64,000 nucleotides of DNA, taken from NCBI RefSeq assembly GCF_021474405.1, contig NZ_JAKEIO010000010.1, positions 1 to 64,000 on the forward strand, given 5' to 3'. This document shows, one piece after another, positions 1 to 64,000 of the stretch. This DNA is from [Streptosporangium] indianense (GTDB taxonomy: Bacteria; Actinomycetota; Actinomycetes; Streptomycetales; Streptomycetaceae). A program made the translations under genes and the position numbers. Under the pieces are notes generated by a model, which ran no database searches, was not told the origin of the DNA, and saw only the letters and a list, made by a program, of their open reading frames with translations. Each line of letters opens with the position of its first letter. Positions within the stretch are counted from its first letter, which is position 1.

Positions 1-1378
1 GAGCGGGGGTCGGGGCGGGGGCCGGTCCCGGCCCGCCGACGGCGCCGGCACTCGCGGCGGCGGGCGCGGGCGCCGGCGCGGCGGTGAACCCCTGGCCCCC
101 CGTCCCGGTGCTCGCGGCAGCCGCCGGGACCGACCCCATGGCCTGCGCCGCGAGCCCCCGTACGCCCGACCCGTTCGTCTCGCTCACCAGCCGGTCCACG
201 GCCGCCGTACCCGAGCTGTAGCTGGTCCCATTGCTCAGCTCGGGTACGGCGGCTCCCCTCCTGGACGTCCCGTAGAGCACCTGTTCCAGGCCGGACACCA
301 GGCGACGCACGTCCACCTGGGGGCGCACCACGAGACGCAGGAAGCGGCTGGACGAACCGATCTTGTTGCCGCATTCGCGAACCAGGATCCGGTGCTCGGT
401 GAGCATGCGGTCCCGGACCACGGTGCCTTCGGCGCCCACGGGAAGGCGCACGAAGAGGAAGTTGCCCTGCGACGGGTAGACCGTCAGCCCGGGCAGGGAG
501 GACAGCTGGCCGGCCATGTCGAGCCGGTCGCGGCGCACCTGCTGGAGGCTCTGCGCGTACTCGGCGCCGTGTTCCTTCAGCATGAAGACGACGTGCTCGG
601 CGAAGGAGTTGAGGTTCCACTTCGGCAGCATCGAGCGGATGCGGCCCGCGAGCGCCGGGTTGGCGACGAGGTAGCCGAAGCGGATGCCGTGCAGGCCGAA
701 GTTCTTGCCGAGGCTGCGCAGCACGACCACGTTGGGCCGCAGCATCGCCTCCTGGACGACGGACGGCTCGGCCTCGGCGTCCGCGAACTCCAGGAACGAC
801 TCGTCGATGACGACCAGGTCGAGATCGGCCATGGCGTCCATGAACTGCACGATGGCGTGCTTGTGCAGGAAGCCGCCGTCGGGGTTGTTGGGGTTGCAGA
901 TCACGGCGACGCGGGTGCCGCGGGCCCGGATGAACTCGGCGTACTGGGCGAGGTCGAGGGCGAAGCCGCTGGACTCCTGGAGCGGGAACATGTCGACCCG
1001 CTTGCCGGTCTCCATGGGCTGGTCGGTCCAGCGGCCGAAGGTGGGGACGGGCACGGCGAGGGACTCGCGGACCAGCAGGTGGTCGATCCAGGTGATGAGC
1101 TCGGTCGAGCCGTTGCCCATGGCCACGCACTGCGGCGGGAGCTGGAGCAGGCTGCACAGCTCGGCCGTGATGGTGTCGGCGCTGCTCGGGTAGTACGTGA
1201 TGATGTCGCGCAGCCGGCCCGCCATGTCCTCGAACATGGCCGGGGTCGGGAAGTACGGGTTGCAGGGGATACAGAAGTCCACGGGGCCGGCTCCCTCGCC
1301 GCCCTCACGTGTCAGAGCCGCCATCGACGGGCTGTGTGCCGCGGTACTGCGGAACAGCGACGTGACGTTGTCGGCCAT
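1..1378 (-). CDS. PLP-dependent class I/II aminotransferase (HisC/CobC-like), 3' end outside window
   Basis: The reading frame opens with ATG at 1378 behind a GGAGG-type ribosome binding site and runs off the left edge, giving at least 459 residues. The core (about residues 30-365) has the aminotransferase signature CNPNNPDGG for substrate/PLP contacts, VVIDESFLEF with the PLP-ring Asp, and SLGKNFGLHGIRFGY, whose Lys should form the Schiff base. The family includes histidinol-phosphate aminotransferase and threonine-phosphate decarboxylase; which substrate is used cannot be told here. After the catalytic domain the frame continues for more than 80 residues of Ala/Pro/Gly-rich low-complexity sequence, which HisC and CobC lack. 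It is separated from the upstream epimerase by a strong hairpin at 1431-1462, so it is probably transcribed on its own. Confidence 0.85.
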   Translation of the reverse strand, partial: MADNVTSLFRSTAAHSPSMAALTREGGEGAGPVDFCIPCNPYFPTPAMFEDMAGRLRDIITYYPSSADTITAELCSLLQLPPQCVAMGNGSTELITWIDHLLVRESLAVPVPTFGRWTDQPMETGKRVDMFPLQESSGFALDLAQYAEFIRARGTRVAVICNPNNPDGGFLHKHAIVQFMDAMADLDLVVIDESFLEFADAEAEPSVVQEAMLRPNVVVLRSLGKNFGLHGIRFGYLVANPALAGRIRSMLPKWNLNSFAEHVVFMLKEHGAEYAQSLQQVRRDRLDMAGQLSSLPGLTVYPSQGNFLFVRLPVGAEGTVVRDRMLTEHRILVRECGNKIGSSSRFLRLVVRPQVDVRRLVSGLEQVLYGTSRRGAAVPELSNGTSYSSGTAAVDRLVSETNGSGVRGLAAQAMGSVPAAAASTGTGGQGFTAAPAPAPAAASAGAVGGPGPAPAPTPA

Positions 1379-1430
1379 GGAACCTCCGTATGGGGCGGAC
1401 CCGTTGGGGACGGACGGGCCCGACGTTTAA

Positions 1431-1462
1431 GGGCGGCCCGCGCGGGGGAGCGCGGGCCGCCC
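1431..1462 (-). terminator. Perfect 13-bp stem hairpin after the epimerase gene
   Basis: Arms 1431-1443 and 1450-1462 are perfectly complementary with a 6-nt loop, lying between the epimerase stop (1550) and the aminotransferase start (1378), both on the minus strand. It lacks a long U-tract, as is common in Streptomyces. Likely ends the sugar-cluster transcript. Confidence 0.7.
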
Positions 1463-1549
1463 CTTCATACGGAGACCACGGTCACACTGTTCAACCGTCG
1501 GGAGAACGGTCGGAACATGTGCCCGAACCGTGAAGGTCTGTCGGCGGTC

Positions 1550-2698
1550 TCAGCAGCCGAACGTGTGGATCGTCGTCGTCCGGTACGTCTGCCCAGGTCG
1601 CAGCACCGTCGAGGGGAACTTCGGCTTGTTCGGCGAGTCCGGGAAGTGCTGCGTCTCCAGGCACAGCGCGTCGCCCTGCCGGTAGGTGCGGCCGGACGGG
1701 CCGGTCAGGGTGCCGTCGAGGAAGTTGCCGGAGTAGAACTGCAGGCCCGGCTCGTTCGTGGCGATCTTCAGGCTGCGGCCGGAGGCCGGGTCGCGCAGGG
1801 TGGCGACGTGCTCGGGCCGGGCGGTGATGCCCTTGTCGAGGACCCAGTTGTGGTCGAAGCCCTTGGCGGTCACCAGCTGCGGGTGCGAGGTGCGGATGTC
1901 CCGGCCGATCGGCTTGGCCCGGCCGAAGTCGAAGGGCGTGCCCGCGACCTTGGCCAGCTCGCCGGTGGGGATCAGGCCCGCGTCGGTGGGTGTGTAGCGG
2001 GAGGCGGCGATCTGAAGCTCGTGGTCCTCGATGGTGCCGCTGCCCTCACCGGCCAGGTTCCAGTACACGTGGCTGGTCAGGTTGACGACGGTGGCCTTGT
2101 CGGTGGTGGCCTCGTAGTCGATGCGCCAGTCGCCGTGCCGGGTGAGCGTGTACGTCACCTTGGTCTTGAGCGTGCCCGGGTAGCCCATCTCGCCGTCGAC
2201 GGACGTGTAGTACAGGTGCAGGCCGACGTCGGTGCCCTTGGTGAACGGCTCGACGTCCCACACGCGCTTGTCGAAGCCCTTGGCGCCGCCGTGCAGGCTC
2301 TGCTCACCGTCGTTGACGGACAGCTGGTGGTCCTTGCCGTCCAGGGTGAACTTTCCCTTGCCGATGCGGTTGCCGTAGCGGCCGATCAGGGCGCCGAAGT
2401 ACGGGCTCTTGGCGACGTAGTCCTCGAGGTTGTCGAAGCCCGCGGAGACGTTGGCGTAGCGGCCGCGGCGGTCGGGTATCTCCAGGGACTGGACGATGCC
2501 GCCGTAGGAGAGGACCTTCAGGCGGGTGCCGCCGTTCTCCAGTGACCAGCTGTAGACCTTCGTGCCGTCGGCGAGTTTGCCGAAGAGCGTCTTCACCGGC
2601 TTCCTGCCTCCCGTGGCGTGCGCCGTGCCGCCGAGCGTGGTGGCGGCCATGCCCGCTGCCGCCGCTCCCGCGATGACCGTGCGTCTGTTCAGTTCCAT
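1550..2698 (-). CDS. galM: Exported aldose 1-epimerase (mutarotase), Tat signal
   Basis: 382 residues. Aldose 1-epimerases interconvert alpha and beta anomers of sugars such as galactose. GalM landmarks are present: LHGG with His136, the general-acid region NLTSHVYWNL with His210, and CLETQHFPDSPN with the base Glu348. The first 30 residues read as a twin-arginine signal (NRRTVIAG followed by an Ala-rich stretch), so the protein should act outside the membrane. That is unusual for GalM, which is normally cytoplasmic as in the paralogue at 17963-18934. It is last in the minus-strand sugar cluster, 57 nt after the permease gene with a hairpin between them. Start ATG at 2698 has a GGGAG site 6 nt upstream. 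Inferred role: presenting the right anomer to the ABC importer. Confidence 0.88.
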   Translation of the reverse strand: MELNRRTVIAGAAAAGMAATTLGGTAHATGGRKPVKTLFGKLADGTKVYSWSLENGGTRLKVLSYGGIVQSLEIPDRRGRYANVSAGFDNLEDYVAKSPYFGALIGRYGNRIGKGKFTLDGKDHQLSVNDGEQSLHGGAKGFDKRVWDVEPFTKGTDVGLHLYYTSVDGEMGYPGTLKTKVTYTLTRHGDWRIDYEATTDKATVVNLTSHVYWNLAGEGSGTIEDHELQIAASRYTPTDAGLIPTGELAKVAGTPFDFGRAKPIGRDIRTSHPQLVTAKGFDHNWVLDKGITARPEHVATLRDPASGRSLKIATNEPGLQFYSGNFLDGTLTGPSGRTYRQGDALCLETQHFPDSPNKPKFPSTVLRPGQTYRTTTIHTFGC

Positions 2699-2722
2699 GT
2701 GTGCGGCTCCCGGATAAGGAGA

Positions 2723-2746
2723 GGGCCCCGCCTTGCGGCGGGGCCC
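2723..2746 (-). terminator. 10-bp stem hairpin between permease and epimerase genes
   Basis: Arms 2723-2732 and 2737-2746 are perfectly complementary around a TTGC loop. It lies just after the permease stop (2756) and before the epimerase start (2698). It could be a partial terminator or mRNA stabiliser that lowers expression of the epimerase relative to the importer. Confidence 0.55.
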
Positions 2747-2755
2747 CGATCTGAC

Positions 2756-4000
2756 TTACGAACCGACCTTGCGCTTGTTCCACACGTCGAACCCGACCGC
2801 CGCCAGCAGCACCAGGCCCTTGATGACCTGCTGCCAGTCGGTGCCGATGCCGACGAGGTTCATACCGTTGTTCAGCACGCCCAGGACCAGGCCACCGATG
2901 ATCGCGCCGAGCACGGTGCCGACACCGCCGCTCATCGACGCGCCGCCGATGAACGAGGCCGCGATCGCCTCCAGCTCGAAGTTGAGGCCGGCCTTGGGAG
3001 AGGCCGCGTTGAAGCGGGCGGCGAAGACCAGACCCGCCAGGGCCGCGAGCATGCCCATGTTCAGGAAGACCAGGAAGGTGACCTTCTTGTCCTTCACACC
3101 CGACAGCTTGGCCGCCGGGAGGTTGCCGCCGATGGCGTAGATGTGGCGGCCGATGATGGCGTTGCGCATGACGTAGCCGAAGCCGACGAGCAGCACGCCG
3201 AGGATGAGCAGCACGATCGGGGCGCCCTTGTAGCTGGCGAGCAGCAGCGTGAGCGTCAGCACCGCGGCGCCGATGGCTACCAGCTTCAGCAGGAACAGCT
3301 TGGTGGGCGGGACGTCCAGGTCGAACTCCTGCTGCCGCTTGCGGTCACGGACCTCCTGGAAGATCACGAAGGCGATCATCGCGAAGCCCAGCAGCAGGGT
3401 GAGGTTGTGGTAGTTCGTGTTCGGTCCGACCTCGGGCAGGAACCCGTTGGCGACCTTTTGCAGCCCGTCCGGGAACGGGCCGAGGGTCTGGCCCTCCAGG
3501 AAGATCTCCGTCAGTCCGCGGAAGATCAGCATGCCCGCCAGGGTCACGATGAACGACGGTATGCCGCCGTACGCGATGAAGAACCCCTGTACGGCACCGG
3601 CGACCGCGCCCACGGCCAGGCACAGCACCACGGCGAGGGGCCAGGGCAGATCCTGTTTGACCATGAACACCGCGGCCATCGACCCGACGAACGCGGTCAG
3701 GGAGCCGACCGAGAGGTCGATGTGGCCGGCGATGATGACCAGCATCATGCCGATGGCCAGGATCAGGATGTAGCTGTTCTGCAGCACCAGGTTGGAGACG
3801 TTGCGCGGGAGCAGCAGGTCGCCGTCGGTCCAGACGGCGAACAGGACCACGATCAGGCCCAGCGCGATCAGCATGCCGTACTGCCGCATGTTGCGGCGCA
3901 TGCCGTCCAGCACCAGCTGCAACAGGCCGTCGCCCGCGGCCCCTCCGCTCTTGCCCGGCGGCGCGGGGGCCGGGCTCTTGGCGGTCACGTCCGTGCTCAT
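2756..4000 (-). CDS. mmsB: Multiple-monosaccharide ABC transporter permease (MmsB/GguB/XylH type)
   Basis: 414 residues, strongly hydrophobic with about ten predicted membrane segments and a soluble N-terminal stretch of about 40 residues. The family motif region [15 protein letters not shown] and the C-terminal [19 protein letters not shown] match the BPD_transp_2 permeases of carbohydrate CUT2 importers. The extra loop around residues 210-235 (charged, [13 protein letters not shown]) is typical of the longer XylH/GguB subgroup. Its ATG overlaps the stop of the ATPase gene by 4 nt (ATGA at 3997-4000), so the two are translationally coupled. It forms the channel through which the ChvE-like binding protein delivers a monosaccharide. 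Confidence 0.9.
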
Positions 4001-5547
4001 CGGGTTACCTCTTTGTCCTTCGTCATCTGACGCATCAGCGATTCCTGGGAGGCCTCGGCCCGCGAGAACTCACCCGTCAGCCGCCCCCCGGCCATCGTGT
4101 AGATGCGGTCGCACATGCCGAGCAGCTCGGGCAGCTCGGAGGAGATGAAGACGACCGCCTTGCCCTGGGCGGCCAGCTGGTCGATGACCGTGTAGATCTC
4201 GTACTTGGCGCCGACGTCGATACCGCGCGTCGGCTCGTCCAGGATCAGCACGTCCGGACCCGAGAAGATCCACTTGCTGAGGACGACCTTCTGCTGGTTT
4301 CCGCCGGAGAGCTTGCCCACCGGTTCGAACACCGTCGGCGCCTTGATGTTCATGGACTTGCGGAAGCCCTCGGCGACCTGCCGCTCCTCGTGCTCGTCGA
4401 CCACACCGCGCCTCGCGACCTTGCCCAGGGCGCTCAGCGAGATGTTCCGGTTGATGGTGTCGATGAGGTTGAGGCCGTAGTGCTTGCGGTCCTCGGTGAC
4501 GTACGCGATGCCGTGCTTGACCGCTTCGGGGACGGTCTTGGTGCGGATCTCCGTGCCGTCCTTGAGGACCGTGCCGGCCGCGTACCGGCCGTAGGTCCGC
4601 CCGAAGACGCTCATCGCGAGTTCGGTGCGGCCGGCGCCCATCAGACCGGCGATTCCGACGATCTCCCCGCGCCGCACGTGCAGCGACACGTCGTCGCACA
4701 CCTTGCGCTGCTGGTCGATCGGGTGGTGCACGGTCCAGCCGCGGATCTCCAGGGCCGGAGCCGCGCCCTCCTCGGGCTCGTGCGGCGACCGCTCCGGGAA
4801 GCGGTTCTCCAGGTCCCGGCCGACCATGCCGCTGATGATCCGGTCCTCGGTGGTCTCCGCGGCCTTCACGTCGAGGGTCTCGATGGTCCGGCCGTCGCGC
4901 AGGATCGTCACCGAGTCGGCGACCTTGCGGATCTCGTTGAGCTTGTGGGAGATGATGATCGAGGTGATGCCCTGCTTCTTCAACTCCAGGATCAGGTCGA
5001 GGAGTTTGCCGCTGTCCTCGTCGTTCAGGGCGGCGGTCGGCTCATCCAGGATGAGCAGCTTCACCCTCTTCGACAGGGCCTTCGCGATCTCCACGAGCTG
5101 CTGCTTGCCCACGCCGATGTCGGCGACGCGGGTGTCGGGGTGGTCGCCGAGCCCCACCCGGCGCAGTAGTTCGGTGGCGTGCCGCAGGGTCTCGGTCCAG
5201 CTGATGATCCCCCGGGTGGCGTGCTCGTTGCCGAGGAAGATGTTCTCGGCGAGGGAGAGGTAGGGCACCAGGGCCAGTTCCTGGTGGATGATCACGATGC
5301 CGCGCTCTTCGCTGGCCCGGATGTCCTTGAACTGGCAGACCTCTCCCTCGAAGAGGATGTCGCCCTCGTACGTGCCGTGCGGGTGGACGCCGGAGAGGAC
5401 CTTCATCAGGGTCGACTTGCCGGCGCCGTTCTCCCCGCAGATGGCGTGGACCTCGCCCTGGCGGACGGTCAGTGTGACGTTCGACAGCGCCTTGACGCCG
5501 GGAAAGGTCTTGACGATCGAGCGCATTTCCAGGACGGGTCCCGCCAT
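3997..5547 (-). CDS. mmsA: Multiple-monosaccharide ABC transporter ATP-binding protein (double ATPase)
   Basis: 516 residues from ATG at 5547, chosen because GGAAGG lies 7 nt upstream; an in-frame TTG 15 nt earlier has no comparable site. Two ABC ATPase domains in tandem are visible, as in XylG, RbsA and GguA. The first has Walker [10 protein letters not shown] (about residues 38-46), Walker [12 protein letters not shown] and an H-loop ISHKL. The second has the degenerate P-loop region [10 protein letters not shown], signature LSGGNQQK and Walker [13 protein letters not shown]. The second domain's altered Walker A is normal for this family. It powers import together with the permease (4-nt overlap) and the binding protein 46 nt upstream. 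Confidence 0.92.
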
Positions 5548-5593
5548 GGTCGTGCCTTCCAATCAGTGGTGAATCGTCGGTCGGTGGCGGGGA

Positions 5594-6706
5594 CTACTTG
5601 AGGTCGCTCTCCTTGATGTAGCCGGAGTCGACGACCTCCTTCTGGTAGTTCGACTTGTCGACCGCGACCGGCTCCAGCAGGTAGGCCGGGACGACCTTCG
5701 CGCCGTTGTCGTAGGTCTTGGTGTCGTTGACCTCGGGCTTCTTCTTGTTGAGCAGCGCGTCGACCATGTTCGAGGACACCTTGGCGAGCTGGCGGGTGTC
5801 CTTGTAGACGGTCATCGACTGCTGGCCGGCGATGATCGACTTCACCGAGGCGACCTCGGCGTCCTGGCCCGTGACGACCGGCAGCGGCTTGCTCTTGGAG
5901 CCGTAGTCGTCGGACTTCAGGGCCGACAGGATGCCGATGGAGATGCCGTCGTAGGGGGAGAGGACGGCGTCGACCCGCTGGCTCTTGTAGGCGGAGGTCA
6001 GGATGTCGTCCATGCGCTTCTGGGCGGTGCCGCCGTCCCAGCGCAGGGTGGTGACCTGGTTGAGCTTGGTCTGGCCGGAGCGGACGACGAGCTGCTTCTT
6101 GTCGATGTAGGGCTGCAGGACGTTCATGGCGCCCTGGAAGAAGTAGCGGGTGTTGTTGTCGTCGTTGGAGCCGGCGAACAGCTCGATGTTGAACGGGCCC
6201 TTCTTGGAACCGTCCTTCAGGCCGAGCTTCTCGACGATGTAGGTGCCCTGGAGCTCGCCGACCTTCTCGTTGTCGAAGGAGGCGTAGTAGTCGACGTTCT
6301 GCGTGCCGAGGATCAGGCGGTCGTAGGAGATGACCGGGATGTTCGCGTCCTTGGCCTGCTGGAGCACGTTGTTCATCGACTTGTTGTCGATCGCGGCGAT
6401 GATCAGTGCCTTGACGCCCTGCGTGATCAGGTTCTCGACCTGCGAGACCTGCTGGTCCGGGTCGTCCTCGCCGTAGACCAGCTTGGTCTTGTAGCCCTTG
6501 GACCGGAGGTCCTTGACGACGTTGTTGCCGTCGGCGATCCAGCGCTCGGAGGACTTGGTCGGCATCGCGATGCCGATGGTGGCGCCCTTCGTGTCGCCTC
6601 CGCTCTCCTTGCTGCCGCCCTCACCGCTCTGGCCGCAGGCGGACAGGGTCAGGGCGAGGGAGGCGGCTCCGGCTATGGCGGTGACTGCGGCTCTGCGGAT
6701 ACGCAT
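5594..6706 (-). CDS. chvE: Sugar-binding lipoprotein of ABC importer (ChvE/XylF type)
   Basis: 370 residues from ATG at 6706. Four ATGs within 10 nt could serve; 6706 is favoured because AAGGA lies about 8 nt upstream. The N-terminus is a lipoprotein signal with lipobox LTLSAC and Cys24, followed by a Gly/Ser/Glu linker and a periplasmic-binding-protein fold ([32 protein letters not shown]). These phrases recall ChvE, which binds galactose, arabinose, xylose and glucose in Agrobacterium. In a Gram-positive cell it would be tethered outside the membrane. It is the first gene of the importer operon and has its own 140-nt upstream region, so it probably has its own promoter. The exact sugar is not readable from sequence. 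Confidence 0.9.
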
Positions 6707-6846
6707 GATCATCATCCTTGATCTGTGGCAGGGCTCGGTCTGAGGCGCGAAGTCGCTCCTTGGTGGTCGTGCCGGAAAGACCGAGAAGAGTTGTGGTGGA
6801 TTGTGGTCGACTGTGTCTTCTTTTGTGAAGTCGAGTAGCCGGAACG

Positions 6847-7815
6847 TTATGACGAGATTTCGAACCGTTGCAGATCGCCCGGCAGCCGGGACCCGAGCGG
6901 CGCCATGTCGCCGTCCGCTCCGTGGCGCGCCAGGAGGTCCAGGGCGAGCCGGCCGCGGCGCACCCGCTCCCTGGCGGTGGCCAGGGTCAACTCCCGCATG
7001 TGGTGCCCGTACGGGTAGATGCCGGGGGCCTTGGACAAGCCGAACTTCAGGTACAACGGGGCGCCGCGTCTGATGAGTTCGGCCACCTCGTACATGCGGA
7101 CGTAGCCGCCGAGGTCGTCCGGTGCCTCGATGTACATGTCCATCGGGGCGCCCGACACCCGGCGGATCTCGGTGAGGTGATCGAGCGTCAGGTCGCTGGG
7201 CACGTTGACGGAGTCGGCGCCCAGGCGCTCGTAGACCGCGTACGCGGCCGGGTTGACCGGCCCGATGAGCGCGGAGACCTTGAGCGTCGTGTCGGCCGGG
7301 ATGATGCCGGCCGCCCGTGCCCGGTGCAGCGTCCACAGCACGCCTTCGTCGGCGACGAGCAGGCACCTGACGCCCAGCTCGGTTGCCCGGACGGCGTCTT
7401 CGACACAACCGGCGACGGCGTCGTGGCCGCGGGCGCGCAGTCCGGCCCCCCGCGAGTCGGTGCGCGTGGACCCGCCGATGTCCCAGGTGCCGCGCGGGCC
7501 CGTGAACAGGCAGAGCTCGATGTCGCGTTCACCGGTCGACTCGACCATCTCGGTGATCTCGGCGTCGGACAGCATCCACACGCCGCTGCCCTGGCTGATC
7601 CGGTGGATCGGCACGTCCAGCCGCGAGGCCTCCTTCAGCACCACCGCGAGTGCCTCGGGGCCCTCGCAGGAGGGGATCTCGGTGCGCCAGCGGCCGCCGC
7701 CGGGGAAGGAGTGCGCGGACGTGTCGGCGGGATCGGGGTCGGGTGCGCTCAGGCCCAGCGCGGCGAGGGCCGGCTCACCGGGCCTGCGGGCTGCCGTGGC
7801 GGAAGCGTCGGTCAC
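6847..7815 (-). CDS. TIM-barrel protein, distantly peptidase U32-like
   Basis: 322 residues, GTG start at 7815 with AAGGA 7 nt upstream. No signal or membrane segment. The sequence reads as an alpha/beta barrel: alternating strand/helix phrases such as [47 protein letters not shown] and [14 protein letters not shown]. The ADSVNVPSD and the late PLYLKFGL blocks suggest a U32-peptidase-like or other PLP-independent barrel, but I do not recognise a catalytic set and the call is tentative. It lies between the dehydrogenase and the ABC importer on the same strand. A large hairpin upstream (7880-7924) suggests separate transcription. Position implies a step in metabolism of the imported sugar or its acid. 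Confidence 0.5.
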
Positions 7816-7879
7816 AGGAATGTCCTTCAGTTCGATATTTCGGACGAGGTTCGCGGCTCTGGGCAGGGCAAGGCTGGGT

Positions 7880-7924
7880 GTACGCCGGTACGGGGGCCGT
7901 CAGGTTGCTCCCGTACCGGCGTAC
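7880..7924 (-). terminator. 15-bp perfect stem hairpin inside the sugar cluster
   Basis: Arms 7880-7894 and 7910-7924 are exact complements around a 15-nt loop, starting 2 nt after the dehydrogenase stop codon. It very likely ends the dehydratase-dehydrogenase transcript and splits the cluster into two or three units. Confidence 0.75.
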
Positions 7925-7926
7925 GA

Positions 7927-8931
7927 CTAGGGGCGGAGCAGGACCTTGCCCACCGTGGGGTCGCCGGCCCCGACCAGTGCGATGGCCTGCGAGAACTCGG
8001 TGAGGGGCAGCTCGTGCGTCACCAGCGGCAGCGGGTCGAGCAGACCGGCGGCGAACACCCGCACCGTGTGCGCCCAGGCGTCCGGCGGCGCACCGAAGAC
8101 GGTGTGCACCTCCAGCTGCCGTACGACGAGGTCGGTCGGGTCGAGACCGTCGGCGTCCGGCGCCGGGATGCCGGTCAGGACCAGCCGCCCGCCGCGCCGG
8201 AGCAGACCGGCCGAGATCCGGGCGGCGTCCGCGGACCCGGCCGTCTCGATCACCACGTCGAAGTCGTCCGGGAGCTGCTGGTCCTTCGTCCGGAAGTCCG
8301 TCGCGCCGTAACTCCGCGACAGCGCCTCGCGGTCCCGGCGGGTGCCGACGACCAGCAGCTCGGCCGGCGAGTTGGCCTTGAGGAACTGCACGGCGAACAT
8401 GCCGAGCGTGCCGGTGCCGACCACGGCGACGCGCTCACCGGGCCGCGCGTTGCCCTTCAGGGCGGCTGCCGCGATGCACGCGGCCGGCTCCAGGAGGGCC
8501 GCGGCCGTCAGGTCGCAGTCGTCCGGGAGGGCGTGCAGGAGACGGGCCGGCAGGGTCAGCGTGGCGGCCATCGCGCCCGGCTGGGTGAACCCGGTCTCCT
8601 CGTAGCCGGCCGTGCACAGGGTCGTGTCGCCCGCGTGGCAGCGGTCGCAGACCTGACAGTTTCGAAAGCCCTCACCGACGACCTTGCGGCCCACGAGGGA
8701 CTCCGGGACGCCGGTGCCGACGGCCTCCACCGTCCCGGACCACTCGTGGCCCGGGGTCAGCGGGTAACGCACATAGCCCTCGGGCCGGTTGCCCTGGTAG
8801 ACCTCGCGGTCGCTGCCGCAGATCCCGGCGGCGTGCACCCGCACCAGGGCCTCGCCGGCACCGGGCCGCCGCGGCTCGTGCGGGACGAGACGGTGTTCGC
8901 CCGGGGCGTCGACGACGACCGCGGTGCTCAC
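7927..8931 (-). CDS. Zinc-dependent alcohol/sugar dehydrogenase (MDR superfamily)
   Basis: 334 residues from GTG at 8931, which overlaps the preceding dehydratase stop as GTGA. Catalytic zinc ligands are visible in AAGICGSD and TPGHEWSG; the structural zinc is bound by the cysteine lobe NCQVCDRCHAGDTTLC (four Cys). The Rossmann nucleotide-binding region reads VAVVGTGTLGMFAVQFL. These features match sorbitol/L-threonine/galactitol dehydrogenase-type MDR enzymes that oxidise a secondary alcohol with NAD(P)+. Tight coupling with the dehydratase gene suggests the two act on consecutive intermediates, perhaps sugar to lactone or a later keto-intermediate. Substrate is not determined by the sequence. 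A strong hairpin follows the stop codon. Confidence 0.85.
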   Translation of the reverse strand: MSTAVVVDAPGEHRLVPHEPRRPGAGEALVRVHAAGICGSDREVYQGNRPEGYVRYPLTPGHEWSGTVEAVGTGVPESLVGRKVVGEGFRNCQVCDRCHAGDTTLCTAGYEETGFTQPGAMAATLTLPARLLHALPDDCDLTAAALLEPAACIAAAALKGNARPGERVAVVGTGTLGMFAVQFLKANSPAELLVVGTRRDREALSRSYGATDFRTKDQQLPDDFDVVIETAGSADAARISAGLLRRGGRLVLTGIPAPDADGLDPTDLVVRQLEVHTVFGAPPDAWAHTVRVFAAGLLDPLPLVTHELPLTEFSQAIALVGAGDPTVGKVLLRP

Positions 8932-10091
8932 TGCGAGCCCTTCGGCTTGCGCTGTTCCCAGCCCTCCGCCCAGAGGTCGAACCGGGCCTGCTGCTGGGGG
9001 AATTCCGCGGCGGCGTCGACGTCCAGCTCCACACCGAGGCCGGGGGTGTCGGAGAGGTGGAAGCAGCCGTCCTCCGGGTTCACCTGCGGGGCGCCCTTGA
9101 CCACCTTCTTGATCTCCGCGTCCGCGAAGTCGTTGAAGTGCTCCAGGATCTTGAAGTTCGGGGAGGTGAAACCGACCTGGAGCGACGCGGCGGTCAGCAC
9201 CGAACCGCCCACGTTGTGCGGAGCCACCAGCATGTAGTGCGTCTCGGCGGTCGCCGCGAGCTTCCTGGTCTCCCAGATGCCGCCGATGTGGCCGACGTCC
9301 GGCTGGATGATGTCGACGGCCTGGCTCTCGAACAGCTCCCGGAACTCGATCCGGTCGTGGATGCGCTCCCCGGTCGCGACCGGCATGTCGACCTTGGCCG
9401 CGACCTTCTCCAGCGCCTTCAGGTTCTCCGGCGGGACCGGCTCCTCCAGCCACGCCGGCTTGAAGGGCGCGAGCTCCTTGGCGAGGCGGACCGCGGTCGA
9501 CGGCGAGAACCGGCCGTGCATCTCCAGCATCAGCTCGGCCTCGGGGCCGATGGCGTCCCGGACGGCCTCGATCAGGGAGACCGCGTACAGGGTCTGCTCG
9601 TGGTCCAGCTCGTAGTGACCGGTGCCGAAGGGGTCGATCTTCAGCGCCCGGTAGCCGCGCTCCATCACGCCCTGGGCGGCCTTGTGGTAGGCCTCCGGGG
9701 TCCGCTCGGTGGTGTACCAGCCGTTGGCGTACGCCTTGACCTTGTCGGTGACCTTGCCGCCCAGCAGCTGCCAGACGGGGACCCCCAGCGCCTTGCCCTT
9801 GATGTCCCAGCAGGCCATCTCGATCACCGCGATACCGGACATGACGATCTCGCCCGCACGGCCGTAGTCGCCGTACTTCATGCGCTTGACGAGGTCCTCG
9901 ACGGCGAAGGGGTCGGAGCCGAGGACGTGGTTGGCCTCGGCCTCCCTCAGGTAGCCGAGAAGGGCGTCGGTGTGTCCCAGCATCCGGGTCTCGCCGACTC
10001 CGGTGATCCCCTCGTCGGTGTGCACCTGGACGTACGTCAGGTTGCGCCACGGCGTCCCGACCACGTGTGTGCTGATTCCGGTGATGCGCAC
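8928..10091 (-). CDS. Enolase-superfamily sugar-acid dehydratase (mandelate racemase group, galactonate dehydratase-like)
   Basis: 387 residues. N-terminal capping domain (about 1-125) followed by the barrel. Metal ligands expected of the superfamily are visible: Glu190 in LEMHGR, Glu216/217 in WLEEP, and Glu242 in ATGER. His192 next to the first ligand and His292 in APHNVGG resemble the acid/base histidines of D-galactonate and related aldonate dehydratases; Asp265 lies in QPDVGHIGG. Such enzymes remove water from an aldonate to give a 2-keto-3-deoxy acid. First gene of a two-gene unit with the zinc dehydrogenase (4-nt overlap). Upstream inverted repeats at 10184-10204 and 10261-10281 are candidate operators. 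Specificity (galactonate, fuconate, arabinonate) cannot be settled from motifs. Confidence 0.85.
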   Translation of the reverse strand: MRITGISTHVVGTPWRNLTYVQVHTDEGITGVGETRMLGHTDALLGYLREAEANHVLGSDPFAVEDLVKRMKYGDYGRAGEIVMSGIAVIEMACWDIKGKALGVPVWQLLGGKVTDKVKAYANGWYTTERTPEAYHKAAQGVMERGYRALKIDPFGTGHYELDHEQTLYAVSLIEAVRDAIGPEAELMLEMHGRFSPSTAVRLAKELAPFKPAWLEEPVPPENLKALEKVAAKVDMPVATGERIHDRIEFRELFESQAVDIIQPDVGHIGGIWETRKLAATAETHYMLVAPHNVGGSVLTAASLQVGFTSPNFKILEHFNDFADAEIKKVVKGAPQVNPEDGCFHLSDTPGLGVELDVDAAAEFPQQQARFDLWAEGWEQRKPKGSQ

Positions 10092-10183
10092 GGCGGTTGT
10101 CCCTCGCAGCTTCGTCGGCTCGGTTCTTCTCAGTCTGTTCCGTCAGCGTCCCGCACGCGTCCCGGCGCCTCGGCTTGTTCGAG

Positions 10184-10204
10184 ATTTCGGCACACGTTCG
10201 AAAT
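10184..10204. promoter_or_regulatory. Inverted repeat upstream of the dehydratase gene
   Basis: ATTTCG (10184-10189) and CGAAAT (10199-10204) form an inverted repeat with a 9-nt spacer, about 93 nt before the dehydratase start. The TTCGAA core resembles the repeat at 10261-10281. Candidate operator; the regulator is unknown. Confidence 0.35.
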
Positions 10205-10260
10205 GCTGGCGTGACAGTAAGGATCGGGCGTGGGGGGTGTCAATGGGTCGCGCGCATAAC

Positions 10261-10281
10261 GGTTTCGACAGTTTCGAAACC
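10261..10281. promoter_or_regulatory. Perfect 8-5-8 inverted repeat between divergent genes
   Basis: GGTTTCGA (10261-10268) and TCGAAACC (10274-10281) are exact inverted copies with a 5-nt spacer. They sit in the 270-nt region between the divergent dehydratase and SCO2400-type genes. Low GC relative to surroundings and perfect symmetry suggest a repressor site. Confidence 0.45.
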
Positions 10282-10361
10282 ACTCGGGCGCCGGGTCCCT
10301 ACAGAACCTTCACAGCGGGATCTAGGAACGTGACCGGCGCGGAACTTAATCTTCCGGCGTC

Positions 10362-11333
10362 ATGGACTACTGCGACCCGTGCCGACGGCACCTCAACGGC
10401 GCCCTCGCCTGCCCGGGGTGCGGCACCTCCGTCCAAACGCTGCGCCGACGCGATGCGGTGCACGCCGGGCACGGCGGCGACCCGTACGGCGAGGACCGCG
10501 GGTTGCGCGGCGACGGAGAGGGCCGCGACGCGTACGGAGAGGACCGTGACGCGTACGGAGAGGGTCGCGACGCGTACGGAGAGGGTCGCGACGCGTTCGG
10601 AGAGGGTCGCGACGCGTACGGCCACGGCGATGACGATGAGGCGTACAGCCACGGCGATGACGGTGAGGCGTACAGCCACGGCGATGGCGATGACGCCTAC
10701 AGCCACGGCGACGATGACGATGACGATGACGAGGGTGACGGCGACGGTGAGCCCGTGGGGCGTGCGGCCCGGCGGCGTGGGCGTGGGCGTGGCTCGGCCG
10801 CCGACGGTCCGGGCGGGTCGAGCCGGCGTGACCGCAAGGCCGCGGCCCACCGTCGGCGTCGGCGCCGGACCCTGTTCGTGGCCGCCGGATTCGTGCTGGC
10901 GGCCGGGGGCCTGAGCCTCGCGGAACTCGGCATGGACGCCCCCAGTTCGACACCCAGGCCGGCCGCCGCCGGGGGCGAGTCGGCCGACGGGGACGCCGCA
11001 CCGGAGGCCGGAGAGCCGGGCCGTGACGCGGACCGCAAGGGTGCGGACGCCGAGGGCCCGTCAGGCTCCGCTTCACCGACGGCGTCTGACTCGCCGTCCG
11101 CTTCCCCATCACCGAAGGGCGAGAAGTCGGAGTCCCCGGACGGCGACGAACCGTCGAAAGGCCCCGAGTCGGCGGCGGGGGATGCCCCCACCGGCCCGGC
11201 ACCGTCTCCCACGGCCGCCCCGCCGACCTCCGGCCCGGGCCCCGAACCGACCTCGGAACCGACCACCCGCGCCCCGGAACCGGAACCCTCCGCTTCCGAG
11301 CCGTGCACGCGCTTCCTCTGGTGGTGCGCCTAA
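10362..11333 (+). CDS. SCO2400-type membrane protein: zinc-ribbon head, acidic repeats, one TM, Ser/Pro tail
   Basis: 323 residues. The N-terminus has CDPCRRHLNGALACPGCG with four cysteines (C4, C7, C17, C20), a zinc-ribbon-like knuckle. Residues about 53-87 are five tandem heptads of the form EGRDAYG, followed by three looser repeats built on AYSHGD and a run of Asp (about 120-128). A basic stretch (HRRRRRRT) precedes a single membrane segment near residues 169-188. The remaining 130 residues are Ser/Pro/Glu-rich and presumably extracellular, ending in a Cys-containing tail (EPCTRFLWWCA). The layout matches the Streptomyces SCO2400 family, named from memory; function unknown. It is divergent from the sugar cluster. 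The repeat count should differ between strains. Confidence 0.75.
   Translation: MDYCDPCRRHLNGALACPGCGTSVQTLRRRDAVHAGHGGDPYGEDRGLRGDGEGRDAYGEDRDAYGEGRDAYGEGRDAFGEGRDAYGHGDDDEAYSHGDDGEAYSHGDGDDAYSHGDDDDDDDEGDGDGEPVGRAARRRGRGRGSAADGPGGSSRRDRKAAAHRRRRRRTLFVAAGFVLAAGGLSLAELGMDAPSSTPRPAAAGGESADGDAAPEAGEPGRDADRKGADAEGPSGSASPTASDSPSASPSPKGEKSESPDGDEPSKGPESAAGDAPTGPAPSPTAAPPTSGPGPEPTSEPTTRAPEPEPSASEPCTRFLWWCA
10518..10622 (+). repeat. Five tandem 21-bp repeats inside the SCO2400-type gene
   Basis: Units start at 10518, 10539, 10560, 10581 and 10602, each encoding EGRDAYG or a one-residue variant (EDRDAYG, EGRDAFG). Near-identity at DNA level indicates recent duplication by slippage. About 25 nt downstream a second 27-30 nt period (gcgtacagccacggcgat) repeats three times. 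Confidence 0.9.
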
Positions 11334-11576
11334 CACCGGCGGACCGCTGCCGCTCTTCCCGCCCGGGGTCCCGGGACCGTCAGGGGGCCCCGCCCCGCGA
11401 CGGCACCGTTCGCGTTCGCGACGCCCGGGGCGGTCCGCGGCGCCCCGTTCGCGAACCGCAGCAGTACGGCCGCCTCCGCCCGCAGCCGAGCGGCACGGTC
11501 GGCGTGGGCGGGGGGCGGTCAACCACGCTGCCGCCTGGTCCGCTGAGCCCCCTCAAGGTCCCTGCGCCGGCCCGCC

Positions 11577-12026
11577 TCAGCCCAGCATGCGCCGCAGTGT
11601 GTCCCGCAACGCCACCCGCTCCTCCTCGGAGAGCCCGGCCAGGGGCTCGCGGGCGAACCGCAGCGTCTCCCGCAGGCTCCGGGCCACCTTGCGCCCCTCC
11701 GCCGTCGCCGCCGCCACCTTCACCCGGCGGTCGGCGGGAGCCGGCTGCCGCTCGACCAGGCCCCGGGCCTCCAGCCGGTCCACGATCCCCGTGACGTTGG
11801 ACGGCTCGCACTTCAGCTGCTGGGCCAGCCTCCGCATCGGCAGCGGTTCGAGGCACAGCAGGCTGAGCAGCCGTGCCTGCGCGCCGGTGAGCGAGTGCTC
11901 CGCCGCCGCCGACTCGTAGTCCTCGTGGAACCGCGCCACGACCTCCCCGATCAGCTCGACGACCTCGAGGGTCAGCGGATCCGGGTGTCTGCTCATGTCC
12001 TGGGGTGTCGATGGGGTGGAGGCCAT
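11577..12026 (-). CDS. MarR-family transcriptional regulator
   Basis: 149 residues from ATG at 12026; an in-frame ATG at 11996 is an alternative. The winged helix-turn-helix reads LTGAQARLLSLLCLEPLPMRRLAQQLKCEPSNVTGIVDRLEARGLVERQ in successive pieces, with the wing RRVKVAAATAEG. MarR proteins bind palindromes as dimers and usually repress a divergent oxidoreductase or efflux gene. Here the divergent neighbour is the MDR oxidoreductase at 12123, and two palindromes lie in the 96-nt gap (12056-12070 and 12079-12097). Autoregulation and control of the neighbour are inferred. No cysteine is placed as in OhrR, so thiol oxidation sensing is not evident. Confidence 0.88.
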   Translation of the reverse strand: MASTPSTPQDMSRHPDPLTLEVVELIGEVVARFHEDYESAAAEHSLTGAQARLLSLLCLEPLPMRRLAQQLKCEPSNVTGIVDRLEARGLVERQPAPADRRVKVAAATAEGRKVARSLRETLRFAREPLAGLSEEERVALRDTLRRMLG

Positions 12027-12055
12027 GGCTTCGAGGGTACCCGGTTATTTGACAA

Positions 12056-12070
12056 CCTGAAATTTTCAGG
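12056..12070. promoter_or_regulatory. MarR-type operator 1
   Basis: CCTGAAA and TTTCAGG form a perfect 7-1-7 palindrome, 2 nt downstream of a TTGACA-like hexamer at 12049-12054 that could be the -35 of the oxidoreductase promoter. Binding here should block that promoter. Confidence 0.55.
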
Positions 12071-12078
12071 AGCATGGT

Positions 12079-12097
12079 TGTTTCAGGTACTGAAACA
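12079..12097. promoter_or_regulatory. MarR-type operator 2
   Basis: TGTTTCA (12079-12085) and TGAAACA (12091-12097) are exact inverted copies 5 nt apart. The shared TTTCAG/CTGAAA core with operator 1, 23 nt away, suggests two dimers binding side by side. Confidence 0.55.
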
Positions 12098-12122
12098 TCG
12101 AGTCAGTGAGGTAAGGCGCACC

Positions 12123-13145
12123 ATGACCGACACCCCCGCCCTCCCCGCCGTCAGCCGCGAGTGGCACCTGGCGAGCCGTCCCGTCGGCTGGCCCAAGCCC
12201 GAGGACTTCGCCTTTGTCGAGGTGGACGTACCGCAGCCGGGCGAGGGCCAGGTCCTCGTCCGGAACAAGTACCTCTCCGTGGACCCGTACATGCGAGGCC
12301 GCATGAGCGACGCGAAGTCCTATGTCGCCCCCTTCGAGATCGGCAAGGTCATGCAGGGCGGCGCCGTCGGCGAGGTCGTGGCCTCGAATGCCGAGGGGCT
12401 GTCCGTCGGGGACCACGTGCTGCACTTCTTCGGGTGGCGTGAGTACGCCGTCGTCGACGCCAAGAACGCCGTGAAGGTGGACCCGGACGCCGCGCCGCTG
12501 TCGACGTACCTCGGTGTGCTTGGCATGACCGGCCTCACCGCCTACGCGGGCCTGCTGCGGACCGCCGCCTTCAAGGAGGGCGACGCCGTCTTCGTGTCCG
12601 GTGCCGCCGGTGCCGTGGGCGGCCAGGTCGGCCAGATCGCCAAGCTGAAGGGCGCCTCGCGGGTCATCGGCTCCGCCGGCTCGGACGAGAAGGTGAAGCT
12701 CCTCAAGGAGGAGTACGGCTTCGACGCCGCCTTCAACTACAAGGACGGGCCCGTCGCCGAGCAGCTGCGCGCAGCCGCCCCCGACGGCATCGACGTCTAC
12801 TTCGACAATGTCGGCGGTGACCACCTGGAGGCGGCCATCGGCTCGCTCAACCAGGGCGGCCGGATCGCCGTCTGCGGCATGATCTCCGTCTACAACAACA
12901 CCGAGCCCGCCCCGGGCCCGAGGAACCTCGCCCGCCTGATCGCGACCCGCGGCCGCATCGAGGGCTTCCTGGTCGGGGACCACTACGACCTTCAGCCGCA
13001 GTTCGTGCAGGAGGTCGCCCCCTGGGTCGCCTCCGGCGAGCTGAAGTACCGCGAGACCGTCGTCGAGGGCATCGAGAACAACGTGGAGGCGTTCCTGGGT
13101 GTTCTGCGCGGCGACAACACCGGGAAGATGATCGTCAAGCTCTGA
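12123..13145 (+). CDS. NADP-dependent MDR oxidoreductase (PTGR/CurA/alkenal reductase type)
   Basis: 340 residues from ATG at 12123. The protein is a zinc-free medium-chain dehydrogenase: N-terminal GroES-like domain (VRNKYLSVDPYMRGRM), then a Rossmann fold VFVSGAAGAVGGQVGQIAKL with the AxxGxxG variant of NADPH-binding enzymes, and FDNVGGDHLEAA. This subgroup reduces alpha,beta-unsaturated ketones and aldehydes or quinones. It sits divergently from a MarR regulator with two palindromic sites between, so an inducible detoxification role is likely. A TTGACA-like hexamer at 12049 and a purine-rich GGTAAGG before the start support expression from the gap. Confidence 0.9.
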   Translation: MTDTPALPAVSREWHLASRPVGWPKPEDFAFVEVDVPQPGEGQVLVRNKYLSVDPYMRGRMSDAKSYVAPFEIGKVMQGGAVGEVVASNAEGLSVGDHVLHFFGWREYAVVDAKNAVKVDPDAAPLSTYLGVLGMTGLTAYAGLLRTAAFKEGDAVFVSGAAGAVGGQVGQIAKLKGASRVIGSAGSDEKVKLLKEEYGFDAAFNYKDGPVAEQLRAAAPDGIDVYFDNVGGDHLEAAIGSLNQGGRIAVCGMISVYNNTEPAPGPRNLARLIATRGRIEGFLVGDHYDLQPQFVQEVAPWVASGELKYRETVVEGIENNVEAFLGVLRGDNTGKMIVKL

Positions 13146-13241
13146 CGCCTTCCGGCATGATTCCGGCATGCGGTAACTTGTTTCCGAATCCGTCCCGGCC
13201 CGGGCGCGAGCCGCGGCGGACGACCTAAGGAACACCACCGC

Positions 13242-13661
13242 ATGCCGATCCAGCAGTCCGACGTCCTGTACACCGCCGTCGCCACCGCCGAGAACGGGCG
13301 CGACGGCCGGGTCGCCACCGACGACGGCAGGCTCGACGTCGTCGTCAACCCGCCGAAGGAGATGGGCGGGAGCGGCGCCGGCACCAATCCGGAGCAGCTG
13401 TTCGCCGCCGGGTACAGCGCCTGCTTCCAGGGGGCTCTCGGTGTCGTCGCCCGTCAGGAGGGGGCCGACCTCTCCGGTTCGACCGTGACCGCGAAGGTCG
13501 GCCTCGGCAAGAACGGGGACGGCTTCGGGATCATCGTCGAGATCTCGGCGGACATCCCGAAGACGGACCGGGGAACCGCCCGGTCCCTTATCGAGAAGGC
13601 CCACGAGGTCTGCCCGTACTCGAAGGCGACCCGCGGCAACATCACCGTGACGCTGGTCTGA
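13242..13661 (+). CDS. ohr: Organic hydroperoxide resistance protein Ohr (OsmC family)
   Basis: 139 residues, the usual Ohr length. Peroxidatic cysteine lies in SACFQGAL and the resolving cysteine in VCPYSKATR, with the Ohr/OsmC phrases NPPKEMGGSGAGTNPEQLFAAGYS in the N-terminal half. Ohr reduces organic hydroperoxides using lipoylated partners. Start ATG at 13242 has AAGGA upstream. It follows the oxidoreductase by 96 nt on the same strand. Ohr genes are often next to a MarR-family OhrR; the MarR gene two genes upstream could in principle fill that role, but its obvious operators face the oxidoreductase. Confidence 0.93.
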   Translation: MPIQQSDVLYTAVATAENGRDGRVATDDGRLDVVVNPPKEMGGSGAGTNPEQLFAAGYSACFQGALGVVARQEGADLSGSTVTAKVGLGKNGDGFGIIVEISADIPKTDRGTARSLIEKAHEVCPYSKATRGNITVTLV

Positions 13662-13680
13662 CCACGCTCGTTGCGTACGC

Positions 13681-13715
13681 GGAGGCCGCACCCTTGGACG
13701 TGGGGTGCGGCCTCC
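13681..13715. terminator. Bidirectional terminator between ohr and the esterase gene
   Basis: Perfect 13-bp arms 13681-13693 and 13703-13715 with a 9-nt loop, between two convergent genes. Confidence 0.75.
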
Positions 13716-13758
13716 ACCCTTGCCCGGGCCCCCGGGGAGCCAGGCACCCCCGGCCCCC

Positions 13759-14907
13759 TCACCGGAGAGCCAGCGCCGCCGCGTGCACCGAGCGGGCCAG
13801 TCGGTCGTTCTCCGGGGCCGCACCGCCCGGGAAGGCGAACCGCCGGCGCGTGTAGCCGTAGGCGAGGCCGCTCCACGGGTCCGCGAAGGCCTGGGAGCCA
13901 CCCGCGCCGCTGTGCCCGATCGTCCCGGCCCCGAGGAACGGGTGCCACGTGTCAGCCGTCGTCTGGAAGCCCAGCCCGAACGACTTGTGGGCCCGGGCCA
14001 CCAGGTCGTAGCCGACCGAGTGGAACTGCCCGAACTCCGCGACGGTGTCCGGTTTCAGCAGCGCCGGCTGTTCGCCCATGCCGCTGATCGCCGCCGCGTA
14101 CATCCCCGCCAGGCCCCGCGCGGACGCCACCCCGCCCACCGACGCCGGGCCCTTCGCCCGGATCAGCGGCGTGTTGGGGAGACAGGCGAGGTCGGTCGGC
14201 TCCGGCGTGTTGCGGTTGAACGCGATGGAGGCCAGCGAGTGCGGGCCCGTGGGCGTGGCGTCGAGCACGGCCCGCTGCTCGGGGGTCGGTTCCATCGGCT
14301 GGGTGGTGCGGAAGCGCGGCTCCCCGGACGCGGGCAGACCGAGGTGGAAGTCCAGCCCGTACGGGGCCCTGATCCGCTCCTGGTAGACCTCCTGGAGCGG
14401 GCGGCCGGTCGCCCGGCGTACGACCTCGCCGACCAGGGCGCCGGCGACCAGCGCGTGGTAGCCGAAGGCCGTACCGGGGCGCCAGAACGGCCGCTGGTCG
14501 GCGAGGCGCTCGGCGAGCTGGCGGTCGTCTGCCAGCTCCGCGAGCGTGAAGCCGGTGTCCGTGCCGACCACCCCCGCCCGGTGCGCCAGCAGGTCCCGCA
14601 GCGTCAGGGCGCCCTTGCCCTCGGCCGCGAACTCCGGCCAGTAGTACGTCACCTTGCGGTCCAGTTCGAGCGTGCCGTCCTGGACGAGCAGAGCCACGAC
14701 CAGGTAAGCGGCGCCCTTCGTGGACGAGAACACACCGTAGAGGGCGTCGGCGTCGGTCCCCGCCCACAGGTCGACGACCTTCCGGCCGCGGACGTAGGCG
14801 CACAGCTGCCCCTCGTAGTCGGCCCGCTCTCCCGCGACGAACGCGGCGAACTCCTCGCGCACCGCCTCGAAACCGTCCGCCACACTGCCGTGGATCTCCT
14901 GCGTCAT
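13759..14907 (-). CDS. Serine beta-lactamase-fold esterase (EstB/class C-like)
   Basis: 382 residues from ATG at 14907 with AAGGAGAG 5 nt upstream. The SxxK motif is SSTK (Ser61-Lys64), the second-element tyrosine lies in FGYHALVAG, and the third element reads GHSGAGGSQAF near the C-terminus. This arrangement matches family VIII carboxylesterases and class C-like serine hydrolases rather than true beta-lactamases. No signal peptide is seen, so a cytoplasmic hydrolase is expected. Tyr is followed by HA rather than the xN of AmpC, which argues against beta-lactamase activity. Substrate unknown. Convergent with ohr through a shared terminator. Confidence 0.85.
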   Translation of the reverse strand: MTQEIHGSVADGFEAVREEFAAFVAGERADYEGQLCAYVRGRKVVDLWAGTDADALYGVFSSTKGAAYLVVALLVQDGTLELDRKVTYYWPEFAAEGKGALTLRDLLAHRAGVVGTDTGFTLAELADDRQLAERLADQRPFWRPGTAFGYHALVAGALVGEVVRRATGRPLQEVYQERIRAPYGLDFHLGLPASGEPRFRTTQPMEPTPEQRAVLDATPTGPHSLASIAFNRNTPEPTDLACLPNTPLIRAKGPASVGGVASARGLAGMYAAAISGMGEQPALLKPDTVAEFGQFHSVGYDLVARAHKSFGLGFQTTADTWHPFLGAGTIGHSGAGGSQAFADPWSGLAYGYTRRRFAFPGGAAPENDRLARSVHAAALALR

Positions 14908-15283
14908 CCGCTCTCCTTGACTGAAGCGCTCTGTGCCCCTGCGATCATTTCCCCTGCCACCTGCGGGAATTCCCCCTCGGAAGGGTCCGGGAAGAGTGGT
15001 TCGACGCCGCATCGGCGAGGGTGCCGGTGCCGGGGAGGGCGGCGATCGGCGACGGTCTCGCAGGAACGGTTCTCGTGGTGCGCACGCCTACCTCCTCCTG
15101 GGGCTTGTCGAGATCGGTACGGCACGGCGCACCGGTTCGACTCAACGGCACGACGAGCGCGTCGGCGTCCCCGGCGACCCGGACGGCCCGCCCCGGCGCG
15201 TCCGGCCTGACCTGCGCGGCCTGTGACAGCGGTGTGACCGGAGCGCGTCAAGCACGCGACACGGGCCCGGATAGGGTTTCCCC
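14908..15283. other. 376-nt divergent intergenic region, no gene seen
   Basis: Lies between the start of the esterase gene and the start of the EI24 gene. Short frames here have no start site or family-like sequence. A TAGGGT hexamer at 15272-15277 lies 6 nt before the EI24 start codon and could be a -10 element of a leaderless transcript. The remainder shows no clear structure. Confidence 0.5.
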
Positions 15284-16111
15284 ATGCGCGATCTAGGGAC
15301 GGGTTTCCGGTACCTCCTGAAGGGCCAGCGATGGGTGGCCCGGCACGGCAGAAGCCTCGGCTTCGGGCTGCTCCCGGGGCTGATCACCCTCGTCCTGTAC
15401 GCGGCGGCGCTCGTGGCGCTGGCGCTGTGGGGCGAGGACGCCGTCACCTGGGCGACGCCCTTCGCCGACGACTGGTCCAGCCCGTGGCTCGCCCTCTTCC
15501 GCGGCTTCCTCACCGCCGTGCTGTTCGCCCTCGCCCTGCTCCTCGCCGTCGTGACCTTCACCGCGGTGACCCTGCTGATCGGGCAGCCCTTCTACGAGAA
15601 CCTCTCGGAGAGGGTCGACCGGGACGTCTCCCCGGACGGGCACGCCCCCGAGTCGGGGCTGCCGCTCTGGCGCGAACTGTGGATCTCCGCCCGGGACAGC
15701 CTCCGGATCGTGGTGCGGGCCGCCCTGTGGGGGGTGCTGCTCTTCGCGTGCGGTTTCCTCCCGGTGGTCGGGCAGACGGCCGTCCCGGTGATCGGGTTCT
15801 TCGTCACCGGGTTCTTCCTCACCGAGGAACTGACCGCCGTCGCCCTCCAGCGCCGCAGCGTCGAACTGCGCACCCGTCTCACCCTGCTGCGCTCCCGCAA
15901 GACCCTCGTCTGGGGCTTCGGCACGCCGCTCGCCGTGGCGTTCCTGGTGCCGGTCGTCGCGGTGTTCCTGATGCCGGGCGCGGTGGCGGGCGCCACCCTC
16001 ATGGCACGTGACCTGCTGGGCGAGGACATCCGTGAGGGCGGCGAGGAGGACGACCAGGCGGTCACGACGCTTCCGCAGCCACCCTCAGAATGGCCCTCAC
16101 CTGGGCGATGA
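15284..16111 (+). CDS. EI24-domain membrane protein (CysZ-like)
   Basis: 275 residues with about five hydrophobic segments: LGFGLLPGLITLVLYAAALV, the double stretch around residues 65-100, two adjacent segments near 145-185, and one near 210-240. The motif LLIGQPFYENLSERVD and the N-terminal GFRYLLKGQRWV are typical of EI24/CysZ proteins, some of which transport sulfate. The last 25 residues are acidic and Pro-rich. No sulfur-metabolism neighbour supports sulfate transport here. A -10-like TAGGGT just before the ATG and lack of a Shine-Dalgarno suggest leaderless translation. Its 3' end overlaps the convergent C15-like gene by 50 nt. Confidence 0.85.
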   Translation: MRDLGTGFRYLLKGQRWVARHGRSLGFGLLPGLITLVLYAAALVALALWGEDAVTWATPFADDWSSPWLALFRGFLTAVLFALALLLAVVTFTAVTLLIGQPFYENLSERVDRDVSPDGHAPESGLPLWRELWISARDSLRIVVRAALWGVLLFACGFLPVVGQTAVPVIGFFVTGFFLTEELTAVALQRRSVELRTRLTLLRSRKTLVWGFGTPLAVAFLVPVVAVFLMPGAVAGATLMARDLLGEDIREGGEEDDQAVTTLPQPPSEWPSPGR

Positions 16112-17294
16112 TGTCCAGCCGGTTGCGCACGAACTCCGGGTCGGTGACCTCGGTGGTGTTCCCCGCGCCGAATTGCAGCACCGGTGTGTGCACATGCCCG
16201 CCCGGCAGCGTGTCGCGCAGCCCCAGCCGGTCGCGCAGCAGCGTCGCCCGGTAGGCGATCTCGTTGGAGAGGTAGTCCCCGCCGCCGCCCGCGCGTGCGG
16301 TGGAACCGGGCGTCGGTCCGTCGGGGCGGACGACGGGCTGGGAGCCGCCGGCCGGGATCTCGGTGACGGTGGTGTTGTCGTAGACCGGGAAGCGGCCGGT
16401 GCTCGCGGTGACGATCGCCGCGTGGGGCAGCGTGGTCGTCGTCCACTGCGGCTGCGAGGCCGGGTCGGAGACCGGCACGGTCTCGGTGCGGCCGATGTTG
16501 TCGTTGTCCCCGAAGCCGCCCCGCCAGGCCCCGTTGGTCCGCTCGATGTCGAACCGCCCGACCCGGCCCTGGCTCACCGTCGTGAACAGGTCGGTCCGCG
16601 GCAGGTGCGGCCGCAGTGCCCGCTCCACCGTGCCGTCGGTGAAGTCCTGCCAGCGCACCGGGAACACCACCGTCTCCACCCGGGCCGGGCCGTCCGCCGT
16701 GTCGAGCACCGTGCCGTCCAGGGCCAGCGCGGTGGCGCCGGACGGGTTGGAGATGCGGATGTCCCGGTCCAGGGTGAACGGGTCGAATCCGGTGAGCAGG
16801 ATCCGCTTCAGGTCCTTGCCGTGCGGATACCGGACCGAGTCCTGACCGCGCGAGGTGCGCTCCAACTCGTCGAGTAGCGCGGCCCGCTCCCGGTCCGTCA
16901 GGCCGAAGCGCGGCTCCCACGTGCGCACTTCACGCGTCATCCCGAGCCGCGCCCAGTACAGCGGCCGGTCGTCGTCCCGGCTCAGGTCGCCGCCGTCCGG
17001 GCCACGCCCCTGCGCCCGGTCGACCGCATGCCGCCACAGCCCCGAGCCCTCGCGTGCCACCGCCCGGCGGGCCTCGCCGTAGGAGCGGGCCGAGTCGAGG
17101 GCCCGCGCCAACCGCGGGGCCAGGGCGTCGAATCCGGAGCGGCGCAGGATCTCCTGGGGCGCTGCCCGGTCGAGCCGCTGCTCCTCGACGGTGGGGGAGG
17201 GGGCCGCCGGGGCGGCGCTCGCGGCCGTCGGGGTGGAGAAGCCGGTCAGCAGGGCGAGACCGAGCAGGCCGAGGCGAACGCGTATGCGTGTCAA
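16062..17294 (-). CDS. Secreted pyroglutamyl-peptidase-like (C15 fold) protein with Ser at the catalytic Cys position
   Basis: 410 residues from TTG at 17294, followed by a Sec signal (LGLLGLALLTGFSTPTAASAAPA). Residues about 163-390 match the peptidase C15 fold: RILLTGFDPF with SNPSG shortly after, the Glu region GRVGRFDIERTNGA (Glu251), and the His region HVHTPVLQFG (His369). The catalytic Cys block of Pcp corresponds to GGDYLSNEIAYR, in which Ser343 replaces Cys (codon TCC). The N-terminal 130 residues have no recognised domain. Pcp is normally about 215 residues and cytoplasmic, so export, length and the Ser are all unusual. It may be an inactive binder or a serine variant. Tail-to-tail overlap of 50 nt with the EI24 gene. 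Confidence 0.75.
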   Translation of the reverse strand: MTRIRVRLGLLGLALLTGFSTPTAASAAPAAPSPTVEEQRLDRAAPQEILRRSGFDALAPRLARALDSARSYGEARRAVAREGSGLWRHAVDRAQGRGPDGGDLSRDDDRPLYWARLGMTREVRTWEPRFGLTDRERAALLDELERTSRGQDSVRYPHGKDLKRILLTGFDPFTLDRDIRISNPSGATALALDGTVLDTADGPARVETVVFPVRWQDFTDGTVERALRPHLPRTDLFTTVSQGRVGRFDIERTNGAWRGGFGDNDNIGRTETVPVSDPASQPQWTTTTLPHAAIVTASTGRFPVYDNTTVTEIPAGGSQPVVRPDGPTPGSTARAGGGGDYLSNEIAYRATLLRDRLGLRDTLPGGHVHTPVLQFGAGNTTEVTDPEFVRNRLDIIAQVRAILRVAAEAS

Positions 17295-17376
17295 GGGGGT
17301 TCAGGCCTTCCGTCGTGGTGGGGGGTCGGTGCCGGACGGCCGCAGTATCGCGTGACGGACGGGGGCCACGCCATGG

Positions 17377-17470
17377 GTGGGACTCAGCCGGCGATCCCCG
17401 CCGCGGCCTCCCGTAGCGCGTCCTGGAATGCGGTGGGGCTCAGCCGGGTATCGCCGCCGCGGCGTCCCTC
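17377..17470. repeat. Two imperfect direct copies of about 38 bp
   Basis: Copies begin at 17377 and 17433 (gtggg[a/g]ctcagccgg...ccgccgcggc...tccc) with about five mismatches and a 56-nt period. They lie just upstream of the GH3 remnant. On the minus strand the region reads as a short open tail ending AAAGIAG-stop, so it may be debris of a lost gene. Confidence 0.5.
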
Positions 17471-17476
17471 GTCGAG

Positions 17477-17881
17477 GTGGAGGTGGTGGTCGCCGTACCG
17501 GCCCGCTGGTCGCGCTTCGGTCACGGCCTCGGCTACACCGACTGGACCTACGACTCCGTCGAGGTGGAGGAGGCCGCCGGGACGGTCACCGCGACGGTCC
17601 GCCTCCGCAACACCGGCGACCGGCCCGGCCGCGAGGTCGTCCAGCTCTACCTCGCCCCGGGTGCCCCCGACCCCGCCCGCCCGGCACGCCGGCCGGCCGG
17701 CTTCGTGTGTGTCGAGGCCGGTCCCGGCGAGAGCGCCGAGGCCACCGTCGACCTCCGGCGCCGCGCCTTCGAGATCTGGGACGAGGCGACCGGATCATGG
17801 TCGTTTGTGAAGGGTTCGTACGAGATCCAGGTCGGACGCTCGATCACGGACCGCAGGATCACGGCGACGATTAACGTCTGA
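17477..17881 (+). pseudogene. 3' remnant of a glycoside hydrolase family 3 gene (C-terminal FnIII-like domain only)
   Basis: About 122 residues (from about 17515) correspond to the extreme C-terminus of bacterial GH3 beta-glucosidases/xylosidases: RFGHGLGYTDWTYDS, then VRLRNTGDRPGREVVQLYL and GSYEIQVGRS. In intact GH3 proteins this fibronectin-III-like domain follows two catalytic domains of about 600 residues, of which nothing is seen upstream. The frame can be opened from ATG at 17477, but the codons before 17515 do not look like GH3. The remnant ends properly and is followed by a terminator, consistent with a deletion that removed the 5' part. It faces the epimerase gene, suggesting a former sugar-utilisation locus. 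Confidence 0.75.
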
Positions 17882-17906
17882 TCCGGGACACGTTCCCCAC
17901 CAGGCA

Positions 17907-17940
17907 GCCCCGGTCCGGGACCTGACCTCCGGACCGGGGC
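17907..17940. terminator. Perfect 12-bp stem hairpin
   Basis: Arms 17907-17918 and 17929-17940 with a 10-nt loop, between the GH3 remnant and the convergent epimerase gene. Serves both directions. Confidence 0.7.
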
Positions 17941-17962
17941 TCGTGGTCTGTCACGGGGTGGC

Positions 17963-18934
17963 TCAGCGGGTGCCGAACCGGTACAGCGTCTCCGAGCGGA
18001 ACACCTCGCCCGGCCGCAGCACGGTCGTCGGGAAGTCCGGCCGGTTCGGCGAGTCGGGAAAGTGCTGGGTCTCCAGCGCGATGCCGTCCCCGGGCGCGAA
18101 GGGCTCGCCCAGGTGGTCGGCGGTGTACAGATGGAGACCGGGCTCGGTGGTCGCCACCGTCAGCACCCGCCCGGACGCCGGGTCGTACAGTTCGGCGACC
18201 TCGACCGGGGTGTCCGTCACCCCCTTGTCGAGTACGAAGTTGTGGTCGTACCCGGAGCCGGTCTTGCGTGCCTCGCGGAAGTCGAACCGCGTACCGGTCA
18301 CCTCCTCGGGAGCGCCGGCGGGAATCAGGTCCGCGTCGACCGGCGTGTACCGGGAGGCGGCCAGCCGCAGTTCGTGGCCGCCCGCGTCACCGGAGCCGGC
18401 CAGGTTGAAGTAGCTGTGGTGCGTCAGGTTCACCACGGTCGGCGCGTCCGTCACCGCCTCGTACGCGATCCGCAGCGACCCGCTCTCGTCGAGCGTGTAC
18501 GTCGCCGTGACCTCCAGGCGCCCCGGGAACCCCTCCTCGCCGTGCGGGCTGATCCGGGTCAGCCGCACCCCGTGCTCCACGGGCTCCGCCTCCCACCCCC
18601 GCTTGTCGAAGCCGTTCGGGCCGCCGTGCAGCGAGTTCGGCCCGTCGTTCGGTTCCAGTGCGTACGTCCGCCCGTCCAGAGTGAAGCGGGCGCCGGCGAT
18701 CCGGTTGGCGTACCTCCCGACCAGAGCGCCCAGGTACGACTCCGGACGGGCCAGGTACCCGTCGAGGTCCGGGAACCCCAGCACCACGTCACCGGCCCGG
18801 CCCTCCCGGTCCGGCACCTCCACGGACTGCACGATCCCGCCGTACGACAGCACCCGCACCCGTACGCCCGCCCTCGCCAGGGTCCAGCGCTGCACCGGGG
18901 TCCCGTCGGAAAGTGTTCCGAAGAGTTCGTTCAT
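17963..18934 (-). CDS. galM: Aldose 1-epimerase (mutarotase), cytoplasmic
   Basis: 323 residues without signal peptide. Catalytic landmarks: NSLHGG with His103, NLTHHSYFNLAG with His173, and ALETQHFPDSPN with Glu288. It is clearly paralogous to the exported copy at 1550-2698, sharing VLSYGGIVQS, LHGG, HFPDSPN and the C-terminal LRPG region. It converts alpha and beta anomers of aldoses in the cytoplasm. Ten nucleotides separate it from the upstream lipoprotein gene, so they are probably cotranscribed. Neighbouring GH3 debris hints that this was part of a glycoside-degrading locus. Confidence 0.92.
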   Translation of the reverse strand: MNELFGTLSDGTPVQRWTLARAGVRVRVLSYGGIVQSVEVPDREGRAGDVVLGFPDLDGYLARPESYLGALVGRYANRIAGARFTLDGRTYALEPNDGPNSLHGGPNGFDKRGWEAEPVEHGVRLTRISPHGEEGFPGRLEVTATYTLDESGSLRIAYEAVTDAPTVVNLTHHSYFNLAGSGDAGGHELRLAASRYTPVDADLIPAGAPEEVTGTRFDFREARKTGSGYDHNFVLDKGVTDTPVEVAELYDPASGRVLTVATTEPGLHLYTADHLGEPFAPGDGIALETQHFPDSPNRPDFPTTVLRPGEVFRSETLYRFGTR

Positions 18935-18944
18935 GTGCGGAACT

Positions 18945-19838
18945 CTAAGTCAGGGGACCTTTCGCGGTGACGGTGCGGTACGCGATCTCCGCCAAGCGGG
19001 CCTGTCCGTTCACACTGGGGTGGAAGTAGTCCCAACGGCTCAACTGGGCGGTGCCGAAGCGGTAGTCGTACACCGCGCCCCCGTCGTAACGGCAGCGCTC
19101 GTCCTCGGCGCAGACCTCCTCCAGGACCTTGTTGTAGTCCTCCACCCGCTTGTGCACCGTCTCCCGCCGCAGGGTCGCCGCCGAGTCCAGGGCGTCCGCG
19201 TCACCCAGCATCGACGGGCAGATGCCCAGCTTCCACACCTGCTTGCCCAAGGGACTGGTGCGGCCCTCCGACCACAGCCGCTTCAGGTTCGGCACGCTCG
19301 CCACGAACACCTGCGCCTTCGGCAACGCCTTGCGCAGGGATTTCAGGGAGTCCTCGAAGTCGGCCCGGAAGGCGGAGACCGGGGTCATCGCCGAGGGCGT
19401 GGACCGGCAGGCGTCGTTGGCCCCCACCATCACCGTCACCAACTGGGGCGCGCGCCGCACCGCCCGGGCCACCTGCCCGGGCAGATCGGCCATCCGCGCC
19501 CCGGTCACGGCGTAGTTCCAGCTCCGCTCGGCGGCCCCGGTCCTGCCCAGCAGCCGCACCGCGAGCGAGTCGACCTCGGGACTGGCGCCGGTCGCCCAGG
19601 ACGCCTCCGGGCAGTCCGACAGCACGTCACAGGCGTCGAACCCGCGTGTGATGGAGTCCCCGACGGCCGCGACGGACGCCGGGCTGCGGTCCCACAGGGG
19701 AGTGGGCTTCGGCGACGGCTTCGCGCTCTCGGACGGCGCGGCGGAATCACCCCCCACGGCATCACACCCGGCGACGCCCAGCACGGTCGCCGCGACCACG
19801 GCCAGAACGCCCCGTGTACGCCGGCCCCGCATTCGCAT
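18945..19838 (-). CDS. SGNH/GDSL hydrolase, lipoprotein
   Basis: 297 residues from ATG at 19838 (a second ATG is at 19832). N-terminal RMRGRRTRG then a hydrophobic stretch with lipobox GVAGC (Cys25), so it should be a surface lipoprotein. A Ser/Pro/Lys linker precedes the SGNH fold: block I VAAVGDSITRG (Ser62), block III MVGANDAC (Asn), block V DYFHPSVNGQ (Asp/His). Several cysteines (DACDVLSDC, CAEDERC) suggest disulfides, as in secreted Streptomyces lipases/esterases of this family. It hydrolyses esters; the natural substrate is unknown. Last codons lie 10 nt before the epimerase start. Confidence 0.88.
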   Translation of the reverse strand: MRMRGRRTRGVLAVVAATVLGVAGCDAVGGDSAAPSESAKPSPKPTPLWDRSPASVAAVGDSITRGFDACDVLSDCPEASWATGASPEVDSLAVRLLGRTGAAERSWNYAVTGARMADLPGQVARAVRRAPQLVTVMVGANDACRSTPSAMTPVSAFRADFEDSLKSLRKALPKAQVFVASVPNLKRLWSEGRTSPLGKQVWKLGICPSMLGDADALDSAATLRRETVHKRVEDYNKVLEEVCAEDERCRYDGGAVYDYRFGTAQLSRWDYFHPSVNGQARLAEIAYRTVTAKGPLT

Positions 19839-20097
19839 CCCTGGTCCATCCCCTCGCCACGCCGTGCCTGTCTCCCCAACCCATACCAACGCACGAGGGT
19901 TCCCGACCGATCAGGTGCAACGGCTCACACCCGTACAAGCGTCCCCCTGGGTGAATGGCGGGCGTTTCCGGGCCCCTGGACCGACCGTACGTCACACTCC
20001 TTGCGCCACCGCACGGTAGCCTCGCCCTCAACGTGACCCGCCCGGTCACAGCCGTTCCGCCCGTTTGCACCATGTCCCGCTCTGCCCGGAGGTTCCG

Positions 20098-20592
20098 GTG
20101 ACGACACGTGGAGTTCTGTACGTGCACTCCGCGCCGCGCGCGCTGTGCCCGCACGTCGAGTGGGCCGTCGCCGGGGTGCTCGGCACACGCGTCAGCCTGG
20201 ACTGGATCCGCCAGCCGGCCGCCCCGGGCACCTGGCGCTCGGAATTCTCCTGGCAGGGCCAGGCGGGTACGGCGTCCAAGCTGGCCTCCGCACTGCGCGG
20301 CTGGCACCTGATGCGCTTCGAGGTCACTGCGGAACCCTGCCCCACCGCCGAGGGCGAGCGCTACAGCTGCACCCCCGATCTCGGCATCTACCACGCCGTC
20401 ACCGGCATCCACGGCGACATCCTCATCCCCGAGGACCGCCTGCGCGCGGCCCTGCAACGCAGCCGGCTCGGCGAGACCGACCTGGAAGCCGAGATCGGCA
20501 AACTCCTGGGCAAGCCCTGGGACGACGAACTGGAACCCTTCAGATACGCCGGCGAAGGCGCCCCGGTCCGCTGGCTGCACCAGGTGGTGTGA
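20098..20592 (+). CDS. DUF3145 family protein
   Basis: 164 residues from GTG at 20098, chosen because GGAGG at 20088-20092 gives good spacing. The sequence TTRGVLYVHSAPRALCPHVEW followed by VLGTRVSLDWIRQPAAPG is characteristic of the actinobacterial DUF3145 family. No signal, membrane segment or known catalytic motif. A C-terminal half with DLEAEIGKLLGKPWDDELEPFRYAGEG looks helical. In Streptomyces it commonly lies next to the fab operon, as here (convergent with fabF), but no link to fatty acid synthesis can be shown from sequence. Function unknown. Confidence 0.88.
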   Translation: MTTRGVLYVHSAPRALCPHVEWAVAGVLGTRVSLDWIRQPAAPGTWRSEFSWQGQAGTASKLASALRGWHLMRFEVTAEPCPTAEGERYSCTPDLGIYHAVTGIHGDILIPEDRLRAALQRSRLGETDLEAEIGKLLGKPWDDELEPFRYAGEGAPVRWLHQVV

Positions 20593-20605
20593 ACACCCTG
20601 AGGGA

Positions 20606-20650
20606 ACGTGCCCTCGGGGGCGCGGGGAACTGCGCGAACAACCCCCACCG
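20606..20650. repeat. REP-like interspersed palindromic element
   Basis: Contains the core GGGGGCGCGGGGAACTGCGCG (20616-20636, shown less its ends) followed by AACCCCCACCGG. The same core, or its complement, recurs at 46492-46581 and 49155-49187. It sits after the DUF3145 stop codon, the usual place for such repeats. Confidence 0.7.
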
Positions 20651-20680
20651 GCCGACACCCGGCACACGACGCAACACAAA

Positions 20681-20725
20681 ACGGCGAGTGGCCCGAACTC
20701 AAGCAGAGTCCGGGCCACTCGCCGT
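20681..20725 (-). terminator. fab operon terminator, 15-bp perfect stem
   Basis: Arms 20681-20695 and 20711-20725 are exact complements. The 15-nt loop itself contains ACTC/GAGT that can extend pairing. It begins 10 nt after the fabF stop codon. Confidence 0.8.
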
Positions 20726-20735
20726 AAGGCGAAGA

Positions 20736-22007
20736 TCAAACCGTCCGGAACGCCAGCACCACGTTGTGCCCACCGAACCCGAACGAGTCGTTCAGCGCGG
20801 CGATACGCCCCTCGACGGGCAGCTTCCGGGCCTCACCCCGCACGACATCCGCGTTGGCCTCGGCCTCGGGGTCGAGGTTCTCCACGTTGATCGTCGGCGG
20901 AGCCACCCGGTGGTACAGCGCGAGCACGGTCGCCACCGTCTCCACACCACCCGCACCACCCAGCAGATGCCCGGTCATCGACTTCGTCGCGGACACCGCG
21001 AAGTGGTCGGCGTCGTCCCCGAACACCTTCCGCAGCGCCTTCAGCTCGGCGATGTCCCCGGCCGGCGTGGACGTCGCGTGCGCGTTGACGTGCACGATCT
21101 CCGCCGGGTCCAGGTCGGTGCCATCCAGCAGGTTCTGCAGGGCGTGCGAGATGCCCCGCCCCTCCGGCTCCGGCTGCACGATGTCGTGCGCGTCGGCGGA
21201 GATGCCCTGCCCGACCGCCTCGGCGTACACCCGGGCCCCGCGCCGTGCGGCGTGCTCGGCGGACTCCAGGACGACGACACCGGCGCCCTCACCGAGGACG
21301 AAGCCGTCCCGGGCGGTGTCGTAGGGACGCGACGCGCCCTGCGGGTCGTCGTTGTTCTTGGACATCGCCATCATGTTGCCGAACGCGGCGATGGGCAGCG
21401 GGTGGATCGCCGCCTCCGTGCCACCCGCGACGACGACGTCGGCGCGGCCGGTGCGGATCATCTCGATGGCGTAGCCGATGGCCTCGGCGCCGGAAGCGCA
21501 GGCGGAGACCGGCGTGTGCACGCCCGCCCGGGCGCCCACGGCCAGACCCACGTTGGCCGAGGGGCTGTTGGGCATCAGCATGGGAACGGTGTGCGGGGAG
21601 ACGCGGCGGACGCCCTTCTCCTTCAGCACGTCGTACTGGTCGAGCAGCGTCGTCACGCCGCCGATGCCGGAGGCGATGACCGCGCCGAGCCGGTCGGGGT
21701 CGATGTTCGGGTCCTCGCCGGCCTTCGCTTCGAAACCGGCGTCGGCCCAGGCCTCCTTGGCCGCGATCAGCGCGAACTGCGCCGAGCGGTCCAGTCGGCG
21801 GGCCTGCGGCCGCGGGATGACCTCGGTCGGCTCCACGGCGACCGGGGCCGCGATCTTGACGGCCTGGTCGGCCGCCCAGTCCTGCTCCAGGGGCTTGACG
21901 CCGGACTTGCCGGCGATCAGGCCCTCCCAGGTAGAGGCTGCGTCGCCACCCAGCGGTGTGGTTGCGCCGATACCGGTGACGACCACGGTGCGATTGGTCG
22001 AGTTCAC
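20736..22007 (-). CDS. fabF: 3-oxoacyl-ACP synthase II (FabF/KASII)
   Basis: 423 residues from GTG at 22007. Condenses acyl-ACP with malonyl-ACP in fatty acid elongation. Active-site Cys170 lies in SACASGAEA, His310 in VNAHATSTPAGD, Lys342 and His347 in SATKSMTGHLLGGAG, and the Gly-rich tail NDSFGFGGHN is intact. Length is typical of FabF. It is the last gene of fabD-fabH-acpP-fabF, 87 nt after acpP, and is followed by a strong terminator. The complete catalytic triad distinguishes it from chain-length-factor subunits of polyketide synthases. Confidence 0.96.
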   Translation of the reverse strand: MNSTNRTVVVTGIGATTPLGGDAASTWEGLIAGKSGVKPLEQDWAADQAVKIAAPVAVEPTEVIPRPQARRLDRSAQFALIAAKEAWADAGFEAKAGEDPNIDPDRLGAVIASGIGGVTTLLDQYDVLKEKGVRRVSPHTVPMLMPNSPSANVGLAVGARAGVHTPVSACASGAEAIGYAIEMIRTGRADVVVAGGTEAAIHPLPIAAFGNMMAMSKNNDDPQGASRPYDTARDGFVLGEGAGVVVLESAEHAARRGARVYAEAVGQGISADAHDIVQPEPEGRGISHALQNLLDGTDLDPAEIVHVNAHATSTPAGDIAELKALRKVFGDDADHFAVSATKSMTGHLLGGAGGVETVATVLALYHRVAPPTINVENLDPEAEANADVVRGEARKLPVEGRIAALNDSFGFGGHNVVLAFRTV

Positions 22008-22094
22008 GGGAATTCTTTCTCCAACGGAATCGAGGATTAAGCGGCGCCACCGCCGGGTGGCGGGGCAGTCAGCCCGGAGGGCCGGATCGGCTGC

Positions 22095-22343
22095 TCAGCC
22101 CTGGTGCTTGAGGATGTAGTCGGTCGCGTCGCCGACGGTCTTGAGGTTCTTGACGTCCTCGTCGGGGATCTTGACGTCGAAGCGCTCTTCGGCGGCGACG
22201 ACGACCTCGACCATGGACAGCGAGTCGACGTCCAGGTCGTCGGTGAAGGACTTGTCCAGCTGGACGTCCTCAACCGGGATGCCGGCGATCTCGTTCACGA
22301 TCTCGGCGAGACCGGCGACGATCTCTTCCTGAGTGGCGGCCAT
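22095..22343 (-). CDS. acpP: Acyl carrier protein
   Basis: 82 residues from ATG at 22343. Phosphopantetheine is attached to Ser41 in the motif LDVDSLSMVEVV. The strongly acidic four-helix layout (EEIVAGLAEIV, EERFDVKIPDEDV, VGDATDYIL) is standard for the fatty acid synthase ACP. Context between fabH and fabF, 81 nt after fabH, supports the primary-metabolism ACP rather than a polyketide carrier. A short upstream in-frame extension to 22397 is less likely because it lacks the family-like start. Confidence 0.96.
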   Translation of the reverse strand: MAATQEEIVAGLAEIVNEIAGIPVEDVQLDKSFTDDLDVDSLSMVEVVVAAEERFDVKIPDEDVKNLKTVGDATDYILKHQG

Positions 22344-22424
22344 GTTGGCGCTCCTTCGTAGATATCCAGAGGGTGTGGCGGGTATTTCCTCGCGCACCGG
22401 ATCGCATGATCCGGCACGGAGTGC

Positions 22425-23426
22425 CTAGGGGAGGGTAACGACAGTCGCGGCGTAGACGAGACCCGCCCCGAAGCCGATGACGAGCGCGGTGTCGCCGCTC
22501 TTCGCCTCGCCGGTCGCCAGGAGCCGCTCCATGGCGAGCGGGATCGAGGCGGCCGAGGTGTTGCCGGTGGTGCGTACGTCACGGGCGACCGTGACGGACT
22601 CCGGCAGCTTGAGAGTCTTCACCATCGAGTCGATGATCCGCTCGTTGGCCTGGTGCGGAATGAAGACGTCCAGGTCCTCCGCGGAGATGCCGGCGGCATC
22701 CAGCGCCTCCTTGGCGACCTTCGCCATCTCGAACACGGCCCAGCGGAACACCGCCTGGCCCTCCTGCGTGATGGCGGGGAACTTGGCGACCTCGCCGGAA
22801 CGGTAGTCCGTCCACGGCACGGTCTGCTTGATCGTCTCGGACTTGTCGCCCTCGGAGCCCCAGACGGTGGGGCCGATCCCGGGCTCCTGGGCCGGGCCGA
22901 CCACGACCGCGCCGGCACCGTCACCGAACAGGAAGGCCGTCGCGCGGTCCTCCAGGTCGGTCAGGTCGCTCAGCCGCTCCACGCCGATCACCAGGACGTA
23001 CTCGGCCGAGCCCTCGACGATCATGCCCTTGGCGAGGGTCAGGCCGTAACCGAAGCCCGCGCAGCCGGCCGAGATGTCGAAGGCGGCGGCCTTGGCGGTG
23101 CCGAGCTTGTCGGCGATCTCGGTGGCGACGGCCGGGGTCTGCTTGAAGTGCGAGACGGTCGAGACGATCACGCCGCCGATCTGCTCGGCGGAGATCCCGG
23201 CGTCGGCAATCGCCTTGCCGGACGCCTCGATCGACATCGCGGCGACCGTCTCCTCGTCGTTCGCCCAGTGCCGGGTCTCGATGCCGGAGCGCGAACGGAT
23301 CCACTCGTCGGACGAGTCGATCGTCTCGAGGATCACCTCGTTCGGCACGACCCGGGTCGGGCGGTAGCCGCCGACGCCGAGGATGCGTGCGTACGGGGCG
23401 CCCTTGCTGGGCTTGATCTTCGCCAT
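22425..23426 (-). CDS. fabH: 3-oxoacyl-ACP synthase III (FabH)
   Basis: 333 residues, ATG at 23426. Starts fatty acid chains by condensing an acyl-CoA with malonyl-ACP; in Streptomyces branched starters are favoured. The triad is visible: Cys122 in ISAGCAGFGYG, His258 in IPHQANERI, Asn289 in TTGNTSAAS. Gly-rich C-terminus ALVIGFGAGLVYA closes the fold. It lies 25 nt after fabD, so translation is closely linked. Confidence 0.96.
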   Translation of the reverse strand: MAKIKPSKGAPYARILGVGGYRPTRVVPNEVILETIDSSDEWIRSRSGIETRHWANDEETVAAMSIEASGKAIADAGISAEQIGGVIVSTVSHFKQTPAVATEIADKLGTAKAAAFDISAGCAGFGYGLTLAKGMIVEGSAEYVLVIGVERLSDLTDLEDRATAFLFGDGAGAVVVGPAQEPGIGPTVWGSEGDKSETIKQTVPWTDYRSGEVAKFPAITQEGQAVFRWAVFEMAKVAKEALDAAGISAEDLDVFIPHQANERIIDSMVKTLKLPESVTVARDVRTTGNTSAASIPLAMERLLATGEAKSGDTALVIGFGAGLVYAATVVTLP

Positions 23427-23451
23427 GCGGGCGGCTCCTTGGGGGCGGCGG

Positions 23452-24381
23452 TCAGGCGTGCTCGGCGATGAGCTCGCGAGCCGCGTCGAGGTCGGCGGGG
23501 GACTTCAGGGCCAGCGTCTTCACCCCGGGCAGGGCCCGCTTGGCGAGGCCGGTGAGGGTGCCACCGGGGCACAGCTCGAGCAGAGCCGTGACACCGAGCT
23601 CCTTGAAGGTCTCCATGCACAGGTCCCAGCGGACCGGGTTGGCGACCTGGCCGACCAGGCGCTCCAGCACCTCGGCGCCGCCGGTGACGGTCCGCCCGTC
23701 CTTGTTGGAGACGTAGGCGACCTTCGGGTCGCCGGGAGCCAGGGCCTCGGCGGCCTTCGCCAGCGTCTGGACCGCCGGCGCCATGTGGTGCGTGTGGAAC
23801 GCGCCGGCGACCTTCAGCGCGACGACCTTGCGCACGCCCTCGGGCTTGTCCGCCTCCAGCGCGGCGAGCTGCTCCTTGGTGCCGGCCGCGACGATCTGGC
23901 CCGCGCCGTTGATGTTCGCCGGGGTCAGGCCCAGCTTCTCCAGGTGCGGGACCGTGACGGCGGGGTCGCCGCCCAGCAGCGCCGCCATGCCGGTCTCCGT
24001 GACGGCGGCGGCCTCGGCCATGCCGAGCCCGCGGGTGCGGACCAGGCGGAGCGCCTCCTCGTGCGGGAGCACCCCGGCGAGCGACGCGGCGGTGATCTCA
24101 CCGACGCTGTGACCGGCGATCGCGCCGACCTTCTGCGCCAGCTCGGCCGGGTCGTCGAACAGCAGGTTCGCGGACGCCAGTCCGGCCGCGACCAGCAGCG
24201 GCTGCGCCACCGCGGTGTCGCGGATCTCCTCCGCGTCGGCCTCGGTGCCGTAACGGATCAGGTCGATCCCCGCGGCGTCGGACCAGGCCTCGAGGGCACC
24301 GCGAACACCGGGGAGGTCGAGCCATTCGGTCAGGAAGCCGGGCGTCTGAGCGCCCTGGCCGGGAGCGACGAGTACGAGCAC
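23452..24381 (-). CDS. fabD: Malonyl-CoA:ACP transacylase (FabD)
   Basis: 309 residues if started at GTG 24381, giving LVLVAPGQGAQ as the first residues, which matches the family start; a GTG at 24387 adds two residues. Loads malonyl onto ACP. Motifs: GQGAQ near the N-terminus, nucleophile Ser92 in GHSVGE, and GAFHTHHM carrying the catalytic His. First gene of the fab operon, 89 nt after fasR. The gap contains a long palindrome at 24446-24470 and the presumed fab promoter. Confidence 0.95.
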   Translation of the reverse strand: MLVLVAPGQGAQTPGFLTEWLDLPGVRGALEAWSDAAGIDLIRYGTEADAEEIRDTAVAQPLLVAAGLASANLLFDDPAELAQKVGAIAGHSVGEITAASLAGVLPHEEALRLVRTRGLGMAEAAAVTETGMAALLGGDPAVTVPHLEKLGLTPANINGAGQIVAAGTKEQLAALEADKPEGVRKVVALKVAGAFHTHHMAPAVQTLAKAAEALAPGDPKVAYVSNKDGRTVTGGAEVLERLVGQVANPVRWDLCMETFKELGVTALLELCPGGTLTGLAKRALPGVKTLALKSPADLDAARELIAEHA

Positions 24382-24445
24382 TCTCACACTCTCTCTTGGG
24401 GACGGGCACAACCGCCCGTGGGGACAGGGACGAAGAACACGGAGG

Positions 24446-24470
24446 GGTTTTGTCGAGCTTCGACAAAACC
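24446..24470. promoter_or_regulatory. 11-bp perfect inverted repeat between fasR and fabD
   Basis: GGTTTTGTCGA (24446-24456) and TCGACAAAACC (24460-24470) are exact inverted copies with a 3-nt loop, directly adjoining the fasR stop codon and about 65 nt before the fabD start. It can be read as the fasR terminator or as a binding site in the fab promoter. Its AT-rich arms are unlike the GC-rich terminators elsewhere in the window, which favours an operator. Confidence 0.5.
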
Positions 24471-25676
24471 TTAGGACTGAGGATCTCCATCGACCAGACG
24501 CCCCAGGATCAGAGCGATCCGCAGGGTGAACGCAGATCGTACATCGGAGGGTGACCATCCGGTGACGTCAGTCACACGTCGAAGCCGGTAGCGGACGGTG
24601 TTGGGATGGACGAACAGCATCCGGGCCGCCCCCTCAAGGCTGCTCGCCTGTTCGAGGTAGACGCTGAGGGTCTCCAGGAGCGCGGCTCCGGCCTCCTCCA
24701 GCGGTCTGTAGATCTCCTCCACCAACTGCTCGCGGGCCGAGGGGTCACCGGCCATCGCCCGCTCCGGGAGCAGATCGTCGGCCAGGACCGGGCGCGGGGC
24801 GTCCTGCCAGGCGGAACACGCCTTGAGCCCGGCGGCTGCGGCCTGCGCGGACCGGGTCGCTGCCAGCAGGTCCGGCACGACCGGGCCCGCCACGACCGGC
24901 CCGGCCGCGAACGGGCCGATGAGCGACTTGGCGACGGCCAGCGGGTTGTCGCTGCCTCCCGCGATGACCACCAGGCGGTCGCCGAGCACCCCGGTGAGCA
25001 CCTGGAGCTTGGCGTGCCGGGAGGCCCGCCGGATCGCCTCCACGGTCAGTTCCGAGTCGCCGTCGGGCGCCGTGCCGAGGACCACGCACACGTGCTCGGG
25101 CGAGTTCCAGCCGAGCGCGGCGGCCCGCGACACGGCACCTTCGTCGGCCTCGCCGCTGAGCACGGCGTTCACCACCAGGGACTCCAGCCGGGCGTCCCAG
25201 GCACCGCGTGCCTCGGCGGCCTGCGCGTACACCTGGGCCGTGGCGAAGGCGATCTCCCGGGCGTAGACGAGCAGTGCCTCGCGCAGCACCCGCTCGTCGC
25301 CGGGGGCCGCGACCTCGTCGATCGCGCTCTCCATGACCTCGATGGTGGTGCGCACCATCTCCACGGTCTGGCGCAGGGTGATCGCCCTGGTCAGCTCGCG
25401 CGGCGCGGTGCCGAAGACGTCGGTGGAGATGGCCTGCGGGGCGTCCGGATGCCGGAACCACTCGGTGAACGCGGCGATACCCGCCTGTGCGACCAGACCG
25501 ATCCAGGAACGGTTCTCCGGGGGCATGGCCCGGTACCAGGGCAGCGTCTCGTCCATCCGCGCGATGGCCTGCGCGGCGAGCGACCCGGACGACTTCTCCA
25601 GCCGCTTCAGCGTCGCGGCATGCGGATGGACGTCGTGGGCTGCGGCTTCGTTCTTGCTGGTTTCGGGTTCGGGCAC
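24471..25676 (-). CDS. fasR: FasR, PucR-type regulator of fatty acid synthesis
   Basis: 401 residues, GTG start at 25676. The C-terminal HTH_30/PucR domain reads AARMLFVHPNTVRYRLRRVTDVTGWSP; the central region (about 160-290) resembles a GGDEF-like/CdaR domain. In S. coelicolor FasR is an established activator of the fabD-fabH-acpP-fabF promoter. Its position immediately upstream of fabD in the same orientation fits this. Divergent from the pirin gene with only 62 nt between the start codons, so the two promoters must overlap. Confidence 0.9.
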   Translation of the reverse strand: MPEPETSKNEAAAHDVHPHAATLKRLEKSSGSLAAQAIARMDETLPWYRAMPPENRSWIGLVAQAGIAAFTEWFRHPDAPQAISTDVFGTAPRELTRAITLRQTVEMVRTTIEVMESAIDEVAAPGDERVLREALLVYAREIAFATAQVYAQAAEARGAWDARLESLVVNAVLSGEADEGAVSRAAALGWNSPEHVCVVLGTAPDGDSELTVEAIRRASRHAKLQVLTGVLGDRLVVIAGGSDNPLAVAKSLIGPFAAGPVVAGPVVPDLLAATRSAQAAAAGLKACSAWQDAPRPVLADDLLPERAMAGDPSAREQLVEEIYRPLEEAGAALLETLSVYLEQASSLEGAARMLFVHPNTVRYRLRRVTDVTGWSPSDVRSAFTLRIALILGRLVDGDPQS

Positions 25677-25738
25677 AGGGACAAGACTGCCTTATCCGGA
25701 CGGGAAGCCGGTCCGCAGGGCCTACCGTGGACGTCGTG

Positions 25739-26407
25739 ATGGACGTCAGGCGCGCGGACGAGCGCTACCCCGGAGGGGACGCGGCCGCTGGGATCGAGTC
25801 GTGGCACGCCTTCTCCTTCGGGCCGCACTACGACCCGGACAACCTCCGCTTCGGCGCGGTGCTCGCGTGCAACGAGGAGCGGCTGGCGCCCGGGGCCGGC
25901 TTCGACGAGCATCCGCACAGCCACACCGAGATCGTGACCTGGGTGGTCGAGGGCGAGCTGACCCACCGGGACTCCACGGGGCGCGAGTCGGTCGTACGCC
26001 ACGGCGACGTGCAGCGGCTCAGCTCGGCGGGCGGGGTGCGGCACGTGGAGCGCAACGACGGTCCCGGGCCCCTGACCTTCGTCCAGATGTGGCTGGCCCC
26101 GCTCGAGCCCGGCGGCGACCCGTCCTACGAGGTCGTCCACGGCATCGCCGATTCGACGCCGTACGCCGTCCCGGAGGCGGGTGCGATGCTGCACGTGCGG
26201 CGCCTGGGACCGGGGGAGCGGACAGCGGTGCCGGACGGGCCGTACGCCTACGTCCATGTCGTACGCGGCGAGGTCCGCCTGGACGGCAAGGAACTGGGAC
26301 CCGGTGACGCGGCCCGGATCACGGACGCCAAGGGCCTGGAGGCCGAGGGCGTGCGTGACGCGGAGCTGCTGATCTGGGAGATGACCCAGGTCGTGTCCGC
26401 AACCTAG
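25739..26407 (+). CDS. Pirin family protein (bicupin)
   Basis: 222 residues from ATG at 25739; a GTG one codon earlier is possible. N-terminal cupin with metal-ligand cluster FDEHPHSHTEIVTWVVEGELTHRDSTG, typical of pirin and of YhhW/YhaK quercetinase-like proteins that bind Fe(II). The second cupin half contains YVHVVRGEVRLDGKELGPGDA. Role in Streptomyces is not defined; some pirins bind transcription or metabolic enzymes, others oxidise flavonols. Its stop codon TAG (26405-26407) is part of the CTAG at the end of the 169-bp inverted-repeat element. Confidence 0.9.
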   Translation: MDVRRADERYPGGDAAAGIESWHAFSFGPHYDPDNLRFGAVLACNEERLAPGAGFDEHPHSHTEIVTWVVEGELTHRDSTGRESVVRHGDVQRLSSAGGVRHVERNDGPGPLTFVQMWLAPLEPGGDPSYEVVHGIADSTPYAVPEAGAMLHVRRLGPGERTAVPDGPYAYVHVVRGEVRLDGKELGPGDAARITDAKGLEAEGVRDAELLIWEMTQVVSAT

Positions 26408-26572
26408 TGCCGCGGCAGGCAACGTTCGCCCCGTCGCGACGCCCGGCACGCCCTCTCGCCGTACCGGCCGAAAGCCCAAGTATGTCCAGTACGAGGGCTT
26501 CCGGCCGGCACACCGAGAGCACGCACCGGACGCCGCTCCTTCACGGGCAAACGTTGCCTGCCGCGGCACTAG
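26404..26572. mobile_element. 169-bp MITE-like element, copy 1, CTAG ends
   Basis: The element runs CTAG to CTAG with perfect 23-bp terminal inverted repeats beginning CTAGTGCCGCGGCAGG. Interior arms (AAAGCCC near 26473 and GGGCTTC near 26497) pair too, so the whole unit can fold into one long imperfect hairpin. No protein is encoded convincingly. A second copy of identical length at 60037-60205 differs at only five positions (97% identity). The first CTAG contains the pirin stop TAG, and the last CTAG contains, on the other strand, the stop of the serine hydrolase gene. Both features fit insertion at a CTAG with duplication of TA. Confidence 0.85.
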
Positions 26573-27384
26573 AGCTCGGCCAGCACCGCGTCCGTGAACG
26601 CCGGCCACGCCTCGATCGCCCACGGCCCGAACGCCCGGTCCGTCAGCGCCACGCAGGCCGCTCCCGCGTCGGGGTCGATCCACAGGAACGTACCCGACTG
26701 ACCGAAATGCCCGAAGGTGCGCCGAGAGGACGACGAACCCGTCCAGTGCGGCGACTTGGAGTCGCGGATCTCGAAGCCGAGTCCCCAGTCGTTCGGGTTC
26801 TGGTGGCCGTACCCCGGCAGGACGCCCTTGGTGCCCGGGTACTGCACACTCATCGCCTCGGCGACCGTACGGGGGTCCAGCAGCCGCGGCGCCTGCACCT
26901 CGGCCGCGAACCGCAGCAGGTCCTCCACCGTCGACACCCCGTCCTTGGCCGGGGAGCCCTCCAGGGTCGTCGAGGTCATGCCCAGCGGCTCCAGCACGGC
27001 CTGCCGCAGGTACTCGGCGAAGGGGATGTCGGTGACCTTCGCGACATGGTCGCCCAGCTGCTCGAAGCCGGCGTTGGAGTACAGCCGCCGCTCCCCGGGC
27101 GGGGCCGTGACCTTGTGCTCGTCGAAGGCGAGGCCCGAGGTGTGCGCGAGCAGGTGCCGGACCGTCGACCCGGCGGGACCCGCCGGCTCGTCGAACTCGA
27201 TCGCCCCCTCCTCGTACGCGACGAGCACCGCGTAGGCGGCCAGCGGCTTGGTCACCGACGCGAGCGGGAACCGCTGCCCGGCCGGCCCGTGGAGGCCGAG
27301 GACGGTGCCGTCGGCTCGCACGGCACCCGCGGCGGCGGTGGGAACCGGCCAGTTCTCGATCAAGGCGAGGCTCTTCAGCGACAT
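26569..27384 (-). CDS. Serine hydrolase (beta-lactamase class C/DD-peptidase fold)
   Basis: 271 residues. SxxK motif SVTK (Ser43-Lys46), YSN (102-104), and the third motif HFGQSG near residue 230. No signal peptide, so probably a cytoplasmic esterase or peptidase of the beta-lactamase superfamily (COG1680). It is shorter than AmpC (about 360) because several loops are missing. Its stop codon TAG (complement of 26569-26571) lies in the right-hand CTAG of the inverted-repeat element. The convergent partner is the pirin gene on the other side of the element. Confidence 0.88.
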   Translation of the reverse strand: MSLKSLALIENWPVPTAAAGAVRADGTVLGLHGPAGQRFPLASVTKPLAAYAVLVAYEEGAIEFDEPAGPAGSTVRHLLAHTSGLAFDEHKVTAPPGERRLYSNAGFEQLGDHVAKVTDIPFAEYLRQAVLEPLGMTSTTLEGSPAKDGVSTVEDLLRFAAEVQAPRLLDPRTVAEAMSVQYPGTKGVLPGYGHQNPNDWGLGFEIRDSKSPHWTGSSSSRRTFGHFGQSGTFLWIDPDAGAACVALTDRAFGPWAIEAWPAFTDAVLAEL

Positions 27385-27402
27385 GCGTGCGAGCCTATGC
27401 GC

Positions 27403-27739
27403 TCAGAGGGCGAGCTCCAGCAAAGGGTCGGACGGGGGGCGAAAACCGAGGGAGACGTGCAACACCAAGCCCACCCTGCCCTGCGGGTCGGACGCCTTGC
27501 CGATGCGGTGGTCGATGGTGCCGGCCACCGGACAGGCCAACGCCACCGGCCGCTCCGGGTGGTCGACGACGAACGCCGTGAAGTCCCCGTCCGCCTGTGC
27601 CGGTTCGGCCCTGAGCGTGGACAGCGACTCCCCGTGCCAGGCGAGGGAGGGGTCGGCGGCGAACAGCGAGTCGATCAACCTGACGCAGCCGCAGGACTTC
27701 CTCGGCGTCTTCGGGCAGGGTGCGACGTACGACACTCAT
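27403..27739 (-). pseudogene. GNAT acetyltransferase, frameshifted and internally deleted
   Basis: From ATG 27739 one frame reads MSVVRRTLPEDAEEVLRLRQV, a typical GNAT start. Just after, near 27677, the family-like sequence continues in another frame as IDSLFAADPSLAWHGESL and then DFTAFVVDHPERPVALACP, IDHRIG, GRVGLVLHV. The expected acetyl-CoA loop (Q/RxxGxG/A) and following helix are absent; the frame jumps directly to SLGFRPPSDPLLELAL, the usual C-terminal GNAT end. So there is a short frameshift (about 2 nt lost) plus a deletion of roughly 50 codons. Product would not bind acetyl-CoA. Lies 18 nt upstream of the serine hydrolase start. Confidence 0.75.
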
Positions 27740-27750
27740 GAGTCCGTACG

Positions 27751-27774
27751 CCAGCCAGCCAGCCAGCCAGCCAG
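27751..27774 (+). repeat. (CCAG)6 tetranucleotide repeat
   Basis: Six perfect CCAG units immediately upstream of the decayed GNAT gene start and 42 nt before the MerR promoter. A slippage-prone tract that may vary between strains. Confidence 0.85.
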
Positions 27775-27815
27775 CCGGATCGGGAGACGTCCTGCCGATT
27801 TCTTACCGTCGGCGC

Positions 27816-27846
27816 TTGCTTGGAGTGCACTCCAAGGTTCTAGCGT
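27816..27846 (+). promoter_or_regulatory. MerR-type promoter with 19-bp spacer and central palindrome
   Basis: TTGCTT (27816-27821) and TAGCGT (27841-27846) are spaced by 19 bp. A perfect 18-nt palindrome, CTTGGAGTGCACTCCAAG, occupies 27819-27836 between them. A long spacer with a dyad is the hallmark of promoters activated by MerR proteins through DNA untwisting. The predicted start lies at or next to the merR ATG at 27854. Confidence 0.7.
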
Positions 27847-27853
27847 GGGGGCC

Positions 27854-28318
27854 ATGACGGTGATGGAGACCACGGCGACCGGGACCGACACCTGTGCCGG
27901 CCCGCCGCAGCAGAACCGGCGCCCGGACGGCCAGGACCGCTACACGATCAGCGAGGTCGTCGCCCTGACCGGCCTGACGGCTCACACCCTGCGCTGGTAC
28001 GAGCGCATCGGTCTGATGCCGCACATCGACCGCTCTCACACCGGTCAGCGCCGCTACACCAACCGCGACCTCGACTGGCTCGACCTGGTCGGCAAACTCC
28101 GCCTGACGGGCATGCCGGTGGCGGACATGGTCAGGTACGCGGAACTGGTGCGCGAGGGCGACCACACCTATGTCGAGCGCTTCGAGCTGCTGAAGACGAC
28201 CCGCGAGGACGTCCTGGCCCGGATCGACGAACTCCGCGGCACGCTCGCCGTGCTCGACCGGAAGATCAGTTTCTACGCGGACGCCGGGCGTGCCCTGGCG
28301 TCGGAGAGGTCCCGATGA
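27854..28318 (+). CDS. MerR-family transcriptional regulator
   Basis: 154 residues from ATG at 27854 (ATG 27863 also possible). After about 28 disordered residues, the MerR helix-turn-helix reads YTISEVVALTGLTAHTLRWYERIGL with the wing HTGQRRYTNRDLDWL, then a dimerisation coiled coil and a C-terminal stretch without obvious effector-binding domain or metal cysteines. This short class often controls an adjacent aldo-keto reductase. It overlaps the aldo-keto reductase gene by 4 nt (ATGA). The palindromic promoter 8 nt upstream suggests autoactivation or repression; there is no leader for a ribosome site. Confidence 0.92.
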   Translation: MTVMETTATGTDTCAGPPQQNRRPDGQDRYTISEVVALTGLTAHTLRWYERIGLMPHIDRSHTGQRRYTNRDLDWLDLVGKLRLTGMPVADMVRYAELVREGDHTYVERFELLKTTREDVLARIDELRGTLAVLDRKISFYADAGRALASERSR

Positions 28319-29331
28319 CGGACGGCACGATCACGACGGCGAAGCTCGGCGACCACGGTCCCGAGGTGAGCGTCCAGGGCCTGGGCTGCATGGGCATGAG
28401 CTTCGGCTACGGTCCCGCGGACGCGGACGCGTCCCGGGCCACGCTGGAGCGGGCGCTCGAACTGGGCGTCACCCTCTACGACACGGCCGACGCGTACGGC
28501 GCCGGTGAGAACGAGCGGTTCCTGTCGCCGTTCTTCAAGGCCCACCGCGACGAGGTCGTCATCGCCACCAAGTTCGCCCTGTCGATCCCCCCGGACGACC
28601 CCACGCGCCGGATCGTCCGCAACGACCCGCCCTACATCCGCGAGGCCGTCGAGGCGAGCCTGAAGCGCCTGGACGTCGACGCCATCGACCTCTACTACAT
28701 GCACCGGCGCGATGTGAACGTGCCGATCGAGGAGAGCGTCGGCACCATGGCCGACCTGGTCCGCGAGGGCAAGGTCAAGCACCTCGGCCTGAGCGAGGTC
28801 ACGGCCGGGGAACTGCGCGCCGCCCACGCCGTCCACCCCATCGCCGCCGTGCAGTCGGAGTGGTCGCTGTTCAGCCGGGACATCGAGACGCATGTCGTCC
28901 CCGCGGCCCGTGAGCTGGGCGTGGCCCTCGTGGCGTACTCGCCGCTCGGCCGCGGCTTCCTCACCGGCTCCTTCAAGAACGCCGACCAGGACCTGACCGC
29001 CGGTGACTTCCGCCGCCAGCAGCCCCGCTTCACGGGCGACAACGCCACGGCGAACGCGACCCTGCTGGAGCTGATCCGCGCGGTGGCCGAGGCACACGAC
29101 GCGACCCTGGGTCAGATCGCCCTGGCCTGGGCGCAGCAGCAGGCGACGATCCACGGCCTCCCGGTCATTCCGATCCCCGGCACCCGCAAGCCCGCCAGGG
29201 TGGAGGAGAACACGGCGGCGACCAGGATCGTCCTGACCGACGAGGAACTGGACCTCCTGGACGGCATAGCGGCCCAGGTGGCAGGCACCCGCTACGCGGA
29301 CATGGCGTTCACTTCGGCAGGCAGGGAGTAG
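28315..29331 (+). CDS. Aldo/keto reductase
   Basis: 338 residues. AKR tetrad is visible: Asp and Tyr in LYDTADAYGAGENE, Lys in VVIATKFAL, His in LYYMHRRD. The C-terminal NADPH-binding portion includes VIPIPGTRKPARVEEN. It belongs to the AKR subgroup of YakC/YajO/AKR13-type proteins that reduce aldehydes or ketones. It is translated with the MerR gene through an ATGA overlap, so the pair probably forms an inducible carbonyl-stress response. The inducer is unknown. Confidence 0.93.
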   Translation: MTDGTITTAKLGDHGPEVSVQGLGCMGMSFGYGPADADASRATLERALELGVTLYDTADAYGAGENERFLSPFFKAHRDEVVIATKFALSIPPDDPTRRIVRNDPPYIREAVEASLKRLDVDAIDLYYMHRRDVNVPIEESVGTMADLVREGKVKHLGLSEVTAGELRAAHAVHPIAAVQSEWSLFSRDIETHVVPAARELGVALVAYSPLGRGFLTGSFKNADQDLTAGDFRRQQPRFTGDNATANATLLELIRAVAEAHDATLGQIALAWAQQQATIHGLPVIPIPGTRKPARVEENTAATRIVLTDEELDLLDGIAAQVAGTRYADMAFTSAGRE

Positions 29332-29337
29332 CGCGGC

Positions 29338-29410
29338 GCCCCCAGGGGCGCGCCCTCAGGGGCGCGGGGCTGTGTCGAGGTGCGGCTCCGCCGCGTGGCG
29401 GGATCAACCA
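29338..29410. repeat. Streptomyces-type interspersed hairpin repeat
   Basis: The segment carries CAGGGGCGCGGGGCTGTGTC followed by a GTGCGGCTCCGCCGCGTGGCG hairpin-like block (in two pieces here). Its GGGGCGCGGGG core matches the repeats at 20606, 46492 and 49155. It follows the aldo-keto reductase stop codon. Confidence 0.55.
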
Positions 29411-29452
29411 CGCACGCACCCGCGCCCGCTGACGGCGAGGTCCCGGCGAACG

Positions 29453-30313
29453 CTAAAGCTCCGCCAACAACTCGGCCTTTTTGACCGAAAACTCCTCATC
29501 CGTCACCAATCCGGCCTGATGCAACTCGCCCAGGTGACGAATCCGCTCGGCGATGTCCGCGGGGTCACGCCGCGGCCCGCCGGTCGGCACGGCCGGCACC
29601 GGACTGGACGTCCGCACCGCGGCCAGCACCGCCGCCGCGAACGGCAACGACTCGTGCACGGGGCCGTACCCCAGTCCGAACACCACCGCGGCGGGATCCA
29701 GATCGGCCTGGCTCGGCGCCGCCACCGACGTATCCCGGCGCAAAAGCCGCAAATGCCCCTCGAAGACCTCCGGCGACCGCCACTCCACCCCGTTCAGCTC
29801 TCCGACGGAGAAGCTCTGGTCGCCCGCCTTCCACTTCGCCGACGACGCCCCCGTCCAGAACCACCGGAAGTTCACGGTCCGTCCGTCGAAGCTCGCCTTC
29901 CCGTCGTACGCCTTGAACGACAGCGGCCCCTCGGGCGGCTTCACGAGGAACCGATCGGTCGGCCCGGACTCCGTCAGCAGCGTCCGCAGTTCGTCGGCGT
30001 AGTACTCCGCGAGGACCTCGCGGTCGGCGGGCAGCACCAGCCGGTAGGGGTCGCCGCTCTCCTTCAGCTGCCCGGCGGCCGCCTCCATCAACGGGTCCGC
30101 TCCGGGACGCGGTTCGACGCGCAGCACGACCGTGCCGCGTTTCCCGCGGGTCAAGGTGACCCCCGCTATCGCCTCCAGGGGCACGCGACGCTCCCCGAGG
30201 GCCTGGAAAAGCTTGGGTGTTCGAATCCCCCGTTCGTAACGGATGAGCACGGAGTCGGACTCGAACTCCCAGACGGCATGCAATCCGGCCAGTACGTCAC
30301 CCATGCGGCTCAT
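29453..30313 (-). CDS. DUF4429 protein with C-terminal SHOCT-like motif
   Basis: 286 residues from ATG at 30313; ATG at 30304 is an alternative. The N-terminal half carries two copies of a PH-like fold: residues about 8-110 (VWEFESDSVLIRYERG) and about 130-215 (GPLSFKAYDGKASFDGRTVNF), as in DUF4429. The C-terminus IAERIRHLGELHQAGLVTDEEFSVKKAELLAEL, read in parts, is a SHOCT oligomerisation motif. No catalytic residues are evident; cytoplasmic. Genes of this type are single-copy and conserved in Streptomyces, function unknown. Lies 67 nt downstream of the DUF1023 gene on the same strand. Confidence 0.85.
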   Translation of the reverse strand: MSRMGDVLAGLHAVWEFESDSVLIRYERGIRTPKLFQALGERRVPLEAIAGVTLTRGKRGTVVLRVEPRPGADPLMEAAAGQLKESGDPYRLVLPADREVLAEYYADELRTLLTESGPTDRFLVKPPEGPLSFKAYDGKASFDGRTVNFRWFWTGASSAKWKAGDQSFSVGELNGVEWRSPEVFEGHLRLLRRDTSVAAPSQADLDPAAVVFGLGYGPVHESLPFAAAVLAAVRTSSPVPAVPTGGPRRDPADIAERIRHLGELHQAGLVTDEEFSVKKAELLAEL

Positions 30314-30380
30314 CGTATGCGGCACGCGCTCCTCCGTCCCCCTCCCGAGCAGACCGCAATTCTTTCGGCTTCTACGCGCG

Positions 30381-31589
30381 TCAGGCCGCTGCCGTGCCGG
30401 ACAAACCGGTACGGCAGACGCCGTCTTCGTGCGCGCAGTGCACCGAGCGGTATGCGCCGACGCCGATCTCTGCGAAATTGAACAGACTTGCCGTTCCGGG
30501 CTCGAAGTAGCCCGCGTGCCCCTTCGCGCCCGCTGCCGACAGCACCCGTGCCCCGAACCCGGAGGACACCGGGTCCGCGCCGTGGCCCAGTCCGCCGACC
30601 TCCAGGTAGGGCACGTCCTGGATCCAGTCGTCGGAGTCCCGCATCGCCCACACCCGGGCGCCGGTCTGCAGCTGGGCCGCCTTCTCGACCCGCATGCCGG
30701 GGCTGCCCGCGACCGCGATGTCGGACACCCGGCCCGGCAGCGCGTGCGCCGCGACCCCGCACACCACGGAACCGTAGCTGTGGCAGAACAGCGAGACCGG
30801 CGAGCCACCCGGCAGCGCACGCACCAGCGCGTTGAGCCGCACGGCACCCTCCTCGGCACGCATCGCCGTGGCCGAGTCGATGCCGAGTCCGCTGGGCGCC
30901 GTGTAGTCGGCCCAGGCGATGACGGCCGTACGGGTCGAGGGGCTCACCTGCCGCTCGGCCGCGTACAGGGACTTGGCCATGCCGACGGGCGCGGAGTACT
31001 TGCGCTGGGTGCGCTGGAAGGTGAGCAGGTCGGTGTCGACGCCGGGGACGACGACCGAGATCCGCTCCGCCCTGCGCAGGTTGCCGAAGACCTCCGCCAC
31101 CCGGCCCGAGCCCTCGGGGTCGAAGGCCAGGATGTGCCGGCCCGGCTCCATGAGGTCCTCGAGGCGGTGCATCCTGCGGCCCGCCTCGTGCTGCCCGGAC
31201 GGGGTGAGGCGCTCGTCGTGCATGCGCTCACGCTCGACCTTGCGCGCCTTCGCGAGGGCGAGATGGTTGGCGCGGTAGCGCAGCTCGACCGGCGCGCCGT
31301 TCATGTTGCCCACCGCGAGCGGGTACGTGCGGACCAGGGACGAACGCTCCTGCTCGGTGAGCGAGGAGAAGAAGCGGGCCAGCTTCGTCGGCTCGGACTG
31401 CGGGTCCGGCAGCCGGTGCCCGCCGATCCGGCCGTGCTCCCAGGCGGAGAGCGAGGCTTGGAGCGGCGTGTCGCCCCGCTGGTTGCGCAGGGCCGTCCAG
31501 CCGGTGGTCGCGAGCATCACGAACACGACGGCCAGAGCGAGCAGTGCGCGCCAGACGTTCAGTTGCGGGGAGGTGTCGAAGGAAGTCAC
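30381..31589 (-). CDS. DUF1023 alpha/beta hydrolase, membrane-anchored
   Basis: 402 residues from GTG at 31589. One hydrophobic segment near the N-terminus (ALLALAVVFVMLATTGW, about 15-32) is a signal anchor, so the catalytic part is outside. The nucleophile elbow lies in LFCHSYGSVVCG, and the upstream ISVVVPGVDTDL carries the oxyanion-hole strand; later WAMRDSDDWI supplies the Asp region. This family is typical of actinobacteria with unknown substrate. The last residues contain two cysteines (CAHEDGVC) that may pair. A TAGTGT hexamer (complement of 31599-31604) just before the start suggests a leaderless transcript. Confidence 0.85.
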   Translation of the reverse strand: MTSFDTSPQLNVWRALLALAVVFVMLATTGWTALRNQRGDTPLQASLSAWEHGRIGGHRLPDPQSEPTKLARFFSSLTEQERSSLVRTYPLAVGNMNGAPVELRYRANHLALAKARKVERERMHDERLTPSGQHEAGRRMHRLEDLMEPGRHILAFDPEGSGRVAEVFGNLRRAERISVVVPGVDTDLLTFQRTQRKYSAPVGMAKSLYAAERQVSPSTRTAVIAWADYTAPSGLGIDSATAMRAEEGAVRLNALVRALPGGSPVSLFCHSYGSVVCGVAAHALPGRVSDIAVAGSPGMRVEKAAQLQTGARVWAMRDSDDWIQDVPYLEVGGLGHGADPVSSGFGARVLSAAGAKGHAGYFEPGTASLFNFAEIGVGAYRSVHCAHEDGVCRTGLSGTAAA

Positions 31590-31662
31590 TGAAAGGACAC
31601 ACTAGGAGAACGAGAGGGTCTCGCGTTAACCAAGTGACCGGGATCACGTTTCGGTGGATCTG

Positions 31663-32295
31663 TTAAGGGGACGGCCTCGCACGCCAGTTCCCGGCCAGTG
31701 CGGGGCCCACCTGATCCAGGTATGTGGTGGTGAGTTGGCGCATTCCGTCGAGGGTGACGTCGTCCCCCGCGGACCACAAGCGTTCGGTGACGCGAATCAC
31801 CCCGCCGAACAGGGCCACGACGATCCTCGGCCGGGGGTCCAGGTCCACGTCGAGCCCCTCGCGCTCGGCGATGATGCACGCGAGCTGTTCCTCCAGCTCC
31901 GCCGAGCGCCGCAGATGGGCGGCGAGCAGTGCGGGCGTCGACTCGATCACCCGGTAGACGCGCATGTGGAGTTCGATCGGCACGAGCTCCACCACGGCCT
32001 CGTTGATCGCGTCCCAGCTCTCCAGCACGGCCCGGCGCAGCGCCTCCAGCGGCGCCTCGTCCGGCGGGCGGGTGCGCAGGGCCTCGACGACGAGCGTCTC
32101 CGCGAGGCGCGGCACGAAGAACGCCGTCTCCTCCTTGCCGGCGAAGTAGCGGAAGAAGGTGCGCTGCGAGACGTCCACGGCGGCGGCGATGTCGTCGACG
32201 GTCGTCTCCTCGTACCCGCGCGTGGCGAAGAGCTCCAGCGCGGCCCGCAGCAGTGCGTCCCGGGTGCGCCGCTTCTTGCGTTCGCGCAGGTTCAA
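31663..32295 (-). CDS. TetR-family transcriptional regulator
   Basis: 210 residues from TTG at 32295, preceded by GAGAGG at 6 nt; no ATG or GTG lies nearby in frame. The N-terminal HTH reads TRDALLRAALELFATRGYEETTVDDIAAAVDVSQRTFFRYF (read in pieces). The C-terminal ligand domain is family-variable. It is divergent from the MFS transporter, the classic layout of a repressor with the pump it controls. The 115-nt gap has repeated TGTCAGT/ACTGACA-like words (32350, 32383, 32393) that could be its operators. Confidence 0.9.
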   Translation of the reverse strand: MNLRERKKRRTRDALLRAALELFATRGYEETTVDDIAAAVDVSQRTFFRYFAGKEETAFFVPRLAETLVVEALRTRPPDEAPLEALRRAVLESWDAINEAVVELVPIELHMRVYRVIESTPALLAAHLRRSAELEEQLACIIAEREGLDVDLDPRPRIVVALFGGVIRVTERLWSAGDDVTLDGMRQLTTTYLDQVGPALAGNWRARPSP

Positions 32296-32374
32296 GACGT
32301 GCCTCTCGTCCTCGGTGTTTTCCCAGTTCAGGCTATACGGAAGAGTCGTGTCAGTTACCGACTGGTGAATTGGT

Positions 32375-32404
32375 TTGTCAACTGTCAGTGGCTGTCACTA
32401 GCCT
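32375..32404 (+). promoter_or_regulatory. Promoter of the MFS gene, leaderless
   Basis: TTGTCA (32375-32380) and TAGCCT (32399-32404) with an 18-nt spacer. Transcription should begin at or next to the ATG at 32411, and no Shine-Dalgarno is present. Repeated TGTCA(G) words overlap the promoter and fit a TetR operator. Confidence 0.6.
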
Positions 32405-32410
32405 CCCGGT

Positions 32411-34036
32411 ATGACTAGTCAGACCACCATCGACACGACGGGGTCGGGGGGCAAGGCGCCGGCGGGTCCCTCGGACGCGACGCCGGGCAAGGGGCTGCGA
32501 GGGCACCCCTGGCTCACCCTCATCACCGTCGCTGTGGGGGTCATGATGGTGGCCCTCGACGGCACCATCGTGGCCATCGCCAACCCGGCGATCCAGAAGG
32601 ACCTCGGCGCCACGTTCGCCGAGGTCCAGTGGATCACCAACGGATACTTCCTCGCCCTCGCGGTCTCCTTGATCACCGCGGGCAAGCTCGGCGACCGCTT
32701 CGGTCACCGGCAGACCTTCCTCATCGGCGTCGTCGGCTTCGCCGCCGCCTCGGGCGCGATCGGTCTGTCCGACAGCATCGCGTTCGTCGTCGTCTTCCGC
32801 GTCCTGCAAGGTCTGTTCGGCGCGCTGCTGATGCCGGCCGCGCTCGGCCTGCTGCGGGCCACGTTCCCCGCCGAGAAACTGAACATGGCCATCGGCATCT
32901 GGGGCATGGTCATCGGCGCGTCCACCGCGGGCGGCCCGATCCTCGGCGGCGTGCTCGTCGAGCACGTCAACTGGCAGTCGGTGTTCTTCATCAACGTGCC
33001 GGTCGGTGTCCTCGCCGTCGTCCTCGGCGTGCTGATCCTGCGCGACCACCGCGCCGAGAACGCCCCGCGCTCCTTCGACCTGCTGGGCATCGCCCTGCTG
33101 TCGACCGCGGTGTTCTGCCTGGTGTGGGCGCTCATCAAGGCCCCGCCGTCCGAGTGGGGCTGGGGCGACGTCAAGACGCTGTCGTTCCTCGGGGCTTCCG
33201 TCCTGTGCTTCGCGGCCTTCGCCTTCTGGGAGACGAAGGTGAGGGAGCCGCTGATCCCGCTGGCCCTGTTCCGTTCCGTCGCGCTGTCCGCCGGTGTGGT
33301 GCTGATGGTGCTGATGGCCATCGCCTTCATGGGCGGCCTGTTCTTCGTGACGTTCTACCTCCAGAACGTGCACGGGATGAGTCCGATCGACGCCGGTCTG
33401 CACCTGCTGCCGCTCACCGGCATGATGATCGTCGGCTCGCCGCTGGCCGGCGCGATGATCACCAAGCTCGGCCCCCGGGTCCCGCTCGCGGGCGGCATGG
33501 CGCTCACCGCGATCGCCATGTACGGGATGTCGACGCTGGAGACGGACACCGGCAGCGCCATCATGTCGCTCTGGTTCGCCCTGCTGGGCCTCGGTCTCGC
33601 GCCGGTCATGGTCGGTGCGACCGAAGTCATCGTCGGCAACGCCCCGATGGAGCTGTCGGGCGTCGCGGGCGGCCTCCAGCAGGCCGCCATGCAGATCGGC
33701 GGCAGCCTCGGTACGGCGGTGCTCGGTGCCGTCATGGCCTCCAAGGTCAACAGCGACCTGGCGGGCAACTGGCAGAAGGCGGGCCTCCCGCCGCTCACGC
33801 CGGAACAGGAGCACCAGGCCTCCGAGGCGGTCCAGGTCGGTGTCCCGCCGGTGGCGCCGGGCACGCCGGACGCGATCGCCGCGAAGATCACGGGTGTCGC
33901 GCACGACACGTTCATCTCCGGCATGAGCGCGGCCTCGCTCGTCGCCGCCGGTGTCGCCGTCGTGGCCGTGTTCGTCGCCTTCCTCACCAAGCGCGGCGCG
34001 AACGCCGAAGCCGGTGCGGGCGCGGCGCACATCTGA
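32411..34036 (+). CDS. MFS drug efflux transporter, DHA2/EmrB-QacA family (14 TM)
   Basis: 541 residues with about 14 hydrophobic segments. Motif D1-like LDGTIVAIANPAIQKDL, motif A GKLGDRFGHRQ, motif C GPILGGVLVEH, and the DHA2-type FYLQNVHGMSPIDAG are readable. It would export hydrophobic compounds against a proton gradient. The divergent TetR gene is the probable repressor. The promoter places the transcription start at the ATG, so translation is probably leaderless. Substrate unknown. Confidence 0.92.
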   Translation: MTSQTTIDTTGSGGKAPAGPSDATPGKGLRGHPWLTLITVAVGVMMVALDGTIVAIANPAIQKDLGATFAEVQWITNGYFLALAVSLITAGKLGDRFGHRQTFLIGVVGFAAASGAIGLSDSIAFVVVFRVLQGLFGALLMPAALGLLRATFPAEKLNMAIGIWGMVIGASTAGGPILGGVLVEHVNWQSVFFINVPVGVLAVVLGVLILRDHRAENAPRSFDLLGIALLSTAVFCLVWALIKAPPSEWGWGDVKTLSFLGASVLCFAAFAFWETKVREPLIPLALFRSVALSAGVVLMVLMAIAFMGGLFFVTFYLQNVHGMSPIDAGLHLLPLTGMMIVGSPLAGAMITKLGPRVPLAGGMALTAIAMYGMSTLETDTGSAIMSLWFALLGLGLAPVMVGATEVIVGNAPMELSGVAGGLQQAAMQIGGSLGTAVLGAVMASKVNSDLAGNWQKAGLPPLTPEQEHQASEAVQVGVPPVAPGTPDAIAAKITGVAHDTFISGMSAASLVAAGVAVVAVFVAFLTKRGANAEAGAGAAHI

Positions 34037-34274
34037 CGCTCTGCGGCGGCCCGTTCGCTCATCAGGGTGAACGAAGCCGCCGAACCCTCCCCTCCGGCCC
34101 ATGCCGCAGGTCACAGTGGGTCAAGTCCTCCGCAGGGCATGGAGGACGGACGCTGCGGCGCGCTGCCGGAGGGGGGCAGCGCGCAGGCAGCGGCATTGAA
34201 GCGTGCCGACGGGGTACACGCCATCTCATACCCGAACCGAACCCCAACCGACCGAGGGTTTACGGGAGTCGATG

Positions 34275-34580
34275 ATGGCGAGCTTCGGACATGGCACGCG
34301 CAGGCACCCCCGCTCACGTGGCCGGACGTGGTCACGGGCCGGGACGGATCGCGCGACACTCGGACTCATCGGAGTCATCTGCGCCGTGGCAGGCTTCTTC
34401 GTGCTGGGGATCGTCCTCGGTCCCGCCGCGATGGTCTGCGGCTGGCTCGCCATGGGCCGCACCTGGTCGGGGTCCCGCCCCACCGCGGCCGTGATCGCCC
34501 TGGTCCTGGGCGCCATCGACACGCTCCTGGCCGTCATCTGGCTGTCCGGAGCGGCCACACCGGGCGTGGGCTTGTTCTGA
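34275..34580 (+). CDS. Small DUF4190-type membrane protein
   Basis: 101 residues from ATG at 34275, with GGGAG 6 nt upstream; ATG at 34272 is too close to that site. A basic N-terminal tail (RRHPRSRGRTWSR) precedes two hydrophobic segments, LGLIGVICAVAGFFVLGIVLG (split) and AAVIALVLGAIDTLLAVIWL, with GPAAMVCGWLAMGR between. This matches DUF4190, small two-helix proteins common in actinobacteria. Function unknown. Convergent with the ion channel gene across a terminator. Confidence 0.8.
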   Translation: MASFGHGTRRHPRSRGRTWSRAGTDRATLGLIGVICAVAGFFVLGIVLGPAAMVCGWLAMGRTWSGSRPTAAVIALVLGAIDTLLAVIWLSGAATPGVGLF

Positions 34581-34603
34581 CCCGGGTGAAGCATGTGGGA
34601 AGA

Positions 34604-34627
34604 GCCCCCGGCCGCCCGGCCGGGGGC
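34604..34627. terminator. Bidirectional terminator, 10-bp perfect stem
   Basis: GCCCCCGGCC (34604-34613) and GGCCGGGGGC (34618-34627) with a 4-nt loop, between convergent genes. Flanking AGAG/CTCT can extend the stem. Confidence 0.75.
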
Positions 34628-34631
34628 CCTC

Positions 34632-35405
34632 TCATGGCTCCACCGAGGTCCCCTTCCATGGCTCCACCGAGGTCCCCTTCAGGGCCGCCAACTCGCCCCG
34701 CAGCGCCCGCACCTCCTCCGTCAGCTCCCGTATCGCCTCGGTCTGCCGCCGCTCCTCGATGTCGTCCTTCTCGAAGCGGGCGATGAACCAGGCGGCGATG
34801 TTCGCCGTCACCACACCCAGCAGCGCGATCCCGGACAGCATCAGCCCGACCGCCAGCATCCGGCCGAGCCCGGTGGTCGGTGCCATGTCCCCGTACCCCA
34901 CGGTGGTCATCGTGGTGAACGCCCACCAGACCGCGTCCCCCAGGGTGTGAATGGAGGCACCGGGCTCGTCCCGTTCCACCTCCAGCACGGCCAGCGCACC
35001 GAAGACGAGCAGTCCCAGACATGACCCCGCGACGTATGTGGTGACGTGCACCTGCGACGCCATCCGCGCCCGCTGCCCGGCGAGGAACAGCATCGACACC
35101 AGCTTCAGCAACCGCAGCGGCTGGGCCAGGGGCAGCACCACGGCCAGCAGCGCCAGCGGATTGCCGCGTACGAACCGCAGCCGGTCCTCGGCCAGCCACA
35201 GGCGGACCAGATAGTCGGCGGCGAAAGCGGCCCATACCGCCCAGTTGGTGACATGGCATGTGGTGAGCAGGTCCTGCGGAGCCCTGGGGGCCACGATCGG
35301 TATGGCATAGGCGATCGCGAAGAGCACGGCCAGTGCCAGCAGCGGACCCTGGGTGCGCCGTTCCCAACGGGCCAGAGTGGTCGAGGCGGTCATCGGGAGC
35401 GTCAT
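34632..35405 (-). CDS. Potassium channel family protein
   Basis: 257 residues, ATG at 35405 (35390 also possible). Hydrophobic segments at about 22-42, 52-70, 80-100 and 125-143 precede the pore helix and selectivity filter TMTTVGYGD, followed by a last membrane helix (AVGLMLSGIALLGVVTAN). The overall plan resembles a voltage-gated-like Kv channel with a poorly charged S4 (LRLLKLVSML). The cytoplasmic C-terminus is an acidic/basic coiled coil (IEERRQTEAIRELTEEVRAL) ending in two copies of KGTSVEP. Transports K+; gating is not known. Confidence 0.92.
   Translation of the reverse strand: MTLPMTASTTLARWERRTQGPLLALAVLFAIAYAIPIVAPRAPQDLLTTCHVTNWAVWAAFAADYLVRLWLAEDRLRFVRGNPLALLAVVLPLAQPLRLLKLVSMLFLAGQRARMASQVHVTTYVAGSCLGLLVFGALAVLEVERDEPGASIHTLGDAVWWAFTTMTTVGYGDMAPTTGLGRMLAVGLMLSGIALLGVVTANIAAWFIARFEKDDIEERRQTEAIRELTEEVRALRGELAALKGTSVEPWKGTSVEP
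34633..34680 (-). repeat. Exact 24-bp tandem duplication at the channel C-terminus
   Basis: 34633-34656 and 34657-34680 are identical. They encode WKGTSVEP-type units that add eight residues to the channel tail in frame. Confidence 0.95.
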
Positions 35406-35427
35406 GGAAGCATGGTAGGAAACGCGC

Positions 35428-35454
35428 GGGGCGGCACCCCTCGGGTGCCGCCCC
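35428..35454 (-). terminator. aceE terminator, 12-bp perfect stem
   Basis: GGGGCGGCACCC (35428-35439) and GGGTGCCGCCCC (35443-35454) with a 3-nt loop, 23 nt past the aceE stop. Confidence 0.8.
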
Positions 35455-35477
35455 TGCGGATTCGGTCCTCGATGTCC

Positions 35478-38225
35478 TTACGCGTCGCCGCCCGCGGCTC
35501 CCGGGTCGGCGGCCGACACATCGAGCAGCTGGTACCGGTCGATGGCCTGCTTGAGCACGGAGCGGTCGACCTTGCCCTCACGAGCCAGCTCGGTCAGCAC
35601 ACCCACCACGATCGACTGCGCATCGATGTGGAAGAACCGCCGGGCCGCGCCCCGGGTGTCGGCGAAGCCGAAGCCGTCCGCGCCGAGCGACTGGTACGTC
35701 TGGGGCACCCAGCGCGCGATCTGGTCCGGCACCGCCCGCATCCAGTCGGACACGGCCACGACCGGCCCCTGCGCGTCCGCGAGCTTGCGCGTCACGTACG
35801 GCACCCGCTGCTCCTCCTCGGGGTGCAGGAGGTTGTGCTCCTCGCAGGCCACGGCCTCGCGCCGCAGCTCGTTCCAGGAGGTCGCCGACCAGACGTCCGC
35901 CTTGACGTTCCAGTCCTCGGCCAGGATCTTCTGCGCCTCGACGGCCCAGGGGAGCGCGACACCGGACGCCAGGATCTGCGCGGGGATCGAGCCGGCCGTG
36001 CCCTCGCTGAACCGGTAGAGGCCCTTGAGGATGCCGTCGACGTCCACGTTCTCGGGCTCGGCGGGGTGCTGGATCGGCTCGTTGTAAACGGTCAGGTAGT
36101 AGAAGACGTCCTCGCCGTGTGGGTGCTCCTCGGAGCCGCCGTACATCCGGCGCAGGCCGTCCTTGACGATGTGGGCGATCTCGAAGCCGAACGCCGGGTC
36201 GTACGCCACACAGCCCGGGTTCGTGGACGCCAGCAGCTGGGAGTGGCCGTCCGCGTGCTGGAGGCCCTCACCGGTCAGGGTCGTGCGGCCGGCGGTCGCG
36301 CCCAGGACGAAGCCGCGCGCCAGCTGGTCGGCCATCTGCCAGAACTGGTCGCCGGTGCGCTGGAAGCCGAACATCGAGTAGAAGACGTAGACCGGGATCA
36401 GCGGCTCGCCGTGCGTGGCGTAGGCCGAACCGGCGGCGATCAGCGAGGCGGTGCAGCCCGCCTCCGAGATGCCGTCGTGCAGCATCTGGCCGTTCGGCGA
36501 CTCCTTGTAGGCGAGCAGCAGGTCACGGTCGACCGACTCGTACTGCTGGCCCAGCGGGTTGTAGATCTTCGCGCTCGGGAAGAACGAGTCCATGCCGAAC
36601 GTGCGGTACTCGTCCGGCGCGATCAGCACGAAGCGCTTGCCGATCTCCTTGTCCCGCATGAGGTCCTTGAGGAGCCGGACGAACGCCATCGTCGTCGCGA
36701 TGGACTGGTGGCCCGAGCCCTTCTTCACGGTCGCGTACGTCTTGTCCTCGGGCAGCGCCAGCGGCTTGGAGCGGACCACGCGCGTGGGGACGTAACCGCC
36801 GAGACCCTTGCGGCGGTCGTGCATGTACTGGATCTCCTCCGAGTCCCGGCCCGGGTGGTAGTACGGCGGCACGCCGGACTCCAGCTCCTTGTCCGGGATC
36901 GGCAGGTGCAGACGGTCGCGGAAGCGCTTGAGGTCGTCGACCGTCAGCTTCTTCATCTGGTGCGTGGCGTTGCGGCCCTCGAAGTTCGGGCCCAGCGTCC
37001 AGCCCTTGATCGTCTTGGCGAGGATCACCGTCGGCTGGCCCTTGTGCTCCACGGCCGCCTTGTAGGCCGCGAAGATCTTCCGGTGGTCGTGACCGCCGCG
37101 GCCCAGGTGCAGGATCTGGTCGTCGGACATGCCCTCGACCATCGCGCGCAGCCGGTGGTCGTCACCGAAGAAGTGGTCGCGGATGTACGCGCCGGTCTCC
37201 GTGGCGTACGTCTGGAACTGCCCGTCCGGCGTGGTGTTCATCCGGTTGACCAGCACGCCGTCGCGGTCCTGGGCGAGCAGCGGGTCCCAGCTGCGGTCCC
37301 ACACCAGCTTGATCACGTTCCAGCCGGCGCCGCGGAAGATCGACTCCAGCTCCTGGATGATCTTGCCGTTGCCGCGCACCGGACCGTCGAGGCGCTGCAG
37401 GTTGCAGTTGACGACGAACGTGAGGTTGTCCAGGCCCTCGCGGGCGGCGATGGACAGCTGGCCCAGGGACTCCGGCTCGTCCATCTCGCCGTCGCCGAGG
37501 AACGCCCAGACGTGCGACTTGGAGGTGTCGGCGATCCCGCGCGCCTCCATGTAGCGGTTCATCCGCGCCTGGTAGATCGCGCCGATCGGGCCGAGGCCCA
37601 TCGACACCGTCGGGAACTCCCAGAAGTCCGGCATCGACCGCGGGTGCGGGTACGACGACAGCGCGTACGGGGCCTTGGACTTCTCCTGGCGGAAGCCGTC
37701 CAGGTGCTGCTCGCTCAGCCGGTCCAGCAAGAACGCGCGGGCGTAGATGCCCGGCGAGGCATGGCCCTGGAAGAAGACCTGGTCGCCGCCGAGGCCGTCG
37801 TCCTTGCCGCGGAAGAAGTGGTTGAAGCCCACGTCGTAGAGGGACGCGGAGGACGCGAACGTGGCGATGTGGCCGCCGACGCCGATGCCCGGGCGCTGGG
37901 CCCGGGAGACCATCACCGCGGCGTTCCAGCGGGTGGCGTTGAGGACCTTGCGCTCGATGTCCTCGTTGCCCGGGAAGAACGGCTCGCTCTTGGTCGGAAT
38001 GGTGTTCACGTAGTCCGTGCTGCGCATCTCGGGCACGGCCACGCGCTTCTCACGGGCCCGCTCGATCAGCCGCAGCATCAGATAGCGGGCCCGCTCCCGG
38101 CCGCGCTCGTCGACGGCGGCGTCGAGGGAGTCGAGCCACTCCTGGGTCTCTTCGGGGTCGAAGTCAGGAACCTGACTCGGAAGGCCGCCAATGATGATCG
38201 GGTTGCGATCGGATGCGGAAGCCAC
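35478..38225 (-). CDS. aceE: Pyruvate dehydrogenase E1 component, homodimeric type
   Basis: 915 residues from GTG at 38225 with AAGGAA 5 nt upstream. Decarboxylates pyruvate and transfers the acetyl group to lipoyl-E2. The thiamine-diphosphate motif GDGEMDEPE followed by [11 protein letters not shown] is near residues 237-270. Earlier [22 protein letters not shown] and later [17 protein letters not shown] are hallmark AceE segments. Length agrees with E. coli AceE (887). E2/E3 genes are not in the window, which is usual for Streptomyces. A long 418-nt upstream region suggests complex control; a terminator follows. Confidence 0.96.
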
Positions 38226-38643
38226 GCTGTTCCTTACCTGTCAGAGGGCCTGCGAGGGCCGCTGTTTCGCTGTCGTCGCCGGGGCGTCGTCGCTGGGGGG
38301 CGCGCCGCTGTCCATGGTCCACCTCGGGGCCGGGAAACGTCATCTCTACCGACCGGTAACCCAGACGTGAGATCGACTCCGTGACGTAGGGGGCGAATCC
38401 CTTCGAGTCTCGTACCCACAGACGATTCCCAAACGCCCAAAGGGGGCAGAAAGGTGTGGTGTGCATCACCTCGGACCATGATGGTGTGCCTGAAGTTGCG
38501 GTGACACGGCCAGGAACGTCACCGTTTCGGCGGTCTGAACGGCCGGGTACTTGCGCGATCCGCCCCGCCCGTGTGGACTACGGCCAATGCTTCGCGCACG
38601 CGCGTGGCTGAGTTATTCCCAAGACATGATCAGGAGGCAACCC
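38226..38643. other. 418-nt divergent intergenic region, no gene seen
   Basis: Lies between the start of aceE and of the DUF3052 gene. Short frames on both strands lack start signals and family-like sequence. It should contain both promoters; no clear inverted repeat was found by eye. Confidence 0.5.
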
Positions 38644-39081
38644 GTGAGCGCGACCGCGGACCACGCGGAGGAGCGGACGAACCCTGCCGCCAGGCTGGGG
38701 TTCCAGCCCGGGCAGGTGGTCCAGGAGATCGGCTACGACGACGACGTGGACCAGGAGCTCCGCAAGGCCATCGAGGGCATCATCGAGGCCGACCTGGTGG
38801 ACGAGGACTACGACGACGTGGCCGATGCCGTTGTGCTGTGGTTCCGTGACGACGACGGCGACCTGACGGATGCGCTGGTGGATGCCACCACGTACATCGA
38901 AGAGGGCGGCGCGATCCTGCTCCTGACGCCGAAGACCGGCCGTTCGGGGTACGTCGAGCCGAGCGACATCTCGGAAGCCGCCACCACGGCGGGTCTGACG
39001 GCGTCCAAGAGCGTCAGCGTCGGCAAGGACTGGAGCGGCAGCCGGCTGGCGACGCCCAAGGCCGCCAAGTCCAAGCGTTAG
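38644..39081 (+). CDS. DUF3052 family protein
   Basis: 145 residues from GTG at 38644, decided by a perfect AGGAGG at 38631-38636. The sequence [22 protein letters not shown] and later [20 protein letters not shown] match DUF3052, a conserved actinobacterial family without known activity. Very acidic in the first two thirds, basic at the C-terminus (TPKAAKSKR). The central fold resembles a Rossmann-like alpha/beta core. Divergent from aceE and followed by a peroxiredoxin gene 109 nt downstream with a hairpin between. Confidence 0.9.
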
Positions 39082-39095
39082 CCGTACGGCGGTGC

Positions 39096-39120
39096 GGCGG
39101 GCCGGCGCTGTCGGCCCGCC
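39096..39120 (+). terminator. 9-bp perfect stem hairpin after the DUF3052 gene
   Basis: GGCGGGCCG (39096-39104) and CGGCCCGCC (39112-39120) with a 7-nt loop, 14 nt after the stop codon. Confidence 0.65.
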
Positions 39121-39190
39121 CACCGGCCTGTACCGGTGCCTGCGTAGGGTGGTCCCACCCGAAAAGCCCCACGAAGGGACACCCACAGCG

Positions 39191-39649
39191 ATGGCGATCC
39201 AGGTCGGCGAGAAGGCCCCCGACTTCGAGCTCAAGGACAACCACGGCGCGCCCGTGCGGCTGTCCGACTTCCGGGGCCGGAAGAACGTCGTGCTGCTCTT
39301 CTACCCCTTCGCCTTCACCGGCGTGTGCACCGGCGAGCTGTGCGAGCTGCGCGACAACCTGCCGCAGTTCTCCGACCGCGACACCCAGCTGCTCGCCGTC
39401 TCCAACGACTCCATCCACACCCTGCGCGTCTTCGCCGAGCAGGAGAACCTGGAGTACCCGCTGCTGTCGGACTTCTGGCCGCACGGCAACGTCTCGCGCG
39501 CCTACGGCGTCTTCGACGAGGACAAGGGCTGCGCGGTGCGCGGCACCTTCGTCATCGACAAGGAGGGCGTCGTGCGGTGGACCGTCGTCAACGGCCTGCC
39601 GGACGCGCGCGACCTGAACGACTACGTGAAGGCGCTCGACTCCCTGTGA
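39191..39649 (+). CDS. Peroxiredoxin, AhpE/Bcp-like
   Basis: 152 residues from ATG at 39191. The peroxidatic motif [16 protein letters not shown] has Cys46, with the Pro and Thr that orient it; a second Cys51 follows five residues later. The fold and length match one-cysteine AhpE of actinobacteria. It reduces peroxides with help from thiol partners. The C-terminal part [23 protein letters not shown] is typical. Located just before the Ter cluster, which is itself stress-related, but a separate transcript is expected because a promoter-like region precedes terD. Confidence 0.92.
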
Positions 39650-39712
39650 CGCCGGTCGGGCGGCACGCGCCCGACACCCGCTGAATTCGGGACCTCAGGG
39701 CCTGGGTGAGGC

Positions 39713-39741
39713 GGGAACCCGTCACTAGGATCGACTCGTTG
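39713..39741 (+). promoter_or_regulatory. Candidate stress (SigR-like) promoter of the first terD gene
   Basis: GGGAAC (39713-39718) and CGTTG (39737-39741) are 18 nt apart, one mismatch from the GGGAAT-N18-CGTTG pattern of the oxidative-stress sigma factor SigR. A vegetative-like TAGGAT (39726-39731) lies inside, with only a weak -35. Either could drive terD. Confidence 0.4.
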
Positions 39742-39796
39742 ATCCGACATCCGAGCACAACGGGGCATCCCGCCCCTGGACACCAATGGAGGACTC

Positions 39797-40372
39797 GTGG
39801 GAGTCAGCCTCAGCAAGGGCGGCAACGTATCGCTGACCAAGGAGGCGCCGGGCCTGACCGCGGTCATCATCGGTCTGGGGTGGGACGTCCGCACCACGAC
39901 CGGCACGGACTTCGACCTGGACGCCAGCGCGCTGCTGCTGAACAACTCCGGCAAGGTCGGCAACGACCAGCACTTCATCTTCTTCAACAACCTCAAGAGC
40001 CCGGACGGCTCCGTCGAGCACACCGGTGACAACCTCACCGGTGAGGGCGAGGGCGACGACGAGCAGATCAAGGTCGACCTCGCCGGTGTCCCGGCGGACA
40101 TCGAGAAGATCGTCTTCCCGGTCTCGATCTACGACGCGGAGACCCGCCAGCAGTCCTTCGGGCAGGTGCGCAACGCGTTCATCCGCGTCGTGAACCAGGC
40201 GGGCGGCGCCGAGATCGCCCGGTACGACCTGAGCGAGGACGCCTCCACCGAGACCGCCATGGTCTTCGGCGAGCTCTACCGGCACGGCGCGGAGTGGAAG
40301 TTCCGCGCCATCGGCCAGGGCTACGCCTCGGGCCTGCGCGGCATCGCGCAGGACTTCGGTGTGAACGTCTGA
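39797..40372 (+). CDS. terD: TerD-family stress protein 1
   Basis: 191 residues, the standard TerD length. The protein opens [19 protein letters not shown] and has the acidic Ca2+-binding clusters [13 protein letters not shown] and [20 protein letters not shown]. The C-terminal phrase [16 protein letters not shown] is diagnostic. TerD proteins bind calcium and are needed for tellurite and other stress resistance; in Streptomyces they affect development. RBS GGAGG lies at 39786. Followed by two hairpins, then a close paralogue at 40508. Confidence 0.95.
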
Positions 40373-40380
40373 TCACCTCA

Positions 40381-40448
40381 CGGGCCCCGGCACCGGGGCC
40401 CGAAGGTCCTCTCGTCCGGCGCCGCACGGTTTACGTGCGGCGCCGGAC
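40381..40448 (+). terminator. Two consecutive hairpins between the terD genes
   Basis: First hairpin: CGGGCCCCGG (40381-40390) with CCGGGGCCCG (40393-40402). Second: perfect 14-bp arms 40414-40427 and 40435-40448 around a 7-nt loop. Transcription of the second terD probably has its own start or depends on read-through. Confidence 0.7.
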
Positions 40449-40507
40449 GTGCAGGACCACCTCGGTAACACCATCGGGCCTGTGGCCCCAAGGGGAGGGA
40501 CAGCAAC

Positions 40508-41083
40508 ATGGGCGTCACGCTCGCCAAGGGGGGCAACGTCTCCCTGTCCAAGGCCGCACCCAACCTCACCCAGGTGATGGTCGGGCTCGGCTGGGACGCG
40601 CGTTCCACCACCGGAGCGCCCTTCGACCTCGACGCCAGCGCGCTGATGTGCAGCAGCGGGCGCGTGCTCGGGGACGAGTGGTTCGTCTTCTACAACCAGC
40701 TCAAGAGTCCGGACGGCTCGGTCGAGCACACCGGTGACAACCTCACCGGCGAGGGCGACGGCGACGACGAGTCGCTCCTGATCGACCTCTCCAAGGTGCC
40801 GCCGCAGTGCGACAAGATCGTGTTCCCCGTCTCCATCCACATGGCCGACGAGCGGGGCCAGACCTTCGGCCAGGTCAGCAACGCCTTCATCCGCGTGGCC
40901 AACCAGGCCGACGGCCAGGAGCTCGCCCGCTACGACCTGAGCGAGGACGCCTCCACGGAGACCGCGATGATCTTCGGGGAGCTCTATCGCTACCAGGGCG
41001 AGTGGAAGTTCAGGGCCGTCGGGCAGGGGTACGCGTCGGGCCTGCGCGGCATCGCGCTGGACTTCGGGGTCAACGTCTCCTAA
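40508..41083 (+). CDS. terD: TerD-family stress protein 2
   Basis: 191 residues, paralogue of the gene at 39797 and colinear with it over the whole length ([64 protein letters not shown]). A cysteine appears in the first calcium cluster (ALMCSSG) and another in PPQCDK, not present in copy 1. The two copies imply a local tandem duplication with divergence. Same predicted role: Ca2+-binding adaptor of a membrane stress complex with TerC-like proteins, one of which is encoded next. Confidence 0.95.
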
Positions 41084-41208
41084 CGCGTTATGAGCAAAAT
41101 CCGGGCCCGATGGGGGTGCGGAGGGGGTCCGACTAGACTTCGGCTTCAAAAGTTCGTAAAGCCGGGTACGGCGCGGGGGAGCCCCGTACACACACGATTG
41201 GGTAGCCA

Positions 41209-42354
41209 GTGGTTCTGAAAACCTTCGGGTGGTCGTTCGCGGTCACCGCGCTCGGCCTGGTCGCGGCGGTCCTGTTCGGCGGGTGGACCGCGCTCGGCAT
41301 CGTCGCGATCCTCTCCGTCCTCGAGATCTCGCTGTCCTTCGACAACGCGGTGGTCAACGCCGGGATCCTGAAGAAGATGAATGCCTTCTGGCAGAAGATC
41401 TTCCTCACCGTCGGCATCCTGATCGCCGTCTTCGGCATGCGGCTGGTCTTCCCCGTCGTGATCGTCGCCATCAGCGCCCAGCTGGGCCCGATCAAGGCTG
41501 TCGAACTCGCCCTGAACGACAAGGACCGCTACCAGCAGCTGGTGACCGACGCCCACCCGTCGATCGCCGCCTTCGGTGGCATGTTCCTGCTGATGATCTT
41601 CCTGGACTTCATCTTCGAGGACCGGGACATCAAGTGGCTCGGCTGGCTGGAGCGCCCGCTGGCCAAGCTGGGCAAGATCGACATGCTGTCGGTCTGCATC
41701 GCGCTGATCGTCCTGCTGATCGCGTCGATGACCGTCGCCACCCACGCCCACCAGCACGGCGGCACCCACGTCGACAAGGCGGAGACCGTCCTGCTCGCCG
41801 GCATCGCCGGTCTGATCACGTACATGATCGTCGGTGGTCTCTCCGGCTACTTCGAGGACAAACTCGAAGAGGAGGAGGAGCGCGAGCACGAGGCCGAGGA
41901 AGAGGCCGAGCGCACCGGCAAGCCCCGCTCGGCGGTCCAGCTGGCCGGCAAGGCCGCCTTCTTCATGTTCCTCTACCTCGAGGTCCTGGACGCGTCCTTC
42001 TCCTTCGACGGCGTCATCGGCGCCTTCGCCATCACCAACGACATCGTCCTGATGGCCCTCGGCCTCGGTATCGGCGCCATGTACGTCCGGTCGCTGACGG
42101 TCTACCTGGTCCGCCAGGGCACCCTCGACGACTACGTCTACCTGGAGCACGGCGCGCACTACGCCATCGGCGCCCTCGCCGTGCTCCTGCTGGTCACCAT
42201 CCAGTACCAGATCAACGAGATCATCACCGGCCTCATCGGCGTCGTCCTGATCGCCGCCTCCTTCTGGTCCTCCGTCCGTCGCAACAAGGCGCTGGCGGCG
42301 GCCGAGGGAAAGACCGGTTCGGACGAGAAGACTGAGGTCTCGTCCGGGGTGTGA
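41209..42354 (+). CDS. TerC/DUF475 family integral membrane protein
   Basis: 381 residues from GTG at 41209. About nine membrane segments with the paired family motifs: SVLEISLSFDNAVVNA near the N-terminus and LYLEVLDASFSFDGVIGAFA near residue 265, each with conserved acidic residues inside the membrane, as in TerC metal-ion exporters. A strongly acidic cytoplasmic loop (EEEEEREHEAEEEAERTG, about 222-240) separates the halves. Inserted histidines (THAHQHGGTH, about 180-190) could bind metal. With the TerD proteins it should form the membrane part of the Ter complex. Two terD genes upstream and a TerA-like gene downstream. Confidence 0.9.
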   Translation: MVLKTFGWSFAVTALGLVAAVLFGGWTALGIVAILSVLEISLSFDNAVVNAGILKKMNAFWQKIFLTVGILIAVFGMRLVFPVVIVAISAQLGPIKAVELALNDKDRYQQLVTDAHPSIAAFGGMFLLMIFLDFIFEDRDIKWLGWLERPLAKLGKIDMLSVCIALIVLLIASMTVATHAHQHGGTHVDKAETVLLAGIAGLITYMIVGGLSGYFEDKLEEEEEREHEAEEEAERTGKPRSAVQLAGKAAFFMFLYLEVLDASFSFDGVIGAFAITNDIVLMALGLGIGAMYVRSLTVYLVRQGTLDDYVYLEHGAHYAIGALAVLLLVTIQYQINEIITGLIGVVLIAASFWSSVRRNKALAAAEGKTGSDEKTEVSSGV

Positions 42355-42382
42355 CACCCCTGCGGGTGAGGAACGCTCTGTG

Positions 42383-42419
42383 CGGGGCGGCCACCGAGGA
42401 CTCCTCGGCGGCCGCCCCG
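42383..42419 (+). terminator. Terminator after the TerC-family gene
   Basis: CGGGGCGGCC (42383-42392) pairs with GGCCGCCCCG (42410-42419); an inner CCGAGG/CCTCGG extends the stem to 16 pairs with one bulge. Begins 29 nt after the stop codon. Confidence 0.75.
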
Positions 42420-42484
42420 TCGGTCTTCATGGACCGTGGGTACGGCGGTGACCTGCGGTCTCCGAGTGAAACGTGGGGGGCGGA

Positions 42485-43219
42485 ATGGGCCTGTTCGACG
42501 GACTCCGGCGCGGCGAGGCGCAGTTCGACTCGGGCGACGCGGCGACCAACGCGATCGAGCTGACCAGGCGGCGCGCGCAGATATCGCTCACCAAGCAGGG
42601 CGCGGCCACCGGCCACCTGCGCGTCAACCTCAGCTGGCGGATGCGCACCTCCGACATCGGCGGCTCCCAGCGCGAGAGCCTGCTGCGCCACCCCTTCCGG
42701 GCCCTCAAGCCACCTGAGGTCGTCGGCCACAGCCAGAGCATGGTCAACGTCGACCTCGACCTCGGCTGCCTCTACGAACTCCAGGACGGCACCAAGGGTG
42801 TCGTCCAGCCCCTCGGCGGCTACTACGGCGACGTCAACGCCCCGCCGTACGTCAAGCTCAGCGGCGACGACCGGTTCGGCTCCGGCTCCGGCGAGACGAT
42901 GTACATCAACCTGGACCACCGCGACGACATCAAGCGGCTCCTGGTCTTCGTCTACATCTACGACCAGACCCCCGCCTTCGACCGCACGCACGCCAGCGTC
43001 ACGCTCTATCCGAGCAGCGGGCCGCGGATCGAGATCCACCTCGACGAACGCCAGCCTCAGGCCCGCTCCTGCGCCGTCGTCATGATCGAGAAGGTGAAGA
43101 ACGAGATCGTCGTCCGCCGCGAGGCCAAGTTCGTCTACGGCTTCCAGGCCGAGCTGGACCGGCTGTACGGATGGGGGCTGCAGTGGGGGCGGGGCTACAA
43201 GTCGAAGGTCGACCGCTGA
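42485..43219 (+). CDS. TerA-like member of the TerD superfamily
   Basis: 244 residues from ATG at 42485; an in-frame GTG at 42473 would add four residues. The TerD-type fold is recognisable in RAQISLTKQGAATGHLRVNLSW, the acidic MVNVDLDLGCLYELQDG, and the late VRREAKFVYGFQAELDRLYGWGLQWGRGYKSK, which is closest to TerA/TerF proteins rather than to the 191-residue TerD group. The N-terminal GLFDGLRRGEAQFDSGDAATNAIEL is an extra segment. Predicted partner of the TerD and TerC proteins in a stress-sensing membrane assembly. Confidence 0.85.
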   Translation: MGLFDGLRRGEAQFDSGDAATNAIELTRRRAQISLTKQGAATGHLRVNLSWRMRTSDIGGSQRESLLRHPFRALKPPEVVGHSQSMVNVDLDLGCLYELQDGTKGVVQPLGGYYGDVNAPPYVKLSGDDRFGSGSGETMYINLDHRDDIKRLLVFVYIYDQTPAFDRTHASVTLYPSSGPRIEIHLDERQPQARSCAVVMIEKVKNEIVVRREAKFVYGFQAELDRLYGWGLQWGRGYKSKVDR

Positions 43220-43261
43220 CCCCGCGGCCCCGGCGTCCGCCGGGTCCGGGTCCGGGTCCGG

Positions 43262-44167
43262 CTAGCGTCCGACGAACTGCGGGCCCTGCGGGGGCAACCG
43301 GAAGTCCGGGTCGGGGGCCGCGGTGACCGGCGGCGGGTAGCCGTAGCCGGGCTGCGCCCCCGCCGCGTCCGCCGTGGCCGGCGCCGGGGGGTACCCGTAC
43401 GCGGGCCGGCCCGCGGGCTGTGGGTAGCCGTAGGCCGGCTGCGTCGTCGGCGGCGCTTGCGGATACCCGTAGCCGGGCTGCGTGGGCACCGCGTTCGGCT
43501 GCTCCGGGGGCAGCGGCAGGGAGACCTCGGGAGCCTGCTGCGACGGGCCGCCGGTCGTCGGCTGCGCGGGCGTGTTCGTGGTGGGAGGCGCGGGGACCGT
43601 GGTGGTCGGCTCCTCCGCCGCCTCCGACTCGTCCACCGAGATGCCGAAGTCGGTCGCGAGGCCCTTCAGCCCGTTCGAGTAGCCCTCGCCCAGCGCCCGG
43701 AACTTCCAGCCCTCGCCGCGCCGGTACAGCTCGCCGCAGATCAGCGCGGTCTCCTCGCCCGTCTCCGGCTTGACGTCGAAGTACGCCAGCGCCTCGCTGC
43801 CGGTGGCCGCCGCGTCGTACAGCAGGATGCGCAGGGCCTGTACGCGGTCGAACGTCACGCCGTCCGCCGATGCGACCAGCAGAATCCGGCTGACCTCGGA
43901 CTCGACACCGGTCAGTTCCGTCTGGATCGTGTCGGTGAGGCCCTCGGCGATACGCTTCTTGCCCAGCCGCCACACCTTTCCGGCCGGGTGCCGGGGCTGG
44001 TTGTAGAAGACGAAGTCCTCGTCGGAGCGCACACGACCGTCGGGGCCGAGGAGCAGCGCGGAGGCGTCGACGTCCGGAACCCCCTGCCCGGGTGTCCAGC
44101 GCAGCACGGCGCGCACCGTGGTGGCTTCCAGCGGGACGTTCGACCCCTTCAGCATCGCGTGCGTCAT
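43262..44167 (-). CDS. TerD domain protein with Pro/Gly/Tyr-rich tail
   Basis: 301 residues from ATG at 44167 (ATG 44155 would give MLKGSNVPL as the start). Residues 1-180 form a TerD domain: [42 protein letters not shown] region, and [14 protein letters not shown]. The remaining 120 residues are low-complexity with [14 protein letters not shown] repeats (five copies of the GYP type), as in prion-like or adhesive tails, and no membrane segment. It is transcribed opposite to its neighbours and divergent from the lyase gene. Such TerD fusions are common in actinobacteria; the tail may mediate clustering. Confidence 0.9.
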
Positions 44168-44394
44168 GCGGTCATCCTGCCTTCTCGGTCCTGCTCACGA
44201 CAACGCGGGGGCCGCTGTCGCGAGCGGCGCCGACGGCCGCGGCGGACTACCGTCGTCATGGCCGAGCCTGGCTGTGATTGCCCGCGTTACCTGAAATTCA
44301 TGCCTGATGGGAACCTCCGACATGGACTTCTACGTACTATTACCGGCCACCTATCGTCGATTCGCAGGCCGCACAAACACCACGGGGGAGATCC

Positions 44395-45561
44395 ATGCGT
44401 CATTTCGGGCACATCGCCCCTGAGGTGCGGAAGCGTCTCTTCTTCCGCGAGCCCTGCGCGTTCACCCCGGACTCCCCGGCCCGCCTGCTCGCGGCGGCCC
44501 TGGGCGCCACGCTGTACAGCCCGGCCACCCGGCCGCGCCTCGCCGACGACGTCCTCAAGCAGGCCGGGCGCGGCGTCGTCTCGATGGTGCTGTGCCTGGA
44601 GGACTCGATCGACGACGCGGACGTCGGCCCCGGCGAGGCGAACCTCGTCGGCCAGCTCACCGCCCTGGACGGCCTCCCCGACGCCGACCTGCCGCTGCTG
44701 TTCATCCGGGTCCGCGCCCCCGAGCAGATACCCGACCTGGTACGACGGCTCGGCCCCGCCGTCCGGCAGCTGTCCGGCTTCGTCCTGCCCAAGTTCACCG
44801 AGGAACGCGGCATCCCCTTCCTCGAAGCCCTCGCGACCGCCGAGGCCGAAAGCGGCCGTCGCCTTTTCGCCATGCCCGTGCTGGAGTCCCCGGAACTGCT
44901 CTACCGGGAGTCGCGGGTGGAGACCCTGGAGGGCATCTCCCGCGCGGTCGACAAGTACCGCGACCGCGTGCTCGCCCTGCGCCTCGGCGTCACGGACTTC
45001 TGCTCCTCCTACGGGCTGCGCAGAGGCCCCGACATGACGGCCTACGACGTGCAGATCGTCGCCTCCGTGATCGCCGACGTGGTGAACATGCTGGGCCGCG
45101 CCGACGGCACCGGCTTCACTGTGACGGGGCCGGTGTGGGAGTACTTCAGGGTCCAGGAGCGCATGTTCAAGCCGCTGCTGCGGCAGAGCCCCTTCCTGGA
45201 GGTGCAGGCCGCGGAACTGCGCGAGAAGCTGATCGAGCACGCCATGGACGGCCTGCTGAGGGAGATCTCCCTGGACCAGGCCAACGGCCTGCTGGGCAAG
45301 ACCTGCATCCACCCCTCGCATGTGCTGCCGGTGCACGCCCTGTCGGTCGTCAGCCACGAGGAGTTCTCGGACGCCCAGGACATCCTGCGCCCCGAGCGCG
45401 GCGGCGGGGGTGTGCTGAGATCGGCGTACACGAACAAGATGAACGAGGTGAAACCGCACCGGGCCTGGGCTGAGCGGACCCTGCTGCGGGCCGAGGTTTT
45501 CGGCGTGGCGAACCAGGACATCGGCTTCGTGGAACTGCTGGCCGCGGGACTGCCCGGCTGA
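44395..45561 (+). CDS. HpcH/HpaI aldolase/citrate lyase-type protein of the Ter biosynthetic module
   Basis: 388 residues from ATG at 44395 with GGGGGAG 7 nt upstream. CitE/HpcH barrel features: SMVLCLEDSIDDADV with acidic metal residues, FVLPKFTEERG, AMPVLESPELL, and the metal Asp block LGVTDFCSSYGLRRGPD. This CitE-like subgroup is repeatedly found with phosphoribosyltransferase/TRSP/HAD genes in Ter operons (described in comparative genomics of Ter systems). It may break or form a C-C bond in an unknown metabolite. Followed after 31 nt by the fused phosphoribosyltransferase gene. Confidence 0.9.
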   Translation: MRHFGHIAPEVRKRLFFREPCAFTPDSPARLLAAALGATLYSPATRPRLADDVLKQAGRGVVSMVLCLEDSIDDADVGPGEANLVGQLTALDGLPDADLPLLFIRVRAPEQIPDLVRRLGPAVRQLSGFVLPKFTEERGIPFLEALATAEAESGRRLFAMPVLESPELLYRESRVETLEGISRAVDKYRDRVLALRLGVTDFCSSYGLRRGPDMTAYDVQIVASVIADVVNMLGRADGTGFTVTGPVWEYFRVQERMFKPLLRQSPFLEVQAAELREKLIEHAMDGLLREISLDQANGLLGKTCIHPSHVLPVHALSVVSHEEFSDAQDILRPERGGGGVLRSAYTNKMNEVKPHRAWAERTLLRAEVFGVANQDIGFVELLAAGLPG

Positions 45562-45592
45562 CCGTACGGTTTCCGAGAAAATCGAAGGGTTC

Positions 45593-48298
45593 ATGAAGAA
45601 AGCCGCGAAGGCCGCGAAGGCCGCGAAGGCCGCGAAGGCCGCGATGGCCGAGATGGCCGAGATGGCGGAGAAGGCGGAGAAGGCAGTGAACGAGGGGGAG
45701 CATCCCGAGGTGCGCGCCGACGCGGCGCCCGGGCCGGCCGACGCGGCCGACGGCGTCTGGTCCGGCGACTGGGTCGCCGAGCGGCTCGGCGTCGAGCTCG
45801 CCGGCGACGACGCGCTGACCGGCCTGCTGGGGCTGGCGCTGCGCCGCAACCCCAAGCGGGCCCATCTGCTCGTGTCGAACGTGCTGGGCAAGCACGTCCC
45901 GCAGTCGCCGTCCGTCGTGTACGGCTACGGGTGGGAGCTCGGGCGCCGGGTGCGTGAGCTGCTGGGCGACGAGGACGCCCGCAGGGCCGTCGTCCTCGGC
46001 TACGCGGAGACCGCGACCGGCCTCGGCCACTGTGTCGCCGACGGGCTGGGCCTCGCCCCCTACCTGCACTCCACCCGCCGCCCGGTCGCCGGTGTCGACG
46101 CGGCCGGCGGTTTCGAGGAGTCCCACTCCCACGCGACCTCGCACCTGCTGCTGCCCGAGGACCCGGCCCTGCTCGCCGGTGACGGGCCGCTGGTCCTGGT
46201 CGACGACGAGTTCTCCACGGGCAACACGGTGCTGAACACCGTCCGTGACCTTCACGGACGGTATCCGCGGCGGCGGTACGTCGTGGTGGCGCTGGTGGAC
46301 ATGCGGTCGCCCGTCGACGCGGGGCGCCTCGCGGAATTCGCCGAGGAGATCGGAGCCCGGGTCGACCTGGTCACGGCGGCTTCGGGGACCGTGCGGCTGC
46401 CCGAGGGGGTGCTGGAGAAGGGGCAGGAGCTGGTGGGGCGGTACGAGGCGGAAAGTGCGGCGGAGGGTTCGTCGGCGGGTGCGGCGACGTCGGGGCCGTT
46501 CGCGCAGTTCCCCGCGCCCCCGAACAGCGGCGTTGCCGAGACGTCCCTTTCAGGGGCGCGGCAAACTGCGCGAACGGCCCCCACCGGCCCGCACCCGCAC
46601 GACAACGGCACCGCCCCCCACGCCACCCGCATCGACCTGCACTGGCCCGCCGGCCTTCCCGACGGGGGCCGACACGGCTTCACCCCCGCCCATCGGGAAC
46701 GCCTGGAGGCCGCCCTCCCCGCGATGGCCCGCCGCCTGGCGCAGGCGCTGCCCCACGGCGCCCGCCGCGTCCACATCCTCGGCTTCGAGGAGCTGATGTA
46801 CGCGCCGCTGAGGCTCGCCCGCGAGCTGGAGCGCGACACCGGCCTCGAGGTCCGCTACTCCACCACCACCCGCTCACCCGTCCTGGCCGTCGACGACCCC
46901 GGCTACGCCATACGCACCCGCCTCGCCTTCCCCGCCCACGACGACCCCGCCGACGGCCCCGGCGAGCGGTACGCCTACAACGTCGCGGGCGCCGGATTCG
47001 ACGCCGTCGTCGCCGTCGTCGACTCGGCCGCGGACACGCCCGCCCTGCACGCGCCCGACGGTCTGCTGGCCCGCCTCGCCGCGCACACGCCGCGCGTCCT
47101 CCTCGCCGTCGTACCGTCGTACGCCCCCGAAAGGCCCTCCATGCTGCCCGAGCCCCTCCGCGGCCCCGACTTCTCCTCGTACGCGCCCGAGGAGGTCGGC
47201 TGGCTGCTCCAGGACCTCTCGGACGTGACCCTGGAGGCGCCGACCGAGGAGCGCGAGGAGGCGATCCAGAGCGGCGGCGCGCACTACGCGGAGTCGCTGC
47301 CCGTGGAGTACCAGCCCAGCGAGCAGTACCAGGCGCTGTTCCACGCCGCGCTGGACGACTCGGCGGCCCGCATCGCCCGGGCGGTCGGTGTCGTCACCGA
47401 GACCGTCCTCGCGGAGCGCTCCCCGCGTCCCGTCCTGGTCTCCCTGGCCCGCGCCGGCACCCCCGTCGGCATCCTGATGCGCCGCTGGGCCCAGCACCGG
47501 CACGGCCTCGACCTGCCGCACTACGCCGTGTCGATCGTCCGCGGCCGGGGCATCGACGCCAACGCCCTGCGCTGGCTCGCCGAGCACCACGACCCCCGGG
47601 ACGTCGTCTTCGTCGACGGCTGGACCGGCAAGGGCGCCATCACCCGCGAACTCGCCCAGGCCCTGGAGGAGTTCGAGAAGTCCGACGGCATCGGCGGCTT
47701 CAGCGCCGAGATCGCGGTGCTGGCCGATCCGGGCTCCTGCGTGCGCACCTACGGCACCCGCGAGGACTTCCTCATCCCCTCCGCCTGCCTCAACTCCACC
47801 GTCTCCGGCCTGATCTCGCGGACCGTGCTGCGCGCGGACCTGGTCGGCCCGCACGACTTCCACGGCGCGAAGTTCTACCGCGAACTCGCCGCCACGGACG
47901 TCTCGGTGGCCTTCCTGGACGCCGTCGCCGCCCGCTTCCCGGAGGTCGCCGACGCGGCCTGCGCGCAGGCCAAGGAACTGCTGGCGACCGACCGCTCGCC
48001 CACCTGGGAGGGCTGGGCCGCCGTCGAGCGCATCAGCGAGGAGTACGGCATCCACGACGTGAACCTCGTCAAGCCCGGCGTCGGCGAGACCACCCGGGTC
48101 CTGCTGCGCCGCGTGCCCTGGAAGGTCCTGGCACGAGCCGGGGCGGGCAGCGACCTCGACCACGTGCGCCTGCTGGCCGAGCAGCGCGGCGTGCCCGTCG
48201 AGGAGGTCGACCGGCTTCCCTACACCTGCGTCGGGTTGATCCACCCGAAGTACACTCGCGGCGCGACCGGCGCCGACGGCAAGGCGGTGACCCTCTGA
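45593..48298 (+). CDS. Three-part Ter protein: PRTase_2 - TRSP - PRTase_1 (StiP-like)
   Basis: 901 residues, ATG at 45593. Order seen: an Ala/Lys repeat head (about 3-33); a phosphoribosyltransferase (about 50-290) with PRPP loop VDDEFSTGNT at 203-212; a linker (about 291-345) built on a REP-like DNA element; a TRSP domain (about 350-520) with its name motif in YSTTTRSPV; and a second phosphoribosyltransferase-like domain (about 545-895) with VDGWTGKGAI at 674-683 and the C-terminal YTCVGLIHPKY, the StiP/PRTase_1 type. In many Ter operons these are two genes; here they form one chain. Predicted to build a nucleoside-like compound. Overlaps the HAD gene stop-to-start (TGATG). Confidence 0.88.
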   Translation: MKKAAKAAKAAKAAKAAMAEMAEMAEKAEKAVNEGEHPEVRADAAPGPADAADGVWSGDWVAERLGVELAGDDALTGLLGLALRRNPKRAHLLVSNVLGKHVPQSPSVVYGYGWELGRRVRELLGDEDARRAVVLGYAETATGLGHCVADGLGLAPYLHSTRRPVAGVDAAGGFEESHSHATSHLLLPEDPALLAGDGPLVLVDDEFSTGNTVLNTVRDLHGRYPRRRYVVVALVDMRSPVDAGRLAEFAEEIGARVDLVTAASGTVRLPEGVLEKGQELVGRYEAESAAEGSSAGAATSGPFAQFPAPPNSGVAETSLSGARQTARTAPTGPHPHDNGTAPHATRIDLHWPAGLPDGGRHGFTPAHRERLEAALPAMARRLAQALPHGARRVHILGFEELMYAPLRLARELERDTGLEVRYSTTTRSPVLAVDDPGYAIRTRLAFPAHDDPADGPGERYAYNVAGAGFDAVVAVVDSAADTPALHAPDGLLARLAAHTPRVLLAVVPSYAPERPSMLPEPLRGPDFSSYAPEEVGWLLQDLSDVTLEAPTEEREEAIQSGGAHYAESLPVEYQPSEQYQALFHAALDDSAARIARAVGVVTETVLAERSPRPVLVSLARAGTPVGILMRRWAQHRHGLDLPHYAVSIVRGRGIDANALRWLAEHHDPRDVVFVDGWTGKGAITRELAQALEEFEKSDGIGGFSAEIAVLADPGSCVRTYGTREDFLIPSACLNSTVSGLISRTVLRADLVGPHDFHGAKFYRELAATDVSVAFLDAVAARFPEVADAACAQAKELLATDRSPTWEGWAAVERISEEYGIHDVNLVKPGVGETTRVLLRRVPWKVLARAGAGSDLDHVRLLAEQRGVPVEEVDRLPYTCVGLIHPKYTRGATGADGKAVTL
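45602..45646 (+). repeat. 9-bp tandem repeat encoding Ala-Ala-Lys
   Basis: GCCGCGAAG occurs four times in a row from 45602 to 45637, followed by GCCGCGATG and two GCCGAGATG-like units. It encodes a helical basic head of the Ter fusion protein and is prone to length change. Confidence 0.9.
46492..46581. repeat. REP-like long inverted repeat inside the Ter fusion gene
   Basis: Arms 46492-46520 and 46553-46581 are 29 nt each with only two mismatches, separated by 32 nt. The core GCGCAGTTCCCCGCGCCCC equals the complement of the element at 20616. It stays in frame and encodes the Pro/Ala/Ser/Thr-rich linker at residues about 300-330 between two domains. Confidence 0.85.
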
Positions 48299-49107
48299 TG
48301 CCCGCGCTCGTCGCAAGCGACCTCGACCGCACCCTCATCTACTCCGCCGCGGCCCTGGCCCTCACCATGCCGGACGCGCGGGCGCCCCGGCTGCTGTGCG
48401 TGGAGGTGCACGAGAGCAAGCCGCTGTCCTACATGACGGAGACGGCGGCCCGGCTCCTCACCGAGCTGGGCGACGCGGCCGTGTTCGTGCCGACGACCAC
48501 ACGTACGCGCAAGCAGTACCTGCGCATCAACCTGCCGGGCCCCGCGCCAAGGTACGCGATCTGCGCGAACGGCGGCCACCTCCTGGTGGACGGCGTCTCC
48601 GACCCCGACTGGCACGCGCAGGTCACCGCCCGGCTGGCCGACCAGTGCGCGCCCCTGGCCGAGGTGCAGGAGCATCTGCTGCGGACCGCCGACCCGGTCT
48701 GGGTGCGCAAGCACCGGGTCGCCGACGACCTCTTCGCCTACCTCGTCGTCGAGCGTGAACTGCTGCACGAGGACTGGGTGAAGGAACTCGCGGCGTGGGC
48801 GGAGAACCTCGGCTGGACCGTGTCCCTCCAGGGCCGCAAGATCTACGCCGTGCCGAAGCCGCTCACCAAGAGCGCGGCGATGCGGGAGGTCGCCCGGCGG
48901 ACCGGGGCGGATCTCACCCTCGCCGCGGGCGACTCCCTGCTCGATACCGACCTGCTCCTCGCGGCGGACCGGGGCTGGCGGCCCGGCCACGGGGAGCTGG
49001 CCGACACCGGCTTCACGGCTCCCTCGATCAGGGTGCTTCCCGAGCGGGGCGTTCTCGCCGGGGAGCGGATCCTGCGGGAGTTTCTGGAGGCAGTGCGGGG
49101 CGCCTGA
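48298..49107 (+). CDS. HAD-superfamily phosphatase of the Ter module
   Basis: 269 residues; ATG at 48298 overlaps the upstream stop (TGATG). Catalytic motif I is SDLDRTLIY with Asp8 and Asp10, motif II VFVPTTTRT, and motif IV AAGDSLLDTDLLL carries the metal Asp pair. A C2-type cap similar to phosphomannomutase/sucrose-phosphatase HADs is likely between. In Ter operons this HAD is thought to dephosphorylate a product of the phosphoribosyltransferases. Its last 80 nt overlap the 3' end of the convergent DedA gene. Confidence 0.9.
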   Translation: MPALVASDLDRTLIYSAAALALTMPDARAPRLLCVEVHESKPLSYMTETAARLLTELGDAAVFVPTTTRTRKQYLRINLPGPAPRYAICANGGHLLVDGVSDPDWHAQVTARLADQCAPLAEVQEHLLRTADPVWVRKHRVADDLFAYLVVERELLHEDWVKELAAWAENLGWTVSLQGRKIYAVPKPLTKSAAMREVARRTGADLTLAAGDSLLDTDLLLAADRGWRPGHGELADTGFTAPSIRVLPERGVLAGERILREFLEAVRGA

Positions 49108-49762
49108 GGACTCGGGTGTCCTGGTCGTCGTGCGGGTGCGGCGCCGCCGTGGCCGATCGCGCAGTTCCCCGCGCCCCTTCGGGGCGCTTCTCCTTGGGGC
49201 GCCGCAGGAGCCGCACCCCGACGAAGACCACCACCGCCAGCGCCGCCACGGCCAGGACCACCTTGGAGTAGGCGGAGACGATGTCCGAGACCTGGTGCCA
49301 GTTGGCGCCGAGGAAGTAGCCGGAGAGGACGAACGCCGTGTTCCAGATCGCGCTGCCCAGGGTCGTCAGGCCCAGGAACACCGGCAGGCGCATGCGTTCG
49401 ACGCCCGCGGGCACGGAGATCAGGCTGCGGAAGATCGGGATCATCCGGCCGAAGAACACGGCCTTGGTGCCGTGCTTCAGGAACCAGGCCTCGGTCTTCT
49501 CGATGTCCGAGACCTTCACCAGCGGCAGCCGGGCCGCGATCGCCACCGTCCGGTCACGGCCGAGCAGCGCGCCGACGCCGTACAGCGCGAGCGCGCCGAT
49601 CACCGAGCCGGCCGTCGTCCACAGCAGCACGGCGAGCAGGCTCATCCGGCCGCTGCTCGCGGCGAACCCGGCGAGCGGCAGGATCACCTCGCTGGGCAGC
49701 GGCGGGAACAGGTTCTCCAGGGCGATGGCGAGACCGGCACCCGGCGCGCCCAGCGCGTCCAT
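49028..49762 (-). CDS. DedA family membrane protein
   Basis: 244 residues from ATG at 49762; related proteins begin a few residues earlier (QWVNDLMDAL is encoded just upstream but without a usual start codon). DedA motifs: ENLFPPLPSEVILPLAGF, FFGRMIPIFRSLISVPAG and LGSAIWNTAFVLSGYFLG. About five membrane segments. Members flip polyprenyl-phosphate or phospholipid carriers. The last 60 residues are basic, Pro-rich and run through a REP-like repeat and 80 nt into the antisense of the HAD gene, so the tail is probably an acquired extension. Confidence 0.85.
   Translation of the reverse strand: MDALGAPGAGLAIALENLFPPLPSEVILPLAGFAASSGRMSLLAVLLWTTAGSVIGALALYGVGALLGRDRTVAIAARLPLVKVSDIEKTEAWFLKHGTKAVFFGRMIPIFRSLISVPAGVERMRLPVFLGLTTLGSAIWNTAFVLSGYFLGANWHQVSDIVSAYSKVVLAVAALAVVVFVGVRLLRRPKEKRPEGARGTARSATAAPHPHDDQDTRVLRRPALPPETPAGSAPRRERPAREAP
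49155..49187. repeat. REP-like hairpin in the DedA tail
   Basis: GATCGCGCAGTTCCCCGCG then GCGCCCC-TTC-GGGGCGC (49171-49187). The core GCGCAGTTCCCCGCGCCCC is identical to that inside the Ter fusion gene at 46502-46520. It probably acts as terminator for both convergent genes. Confidence 0.75.
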
Positions 49763-49867
49763 CAGGTCGTTGACCCACTGCGGCCCGGCCGTCCGCTGCG
49801 ATGGCTGTCATGCCGCCACGCTAGGGAACCGAAGCTGAAGGGTTCCTGAGGAAACGGGACAGCCGCG

Positions 49868-50074
49868 TCAGCCGCAGCAGCCGCCTCCGCAGCAGCCGCC
49901 GCCCGAGCGTGGTGCGGGGGCCGGGGCGGAGCCGCCGACCGCGACGGTGGAGAGGAGCTTCACGGTGTCGTCGTGGCCTGACGGGCAGGCCGCCGGCTCG
50001 GAGGACTCGGCCATCGGACGGCTCAGTTCGAAGGTGTCGCCGCAGGTCCGGCAGCGGTACTCGTAGCGAGGCAT
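49868..50074 (-). CDS. FmdB-type zinc-ribbon protein
   Basis: 68 residues, ATG at 50074. N-terminal zinc ribbon YEYRCRTCGDTFE with a second pair less clear (CPSGH), typical of FmdB/YcfA regulators. The C-terminus GGGCCGGGCCG is Gly/Cys-rich, adding four cysteines that may bind metal. FmdB in methylotrophs is a putative regulator of formamidase, but in Streptomyces the role is unknown. Divergent from the PBP gene by 127 nt. Confidence 0.9.
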   Translation of the reverse strand: MPRYEYRCRTCGDTFELSRPMAESSEPAACPSGHDDTVKLLSTVAVGGSAPAPAPRSGGGCCGGGCCG

Positions 50075-50201
50075 GAGGACAGGTTAATCCGCGCCCACGT
50101 AAATGCCGCCTTTCGCGAATCTTTTGGCCGCCGTTGCCGTACCGGTGTGGAGGACCTGTAAAAGCCGCTGATAACTTTCGAACGCGCGAGGAGCCGAACA
50201 G

Positions 50202-52481
50202 GTGGGGGATGACGAGGGATCGCTGCCGTCGACCACTGCAGCCAAGCCCTTCCGCGCGAGCACCACCGTAAGCGGGGAGGGAGACACAGCCGTGTCGAAG
50301 GCTGGGCGGGAACCGGACGAGACCATGCAGTTGAAGGTCCCCGACTCCGTGGCCGCGGACGAGACCATGATGTTGCGCGTCGTCGGGGCGACCGGGAACG
50401 ACAAGGCGGACACGGCGTCCGGCGCGGCGAAGGACGGGAGCGCACCGGACAGATCGCGCCGGCGGCGCAGGGCCCCGCGGCCCTCCCCCCTGAGCCGTCT
50501 CACCGCCACCGCCCCCGGGCTGCCCCGGCTCGCCGCCCGCCTCGCGGCCGAGGCCCGCCGCCTTCGGCCCCGCTACCCGCACGCCGACCGCACCGGCTGG
50601 CGCCGCTGGGCGCCCTCCTGGCGGCAATGGCTCGGTGCCGCGGCGACGCTCACCGGCCTGATCGTCGTCCTCCTGGGCTCCGCCTACGCCGCCACCGACA
50701 TCCCGGAGAACCTCAACTCCTACGCGACCCAGCAGGACAACGTCTACTTCTGGTCCGACGGGACGCCCATGGCCCGCACCGGCTGGGTACGGCGGCAGGC
50801 GATGCCGCTGAAGGACATACCCGAGGACGTCCGCGGGGCGGTGCTGGCGGCGGAGAACGCGAGCTTCTACAGCGACCCCGGCATATCCTTCAGCGGCCTC
50901 ACCCGGGCCCTGTGGCGCACGCTGGGCCAGGGGGAGACCCAGGGCGGCTCCACCATCACCCAGCAGTACGTCAAGAACGTCTACCTCAACCAGGACCGCT
51001 CGGTCGGCCGCAAGTTCACCGAGGCGATGCTCGCCCTCAAGCTCGACAACGAGATGAGCAAGGACGACATTCTGGAGGGCTACCTCAACACCAGCTGGTT
51101 CGGCCGCGGCACCTACGGCATCCAGCGCGCCGCCCAGGCCTACTACGGCAAGGACGTCGGCGAACTCGATGCAGGCGAGGCCGCCTTCCTCGCCTCCCTC
51201 CTCAAGGGCGCCTCGCTCTACGACCCGTCCGTGAGCAAGGCCAACCACGACCGGGCGGTGGAGCGCTGGTCCTGGATCCTCGACCGCATGGTCGACACCG
51301 GCGCGCTGTCGAAGTCGGAGCGCGCCCGGTACAAGGACTTCCCCGAGCCGCTGAAGCGGGCGCCAGGTTACGACACCGGCAAGCAGAGCGACTACCTGGT
51401 GGAACTGGCCGCCCAGTACGCCAAGAAGGCGGCGCACCTGACGGCCAGGGAGTTCGACCTCGGTGGCTACCAGATCTACACGACCTTCGACCGCAAGCAG
51501 GAGACCGCGCTCACCGACGCCGTGAACACGGCCCGCAAGAAGGCGCGCAAGGACCATCCGGGCAAGGCGAAGGCCCTGCACTTCGGGGCCTCCTCGGTGG
51601 CCGCCGACGGGCGCATCCTCGCCGTCCACGGCGGCCCCGACCACCGCGAGCAGGGCTACAACGAGTCGAACGCGACCACCGTCCCCGCCGGTTCGGCCTT
51701 CCAGCCGTTCGTCTACGCCGCCGCCCTGGAGAACGGCGTGCACACGACCCGGGACGGCGCCGCGACCGAGGTCACCCCGCAGACGCTCTACGACGGGGAC
51801 GACGGCATCGCCGTGCGGACACCCGAGGGCCCCTACTGGGACCGCGGCGGCAAGCAGGTCACCTCCCGCAACGACGGCGGGAAGTCCTACGGTCGGATCG
51901 GCCTCGGCCGGGCGCTCGCCCTGTCGGTGAACACGCCGTTCATGCAGCTCGGCATGGACACCGGCCTGGACACGGTGCGGGCGACCGCCCAGCGGGCCGG
52001 CCTGCTCCCCTCCAGCTTCGGCCCGCAGGTGCCCGCGATGTCCCTGGGCAGTGCCACGCCCAGCGCGATCCGCATGGCGAGCGGGTACGCCACGTTCGCC
52101 GCCGCCGGCAAGCACGTCGAGCCGTACTCGGTGGCCCGGATCACCCGCAACGGCTCCGCGGTCGAGCTGACCAGGCCCGCGTCCCGCCGCGCGGTGAAGG
52201 CGTCCGTCGCCGAGGCGGTCCAGTCCGCACTCCGGGACGCCTTCCGCGCCGCCCGCCCGGGCGCGGCCGCGACCGTCCCGGTGGCCGGGAAGGCAGGCAC
52301 CACGCAGGACGACACCGCCGCCTGGTACGTCGGCACCGCCAACTCCGTGTCGACGGCCGTGGTGGCCTACCGCATCGACCTCACCAAGAGCCTCGAACCA
52401 CTGCCCCTGGACGGGATCGCGGGGACTCCCGGCGACAGCGTCCCCTACCGCATATGGTCCGGTGCCCGAGGCATCGGCTGA
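50202..52481 (+). CDS. Class A penicillin-binding protein with altered transpeptidase motif
   Basis: 759 residues, GTG at 50202 behind GAGGAG. A 130-residue cytoplasmic basic N-terminus holds two DETM motifs (ETMQLKV, ETMMLRV). One membrane helix lies about 143-163. The glycosyltransferase-51 domain (about 180-370) has AENASFYSDPG with Glu218, GGSTITQQ (248-255) and KFTEAMLALKL. The transpeptidase domain (about 420-740) has SVN (575-577) and KAGTT (697-701), but the SxxK motif reads SAFQ (Ser498-Gln501): the catalytic Lys is missing. So polymerase activity is likely, crosslinking doubtful. DNA at 51690-51702 confirms codons TCG GCC TTC CAG. Confidence 0.9.
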   Translation: MGDDEGSLPSTTAAKPFRASTTVSGEGDTAVSKAGREPDETMQLKVPDSVAADETMMLRVVGATGNDKADTASGAAKDGSAPDRSRRRRRAPRPSPLSRLTATAPGLPRLAARLAAEARRLRPRYPHADRTGWRRWAPSWRQWLGAAATLTGLIVVLLGSAYAATDIPENLNSYATQQDNVYFWSDGTPMARTGWVRRQAMPLKDIPEDVRGAVLAAENASFYSDPGISFSGLTRALWRTLGQGETQGGSTITQQYVKNVYLNQDRSVGRKFTEAMLALKLDNEMSKDDILEGYLNTSWFGRGTYGIQRAAQAYYGKDVGELDAGEAAFLASLLKGASLYDPSVSKANHDRAVERWSWILDRMVDTGALSKSERARYKDFPEPLKRAPGYDTGKQSDYLVELAAQYAKKAAHLTAREFDLGGYQIYTTFDRKQETALTDAVNTARKKARKDHPGKAKALHFGASSVAADGRILAVHGGPDHREQGYNESNATTVPAGSAFQPFVYAAALENGVHTTRDGAATEVTPQTLYDGDDGIAVRTPEGPYWDRGGKQVTSRNDGGKSYGRIGLGRALALSVNTPFMQLGMDTGLDTVRATAQRAGLLPSSFGPQVPAMSLGSATPSAIRMASGYATFAAAGKHVEPYSVARITRNGSAVELTRPASRRAVKASVAEAVQSALRDAFRAARPGAAATVPVAGKAGTTQDDTAAWYVGTANSVSTAVVAYRIDLTKSLEPLPLDGIAGTPGDSVPYRIWSGARGIG

Positions 52482-52524
52482 CCGAGCCCGATCCCCTCTT
52501 GCCCCCTCGCAGAATGAGCCGCGC

Positions 52525-53802
52525 ATGAAACAGCCGTCCGGCCGCCGCCGTCGATCCCCCGCACCCCGCCGCGCCACGCCCCCGCGGGTGCTCACACTGG
52601 CGGCCCTCCTGGTCGTGGCGTCCCTGGTCGGCGGCTACATGGTGCTGACCCGCTCGGACTCCACCACCCCGACCGCCTCGTCCGGCGCCCGCAAGGACAC
52701 CCCCGCGAAGCGGGACGAGGAGCCCCGGTGGGACGGCAGGACGAAGGTCCTCGGGGACGGCTCGACGTCGTACACCGGCCCGCAGAAAGGGCAGTTGAAG
52801 CCGGTACCGCTCAAGCCGGGTGAGAAGCCGCCCCAGTTCGTGGTCTTCTCCTGGGACGGCGCGCTGCAGGGCGACGACGGGCTCTTCTCGCACTACCAGG
52901 AGCTGGCGGCGGAATACGACGCCCACATGACCTTCTTCCTCACCGGCATCTACCTGCTGCCCAAGGCCAAGAAGGAGCTCTACGCGCCGCCTCAGCACGC
53001 CAAGGGCTCGGCGGCCATCAGCTTCGCCACCGACGAGCACATCCGCACCACGCTGGAGCAGCTCGGCAAGGCGTGGCAGGGCGGGAACGAGATCGGCACC
53101 CACTTCAACGGCCACTTCTGCGGCAAGAAGGGCGGCGGCGACTGGAGCGTCGAGGAGTGGAAGAGCGAGATCGACCAGTTCTACGCCTTCACCGAGAAGT
53201 GGAAGACCAACACCGGCTTCACGGACCTCGCCCCCCTGCCGTTCGACGTCAGGAAGGAGGTCACGGGCGGCCGCGCGCCCTGCCTCGAGGGCCAGAAGAA
53301 CCTGCTGACGGCCGCCAAGGACTACAAGTGGCGCTACGACGCCAGCTCCGCGGGCGACTTCCAGATATGGCCCGGCAAGAAGGACGGCATCTGGGACTTC
53401 CCGCTGCAGATGCTCCCGTACGAGGGCGGCAAGTACCAGGGCCTCTCGATGGACTTCAACTTCCTCTACAACCAGTCCGAGGGGGAGACCGAGGGCGACC
53501 CGGCGAAGTACCCCGAGTGGGAGGAGCAGACCGTCGCCTCCTACATGTCCGGCTTCAACCGCGTGTACTACGGCAGCCGGGCCCCGCTGTTCATCGGCAA
53601 CCACTTCGAGGACTGGAACGGCGGCATCTACATGCGGGCCGTCGACCGGGTCGTCAAGGACATCTGCACCAAGAAGGGCGTCAAGTGCGTGTCCTTCCGG
53701 GAACTGGCCGACTGGCTCGACGTGCAGAAGCCCGCGACCTTGCAGCGGCTGCGCGGTCTGGACCCGGCGCAGTCGCCCGACTGGTCGACAGTCGTGAAGT
53801 GA
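52525..53802 (+). CDS. Polysaccharide deacetylase-like (NodB fold) secreted/membrane-anchored protein
   Basis: 425 residues, ATG at 52525. Basic N-terminus then one membrane anchor (about 22-43, VLTLAALLVVASLVGGYMVL) and a Thr/Ser linker, so the enzyme part is outside. The NodB-type motif 1 reads VVFSWDGAL with the Asp, and motif 2 is EIGTHFNGHFCG with two His. The remainder has extra loops (KKGGGDWSVEEW) and cysteines, unlike canonical chitooligosaccharide deacetylases, so the substrate may be peptidoglycan or teichoic polymers. The start lies 43 nt after the PBP stop, same strand, suggesting cell-wall co-regulation. Confidence 0.85.
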   Translation: MKQPSGRRRRSPAPRRATPPRVLTLAALLVVASLVGGYMVLTRSDSTTPTASSGARKDTPAKRDEEPRWDGRTKVLGDGSTSYTGPQKGQLKPVPLKPGEKPPQFVVFSWDGALQGDDGLFSHYQELAAEYDAHMTFFLTGIYLLPKAKKELYAPPQHAKGSAAISFATDEHIRTTLEQLGKAWQGGNEIGTHFNGHFCGKKGGGDWSVEEWKSEIDQFYAFTEKWKTNTGFTDLAPLPFDVRKEVTGGRAPCLEGQKNLLTAAKDYKWRYDASSAGDFQIWPGKKDGIWDFPLQMLPYEGGKYQGLSMDFNFLYNQSEGETEGDPAKYPEWEEQTVASYMSGFNRVYYGSRAPLFIGNHFEDWNGGIYMRAVDRVVKDICTKKGVKCVSFRELADWLDVQKPATLQRLRGLDPAQSPDWSTVVK

Positions 53803-53908
53803 TCACGCCAAAGTAACGGCGGCAGCACCCTTCACAGAAGCCCCACACTCCATGCGAAGATCTCGTACCCCGGCACCTCTTTGGCCGGGGCAAGAGGGGA
53901 AAACACCA

Positions 53909-55081
53909 GTGAAATCAAGGAAATTGCGCGGTACGCGCCGCCGCGTCACGATAGTCGGGGCCGCGGCGACCTCGGTCGTCGCCGGAGTCGCCCTGCTGCC
54001 CAACTGGAGCGCGGGCGCGACCGTCGTCGACGATCCCACGGTGGACGCGCGGACCAAGGCCACCTTCCAGCGGCTGGCGGACGCCGTCTTCACCGACCGC
54101 ACCAACGCCCTGGTCGCCGGCGGACGGGCCGACGCCGGAAAGCCGCTGACCGACGGCTTCTCCGGCGACGTCGCCCTGTCCTCCGGTACGGCCCGCACCG
54201 AGGACGCCACCCTGTCCGAGCTCGGGCAGCGGCGGCAGCAGCTGGCGAAGGCCGGCGAGACGTACGGCAAGGCCAGCACCACCGTCACGCTGGACGCGAC
54301 AAGGGTGACGGGCCGCACGGCCAAGGCGGAGGTCACCGAGACCACGACCCTGACCTACGCCGAAACCCGCGGGAACGCCCCGAAGACCACCGGATTCCAG
54401 GCCCGGCACGAGCTGACCTTCAAGGCCGACCGGCACGGCGACTGGCGGCTGACCGGCATCCGCGACACCGACCAGGGCGGTCTCGCGGTGAACACGCTGT
54501 CCAAGCCGGCCCCCGTCAAGCCGGCCCCCGCCCCGGACAACACCACCCCGGACGCCCCGCGCGCGGCGATCACCCGCAACCCGGCCGCCGCCCCCAAGAC
54601 CGCCACGACGTACGACTACAAGGCCATGGCGGCCTATGCCGAGAAGTACTGGAACGTCTACAACAAGGACTACCCGGACTTCAACGGCCACGGCGCCGGC
54701 GGCGACTGCACCAACTTCGTCAGCCAGGCCCTGAAGGCGGGCGGCTGGAAGCACGCCCCCGGCTACGTGTACGACTACACCAAGTGGTTCGGCAACGCCG
54801 ACATCCAGTCGGACTCCTTCGTCGGCGTCAACGAATGGTCCTGGTTCGCCCAGAACTCCAAGCGGACCACGCCGCTCGCCAACGTCTTCCAGCTCGAGGT
54901 CGGTGACGTCCTCCAGATGGACTTCGACCGGGACGGGTCCAAGGACCACACGATGATCGTCACGTACAAGAGCGGCGGTGTGCCGTACGTGACCTACCAC
55001 TCGAACAACACCCTCCGCAGGTCGGTGGCGAGCCTCGTCGCGTCGTACCCGAACGCGTACTACTACGCCTACCGCACCTGA
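53909..55081 (+). CDS. Secreted amidase-domain protein (Amidase_6)
   Basis: 390 residues from GTG at 53909 with AGGGGA upstream. A basic start (KSRKLRGTRRR) and hydrophobic stretch VGAAATSVVAGVALLPNW form a Sec-type signal. A middle region (about 40-215) is Thr/Ala-rich. The C-terminal domain (about 240-390) is of the Amidase_6 type: GDCTNFVSQALKAGG with the catalytic Cys267, DHTMIVTY with His and YVTYHSNNTLRRSV. It resembles papain/NlpC-like lysins and may hydrolyse peptide bridges of peptidoglycan. Third consecutive cell-envelope gene after the PBP and deacetylase genes. Confidence 0.85.
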   Translation: MKSRKLRGTRRRVTIVGAAATSVVAGVALLPNWSAGATVVDDPTVDARTKATFQRLADAVFTDRTNALVAGGRADAGKPLTDGFSGDVALSSGTARTEDATLSELGQRRQQLAKAGETYGKASTTVTLDATRVTGRTAKAEVTETTTLTYAETRGNAPKTTGFQARHELTFKADRHGDWRLTGIRDTDQGGLAVNTLSKPAPVKPAPAPDNTTPDAPRAAITRNPAAAPKTATTYDYKAMAAYAEKYWNVYNKDYPDFNGHGAGGDCTNFVSQALKAGGWKHAPGYVYDYTKWFGNADIQSDSFVGVNEWSWFAQNSKRTTPLANVFQLEVGDVLQMDFDRDGSKDHTMIVTYKSGGVPYVTYHSNNTLRRSVASLVASYPNAYYYAYRT

Positions 55082-55099
55082 GCACGGTGGGGGCCGGGC

Positions 55100-56506
55100 T
55101 CAGTGTCCGGCCCCTCTCTCCTCGCGGATCGCGGAGACCACACCGGCCACCGCCCGGCGGACCGCTTCCGTCTCCGTGAGGAAGTGCCAGTAGTCGGGGT
55201 GGCGGCCCTCGAGGCCGGCGACGGCACGGTCCAGACGGGCCACGGCGTCGTCCAGGGGGCGGGCGTGCCGCGGGTCGGGGGTGTTGCGGCCGGCCATGGC
55301 GAGGCGCTGGGCGTCCCGGATGGCGAAGCGCGTGCGGTCGATCTCCTGCTGGGGGTCCTTCTGCACGGCGTTCAGACGGTGCAGCCGGTCGCCCGCGGCC
55401 GATACGGCCTCGTCGGTGCTGTTCAGCAGGGCCCGTACGGTCGACAGCAGGGCCGTCGCGTCGGCCCAGCGCTGTGCGCCGCGGGCGGTCTGGGCCTCGG
55501 CCAGTTTCGCCTCGGCCCGGCGGACGTTCTCGGCGGCGGAGTCCGGGACGTGCTGCAGGTCCTGCCAGCAGGCCGCGGTGAAGCGGCGGCGCAGCTCGCT
55601 CAGGGTCGGTTCGACCTGCTCGGAGCGGGTGGTGAGGGCCTGGGCGCGGGTGCGCAGGGAGACCAGGCGGTGGTCGATCTCCGCGGCGCGGTCCGGCAGC
55701 CGCTCGGCCTCCACACGGACCGCCTCCGCCTCACGGCTGACCCGCTCGGCCCGCTCCAGGGTCTGCGGGACGCCGTGCTGTCCGGCGCCCTGGTTCAGCC
55801 TGGTCAGCTCCGGGGACAGGGCGGCGAGCCGGGCGGCGAGGTCGTCGGCCCGCAGCCCGGACGCGCGGACGGAATCGAGGGCGTCGGAGGCGGCGAGCAG
55901 GGCCTGGCGGGCCCGTTCGACCGCGGGGGCGAGGCGGGCCAGCTGCGTCTCGGCCTTGCCGAGCAGGGGCCCGAGGCCGTCGGTGAACCGGTCCAGCTCC
56001 TGCTTGACCCGGCCGAGTTCCTCCCTGGCGGCGGTCAGCTCGGCTCGGGCGCGGGAGGCGGCGGAGGCCTCCAGGTCGTCGCGGTCGAGGTCGTGGGCGT
56101 CGACGGCGTCGATGTAGCGGTGGCTGACCTCGTCGATGCGACGGCCGAGGGCGTCGAAGTCGGCGACGGCGCGACGGGCGGCGGGCGAGTCGTCGACGGC
56201 GGTGATCGTCTCGATCGAGATGCGCAGGTCGCGCTGGGCGGTGTCGAGCTCGTAGAACGCGGCCGCGGCGGCGTCCTTCGCCGCCTGGGCCTCGGCCCGC
56301 TGGTTCTCGGCGCGGCCGCCGAACCAGCGCCGGGTGCCCCCGCCCGCGAAGGCGGCCGGCAGCGCCAGCGCGGCCACCAGCGGCAACGCCATCAGGGTCA
56401 GCGCGTCCCGGAGCGGACGGCCCGGGGTGCGGGAGGAGGCGGGGCGGCCCGGGCGGTGTGCACGCGGCACCGACGGCGAGTCCGGCTGTCCTGGTGTCGC
56501 CGTCAC
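55100..56506 (-). CDS. Large coiled-coil protein with one membrane segment
   Basis: 468 residues, GTG start at 56506. N-terminal 30 residues are Pro/Arg-rich, followed by a single hydrophobic segment (LMALPLVAALALPAAFAGGG, about 37-56). Beyond that the protein is almost entirely charged helix with heptad-like Leu/Ala patterning (ELTAAREELGRVKQELDRF; RRVDEVSH-type segments), as in coiled coils. No catalytic motif is recognised. It might be a structural or septum/cell-wall scaffold. It converges with the Amidase_6 gene (19 nt between stops). Confidence 0.8.
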   Translation of the reverse strand: MTATPGQPDSPSVPRAHRPGRPASSRTPGRPLRDALTLMALPLVAALALPAAFAGGGTRRWFGGRAENQRAEAQAAKDAAAAAFYELDTAQRDLRISIETITAVDDSPAARRAVADFDALGRRIDEVSHRYIDAVDAHDLDRDDLEASAASRARAELTAAREELGRVKQELDRFTDGLGPLLGKAETQLARLAPAVERARQALLAASDALDSVRASGLRADDLAARLAALSPELTRLNQGAGQHGVPQTLERAERVSREAEAVRVEAERLPDRAAEIDHRLVSLRTRAQALTTRSEQVEPTLSELRRRFTAACWQDLQHVPDSAAENVRRAEAKLAEAQTARGAQRWADATALLSTVRALLNSTDEAVSAAGDRLHRLNAVQKDPQQEIDRTRFAIRDAQRLAMAGRNTPDPRHARPLDDAVARLDRAVAGLEGRHPDYWHFLTETEAVRRAVAGVVSAIREERGAGH

Positions 56507-56580
56507 ATCCTTCTCCCGTGCTGTGGTCCGCCCTGCCCGGTGTCATTCTCCCACCGGTTGAAGACGAACACACGGGCCGT

Positions 56581-56761
56581 TCAGTTCGCCGTGCGGACCG
56601 TCACTTTGCCGTCGCCGTCCTCGGCCTTCACGGTGACGCCGCGGGGCACCTCGATGCGGTGCCTGGCCGAGCAGTGTGCGGCCCCGGAAGGAACGGTGGC
56701 CGGGGTCGGTGTCGTCCCCGGCGAGGGCGGTGGCGCGGGCAGTGGCGGTGCGTGCGGTCAT
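56581..56761 (-). pseudogene. Possible small gene with internal frameshift
   Basis: ATG at 56761 has GGGGAG upstream and opens MTARTATARATALAGDDTD. Further on, a convincing protein end, HRIEVPRGVTVKAEDGDGK then VTVRTAN-stop (56581), lies in the +1 frame relative to the start. The start frame itself runs on as Arg-rich low-complexity sequence. A single frameshift between about 56655 and 56710 would join them into a product of about 60 residues. Might be a sequencing error or real decay. No family recognised. Confidence 0.4.
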
Positions 56762-56909
56762 GACGATCTCCCCTGGAGGGACGACGGGCACCTCGAAGAC
56801 GCTCTACGACCGTAGGGATCGGGGCCCCTCGGGGGGATCCGGGCCACTCCCGGATCCGGGGTGGGGCCGGCCCCCGGCGCGGAACCGGAGGCGGCCCCCC
56901 GCTACGGGT

Positions 56910-56940
56910 TTGCCGGACTGTGCCCCGGGCCATGTAGGCT
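56910..56940 (+). promoter_or_regulatory. Probable tRNA promoter
   Basis: TTGCCG (56910-56915) and TAGGCT (56935-56940) with a 19-nt spacer, 31 nt before the tRNA 5' end. Confidence 0.5.
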
Positions 56941-56971
56941 GTCGACTCGACCTGGGCGTGTCCCGGGATCC

Positions 56972-57046
<75 letters not shown>

Positions 57047-57187
57047 CACCGAGTTCCACGACACAGGCCCTCCAGGGATGTTCCCGGGGGGCCTCTGTGA
57101 CGCCGGGGGCGGATCCGCCGCGGCAGGGGTCAGACCTACGTCCACCCCGGGGCGGTGCCGGGGCGCGGCTGTCCCTACGATGAGCCT

Positions 57188-57577
57188 GTGAACAGTCCCC
57201 GCCGGCGTGCTCCGCGACTCGTCCTGAGGCCGTGGCATGTGCTGGGCGTGCTGGGGCTGTTGGCGGGGTTGCTGGGAATGCACGGGCTGGCGCCCGGTGG
57301 AGGGCTGCCCGGGGCCGCGCACGGGCAGCACATGGACGCCCTCACGGTGCGGACGCAGTTTGTGCCCTACGCGCACTGCGGTGACGGGCACGTCCAGCAC
57401 GCCGACGCGACCTGTGCGTCGGGTGCCGTCAGTGGCGGGCCGGTGCTGCCTCCGCTCGTCCCGGACCCGGTTCCCGCCGCCGTGCGGGAGAGCGCCGTTC
57501 GGGTGTATGCCGTCGTGGACACGGAGGGCGCCCGGGCCCCGCCTTCGCTCTCCGAGCTTCAGCTTCTGCGGATCTAG
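57188..57577 (+). CDS. DUF6153-type small secreted/membrane protein
   Basis: 129 residues from GTG at 57188. A basic start (RRRAPRLVLRPW) then a hydrophobic segment (HVLGVLGLLAGLLGMHGL) indicates a signal peptide or anchor. The rest has several His (HGQHMDAL, YAHCGDGHVQHADATC) and two Cys, which could bind copper. The DUF6153 family, recalled, sits next to DUF305 genes as here. Function unknown, perhaps metal homeostasis with the DUF305 lipoprotein 96 nt downstream. Confidence 0.7.
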   Translation: MNSPRRRAPRLVLRPWHVLGVLGLLAGLLGMHGLAPGGGLPGAAHGQHMDALTVRTQFVPYAHCGDGHVQHADATCASGAVSGGPVLPPLVPDPVPAAVRESAVRVYAVVDTEGARAPPSLSELQLLRI

Positions 57578-57673
57578 AGAGGGCACGTCACGCCGGCCGG
57601 TGCCGACCGGCGGCGGCGTGACGTCTCGTCGTGTCCGCACATCCCAGTTCCTTGCAGGAGCAGGAGTTCACCC

Positions 57674-58351
57674 ATGAGCAACCTTCGTACCCTGGCGCGC
57701 CGCGCCACCCTGGTGGCGGCGACGGGTGCCGCGGCCCTCGTCCTCGCGGCCTGTGGCGGTGACGGTGCCGACCGCGCCGCCGGCGGTTCCGGTCACGGCG
57801 ACGCCGGAAGCCACAGCCCCGCCGCGACCCCCTCGTCCGCCGGCGCCCACAACGCCCAGGACGTCGCCTTCGCGCAGGGCATGATCCCGCATCACCGGCA
57901 GGCGCTGGAGATGGCGCGGCTGGCCGGGGACCGGGCCTCCTCGGACACGGTGAAGGACCTCGCCGGGCGGATCGAGAAGGCGCAGGATCCGGAGATCCGG
58001 ACCATGACCGGCTGGCTGAAGAGCTGGGGCGAGGACGTCCCCGCTTCCTCCGGCGGCGCCATGGACCACTCCGCGTCCGGCCACTCCGGCATGCCCGGCA
58101 TGATGGGCGCCGAGGACATGGACGCCCTGGCGAAGCTGACGGGCAAGGCGTTCGACGTCCAGTTCCTGACGATGATGGTCGAGCACCACGAAGGGGCCGT
58201 GGAGATGGCCCGGACCGAGCAGGGCAAGGGCCGCCACGGCCAGGCCAAGAGCATGGCCGAGGACATCGTCACCGCCCAGAACGCCGAGATCACCGAGATG
58301 AACAAGCTCCTCGGCAAGAGCGCGAGCAAGAGCGACAGCAGCCAGGGCTGA
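57674..58351 (+). CDS. DUF305 lipoprotein, copper-linked
   Basis: 225 residues with lipoprotein signal ending VLAAC (Cys27). DUF305 has two four-helix-bundle halves; both carry the diagnostic motif: AFAQGMIPHHRQALEMARL and LTMMVEHHEGAVEMA. The His-His pairs and Met-rich middle (HSGMPGMMGAEDMD) suggest copper or silver binding outside the cell. A purine-rich AGGAGCAGGAG leader precedes ATG. Pair with the DUF6153 gene upstream. The stop codon lies in the first unit of an 18-bp tandem repeat. Confidence 0.9.
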   Translation: MSNLRTLARRATLVAATGAAALVLAACGGDGADRAAGGSGHGDAGSHSPAATPSSAGAHNAQDVAFAQGMIPHHRQALEMARLAGDRASSDTVKDLAGRIEKAQDPEIRTMTGWLKSWGEDVPASSGGAMDHSASGHSGMPGMMGAEDMDALAKLTGKAFDVQFLTMMVEHHEGAVEMARTEQGKGRHGQAKSMAEDIVTAQNAEITEMNKLLGKSASKSDSSQG

Positions 58352-58401
58352 TCCGACAGCCGGGCCTGATCCGACAGCCGGGCCTGATCCGACAGCCGGG
58401 G
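58348..58401. repeat. Three 18-bp tandem repeats
   Basis: Units CTGATCCGACAGCCGGGC at 58348-58365, 58366-58383 and 58384-58401; the last differs only in its final base. The first unit includes the DUF305 stop codon TGA. Region lies between two convergent genes, so the repeat may serve as a spacer or terminator. Confidence 0.9.
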
Positions 58402-58405
58402 CTGG

Positions 58406-58759
58406 TCACGAGGCTCCGCCGGTCTCCTCCGGCGGGGCCTCGTGCGCGTGCTTCAGGTCCGAGCGGGCCGTCACCCGGTCCGGGCCCGAGAGTTCGGACC
58501 AGTAGCGGTGGGTGCTGACGAACACCGCGAGCTCGTGCTCGCGGTGCCTGAGCTTCTCCACTTCGGCCTGTTCGTCGGCGCTCCAGCCGGGGGAGGCGGG
58601 CCGTTCCACCTTGCGCCAGCCGTTGTCGTCACTGAAGCCGTCCAGTGGCTCCACCGACCACGGGAGCCGCTTCAGCAGGGCCGACAGCTCGGCCCGGACC
58701 TGATGGAGTTCCTCCTGACCGGCCAGGAGGTCACTCGGAAAGTCGTAGGTCGCAGCCAC
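58406..58759 (-). CDS. Conserved hypothetical protein
   Basis: 117 residues, GTG at 58759. Short helices with QEELHQVRAELSALLKRLPW and ADEQAEVEKLRHREHELAVFV suggest a helical hairpin; WSVEPLDGFSDDNGWRKVERPASPGW lies between. No signal, membrane segment or motif recognised. Similar proteins seem common in Streptomyces, function unknown. Convergent with the DUF305 gene across the 18-bp repeat. Confidence 0.75.
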   Translation of the reverse strand: MAATYDFPSDLLAGQEELHQVRAELSALLKRLPWSVEPLDGFSDDNGWRKVERPASPGWSADEQAEVEKLRHREHELAVFVSTHRYWSELSGPDRVTARSDLKHAHEAPPEETGGAS

Positions 58760-58810
58760 GCCTCAATGATACGCCTGTTCGAATATGGCAGGCGAGTTCC
58801 TTCCTGGGGC

Positions 58811-59707
58811 TCATGCGAACGGGCGCACCTCGCTCACCACCCGCGCGGTCACCGGAGCGGGGATCCCGTGCCGCTCGGCCGCGCGCAGCAACGCTCCGCC
58901 GATGGCGTCCAGTTCGAGGGGCCGGTCCGCCTCCGCGTCGCGCTGCATGGAGGACTTCGTCGCCGGCGGGAAGGCGTCGTAGCGGGCGAGGGCACGGGCC
59001 GGGTCCGCCGGGCCGCCGCACGCGTGGCTGATCGCGGCCGTCTCCTCCACCAGGGCGGCCAGCTCCTCACGATGGCGGGTGCGGACCTCGCCGAGGGGGA
59101 GGCCGTACCGCGTGGTGAGCAGGGCGAAGGGCGCCAGGAACGACATCTTGGCCCAGAGGGCCGCCGTCTCGTCCTCCAGCACACGGGTGGCCGGACCGGC
59201 CTCGGCGAAGGCCCCGGCGAGGGCGTCGAGGCGGGCCCGGGGCACGTCCGTACCGGTCAGGTCGATCTCCGCGAAGGGGCTGCCGTGTTCGATCACGCCC
59301 GGAGCGACACGGGTCGACTCGACGCGGATCACGGCCGGGGCCACACGGTCCGCCCGGTACCGGGCACGCAGGGCCGCCGGATGCTCGACACCGTTCAGGA
59401 ACGGCACGAGGAGACCGTCGGACAGCACCGGCGCGGGCACCCGTGCCAGGGCGGCGTCCAGGGCCGTGTGCTTGACGGTGACCAGGCACGCGTCGACCGG
59501 CTCCCGCAGCGCGGTGTCCGCCTCGACGCGGGCCGTGAAGTCGCCGAAGCGGGCGCTGTCGACCCGGATGCCGTCGGTGCGCAGGGTCTCGGCGGTCTTC
59601 TCGCCGGACAGGCAGATCACGCGGTGGCCGGTGCGGGAGAGCAGGGCGGCGAGCAGACCGCCCACGCCGCCGGGGCCCAGGACGGCCACGGTGAGTTCGT
59701 TCGCCAC
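58811..59707 (-). CDS. Ketopantoate reductase family protein
   Basis: 298 residues, GTG at 59707 with AGAGGAA upstream. N-terminal NADPH-binding motif VAVLGPGGVGGLLAALLS, then VTVKHTALD and the conserved VPFLNGVEH of PanE/ApbA enzymes. Catalytic Lys/Glu regions LWAKMSFLAPFALL and the C-terminal KSSMQRDAEADRPLELDAIGG (about residues 245-270) match the substrate-binding Ser-Ser-Met and Glu-Leu-Asp blocks. It reduces ketopantoate to pantoate, or a similar 2-oxoacid; no pantothenate genes adjoin, so the substrate could differ. Nearest neighbour on the same strand is the hypothetical gene downstream. Confidence 0.88.
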   Translation of the reverse strand: MANELTVAVLGPGGVGGLLAALLSRTGHRVICLSGEKTAETLRTDGIRVDSARFGDFTARVEADTALREPVDACLVTVKHTALDAALARVPAPVLSDGLLVPFLNGVEHPAALRARYRADRVAPAVIRVESTRVAPGVIEHGSPFAEIDLTGTDVPRARLDALAGAFAEAGPATRVLEDETAALWAKMSFLAPFALLTTRYGLPLGEVRTRHREELAALVEETAAISHACGGPADPARALARYDAFPPATKSSMQRDAEADRPLELDAIGGALLRAAERHGIPAPVTARVVSEVRPFA

Positions 59708-59809
59708 GAGGGGTTCCTCTCGTCGGTCGGCCCCGGGATGGTGGCCGCCTCGCAGCGATCATGGCAGGAGCCGCTGTCGTGCGAGGGGCGAAGGGGTGAG
59801 ACTGGGGGC

Positions 59810-60040
59810 ATGTGCCGGAGTATCAAGACGCTGCGCCCGCCCGCGATGCCCGAAGAGGCCACCGAGGCGGATGTGCGCGCTGCCGCCCTGCAGTACGTGC
59901 GGAAGGTGTCGGGCTTCCGCGCCCCCGCCGCTCACAACCAGGAGGTGTTCGACCGCGCCGTGGAAGCGATCGCGCAGGCGACGGCCGAGTTGCTGGACGG
60001 CCTGGAGGTCCGGGGCGCGGGGGCCCGGAAGGCGAGCTAG
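59810..60040 (+). CDS. DUF2277 protein
   Basis: 76 residues from ATG at 59810. CRSIKTLRPPAMPEEATEADVRAAALQYVRKVSGF matches DUF2277 (read in pieces), a small actinobacterial/proteobacterial family with conserved N-terminal Cys and RSIKTLR. No known function. The stop codon TAG (60038-60040) is in the CTAG at the left end of the second 169-bp inverted-repeat element, as in the pirin gene next to copy 1. Confidence 0.9.
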   Translation: MCRSIKTLRPPAMPEEATEADVRAAALQYVRKVSGFRAPAAHNQEVFDRAVEAIAQATAELLDGLEVRGAGARKAS

Positions 60041-60205
60041 TGCCGCGGCAGGCGACGTTCGCCCCGTCGCGACGCCCGGCACGCCCTCTCGCCGCACCGG
60101 TCGAAAGCCCAAGTACGTCCAGTACGAGGGCTTCCGGCCGGCACGCCGAGAGCACGCACCGGACGCCGCTCCTTCACGGGCAAACGTTGCCTGCCGCGGC
60201 ACTAG
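60037..60205. mobile_element. 169-bp MITE-like element, copy 2
   Basis: Identical in length and nearly in sequence to the element at 26404-26572: five substitutions (one in the left terminal repeat, giving GGCGACGTT for GGCAACGTT). Ends are CTAG...CTAG. The left CTAG supplies the DUF2277 stop codon; the right end lies 35 nt before the PAP2 stop codon. No transposase here. Confidence 0.85.
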
Positions 60206-60239
60206 CCGGCCGGCCGGCCCCGCTCCCGGCCGTGCGGGC

Positions 60240-61601
60240 TCAGACCGCCGGCTCCGGCTGGGGCTCGGGGCGTGGCGCGGGGACGGTCCGCGCCTCCCAC
60301 AGCCTGGTCGTCCGCCGGTAGCCGTGGACCACCGACGCCATCGCCAGCAGGAGCAGCGGCGCGAAGAGCCACGGGTACGCGGCCATCTCCAGGGGCAGGA
60401 AGCGGTAGGACGCCAGCAGCACCGCGAAGACGACCGTCCCGTGGCCGACCAGCCGCAGACCGGCCCGGTCCCAGCCGCGGTCGTACGTGCGAAGCGCCGC
60501 CTCGACCGTGTACGCGAACACCACGCCGGCGATGAGGTCCACGCCGTAGTGCCAGCCGAACCCCAGCGTCGCGGCGAGGGTGGCGATCAGCCAGAACGTG
60601 CCGGCCAGACGCAGGGCGCGCGGTCCTCTGCGGGAGTGGATGAAGATCGTCGTGGCCCACGCCGTGTGCAGGCTGGGCATGCAGTTGCGCGGCGTGATCC
60701 CGTCGAACGGCATCGCGTACGGGGTGGTGACCGGCGGCAGCGTGTCGGGCCACAGGTCGGCCGCCGCCCAGTGCCCGCCCTCGGGGCCGTAGGCGAACAT
60801 CGGCCCGACCACGGGATAGATCATGTAGACGGCCGGTCCGAGCACGCCGATCAGCAGGAACGTCCGTACCAGGTGGTGGCGTGGGAAGCGCCGCTCGGCC
60901 GCCACGTTGCGCAGCTGGTACAGCGCCACACAGACCGCGGCCACCGCGAGCTGGGCGTAGACGTAGTCGAGGGCGTGCTCGCCGACCGGGCCGCTCGCCC
61001 TGAGGAGCCGGCCCGCCAGCCACGACGGGTTGCCGAGCGCGTGATCGGCCATGGCGATGTACGGGTCGAGGACGACCGGGCGGGTCTTCGACGTGATCAG
61101 CAGCCAGGTGTCCCCGGTCTTGCGGCCGGTCACCAGCAGCAGGCCGAGCCCCACACCCTTCAGCATCAGGAGGCGTTCCGGGCCGGTGCGGCGGGTGAGG
61201 GCGATGATCCCGCAGCCCAGGATCACCCACAGCGCGCCGTTGCCGAACGGGTGGCCTTCGTCGGGATAGGTGCCGGTCGCCCAGCGGACCAGCAGGAACA
61301 CGACGTCGATGCCGATCGCGGTGCCGAGCGCGAGGAGCCGTTGCCGCCAGGTGAGCACCACCATCGTCAGCGCGAGGCTGGCGTACAGCAGGAACCCGGA
61401 CTTGGGGGCGTAAACGACCTCGCGGGCCTGCGTGGTGATCGGACCGGGTATGCCGAGCCGGTATGCGGCGATCTGGAGCGCGACGAGGAATCCGAGCGTG
61501 AGCACGCCGGCCGCGGCCCACAGCACGGTCCGTGGGTGCCGCTTCGCGGCGGAGGCGATCCGTCCAGTGCGAGAGGCTTCCCGCGACGCCGTCGTCGTCA
61601 A
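60240..61601 (-). CDS. PAP2-superfamily membrane phosphatase/transferase
   Basis: 453 residues, start TTG at 61601 (no better start nearby). About ten membrane segments. The PAP2/inositolphosphotransferase motifs are NCMPSLHTAWATT and GFGWHYGVDLIAGVVFAY, with conserved His in each, as in inositol-phosphorylceramide-synthase/AUR1-like (PAP2_3) proteins. Acts on lipid phosphates in the membrane. C-terminal tail is Pro/Arg-rich (PAPRPEPQPEPAV). Downstream is the second inverted-repeat element, upstream a DedA-like gene. Confidence 0.85.
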   Translation of the reverse strand: MTTTASREASRTGRIASAAKRHPRTVLWAAAGVLTLGFLVALQIAAYRLGIPGPITTQAREVVYAPKSGFLLYASLALTMVVLTWRQRLLALGTAIGIDVVFLLVRWATGTYPDEGHPFGNGALWVILGCGIIALTRRTGPERLLMLKGVGLGLLLVTGRKTGDTWLLITSKTRPVVLDPYIAMADHALGNPSWLAGRLLRASGPVGEHALDYVYAQLAVAAVCVALYQLRNVAAERRFPRHHLVRTFLLIGVLGPAVYMIYPVVGPMFAYGPEGGHWAAADLWPDTLPPVTTPYAMPFDGITPRNCMPSLHTAWATTIFIHSRRGPRALRLAGTFWLIATLAATLGFGWHYGVDLIAGVVFAYTVEAALRTYDRGWDRAGLRLVGHGTVVFAVLLASYRFLPLEMAAYPWLFAPLLLLAMASVVHGYRRTTRLWEARTVPAPRPEPQPEPAV

Positions 61602-61653
61602 TGTCTCAGCCGCTTCCCGGTCGTGGTGGTCGTGGTGGTGAGCCGGAGCCGGT

Positions 61654-62250
61654 CTACGAGGTCCGCGGCTCGCGCCGCATCAGGTACGCAGCCCCCGCCC
61701 CGGCACCGAACAGTGCCGTCACCGACACCGCCGTCGCCAGCCAGGTCGCCCCCAGCCAGTGGGCGCCGAAGTAGCCGAGGGCGACGCTGTAGACGGCCCA
61801 GGTGAAGCCGGCCAGGGCCGACCAGGGCAGGAAGTCGCGGGCGCGGCGGTGGGCGGCGCCCGCGCCGAGGGAGACCACCGAGCGGCCGGCGGGAGCGAAA
61901 CGGGCCACGACGACGAGGGCGCCGCCGCCGCGGGCGAGTGCCGCGCCGAGACGTTGCTGTGCGGTGGTCAGCCGCCGGGAGCGGGATATCGCCCGGTCCA
62001 GCCGGGCGCCGCCGCGCCAGGCGAGGCGGTAGGCGGCCAGGTCCCCGAGGACGGAGGCGGTGGCGGCGCAGAGCGTCAGGGCGAGGATGTCGGGTACGTC
62101 GGTCGCGGTGCCCGCTGCCGCCGCCGTGGCCGCCGTGATCACCAGGACGCCGCTGGGCAGCACCGGCAGGAACACGTCGAGCAGGACGGACAAGGCCACC
62201 ACCGCGTAGATCCACGGGCTGCCGATCGGCAACCCCACTTGCTCCAGCAC
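61654..62250 (-). CDS. DedA-type small membrane protein
   Basis: 198 residues from GTG at 62250 with GGAG 5 nt upstream. Four to five membrane segments: SPWIYAVVALSVLLDVFLPV, VITAATAAAAGTATD region, FTWAVYSVALGYFGAHWLG and a last helix. The motif VFLPVLPSGVLVITAA and RFAPAGRSVVSLGAG resemble the DedA signature (E-x-PxP and R-x-P-x-x-R) in a weakly conserved form. It might transport or flip lipid. Separated by 52 nt from the PAP2 gene downstream. Confidence 0.75.
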   Translation of the reverse strand: MLEQVGLPIGSPWIYAVVALSVLLDVFLPVLPSGVLVITAATAAAAGTATDVPDILALTLCAATASVLGDLAAYRLAWRGGARLDRAISRSRRLTTAQQRLGAALARGGGALVVVARFAPAGRSVVSLGAGAAHRRARDFLPWSALAGFTWAVYSVALGYFGAHWLGATWLATAVSVTALFGAGAGAAYLMRREPRTS

Positions 62251-62509
62251 CGCGACTCCCCGTGACTCCCCCGTGGGCCAGACCGTGCCGCGATGGCGCG
62301 GGGGACGGCAGGAGTGGCCATGACAGCCATACAGCGTACGCCCGGGGGGTGACGGGCGGTTCACGGGGGGCTCATACGTTCGGTGCGGACTGTTCACCTC
62401 GCGGCGACTTGTCCTGAGTTGCTGCGATATGCAAACAGAACCCGCGAACAGAACGGCGCCGGCCCGCGAAGGGGCGGGCGCCGCTCTCGTGTCCGGCGGT
62501 TCGGTCGGC

Positions 62510-62962
62510 TCAGGCGGCCACGGGGGTCTGGTCGGCGGAGCGCCGCTCCTGCGCCGAGGTGCGCTTGGACAGCAGCCGGTCCAGGCCGAACGCGCCGGAA
62601 CCGGTGAAGATCAGCAGGAACATGGCCCAGCAGTACATGGCCGCGCCCTCGCCGCTGTTCTCGATCGGCCACAGCCCCTCGGGCTGGTGGACCTTGAAGT
62701 ACGCGTACGCCATCGCGCCGGAGGAGATGAACGCCGCGATGCGGGTGCCGAGACCCAGCAGCACCAGGATGCCGCCGACGAGTTCGATCACGGCCGCGTA
62801 CCAGTTGGGCCAGGCGCCGGTCGGGGCGGTGCCGCCCTTGCCGTCCGCGCCGCCGAGGACGCCGAAGAGTGCGACGGCGCCGTGGCAGGCGAACAGCAGG
62901 CCGACCACGATCCGGAACAGTCCGAGCGCGTACGGCTGGGCGCCGTTGAGGCGAGCGGTCAT
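62510..62962 (-). CDS. DoxX family membrane protein
   Basis: 150 residues from ATG at 62962 with AAGGAGAGA 8 nt upstream. Four membrane segments: LGLFRIVVGLLFACHGAVALFG, YAAVIELVGGILVLLGLGTR, AAFISSGAMAYAYF and a last near residue 120 (CWAMFLLIFTGSGAFGLDRLL). Matches DoxX, found as a membrane component of oxidoreductase/thiosulfate-quinone systems. Function here unknown. Upstream region has an iron-box-like TTAGG/CCTAA site. A GC-rich imperfect hairpin near 62456-62486 may end its transcript. Confidence 0.88.
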   Translation of the reverse strand: MTARLNGAQPYALGLFRIVVGLLFACHGAVALFGVLGGADGKGGTAPTGAWPNWYAAVIELVGGILVLLGLGTRIAAFISSGAMAYAYFKVHQPEGLWPIENSGEGAAMYCWAMFLLIFTGSGAFGLDRLLSKRTSAQERRSADQTPVAA

Positions 62963-63321
62963 GTGGGGGGTCTCTCCTTCGGTTGGCCGGCCCTGGGGAG
63001 GCCGGTCGGGGACGGATACCGCGGAGTAGCCCACGTTAGGTGTGCCTAATTGATGCTTGCAAGTTCAACATTTAGCCACGCCTTTGCCCGTCGATGGCGC
63101 GCAATCCCTGGCGCAGCCGCACGTGGAGCGGCTTTCGCCGCCGCGTCCGCGCCCGAAAGAGTGACCGAATCCACTCCCGGCCGACCTCCCCTGGCGGCCG
63201 TCCCGTGCTTGTCTTCTGTCGGCATGCCGACCGTGAACTGTCTTGTGCGTGCAACTCATTGAGGAACCATCAGGCGGCACGAACACGGTTCACGGCGCAA
63301 CGGGCAGGCGGAGCCGCCGGG
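62963..63321. other. 359-nt intergenic region, no gene seen
   Basis: Lies between the doxX-type gene start and the stop of the phosphatase gene. Short frames have no family-like sequence. Contains the TTAGG/CCTAA palindrome at 63036-63049, the probable doxX promoter, and a weak GGCGG/CCGCC hairpin at 63307-63318 next to the phosphatase stop. Confidence 0.5.
63036..63049 (-). promoter_or_regulatory. Iron-box-like palindrome upstream of the doxX-type gene
   Basis: On the minus strand TTAGGCACACCTAA is 13/14 identical to the right part of the DmdR1/DtxR consensus (TTAGGCTCACCTAA). The left five bases of the full 19-bp box are not conserved. It starts 73 nt upstream of the ATG. Tentative. Confidence 0.3.
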
Positions 63322-64000
63322 TTACGGGGCCAGTTCCGTGTCCAGCAGGGTGGTCAGGCGGGGGCCCGCCCCCTGGCGGGTCTTGGCGTGCTCCAGGCGC
63401 AGCCGGGCGGAGCGGCCGCGCATGGTCAGGGTCATGAGCTGGTTGCCGAACCAGGGGCCGCCCGTCTTGCGCCAGTCGACCGGCGGCCGGGGGAGACGGC
63501 CGTGCCGGGCGAGGCCGCGTCCGAGACGCCGTGCCAGCCCGCTCCAGCCGATGCGGAAGGCCAACCGCATCGACAGCGGGACCGAGTTGTGCACGGGGGA
63601 GCAGACCAGCTGCACCACCCGGGCGTCCGGGCCCGCGCCCGGCCACGAGGGCTCGGCGATGTAGGCGTGGTGCACGTCCCCGGACAGCACGCACACCGTC
63701 GCCGGCGCGTCCCGGCCCGAGCCCGCCTCGGCGATCAGCTCCGCCAGCCCGGCGAAGGACGCGGGGAACGCCGACCAGTGCTCCAGGTCGGCCGCGCGCC
63801 GCACCTTCTCCCCGAACCGTGCCCAGCGCTCGCCCCGTTCACCGCCGCACAGCGCCGCGTTCCACCCCTCGGCGTCGTGCACCAGGTGCGGAAGCAGCCA
63901 GGGCAGCGAGGTGCCGATCAGGAGGTGGTCGTAGGTATCGGGCCCGTCCAGCACCTGCTCGCGCAGCCACGCCTCCTCGCCCGGGTCGAGCATCGCGCGC
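63322..64000 (-). CDS. PhoD-like metallophosphatase, 5' end outside window
   Basis: The frame runs off the right edge; 226 codons (C-terminal part) are visible. The metal-binding block CVLSGDVHHAYIAEP is typical of alkaline phosphatase D/PhoD-like proteins, and SFAGLAELIAEAG, VCSPVHNSVPL and the earlier DTYDHLLIGTSLPWLLPH follow that family. The N-terminal metal sites lie outside the window. No signal peptide can be assessed. Stop TAA at 63322-63324. Confidence 0.85.
   Translation of the reverse strand, partial: RAMLDPGEEAWLREQVLDGPDTYDHLLIGTSLPWLLPHLVHDAEGWNAALCGGERGERWARFGEKVRRAADLEHWSAFPASFAGLAELIAEAGSGRDAPATVCVLSGDVHHAYIAEPSWPGAGPDARVVQLVCSPVHNSVPLSMRLAFRIGWSGLARRLGRGLARHGRLPRPPVDWRKTGGPWFGNQLMTLTMRGRSARLRLEHAKTRQGAGPRLTTLLDTELAP

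Follow-up and report, generated by a model that had tools for sequence, protein, structure and literature searches.

A hairpin core of a Streptomyces MITE with IS630-type ends is also carried between unrelated terminal inverted repeats

Two copies of a 169-bp element lie in a 64,000-nucleotide stretch of DNA from [Streptosporangium] indianense (contig NZ_JAKEIO010000010.1, positions 1 to 64,000; hereafter the window). They very probably belong to a Streptomyces family of miniature inverted-repeat transposable elements (MITEs) that is moved in trans by IS630-family transposases and whose core is a separate module. What distinguishes this MITE is that its core is shared between the ends of unrelated transposase families. 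In the usual view, a MITE is the decayed derivative of one parent insertion sequence (IS), being 50–500 bp long, free of a transposase gene, and endowed with terminal inverted repeats (TIRs) in common with an autonomous IS. An earlier sequence-only reading of the window had called the element MITE-like, which our analysis bears out; the sharing of the core, its strand-asymmetric covariation, and the placement of the element at TAG stop codons were absent from it.

Results

Two 169-bp copies in the window

The two copies (Table 1) are equal at 164 of 169 positions (97.0%), with mismatches at element positions 18, 59, 65, 80, and 109, and each is bordered by CTAG on both sides. The coordinates, lengths, and 97% identity reported in the sequence-only reading proved exact on re-checking, and the flanks of the two copies are unrelated, as it had also said. 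The 23-bp TIRs that it described are perfect in copy 1, where they extend to 27 of 28 bp, and carry a single mismatch (A18G) in copy 2. Internal inverted repeats are present as well, but they are not nested as proposed: RNA folding of both strands gave a single long imperfect quasi-palindrome instead. Allowing up to three mismatches, the 23-bp end was matched four times in the window, compared with no match in 100 dinucleotide-preserving shuffles. At 169 bp, the element falls within the MITE size range and is too short for a transposase gene. It occurs in dispersed copies with empty sites in relatives, and it has TIRs in common with autonomous IS630 elements (L500–L504, L508, and L487).

Table 1. 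Features of the two element copies and of the adjoining genes (window positions)
Feature	Position	Strand	Remarks
MITE copy 1, 169 bp	26404..26572	.	Empty site in G026, G009, G092
Left TIR, copy 1	26404..26431	+	28 bp, CTAGTGCCGCGGCAGGCAACGTTCGCCC
Right TIR, copy 1	26545..26572	-	Minus strand reads CTAGTGCCGCGGCAGGCAACGTTTGCCC; agrees at 26/28 with one of the TIRs of IS630 L502
Hairpin core (~104 bp), copy 1	26433..26536	-	Conserved; pairing including G-U kept on the minus strand
Left CTAG, copy 1	26404..26407	.	TAG is the stop of the pirin gene
Right CTAG, copy 1	26569..26572	.	CTA provides the TAG stop of the hydrolase gene, convergent on the minus strand
Pirin-gene ORF (true start later)	25487..26407	+	Ends at copy 1; Pfam Pirin, E 3e-29
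Beta-lactamase-fold serine hydrolase	26569..27384	-	Ends at copy 1; Pfam Beta-lactamase, E 1e-38
MITE copy 2, 169 bp	60037..60205	.	164/169 to copy 1; empty site in G026, G009
Left TIR, copy 2	60037..60064	+	
Right TIR, copy 2	60178..60205	-	
Hairpin core, copy 2	60066..60169	-	Conserved; orientation as in copy 1
Left CTAG, copy 2	60037..60040	.	TAG is the stop of the DUF2277 gene
Right CTAG, copy 2	60202..60205	.	
DUF2277 gene	59810..60040	+	Ends at copy 2; Pfam DUF2277, E 6e-27
DUF5933/PAP2 protein	60240..61601	-	Convergent, 35 bp past copy 2

Copies in the host genome and in relatives

As would be expected of the mobile Streptomyces element that had been proposed, the host genome (a 7.8-Mb draft of 309 contigs) contained about eight near-full copies together with shortened forms of 120 and ~58 bp, and more copies were found in relatives of the genus. 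In genome G149, the TIR was matched 85 times with no more than two mismatches, which corresponds to about 40 copies, and most matches paired at a spacing of 169 bp or less. They include many near-identical copies of 169 bp, and the close identity of several copies points to recent spread. Genome G012 had 208 matches to a related TIR-like end; its copies number about 100, and most are 165 or 191 bp long. The element was also found on Streptomyces and Embleya plasmids, and nothing in the phage collection matched it. At three loci of G149 (L415–L417), runs of N begin within the TIR, placing assembly gaps at the element, so the copy numbers from draft genomes are lower bounds.

Five of the eight near-full host copies contain an additional GC-rich hairpin of ~28 bp. 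This hairpin (GGGGGTGCCCCCTGCTCGAAGAGCTCGGGGGAG and relatives) often splits the core, both in the host genome (L004–L008) and elsewhere (L087, L093, L155, and L451), and is a second, nested palindromic repeat.

A core shared between unrelated ends

The core (element positions ~30–133) was present in 72 of the 150 sampled genomes of the genus Streptomyces. Altogether 97 distinct full cores were collected, 40 with IS630-type ends and 57 with other ends. The closest pair of cores across the two classes was identical at 102 of 104 positions and had unrelated ends; CTAGGGGGTGTCTGGTGGATC, CTAGGGCCTGTTGCGAAAGT, CTAGGGCCTGTCGTCAAA, and CTAGGGGGTGTTTCGAAAGT are examples of the unrelated ends that surround the core. 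The core sequence is more conserved than the ends mobilising it. The end of one MITE (AGGGCCTGTTGCGAAAGTG, L034) is identical to the TIR of L187, which is an IS5-family element of genome G149. Among the non-IS630 end types, TGTTGCGAAAGT alone could be matched exactly to an IS5 TIR; some of the others resemble IS5 TIRs (L163, L170, and L179), and the rest are unassigned.

A tree was built from the 97 cores; with 104 columns, it is poorly resolved. Parsimony gave eight changes of end class (8–10 in the bootstrap), strongly supported branches forced three, the figure for shuffled labels was 29, and finer end classes raised the count to over 20. Given the few columns, the sole firm inference from the tree is that the end class changed more than once. 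TIRs would most likely be exchanged when ISs land on the CTAG at the edge of a MITE and an internal deletion follows: two such landings and a deletion would leave new ends around an old core.

Several IS elements associated with these MITEs had features of their own. The IS5-family element that shares a MITE end (G149:C29) has its transposase in two frames and, within the same TIR pair, an extra ORF for a putative protein resembling the pyridoxamine-phosphate-oxidase type. Two landings of the kind proposed for TIR exchange were observed, each placed precisely at the terminal CTAG/TA of a MITE copy, namely a 911-bp IS5-type element with a CTAA duplication (L190, 408-1318) and an IS630 element with a different TIR, TAGTGTGATGCGCCAGAAATCC (L488, 1071-2479). 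The former was considered as an IS5 element sharing the MITE end, and this was rejected when comparison of IS copies revealed a separate 911-bp IS that had landed on the MITE edge.

Hairpin fold and strand asymmetry

When folded as RNA, the element reached −150.1 kcal/mol on the minus strand (z = −17.3) and −114.1 kcal/mol on the plus strand (z = −12.5). On the minus strand, the consensus of the core folds into an almost unbroken series of 45 pairs. Nine of these are G-U, and the same nine positions are A-C mismatches on the plus strand. Across 86 distinct cores, 94% of cells were paired. Changes on both sides were seen in 24 of the 45 pairs, compared with 11 ± 2 in shuffles (none of 500 reached this number), and 46 double compensatory changes could be mapped to branches. 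Among the mapped events, 67 led from Watson-Crick to G-U and 20 from Watson-Crick to A-C. The minus strand folded better in all 97 copies, with a median advantage of 36 kcal/mol. An Rfam covariance-model search of the window returned tRNA only and did not match the element.

Since nothing in a DNA palindrome as such would favour one strand over the other, selection has probably acted on a single-stranded form, of which a transcript is the simplest. Covariation alone can arise when one palindrome arm is corrected from the other by template switching; it is therefore the strand asymmetry, not the covariation by itself, that favours RNA. On this basis, selection on a minus-strand transcript as an RNA hairpin seems moderately probable. 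We put forward more tentatively, and would not presume, that selection acts on the core in its own right, as an RNA or single-stranded DNA module that has repeatedly gained IS630 and IS5 ends and persists because its folded minus-strand transcript is useful to the element or the host.

It is also conceivable, if rather unlikely, that the core of this MITE is functionless and shared by chance, a few recombinations having moved it between MITE families, and that the G-U/A-C asymmetry reflects strand-biased C-to-T mutation. The asymmetry indeed lies mainly in C>T versus G>A changes (52 v 15); A>G versus T>C changes (12 v 5) are not significant alone (p = 0.14), so a C-to-T mutation bias on one strand may contribute. 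The three end-class changes forced by strongly supported branches would also suit few recombinations, but the parsimony count and the still higher count for finer classes would not. Nor would a functionless core explain the double compensatory changes, the covariation in more than half of the pairs, or a better fold on the same strand in every copy.

Insertion at CTAG and at stop codons

The empty sites that the sequence-only reading had named as a check were present in relatives: G026 and G009 have one CTAG at both window loci. At the copy 1 locus, a single CTAG replaces CTAG-element-CTAG in G026 (GAGATGCGCTAGAGCTC), G009 (GATGTCCTAGAGGTC), and G092 (GATGCTCTAGAGCTC), and the flanks of copy 1 align unbroken to these relatives once the element is removed and one CTAG is retained. 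At the copy 2 locus, G026 (GGCGAGCTAGCACCGG) and G009 (GGCAAGCTAGCGCCGG) have one CTAG where the DUF2277 gene ends. In the empty copy 1 locus, the pirin and serine-hydrolase genes converge on the single CTAG, within which their TAG stops overlap; in the window each edge of copy 1 supplies one of these two genes with its TAG stop.

Both edges were CTAG in 66 of 90 copies. As many as 103 of 154 intact CTAG edges (67%, from 90 copies that are not independent) terminate an open frame of 90 codons or more, compared with 40% of the other CTAG sites in comparable DNA, a small control. Most simply, this placement can be read as a sign that the element is harmless when inserted at a stop codon. Some insertions lie at CTAG without a long open frame. 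As regards orientation, the right edge closed a frame of at least 90 codons in 56 of 77 cases and the left edge in 47 of 77, which is too close to indicate a bias relative to the flanking gene.

At the pirin/hydrolase junction of G070 (L344), the copy 1 locus holds a fragment, CTAGTGCTGTGACCCGG, which is perhaps the remnant of an independent insertion into the same CTAG. Three loci (L003, L029, and L145) have symmetric CCAG...CTGG edges that are not direct repeats. Such edges are not explained by simple target duplication and may stem from template-switch correction between the palindrome arms.

Alternatively, the element could be a repeat that is encoded by the host and immobile (REP/BIME- or terminator-like), was kept by selection between convergent genes, and spread by recombination instead of transposition. 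The very stable hairpin, the intergenic location with edges that supply TAG stops, and a structure apparently under selection would agree with such a repeat. We nevertheless consider it very improbable in view of the single-CTAG empty sites, the dispersed near-identical copies, the TIRs in common with intact IS630 elements, the insertions away from long open frames, and the absence of a U-tract terminator pattern at the element. No sigma-70 promoter pattern was found there.

The parent insertion sequence

The sequence-only reading had predicted a parent IS with matching ends, and IS630-family elements of this kind were found. Its proposal of an IS630/Tc1-type element inserting at TA within CTAG fits both the single-CTAG empty sites and the IS630 elements that share the ends. 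A scan of the collection for the end next to non-core sequence led to IS630 transposases, and a subsequent DDE_3 search led to an intact 1,502-bp IS630 element with one 400-codon open frame (L487) in G012, the genome with ~100 MITE copies. Its ends read CTAGTGCTGTGACCGG[G/A]AAGGTTC[G/A]CCGGG, the right end equals the G012 MITE end over 30 bp, and its transposase matched the NCBIfam IS630 model NF033545 (E 9e-47). An IS630 copy adjoining the same end matched Pfam PF13358 and PF13565, the HTH_32 and DDE_3 combination of this family.

A second subgroup of IS630 elements, found on plasmids, ends in CTAGTGCCGCATCAGGCAACGTTYGCCC or close to it (L500–L504 and L508). These ends agree with the window ends at 25–26 of 28 bases where counted and, like them, have either C or T at base 24. 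The left TIR of copy 1 agrees at 26 of 28 bases with both TIRs of the element in L500 and at 27 of 28 with the IS630-associated end in L428. In Streptomyces sp. AC1-42W, an end associated with IS630 matches 27 of 28. The TIR of the presumed mobilising IS630 transposase is CTAGTGCCGCATCAGGCAACGTT. Two of 28 bases differ between the window TIR and most intact parental TIRs (GG v AT, bases 11–12). The target agrees with the TA duplication and CTAG preference of IS630; since the element edges restore CTAG on both sides, duplication of TA and of CTAG cannot be told apart. The 309-contig draft of the host genome contained no intact IS630 parent, only a remnant (C30, L468). The host MITEs may accordingly lack a parent, unless one is hidden in an assembly gap.

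A parent of the IS5/IS427 or IS701 kind can practically be dismissed: several such elements with CTAG edges and CTAG-like targets occur in these genomes, but none of the 30 IS5 (PF13340) and about 50 IS701 (PF13546) loci that we read has TIRs like CTAGTGCCGCGGCAGG, which the IS630 elements do have, and the window ends are unlike all IS5 TIRs found and are not of the IS701 type. Two other candidates were also set aside: a 3.2-kb TIR pair in G149 turned out to be two separate MITEs rather than an autonomous element, and the IS630 elements near a matching end in L434 and L446 have only one such end each.

In this group of IS630 elements, passenger genes (VOC/glyoxalase, MerR regulator, methyltransferase, and GNAT) often seem to be present, either in the interval from TIR to transposase or past the transposase (L500, L501, L503, L507, and L428; L424 and L429). 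One 920-bp TIR pair (L429) encloses an ORF resembling a RibD_C-type reductase, without a transposase.

Discussion

From the shared ends we infer mobilisation in trans by IS630. An IS630-family (Tc1/mariner-type, DDE_3) transposase would act on the 28-bp TIRs, excise the element, and place it at the TA of a CTAG, with duplication of either TA or the whole CTAG. A TAG stop codon hit in this way would be recreated, which would make insertions at gene ends tolerable. The ~104-bp hairpin core between the TIRs would be a separate module; it also lies inside TIRs of another class, including at least one type from the IS5 family (DUF4096/DDE_Tnp_1), so it would have been spread by different transposases.

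The closest known system is RUP of pneumococcus, described as a MITE of IS630-Spn1 that targets TA, is commoner between convergent genes, and folds as RNA (PMC3049150, PMC2229807). As far as these accounts go, RUP resembles our element in being small and intergenic, in having TIRs of the IS630 kind, and in its RNA fold; it differs in host and sequence, being AT-rich and 107 bp long, and the portions of the accounts consulted report no core common to MITEs of another IS family. IS630 itself is stated to insert at TA, favouring CTAG (Tenzen and Ohtsubo 1991, as cited in PMC2170065). Its family (Tc1/mariner superfamily; IS630, ISY100) shares the TA/CTAG target and the 28-bp TIRs with our element, whose parent has a DDE_3 transposase; the window element, lacking a transposase gene, would depend on one in trans. 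The IS5 family (DUF4096, IS427-like) and its MITEs provide the ends, with CTAG edges, of other carriers of the same core, whereas the window copies lack IS5-type ends. The Correia element, ERIC, and BOX are, by description, likewise MITE-like bacterial elements of stable structure, and such structures in transcripts can alter expression, for example through RNase III cleavage (PMC10969869); they occur in other hosts, and that review is silent on interchangeable ends. We found no prior account of this Streptomyces family in the open-access literature; most subscription journals and ISfinder lay outside the search, and an earlier description is possible.

The element also matters for annotation, as it supplies stop codons at many gene ends and coincides with gaps in draft assemblies. 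Above all, one small hairpin, found in about half of the sampled Streptomyces genomes, is carried by the ends of different transposase families. If the core is functionless, the family would offer a clean case for the study of transposon-end exchange; if it is functional, bacterial MITEs may act as modular vehicles for an RNA hairpin under selection.

Follow-up and report, generated by a model that had tools for sequence, protein, structure and literature searches.

The window (the whole stretch of 64,000 nucleotides analysed) carries, at 50202..52481 on the forward strand, a gene encoding a class A penicillin-binding protein (PBP) of 759 aa with a predicted pseudo-transpeptidase. The GTG start is uncertain; residue 1 is the GTG at 50202, and the translation of the open reading frame contains ...VPAGSAFQPFVYAA.... 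No sigma-E type promoter was found in 49701-50300 by a simple pattern scan, which is a weak test. The features given below are on the forward strand unless otherwise stated. The protein comprises a cytoplasmic tail in which a DETMxL repeat occurs twice (residues 39-44 and 53-58; 50316..50375; motif counts), a single transmembrane segment (residues 143-161; 50628..50684; hydropathy scan), a GT51 glycosyltransferase (GT) domain (50760..51290; PF00912, 195.7 bits, 5.8e-58) and a transpeptidase-fold (TP) domain (residues 451-720; 51552..52361). The latter was delimited by a partial PF00905 match and by its model, whose predicted TP part superposes on the TP domain of Mycobacterium tuberculosis PonA1 (Z 37.2; rmsd 2.4 over 325-327 residues). 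Model confidence: TP part, pLDDT mostly above 80; GT part, poor (about 33-57 over much of it).

The TP domain includes four short elements. SAFQ (Ser498-Ala-Phe-Gln501; 51693..51704) occupies the SxxK site; Ser498 is TCG (51693-51695) and Gln501 is CAG (51702-51704), and a profile alignment places SAFx onto the STIK of A. baumannii PBP1a. TPEGPYWDR (residues 540-548; 51819..51845) is specific to the family according to a 122-row alignment. SVN (SxN motif; residues 575-577; 51924..51932) and KAG (KTG motif, Thr replaced by Ala; residues 697-699; 52290..52298) were read from the sequence and from the family alignment. The initial annotation had reported SAFQ instead of SxxK, SVN and KAG otherwise in place and an intact GT51 domain, and all of this was found again; the span that it gave, 51690-51702, contains the right site but is three bases off, as it starts one codon early at Gly497. 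It had also envisaged a nearby alternative SxxK. The TP domain contains no such motif; the protein has just two, at residues 332 and 343, both outside this domain.

The PF00905 match begins only at profile position 69, so the SxxK region is left uncovered by the Pfam match. PF00905 detects 12 transpeptidase domains in the genome that contains the window, and that of the window PBP is the weakest. The four other GT51 proteins of this genome all have STFK or STWK. Among the features that define a class A PBP, GT51 with its glutamates and the TP fold are present in the window protein and SxxK is absent.

The next gene (52525..53802) encodes a membrane-anchored polysaccharide-deacetylase-like protein (CE4/NodB fold), hereafter the partner. 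Its ATG, a conserved start, is located at 52525 and follows the PBP stop by 44 bases; the reading frame is open from 52462. A secreted Amidase_6 protein (PF12671, 8.3e-32) is encoded at 53852..55081, as third gene in the main Streptomyces group only.

Extent of the lysine loss and state of the two domains

Relatives were collected by a contig scan, and the best 80 of 306 were kept as the nearest ones; all are from Streptomyces or an unclassified actinobacterium. None of these 80 orthologues has Lys at the SxxK position, which rules out a sequencing slip or an isolated mutation. The family alignment (122 rows, 120 distinct) includes these 80, two sets of further loci (5 and 4), 20 Streptomyces regions, 12 regions from other genera of the bacterial family and the window. 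By group, 91 rows belong to the main Streptomyces group (group 1), 19 to a second group (group 2) and 12 to other genera.

Lys is found at position 501 in 0/122 family rows (120 distinct) versus 24/24 related class A PBPs. The residue is Leu (53), Gln (19), Thr (11), Met (5) or Glu (3) among the 91 rows of the main group, and Thr, Ala or Met in the second group and in the other genera. The initial annotation had asked whether Gln is conserved among orthologues: Gln is not fixed (L, Q, T, A, M, E), and the constant feature is that Lys is never found. A new common base at this position is ruled out by these six different residues. The entropy of position 501 is 2.09 bits, versus a mean of 0.41 for its flanks (residues 492-508 without 501; 122 rows), and Gly497, Pro502, Val504, Tyr505 and Ala506 are the same in every row.

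A maximum-likelihood tree of 79 rows contains a branch, with SH-aLRT support of 100, that has all 55 Lys-less rows on the same side; a single ancient loss is thus the simplest history. The loss predates at least four genera. The pseudo-transpeptidase PBP was detected in 18/61 genomes of a family search (6/10 Streptomyces and 12/51 others, the latter under three further genus labels), membership being read at the gap that separates 751 from 627 bits. Of 296 genomes drawn across the class, 13 have a member, all of them Streptomyces, and none of the 268 non-Streptomyces genomes has one. Contig 1 of one genome (G337) carries two family members, one per Streptomyces group by score.

The remaining motif residues of the TP domain drift. 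Ser498 is kept in 93/122 family rows and replaced by Thr in 29; the Ser of SxN is kept in 116/122; the Lys of KTG is present in 115/122 and absent from 7, and the middle Thr is found in only 23/122. The most eroded TP sites are those of loci L135, L137-L139 and L178, where Thr, Val, Leu or Arg stands in for the KTG Lys. TPEGPYWDR is near-invariant (residues 540-543, 545 and 546 have zero entropy; 122 rows). No frame break was found over the TP domain in the 80 nearest orthologues or in the 42 further rows. On the GT side, the catalytic-region glutamates Glu218 and Glu274, as well as Arg270 and Lys271, are present in 122/122 rows. Damage to the GT domain as well was considered and rejected: EN in place of the ED motif is also found in 21/24 canonical relatives, hence is not special.

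Selection was compared with that on a canonical paralogue from the same 5 genomes (10 pairs; window genome left out). TP dN/dS is 0.466 in the pseudo-transpeptidase family versus 0.383 in the paralogue, and GT dN/dS is 0.236 versus 0.372, absolute values being rough (simple pairwise method, strong GC bias, non-independent pairs). The TP domain is modestly relaxed yet still constrained, and the GT domain is under tighter constraint. A first same-genome control, which had given equal TP constraint (0.472 pseudo versus 0.487 canonical), was set aside because the canonical protein of the window genome is not orthologous according to the tree.

Given that Lys is lost clade-wide, that no substitute is fixed and that other motif residues drift, the TP domain is very likely catalytically dead, as far as can be judged from its sequence. 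Ser498 and the SxN Ser are kept more often than a purely vestigial site would predict, which leaves room for a degree of substrate binding or for unusual catalysis.

The DETMxL motif is found at least once in the tail of 76/91 group-1 members and in 0/19 group-2, 0/12 other-genus and 0/24 canonical proteins. The repeats resemble, in our view, phospho-Thr/FHA-type sites and are perhaps kinase targets.

The deacetylase-like partner gene

Asp132 (52855), His214 (53101) and His218 (53113) of the partner (residues numbered from 52462) correspond to an Asp and an HxxxH that are found in 110/110 members. Motif 1 of canonical CE4 enzymes is TFDDG; it is SWDG, with one Asp instead of two, in 110/110 members of the partner family and in 6/6 same-genome paralogues read. 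The partner encoded in the window has no Pfam match at a cut-off of 10, and PF01522 matches the family weakly (24/34 members; best E 0.0044). The fold was assigned from the model: Foldseek retrieved 5znt (E 9.1e-9), and fold matches include an insect chitin deacetylase (5z34, Z 20.2, 246 residues), H. pylori HP0310 (3qbu, Z 17.6) and B. subtilis PdaC (6h8l, Z 15.1). The partner resembles CE4 peptidoglycan and chitin deacetylases in its fold and in its Asp + HxxxH, but differs from them in SWDG for TFDDG and in its weak PF01522 match. CE4-fold proteins devoid of deacetylase activity are reported (BA0330/BA0331; PMC4505593).

The partner gene directly follows the PBP gene in 77/80 nearest loci; in the other 3, the contigs end first. 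In a survey of 121 Streptomyces genomes, the PBP was found in 51 and the partner subfamily in the identical 51. Thresholds were E <=1e-200 for the PBP and >=645 bits for the partner (lowest 645.2, next 532.2), the 640-bit line for the partner having been drawn after the gap was seen; the SxxK position was read in 26 of the 51 Streptomyces members, namely the window, the set of 5 further loci and the 20 regions. The two genes are neighbours in all 50 Streptomyces genomes that have both on one contig, the partner being downstream on the same strand (33), downstream on the opposite strand (16) or upstream on the opposite strand (1). In the 51st genome, the pair is split over two contigs and the PBP gene is at a contig end. 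The PBP gene also adjoins the partner in 12/12 regions from other genera (8 convergent, 4 upstream divergent). The link between the two genes thus outlasts several rearrangements, which argues for a joint function and not only a shared history; an association by history alone is weakened by the same observation. The initial annotation had dealt with a single protein; the trait is that of a whole family, paired with a polysaccharide-deacetylase-like gene.

The Amidase_6 gene adjoins the pair in 77/80 nearest loci, the other 3 contigs ending just past the PBP gene. An Amidase_6 relative is found near the pair in only 8/19 second-group regions and 0/12 other-genus regions, so it is not part of the core.

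Proposed function and rival explanations

The SxxK Lys activates the motif Ser in PBPs. Without it, Ser498 would not be activated and no acyl-enzyme would form; since this Lys is missing, the window PBP would be incapable of transpeptidation and would escape acylation by beta-lactams. The motif Ser is described as the nucleophile of PBPs (PMC4810414). The preferred reading, considered probable, is a GT51 glycan polymerase with a pseudo-transpeptidase, paired with a CE4-like partner and insensitive to beta-lactams. The membrane-bound GT51 protein would polymerise lipid II in the manner of a monofunctional glycosyltransferase, with no cross-linking of its own. The glycosyltransferase-only character proposed in the initial annotation is consistent with a TP domain that is very likely dead and with invariant GT glutamates; for GT activity, as for the beta-lactam insensitivity and the regulatory role that it also put forward, we infer from established PBP chemistry. 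The TP fold would be retained as a module without catalytic activity, whose role could be to guide the strand or the stem peptide, to add stability or to serve in docking. It is a guess, in keeping with the retained fold and the invariant TPEGPYW, that the partner docks onto this module or that the strand is guided by it. The nascent strand would be modified by the membrane-anchored, CE4-fold deacetylase-like partner, possibly within a physical complex, and cross-linking, if any, would be carried out by other PBPs or by L,D-transpeptidases. A more elaborate version is possible but doubtful: a two-protein synthase in which the former TP domain serves both to dock and to guide a dedicated deacetylase, the nascent glycan being deacetylated during its synthesis and left to non-PBP cross-linking, which would give a wall layer tolerant to beta-lactams and lysozyme in part of the genus.

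Cryptic or altered catalysis is an unlikely alternative, in which the TP domain would acylate, hydrolyse a peptide or bind D-Ala-D-Ala by means of another base (e.g. the KxG Lys or a water). It would account for the retention of Ser498, SxN and the KxG Lys in most members and for the almost invariant TPEGPYW beside the site, but residue 501 can be hydrophobic, polar, acidic or small and hence offers no shared new base. In addition, Ser498 has become Thr in 29/122 rows, the KTG Lys is gone from 7/122, and the TP domain has no family-specific conserved Lys; the sole family-specific conserved His is residue 638. Improbable to a similar degree is a sensor or regulator, whose TP domain would bind D-Ala-D-Ala stems or beta-lactams non-covalently and would gate the GT domain or signal wall damage, the tail being a kinase/FHA target. 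The conservation of a TP fold that is very likely catalytically broken and the DETMxL repeats of 76/91 group-1 tails point in this direction, but this tail motif is found in 0/31 members of the other two groups and is therefore not a family trait.

A decaying relic, i.e. a drifting TP half in a gene that hitch-hikes as a whole in a conserved neighbourhood, is very unlikely. The TP domain does evolve faster than the GT domain here (dN/dS 0.466 versus 0.236), whereas the canonical control has equal values for the two domains (0.383 versus 0.372). Against decay, the TP frame is unbroken in the 80 orthologues and the 42 further rows, dN/dS is well below 1, the GT domain is tighter than in the control, the partner association outlasts rearrangement, and the single loss is older than at least four genera.

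Known systems and flanking genes

Canonical class A PBPs (E. coli PBP1b, M. tuberculosis PonA1, and paralogue L002 of the window genome) share with the family GT51 and a penicillin-binding fold, a single transmembrane anchor and, for most members, SxN and K-G motifs. The family differs from them by the missing SxxK Lys, the eroded KTG, TPEGPYWDR and the obligate deacetylase-like partner gene. By analogy with monofunctional GT51 enzymes (S. aureus MGT/SgtB, E. coli MtgA; named in PMC4810414), polymerisation without cross-linking and insensitivity to beta-lactams would be expected. MGT and MtgA consist of GT51 alone (about 200-270 aa), whereas the window protein has 759 aa with a complete folded TP-like domain; the MtgA model TIGR02070 gives 107.5 bits, below its cut-off of 182.65.

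Loss of SxxK in Streptomyces class A PBPs is already in print. Ogawara (2016; PMC6273383) lists 13/100 class A PBPs of 24 Streptomyces species without SxxK, SxN and KTG being mostly kept, and states that they 'can function as PBPs'. Some listed species are also in the family set, as matched by species name and not by locus tag: S. viridochromogenes DSM 40736 (L013), S. afghaniensis (L008), S. iakyrus (L009) and S. caeruleatus (L018). The section of that article devoted to these proteins differs from the present analysis in being silent on clade structure, on the drift of the other motifs and on a partner gene. In the open-access literature, six of its locus tags were traced to PMC6273383 alone, and no published account of the family, the motif erosion or the partner gene was found, a search that is weak for subscription journals. 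The clade, the erosion and the partner gene thus appear to be new. According to PMC6767563, the class A PBPs of S. coelicolor number only three.

The family would be an ancient and widespread natural split of polymerisation from cross-linking within a class A PBP, hence a clean system for the non-catalytic role of the TP domain. A dedicated wall modification is suggested by the obligate deacetylase-like partner, which could also account, in a testable manner, for some of the intrinsic tolerance of Streptomyces to beta-lactams. Caution is needed with annotation pipelines, which label these Lys-less proteins as transpeptidases and drug targets.

Other genes surround the pair. Two open reading frames (901 aa and 269 aa; 45593-49107) are conserved upstream of the PBP gene in most main-group loci. 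By their look, we take the first to be of phosphoribosyltransferase type and the second to be a HAD-type hydrolase, and they recall a tellurite-resistance-type cluster; the 269-aa product has no Pfam or NCBIfam match. A DedA/VTT protein with weak matches to UptA-type undecaprenyl-phosphate transporters is encoded at 49028-49762 (reverse strand); its gene is divergent from the PBP gene in the nearest relatives and missing from most other loci. The gene at 55100-56506 (reverse strand) codes for a coiled-coil protein that matches EzrA below threshold; in most loci of the main group, this gene faces that of the Amidase_6 protein.
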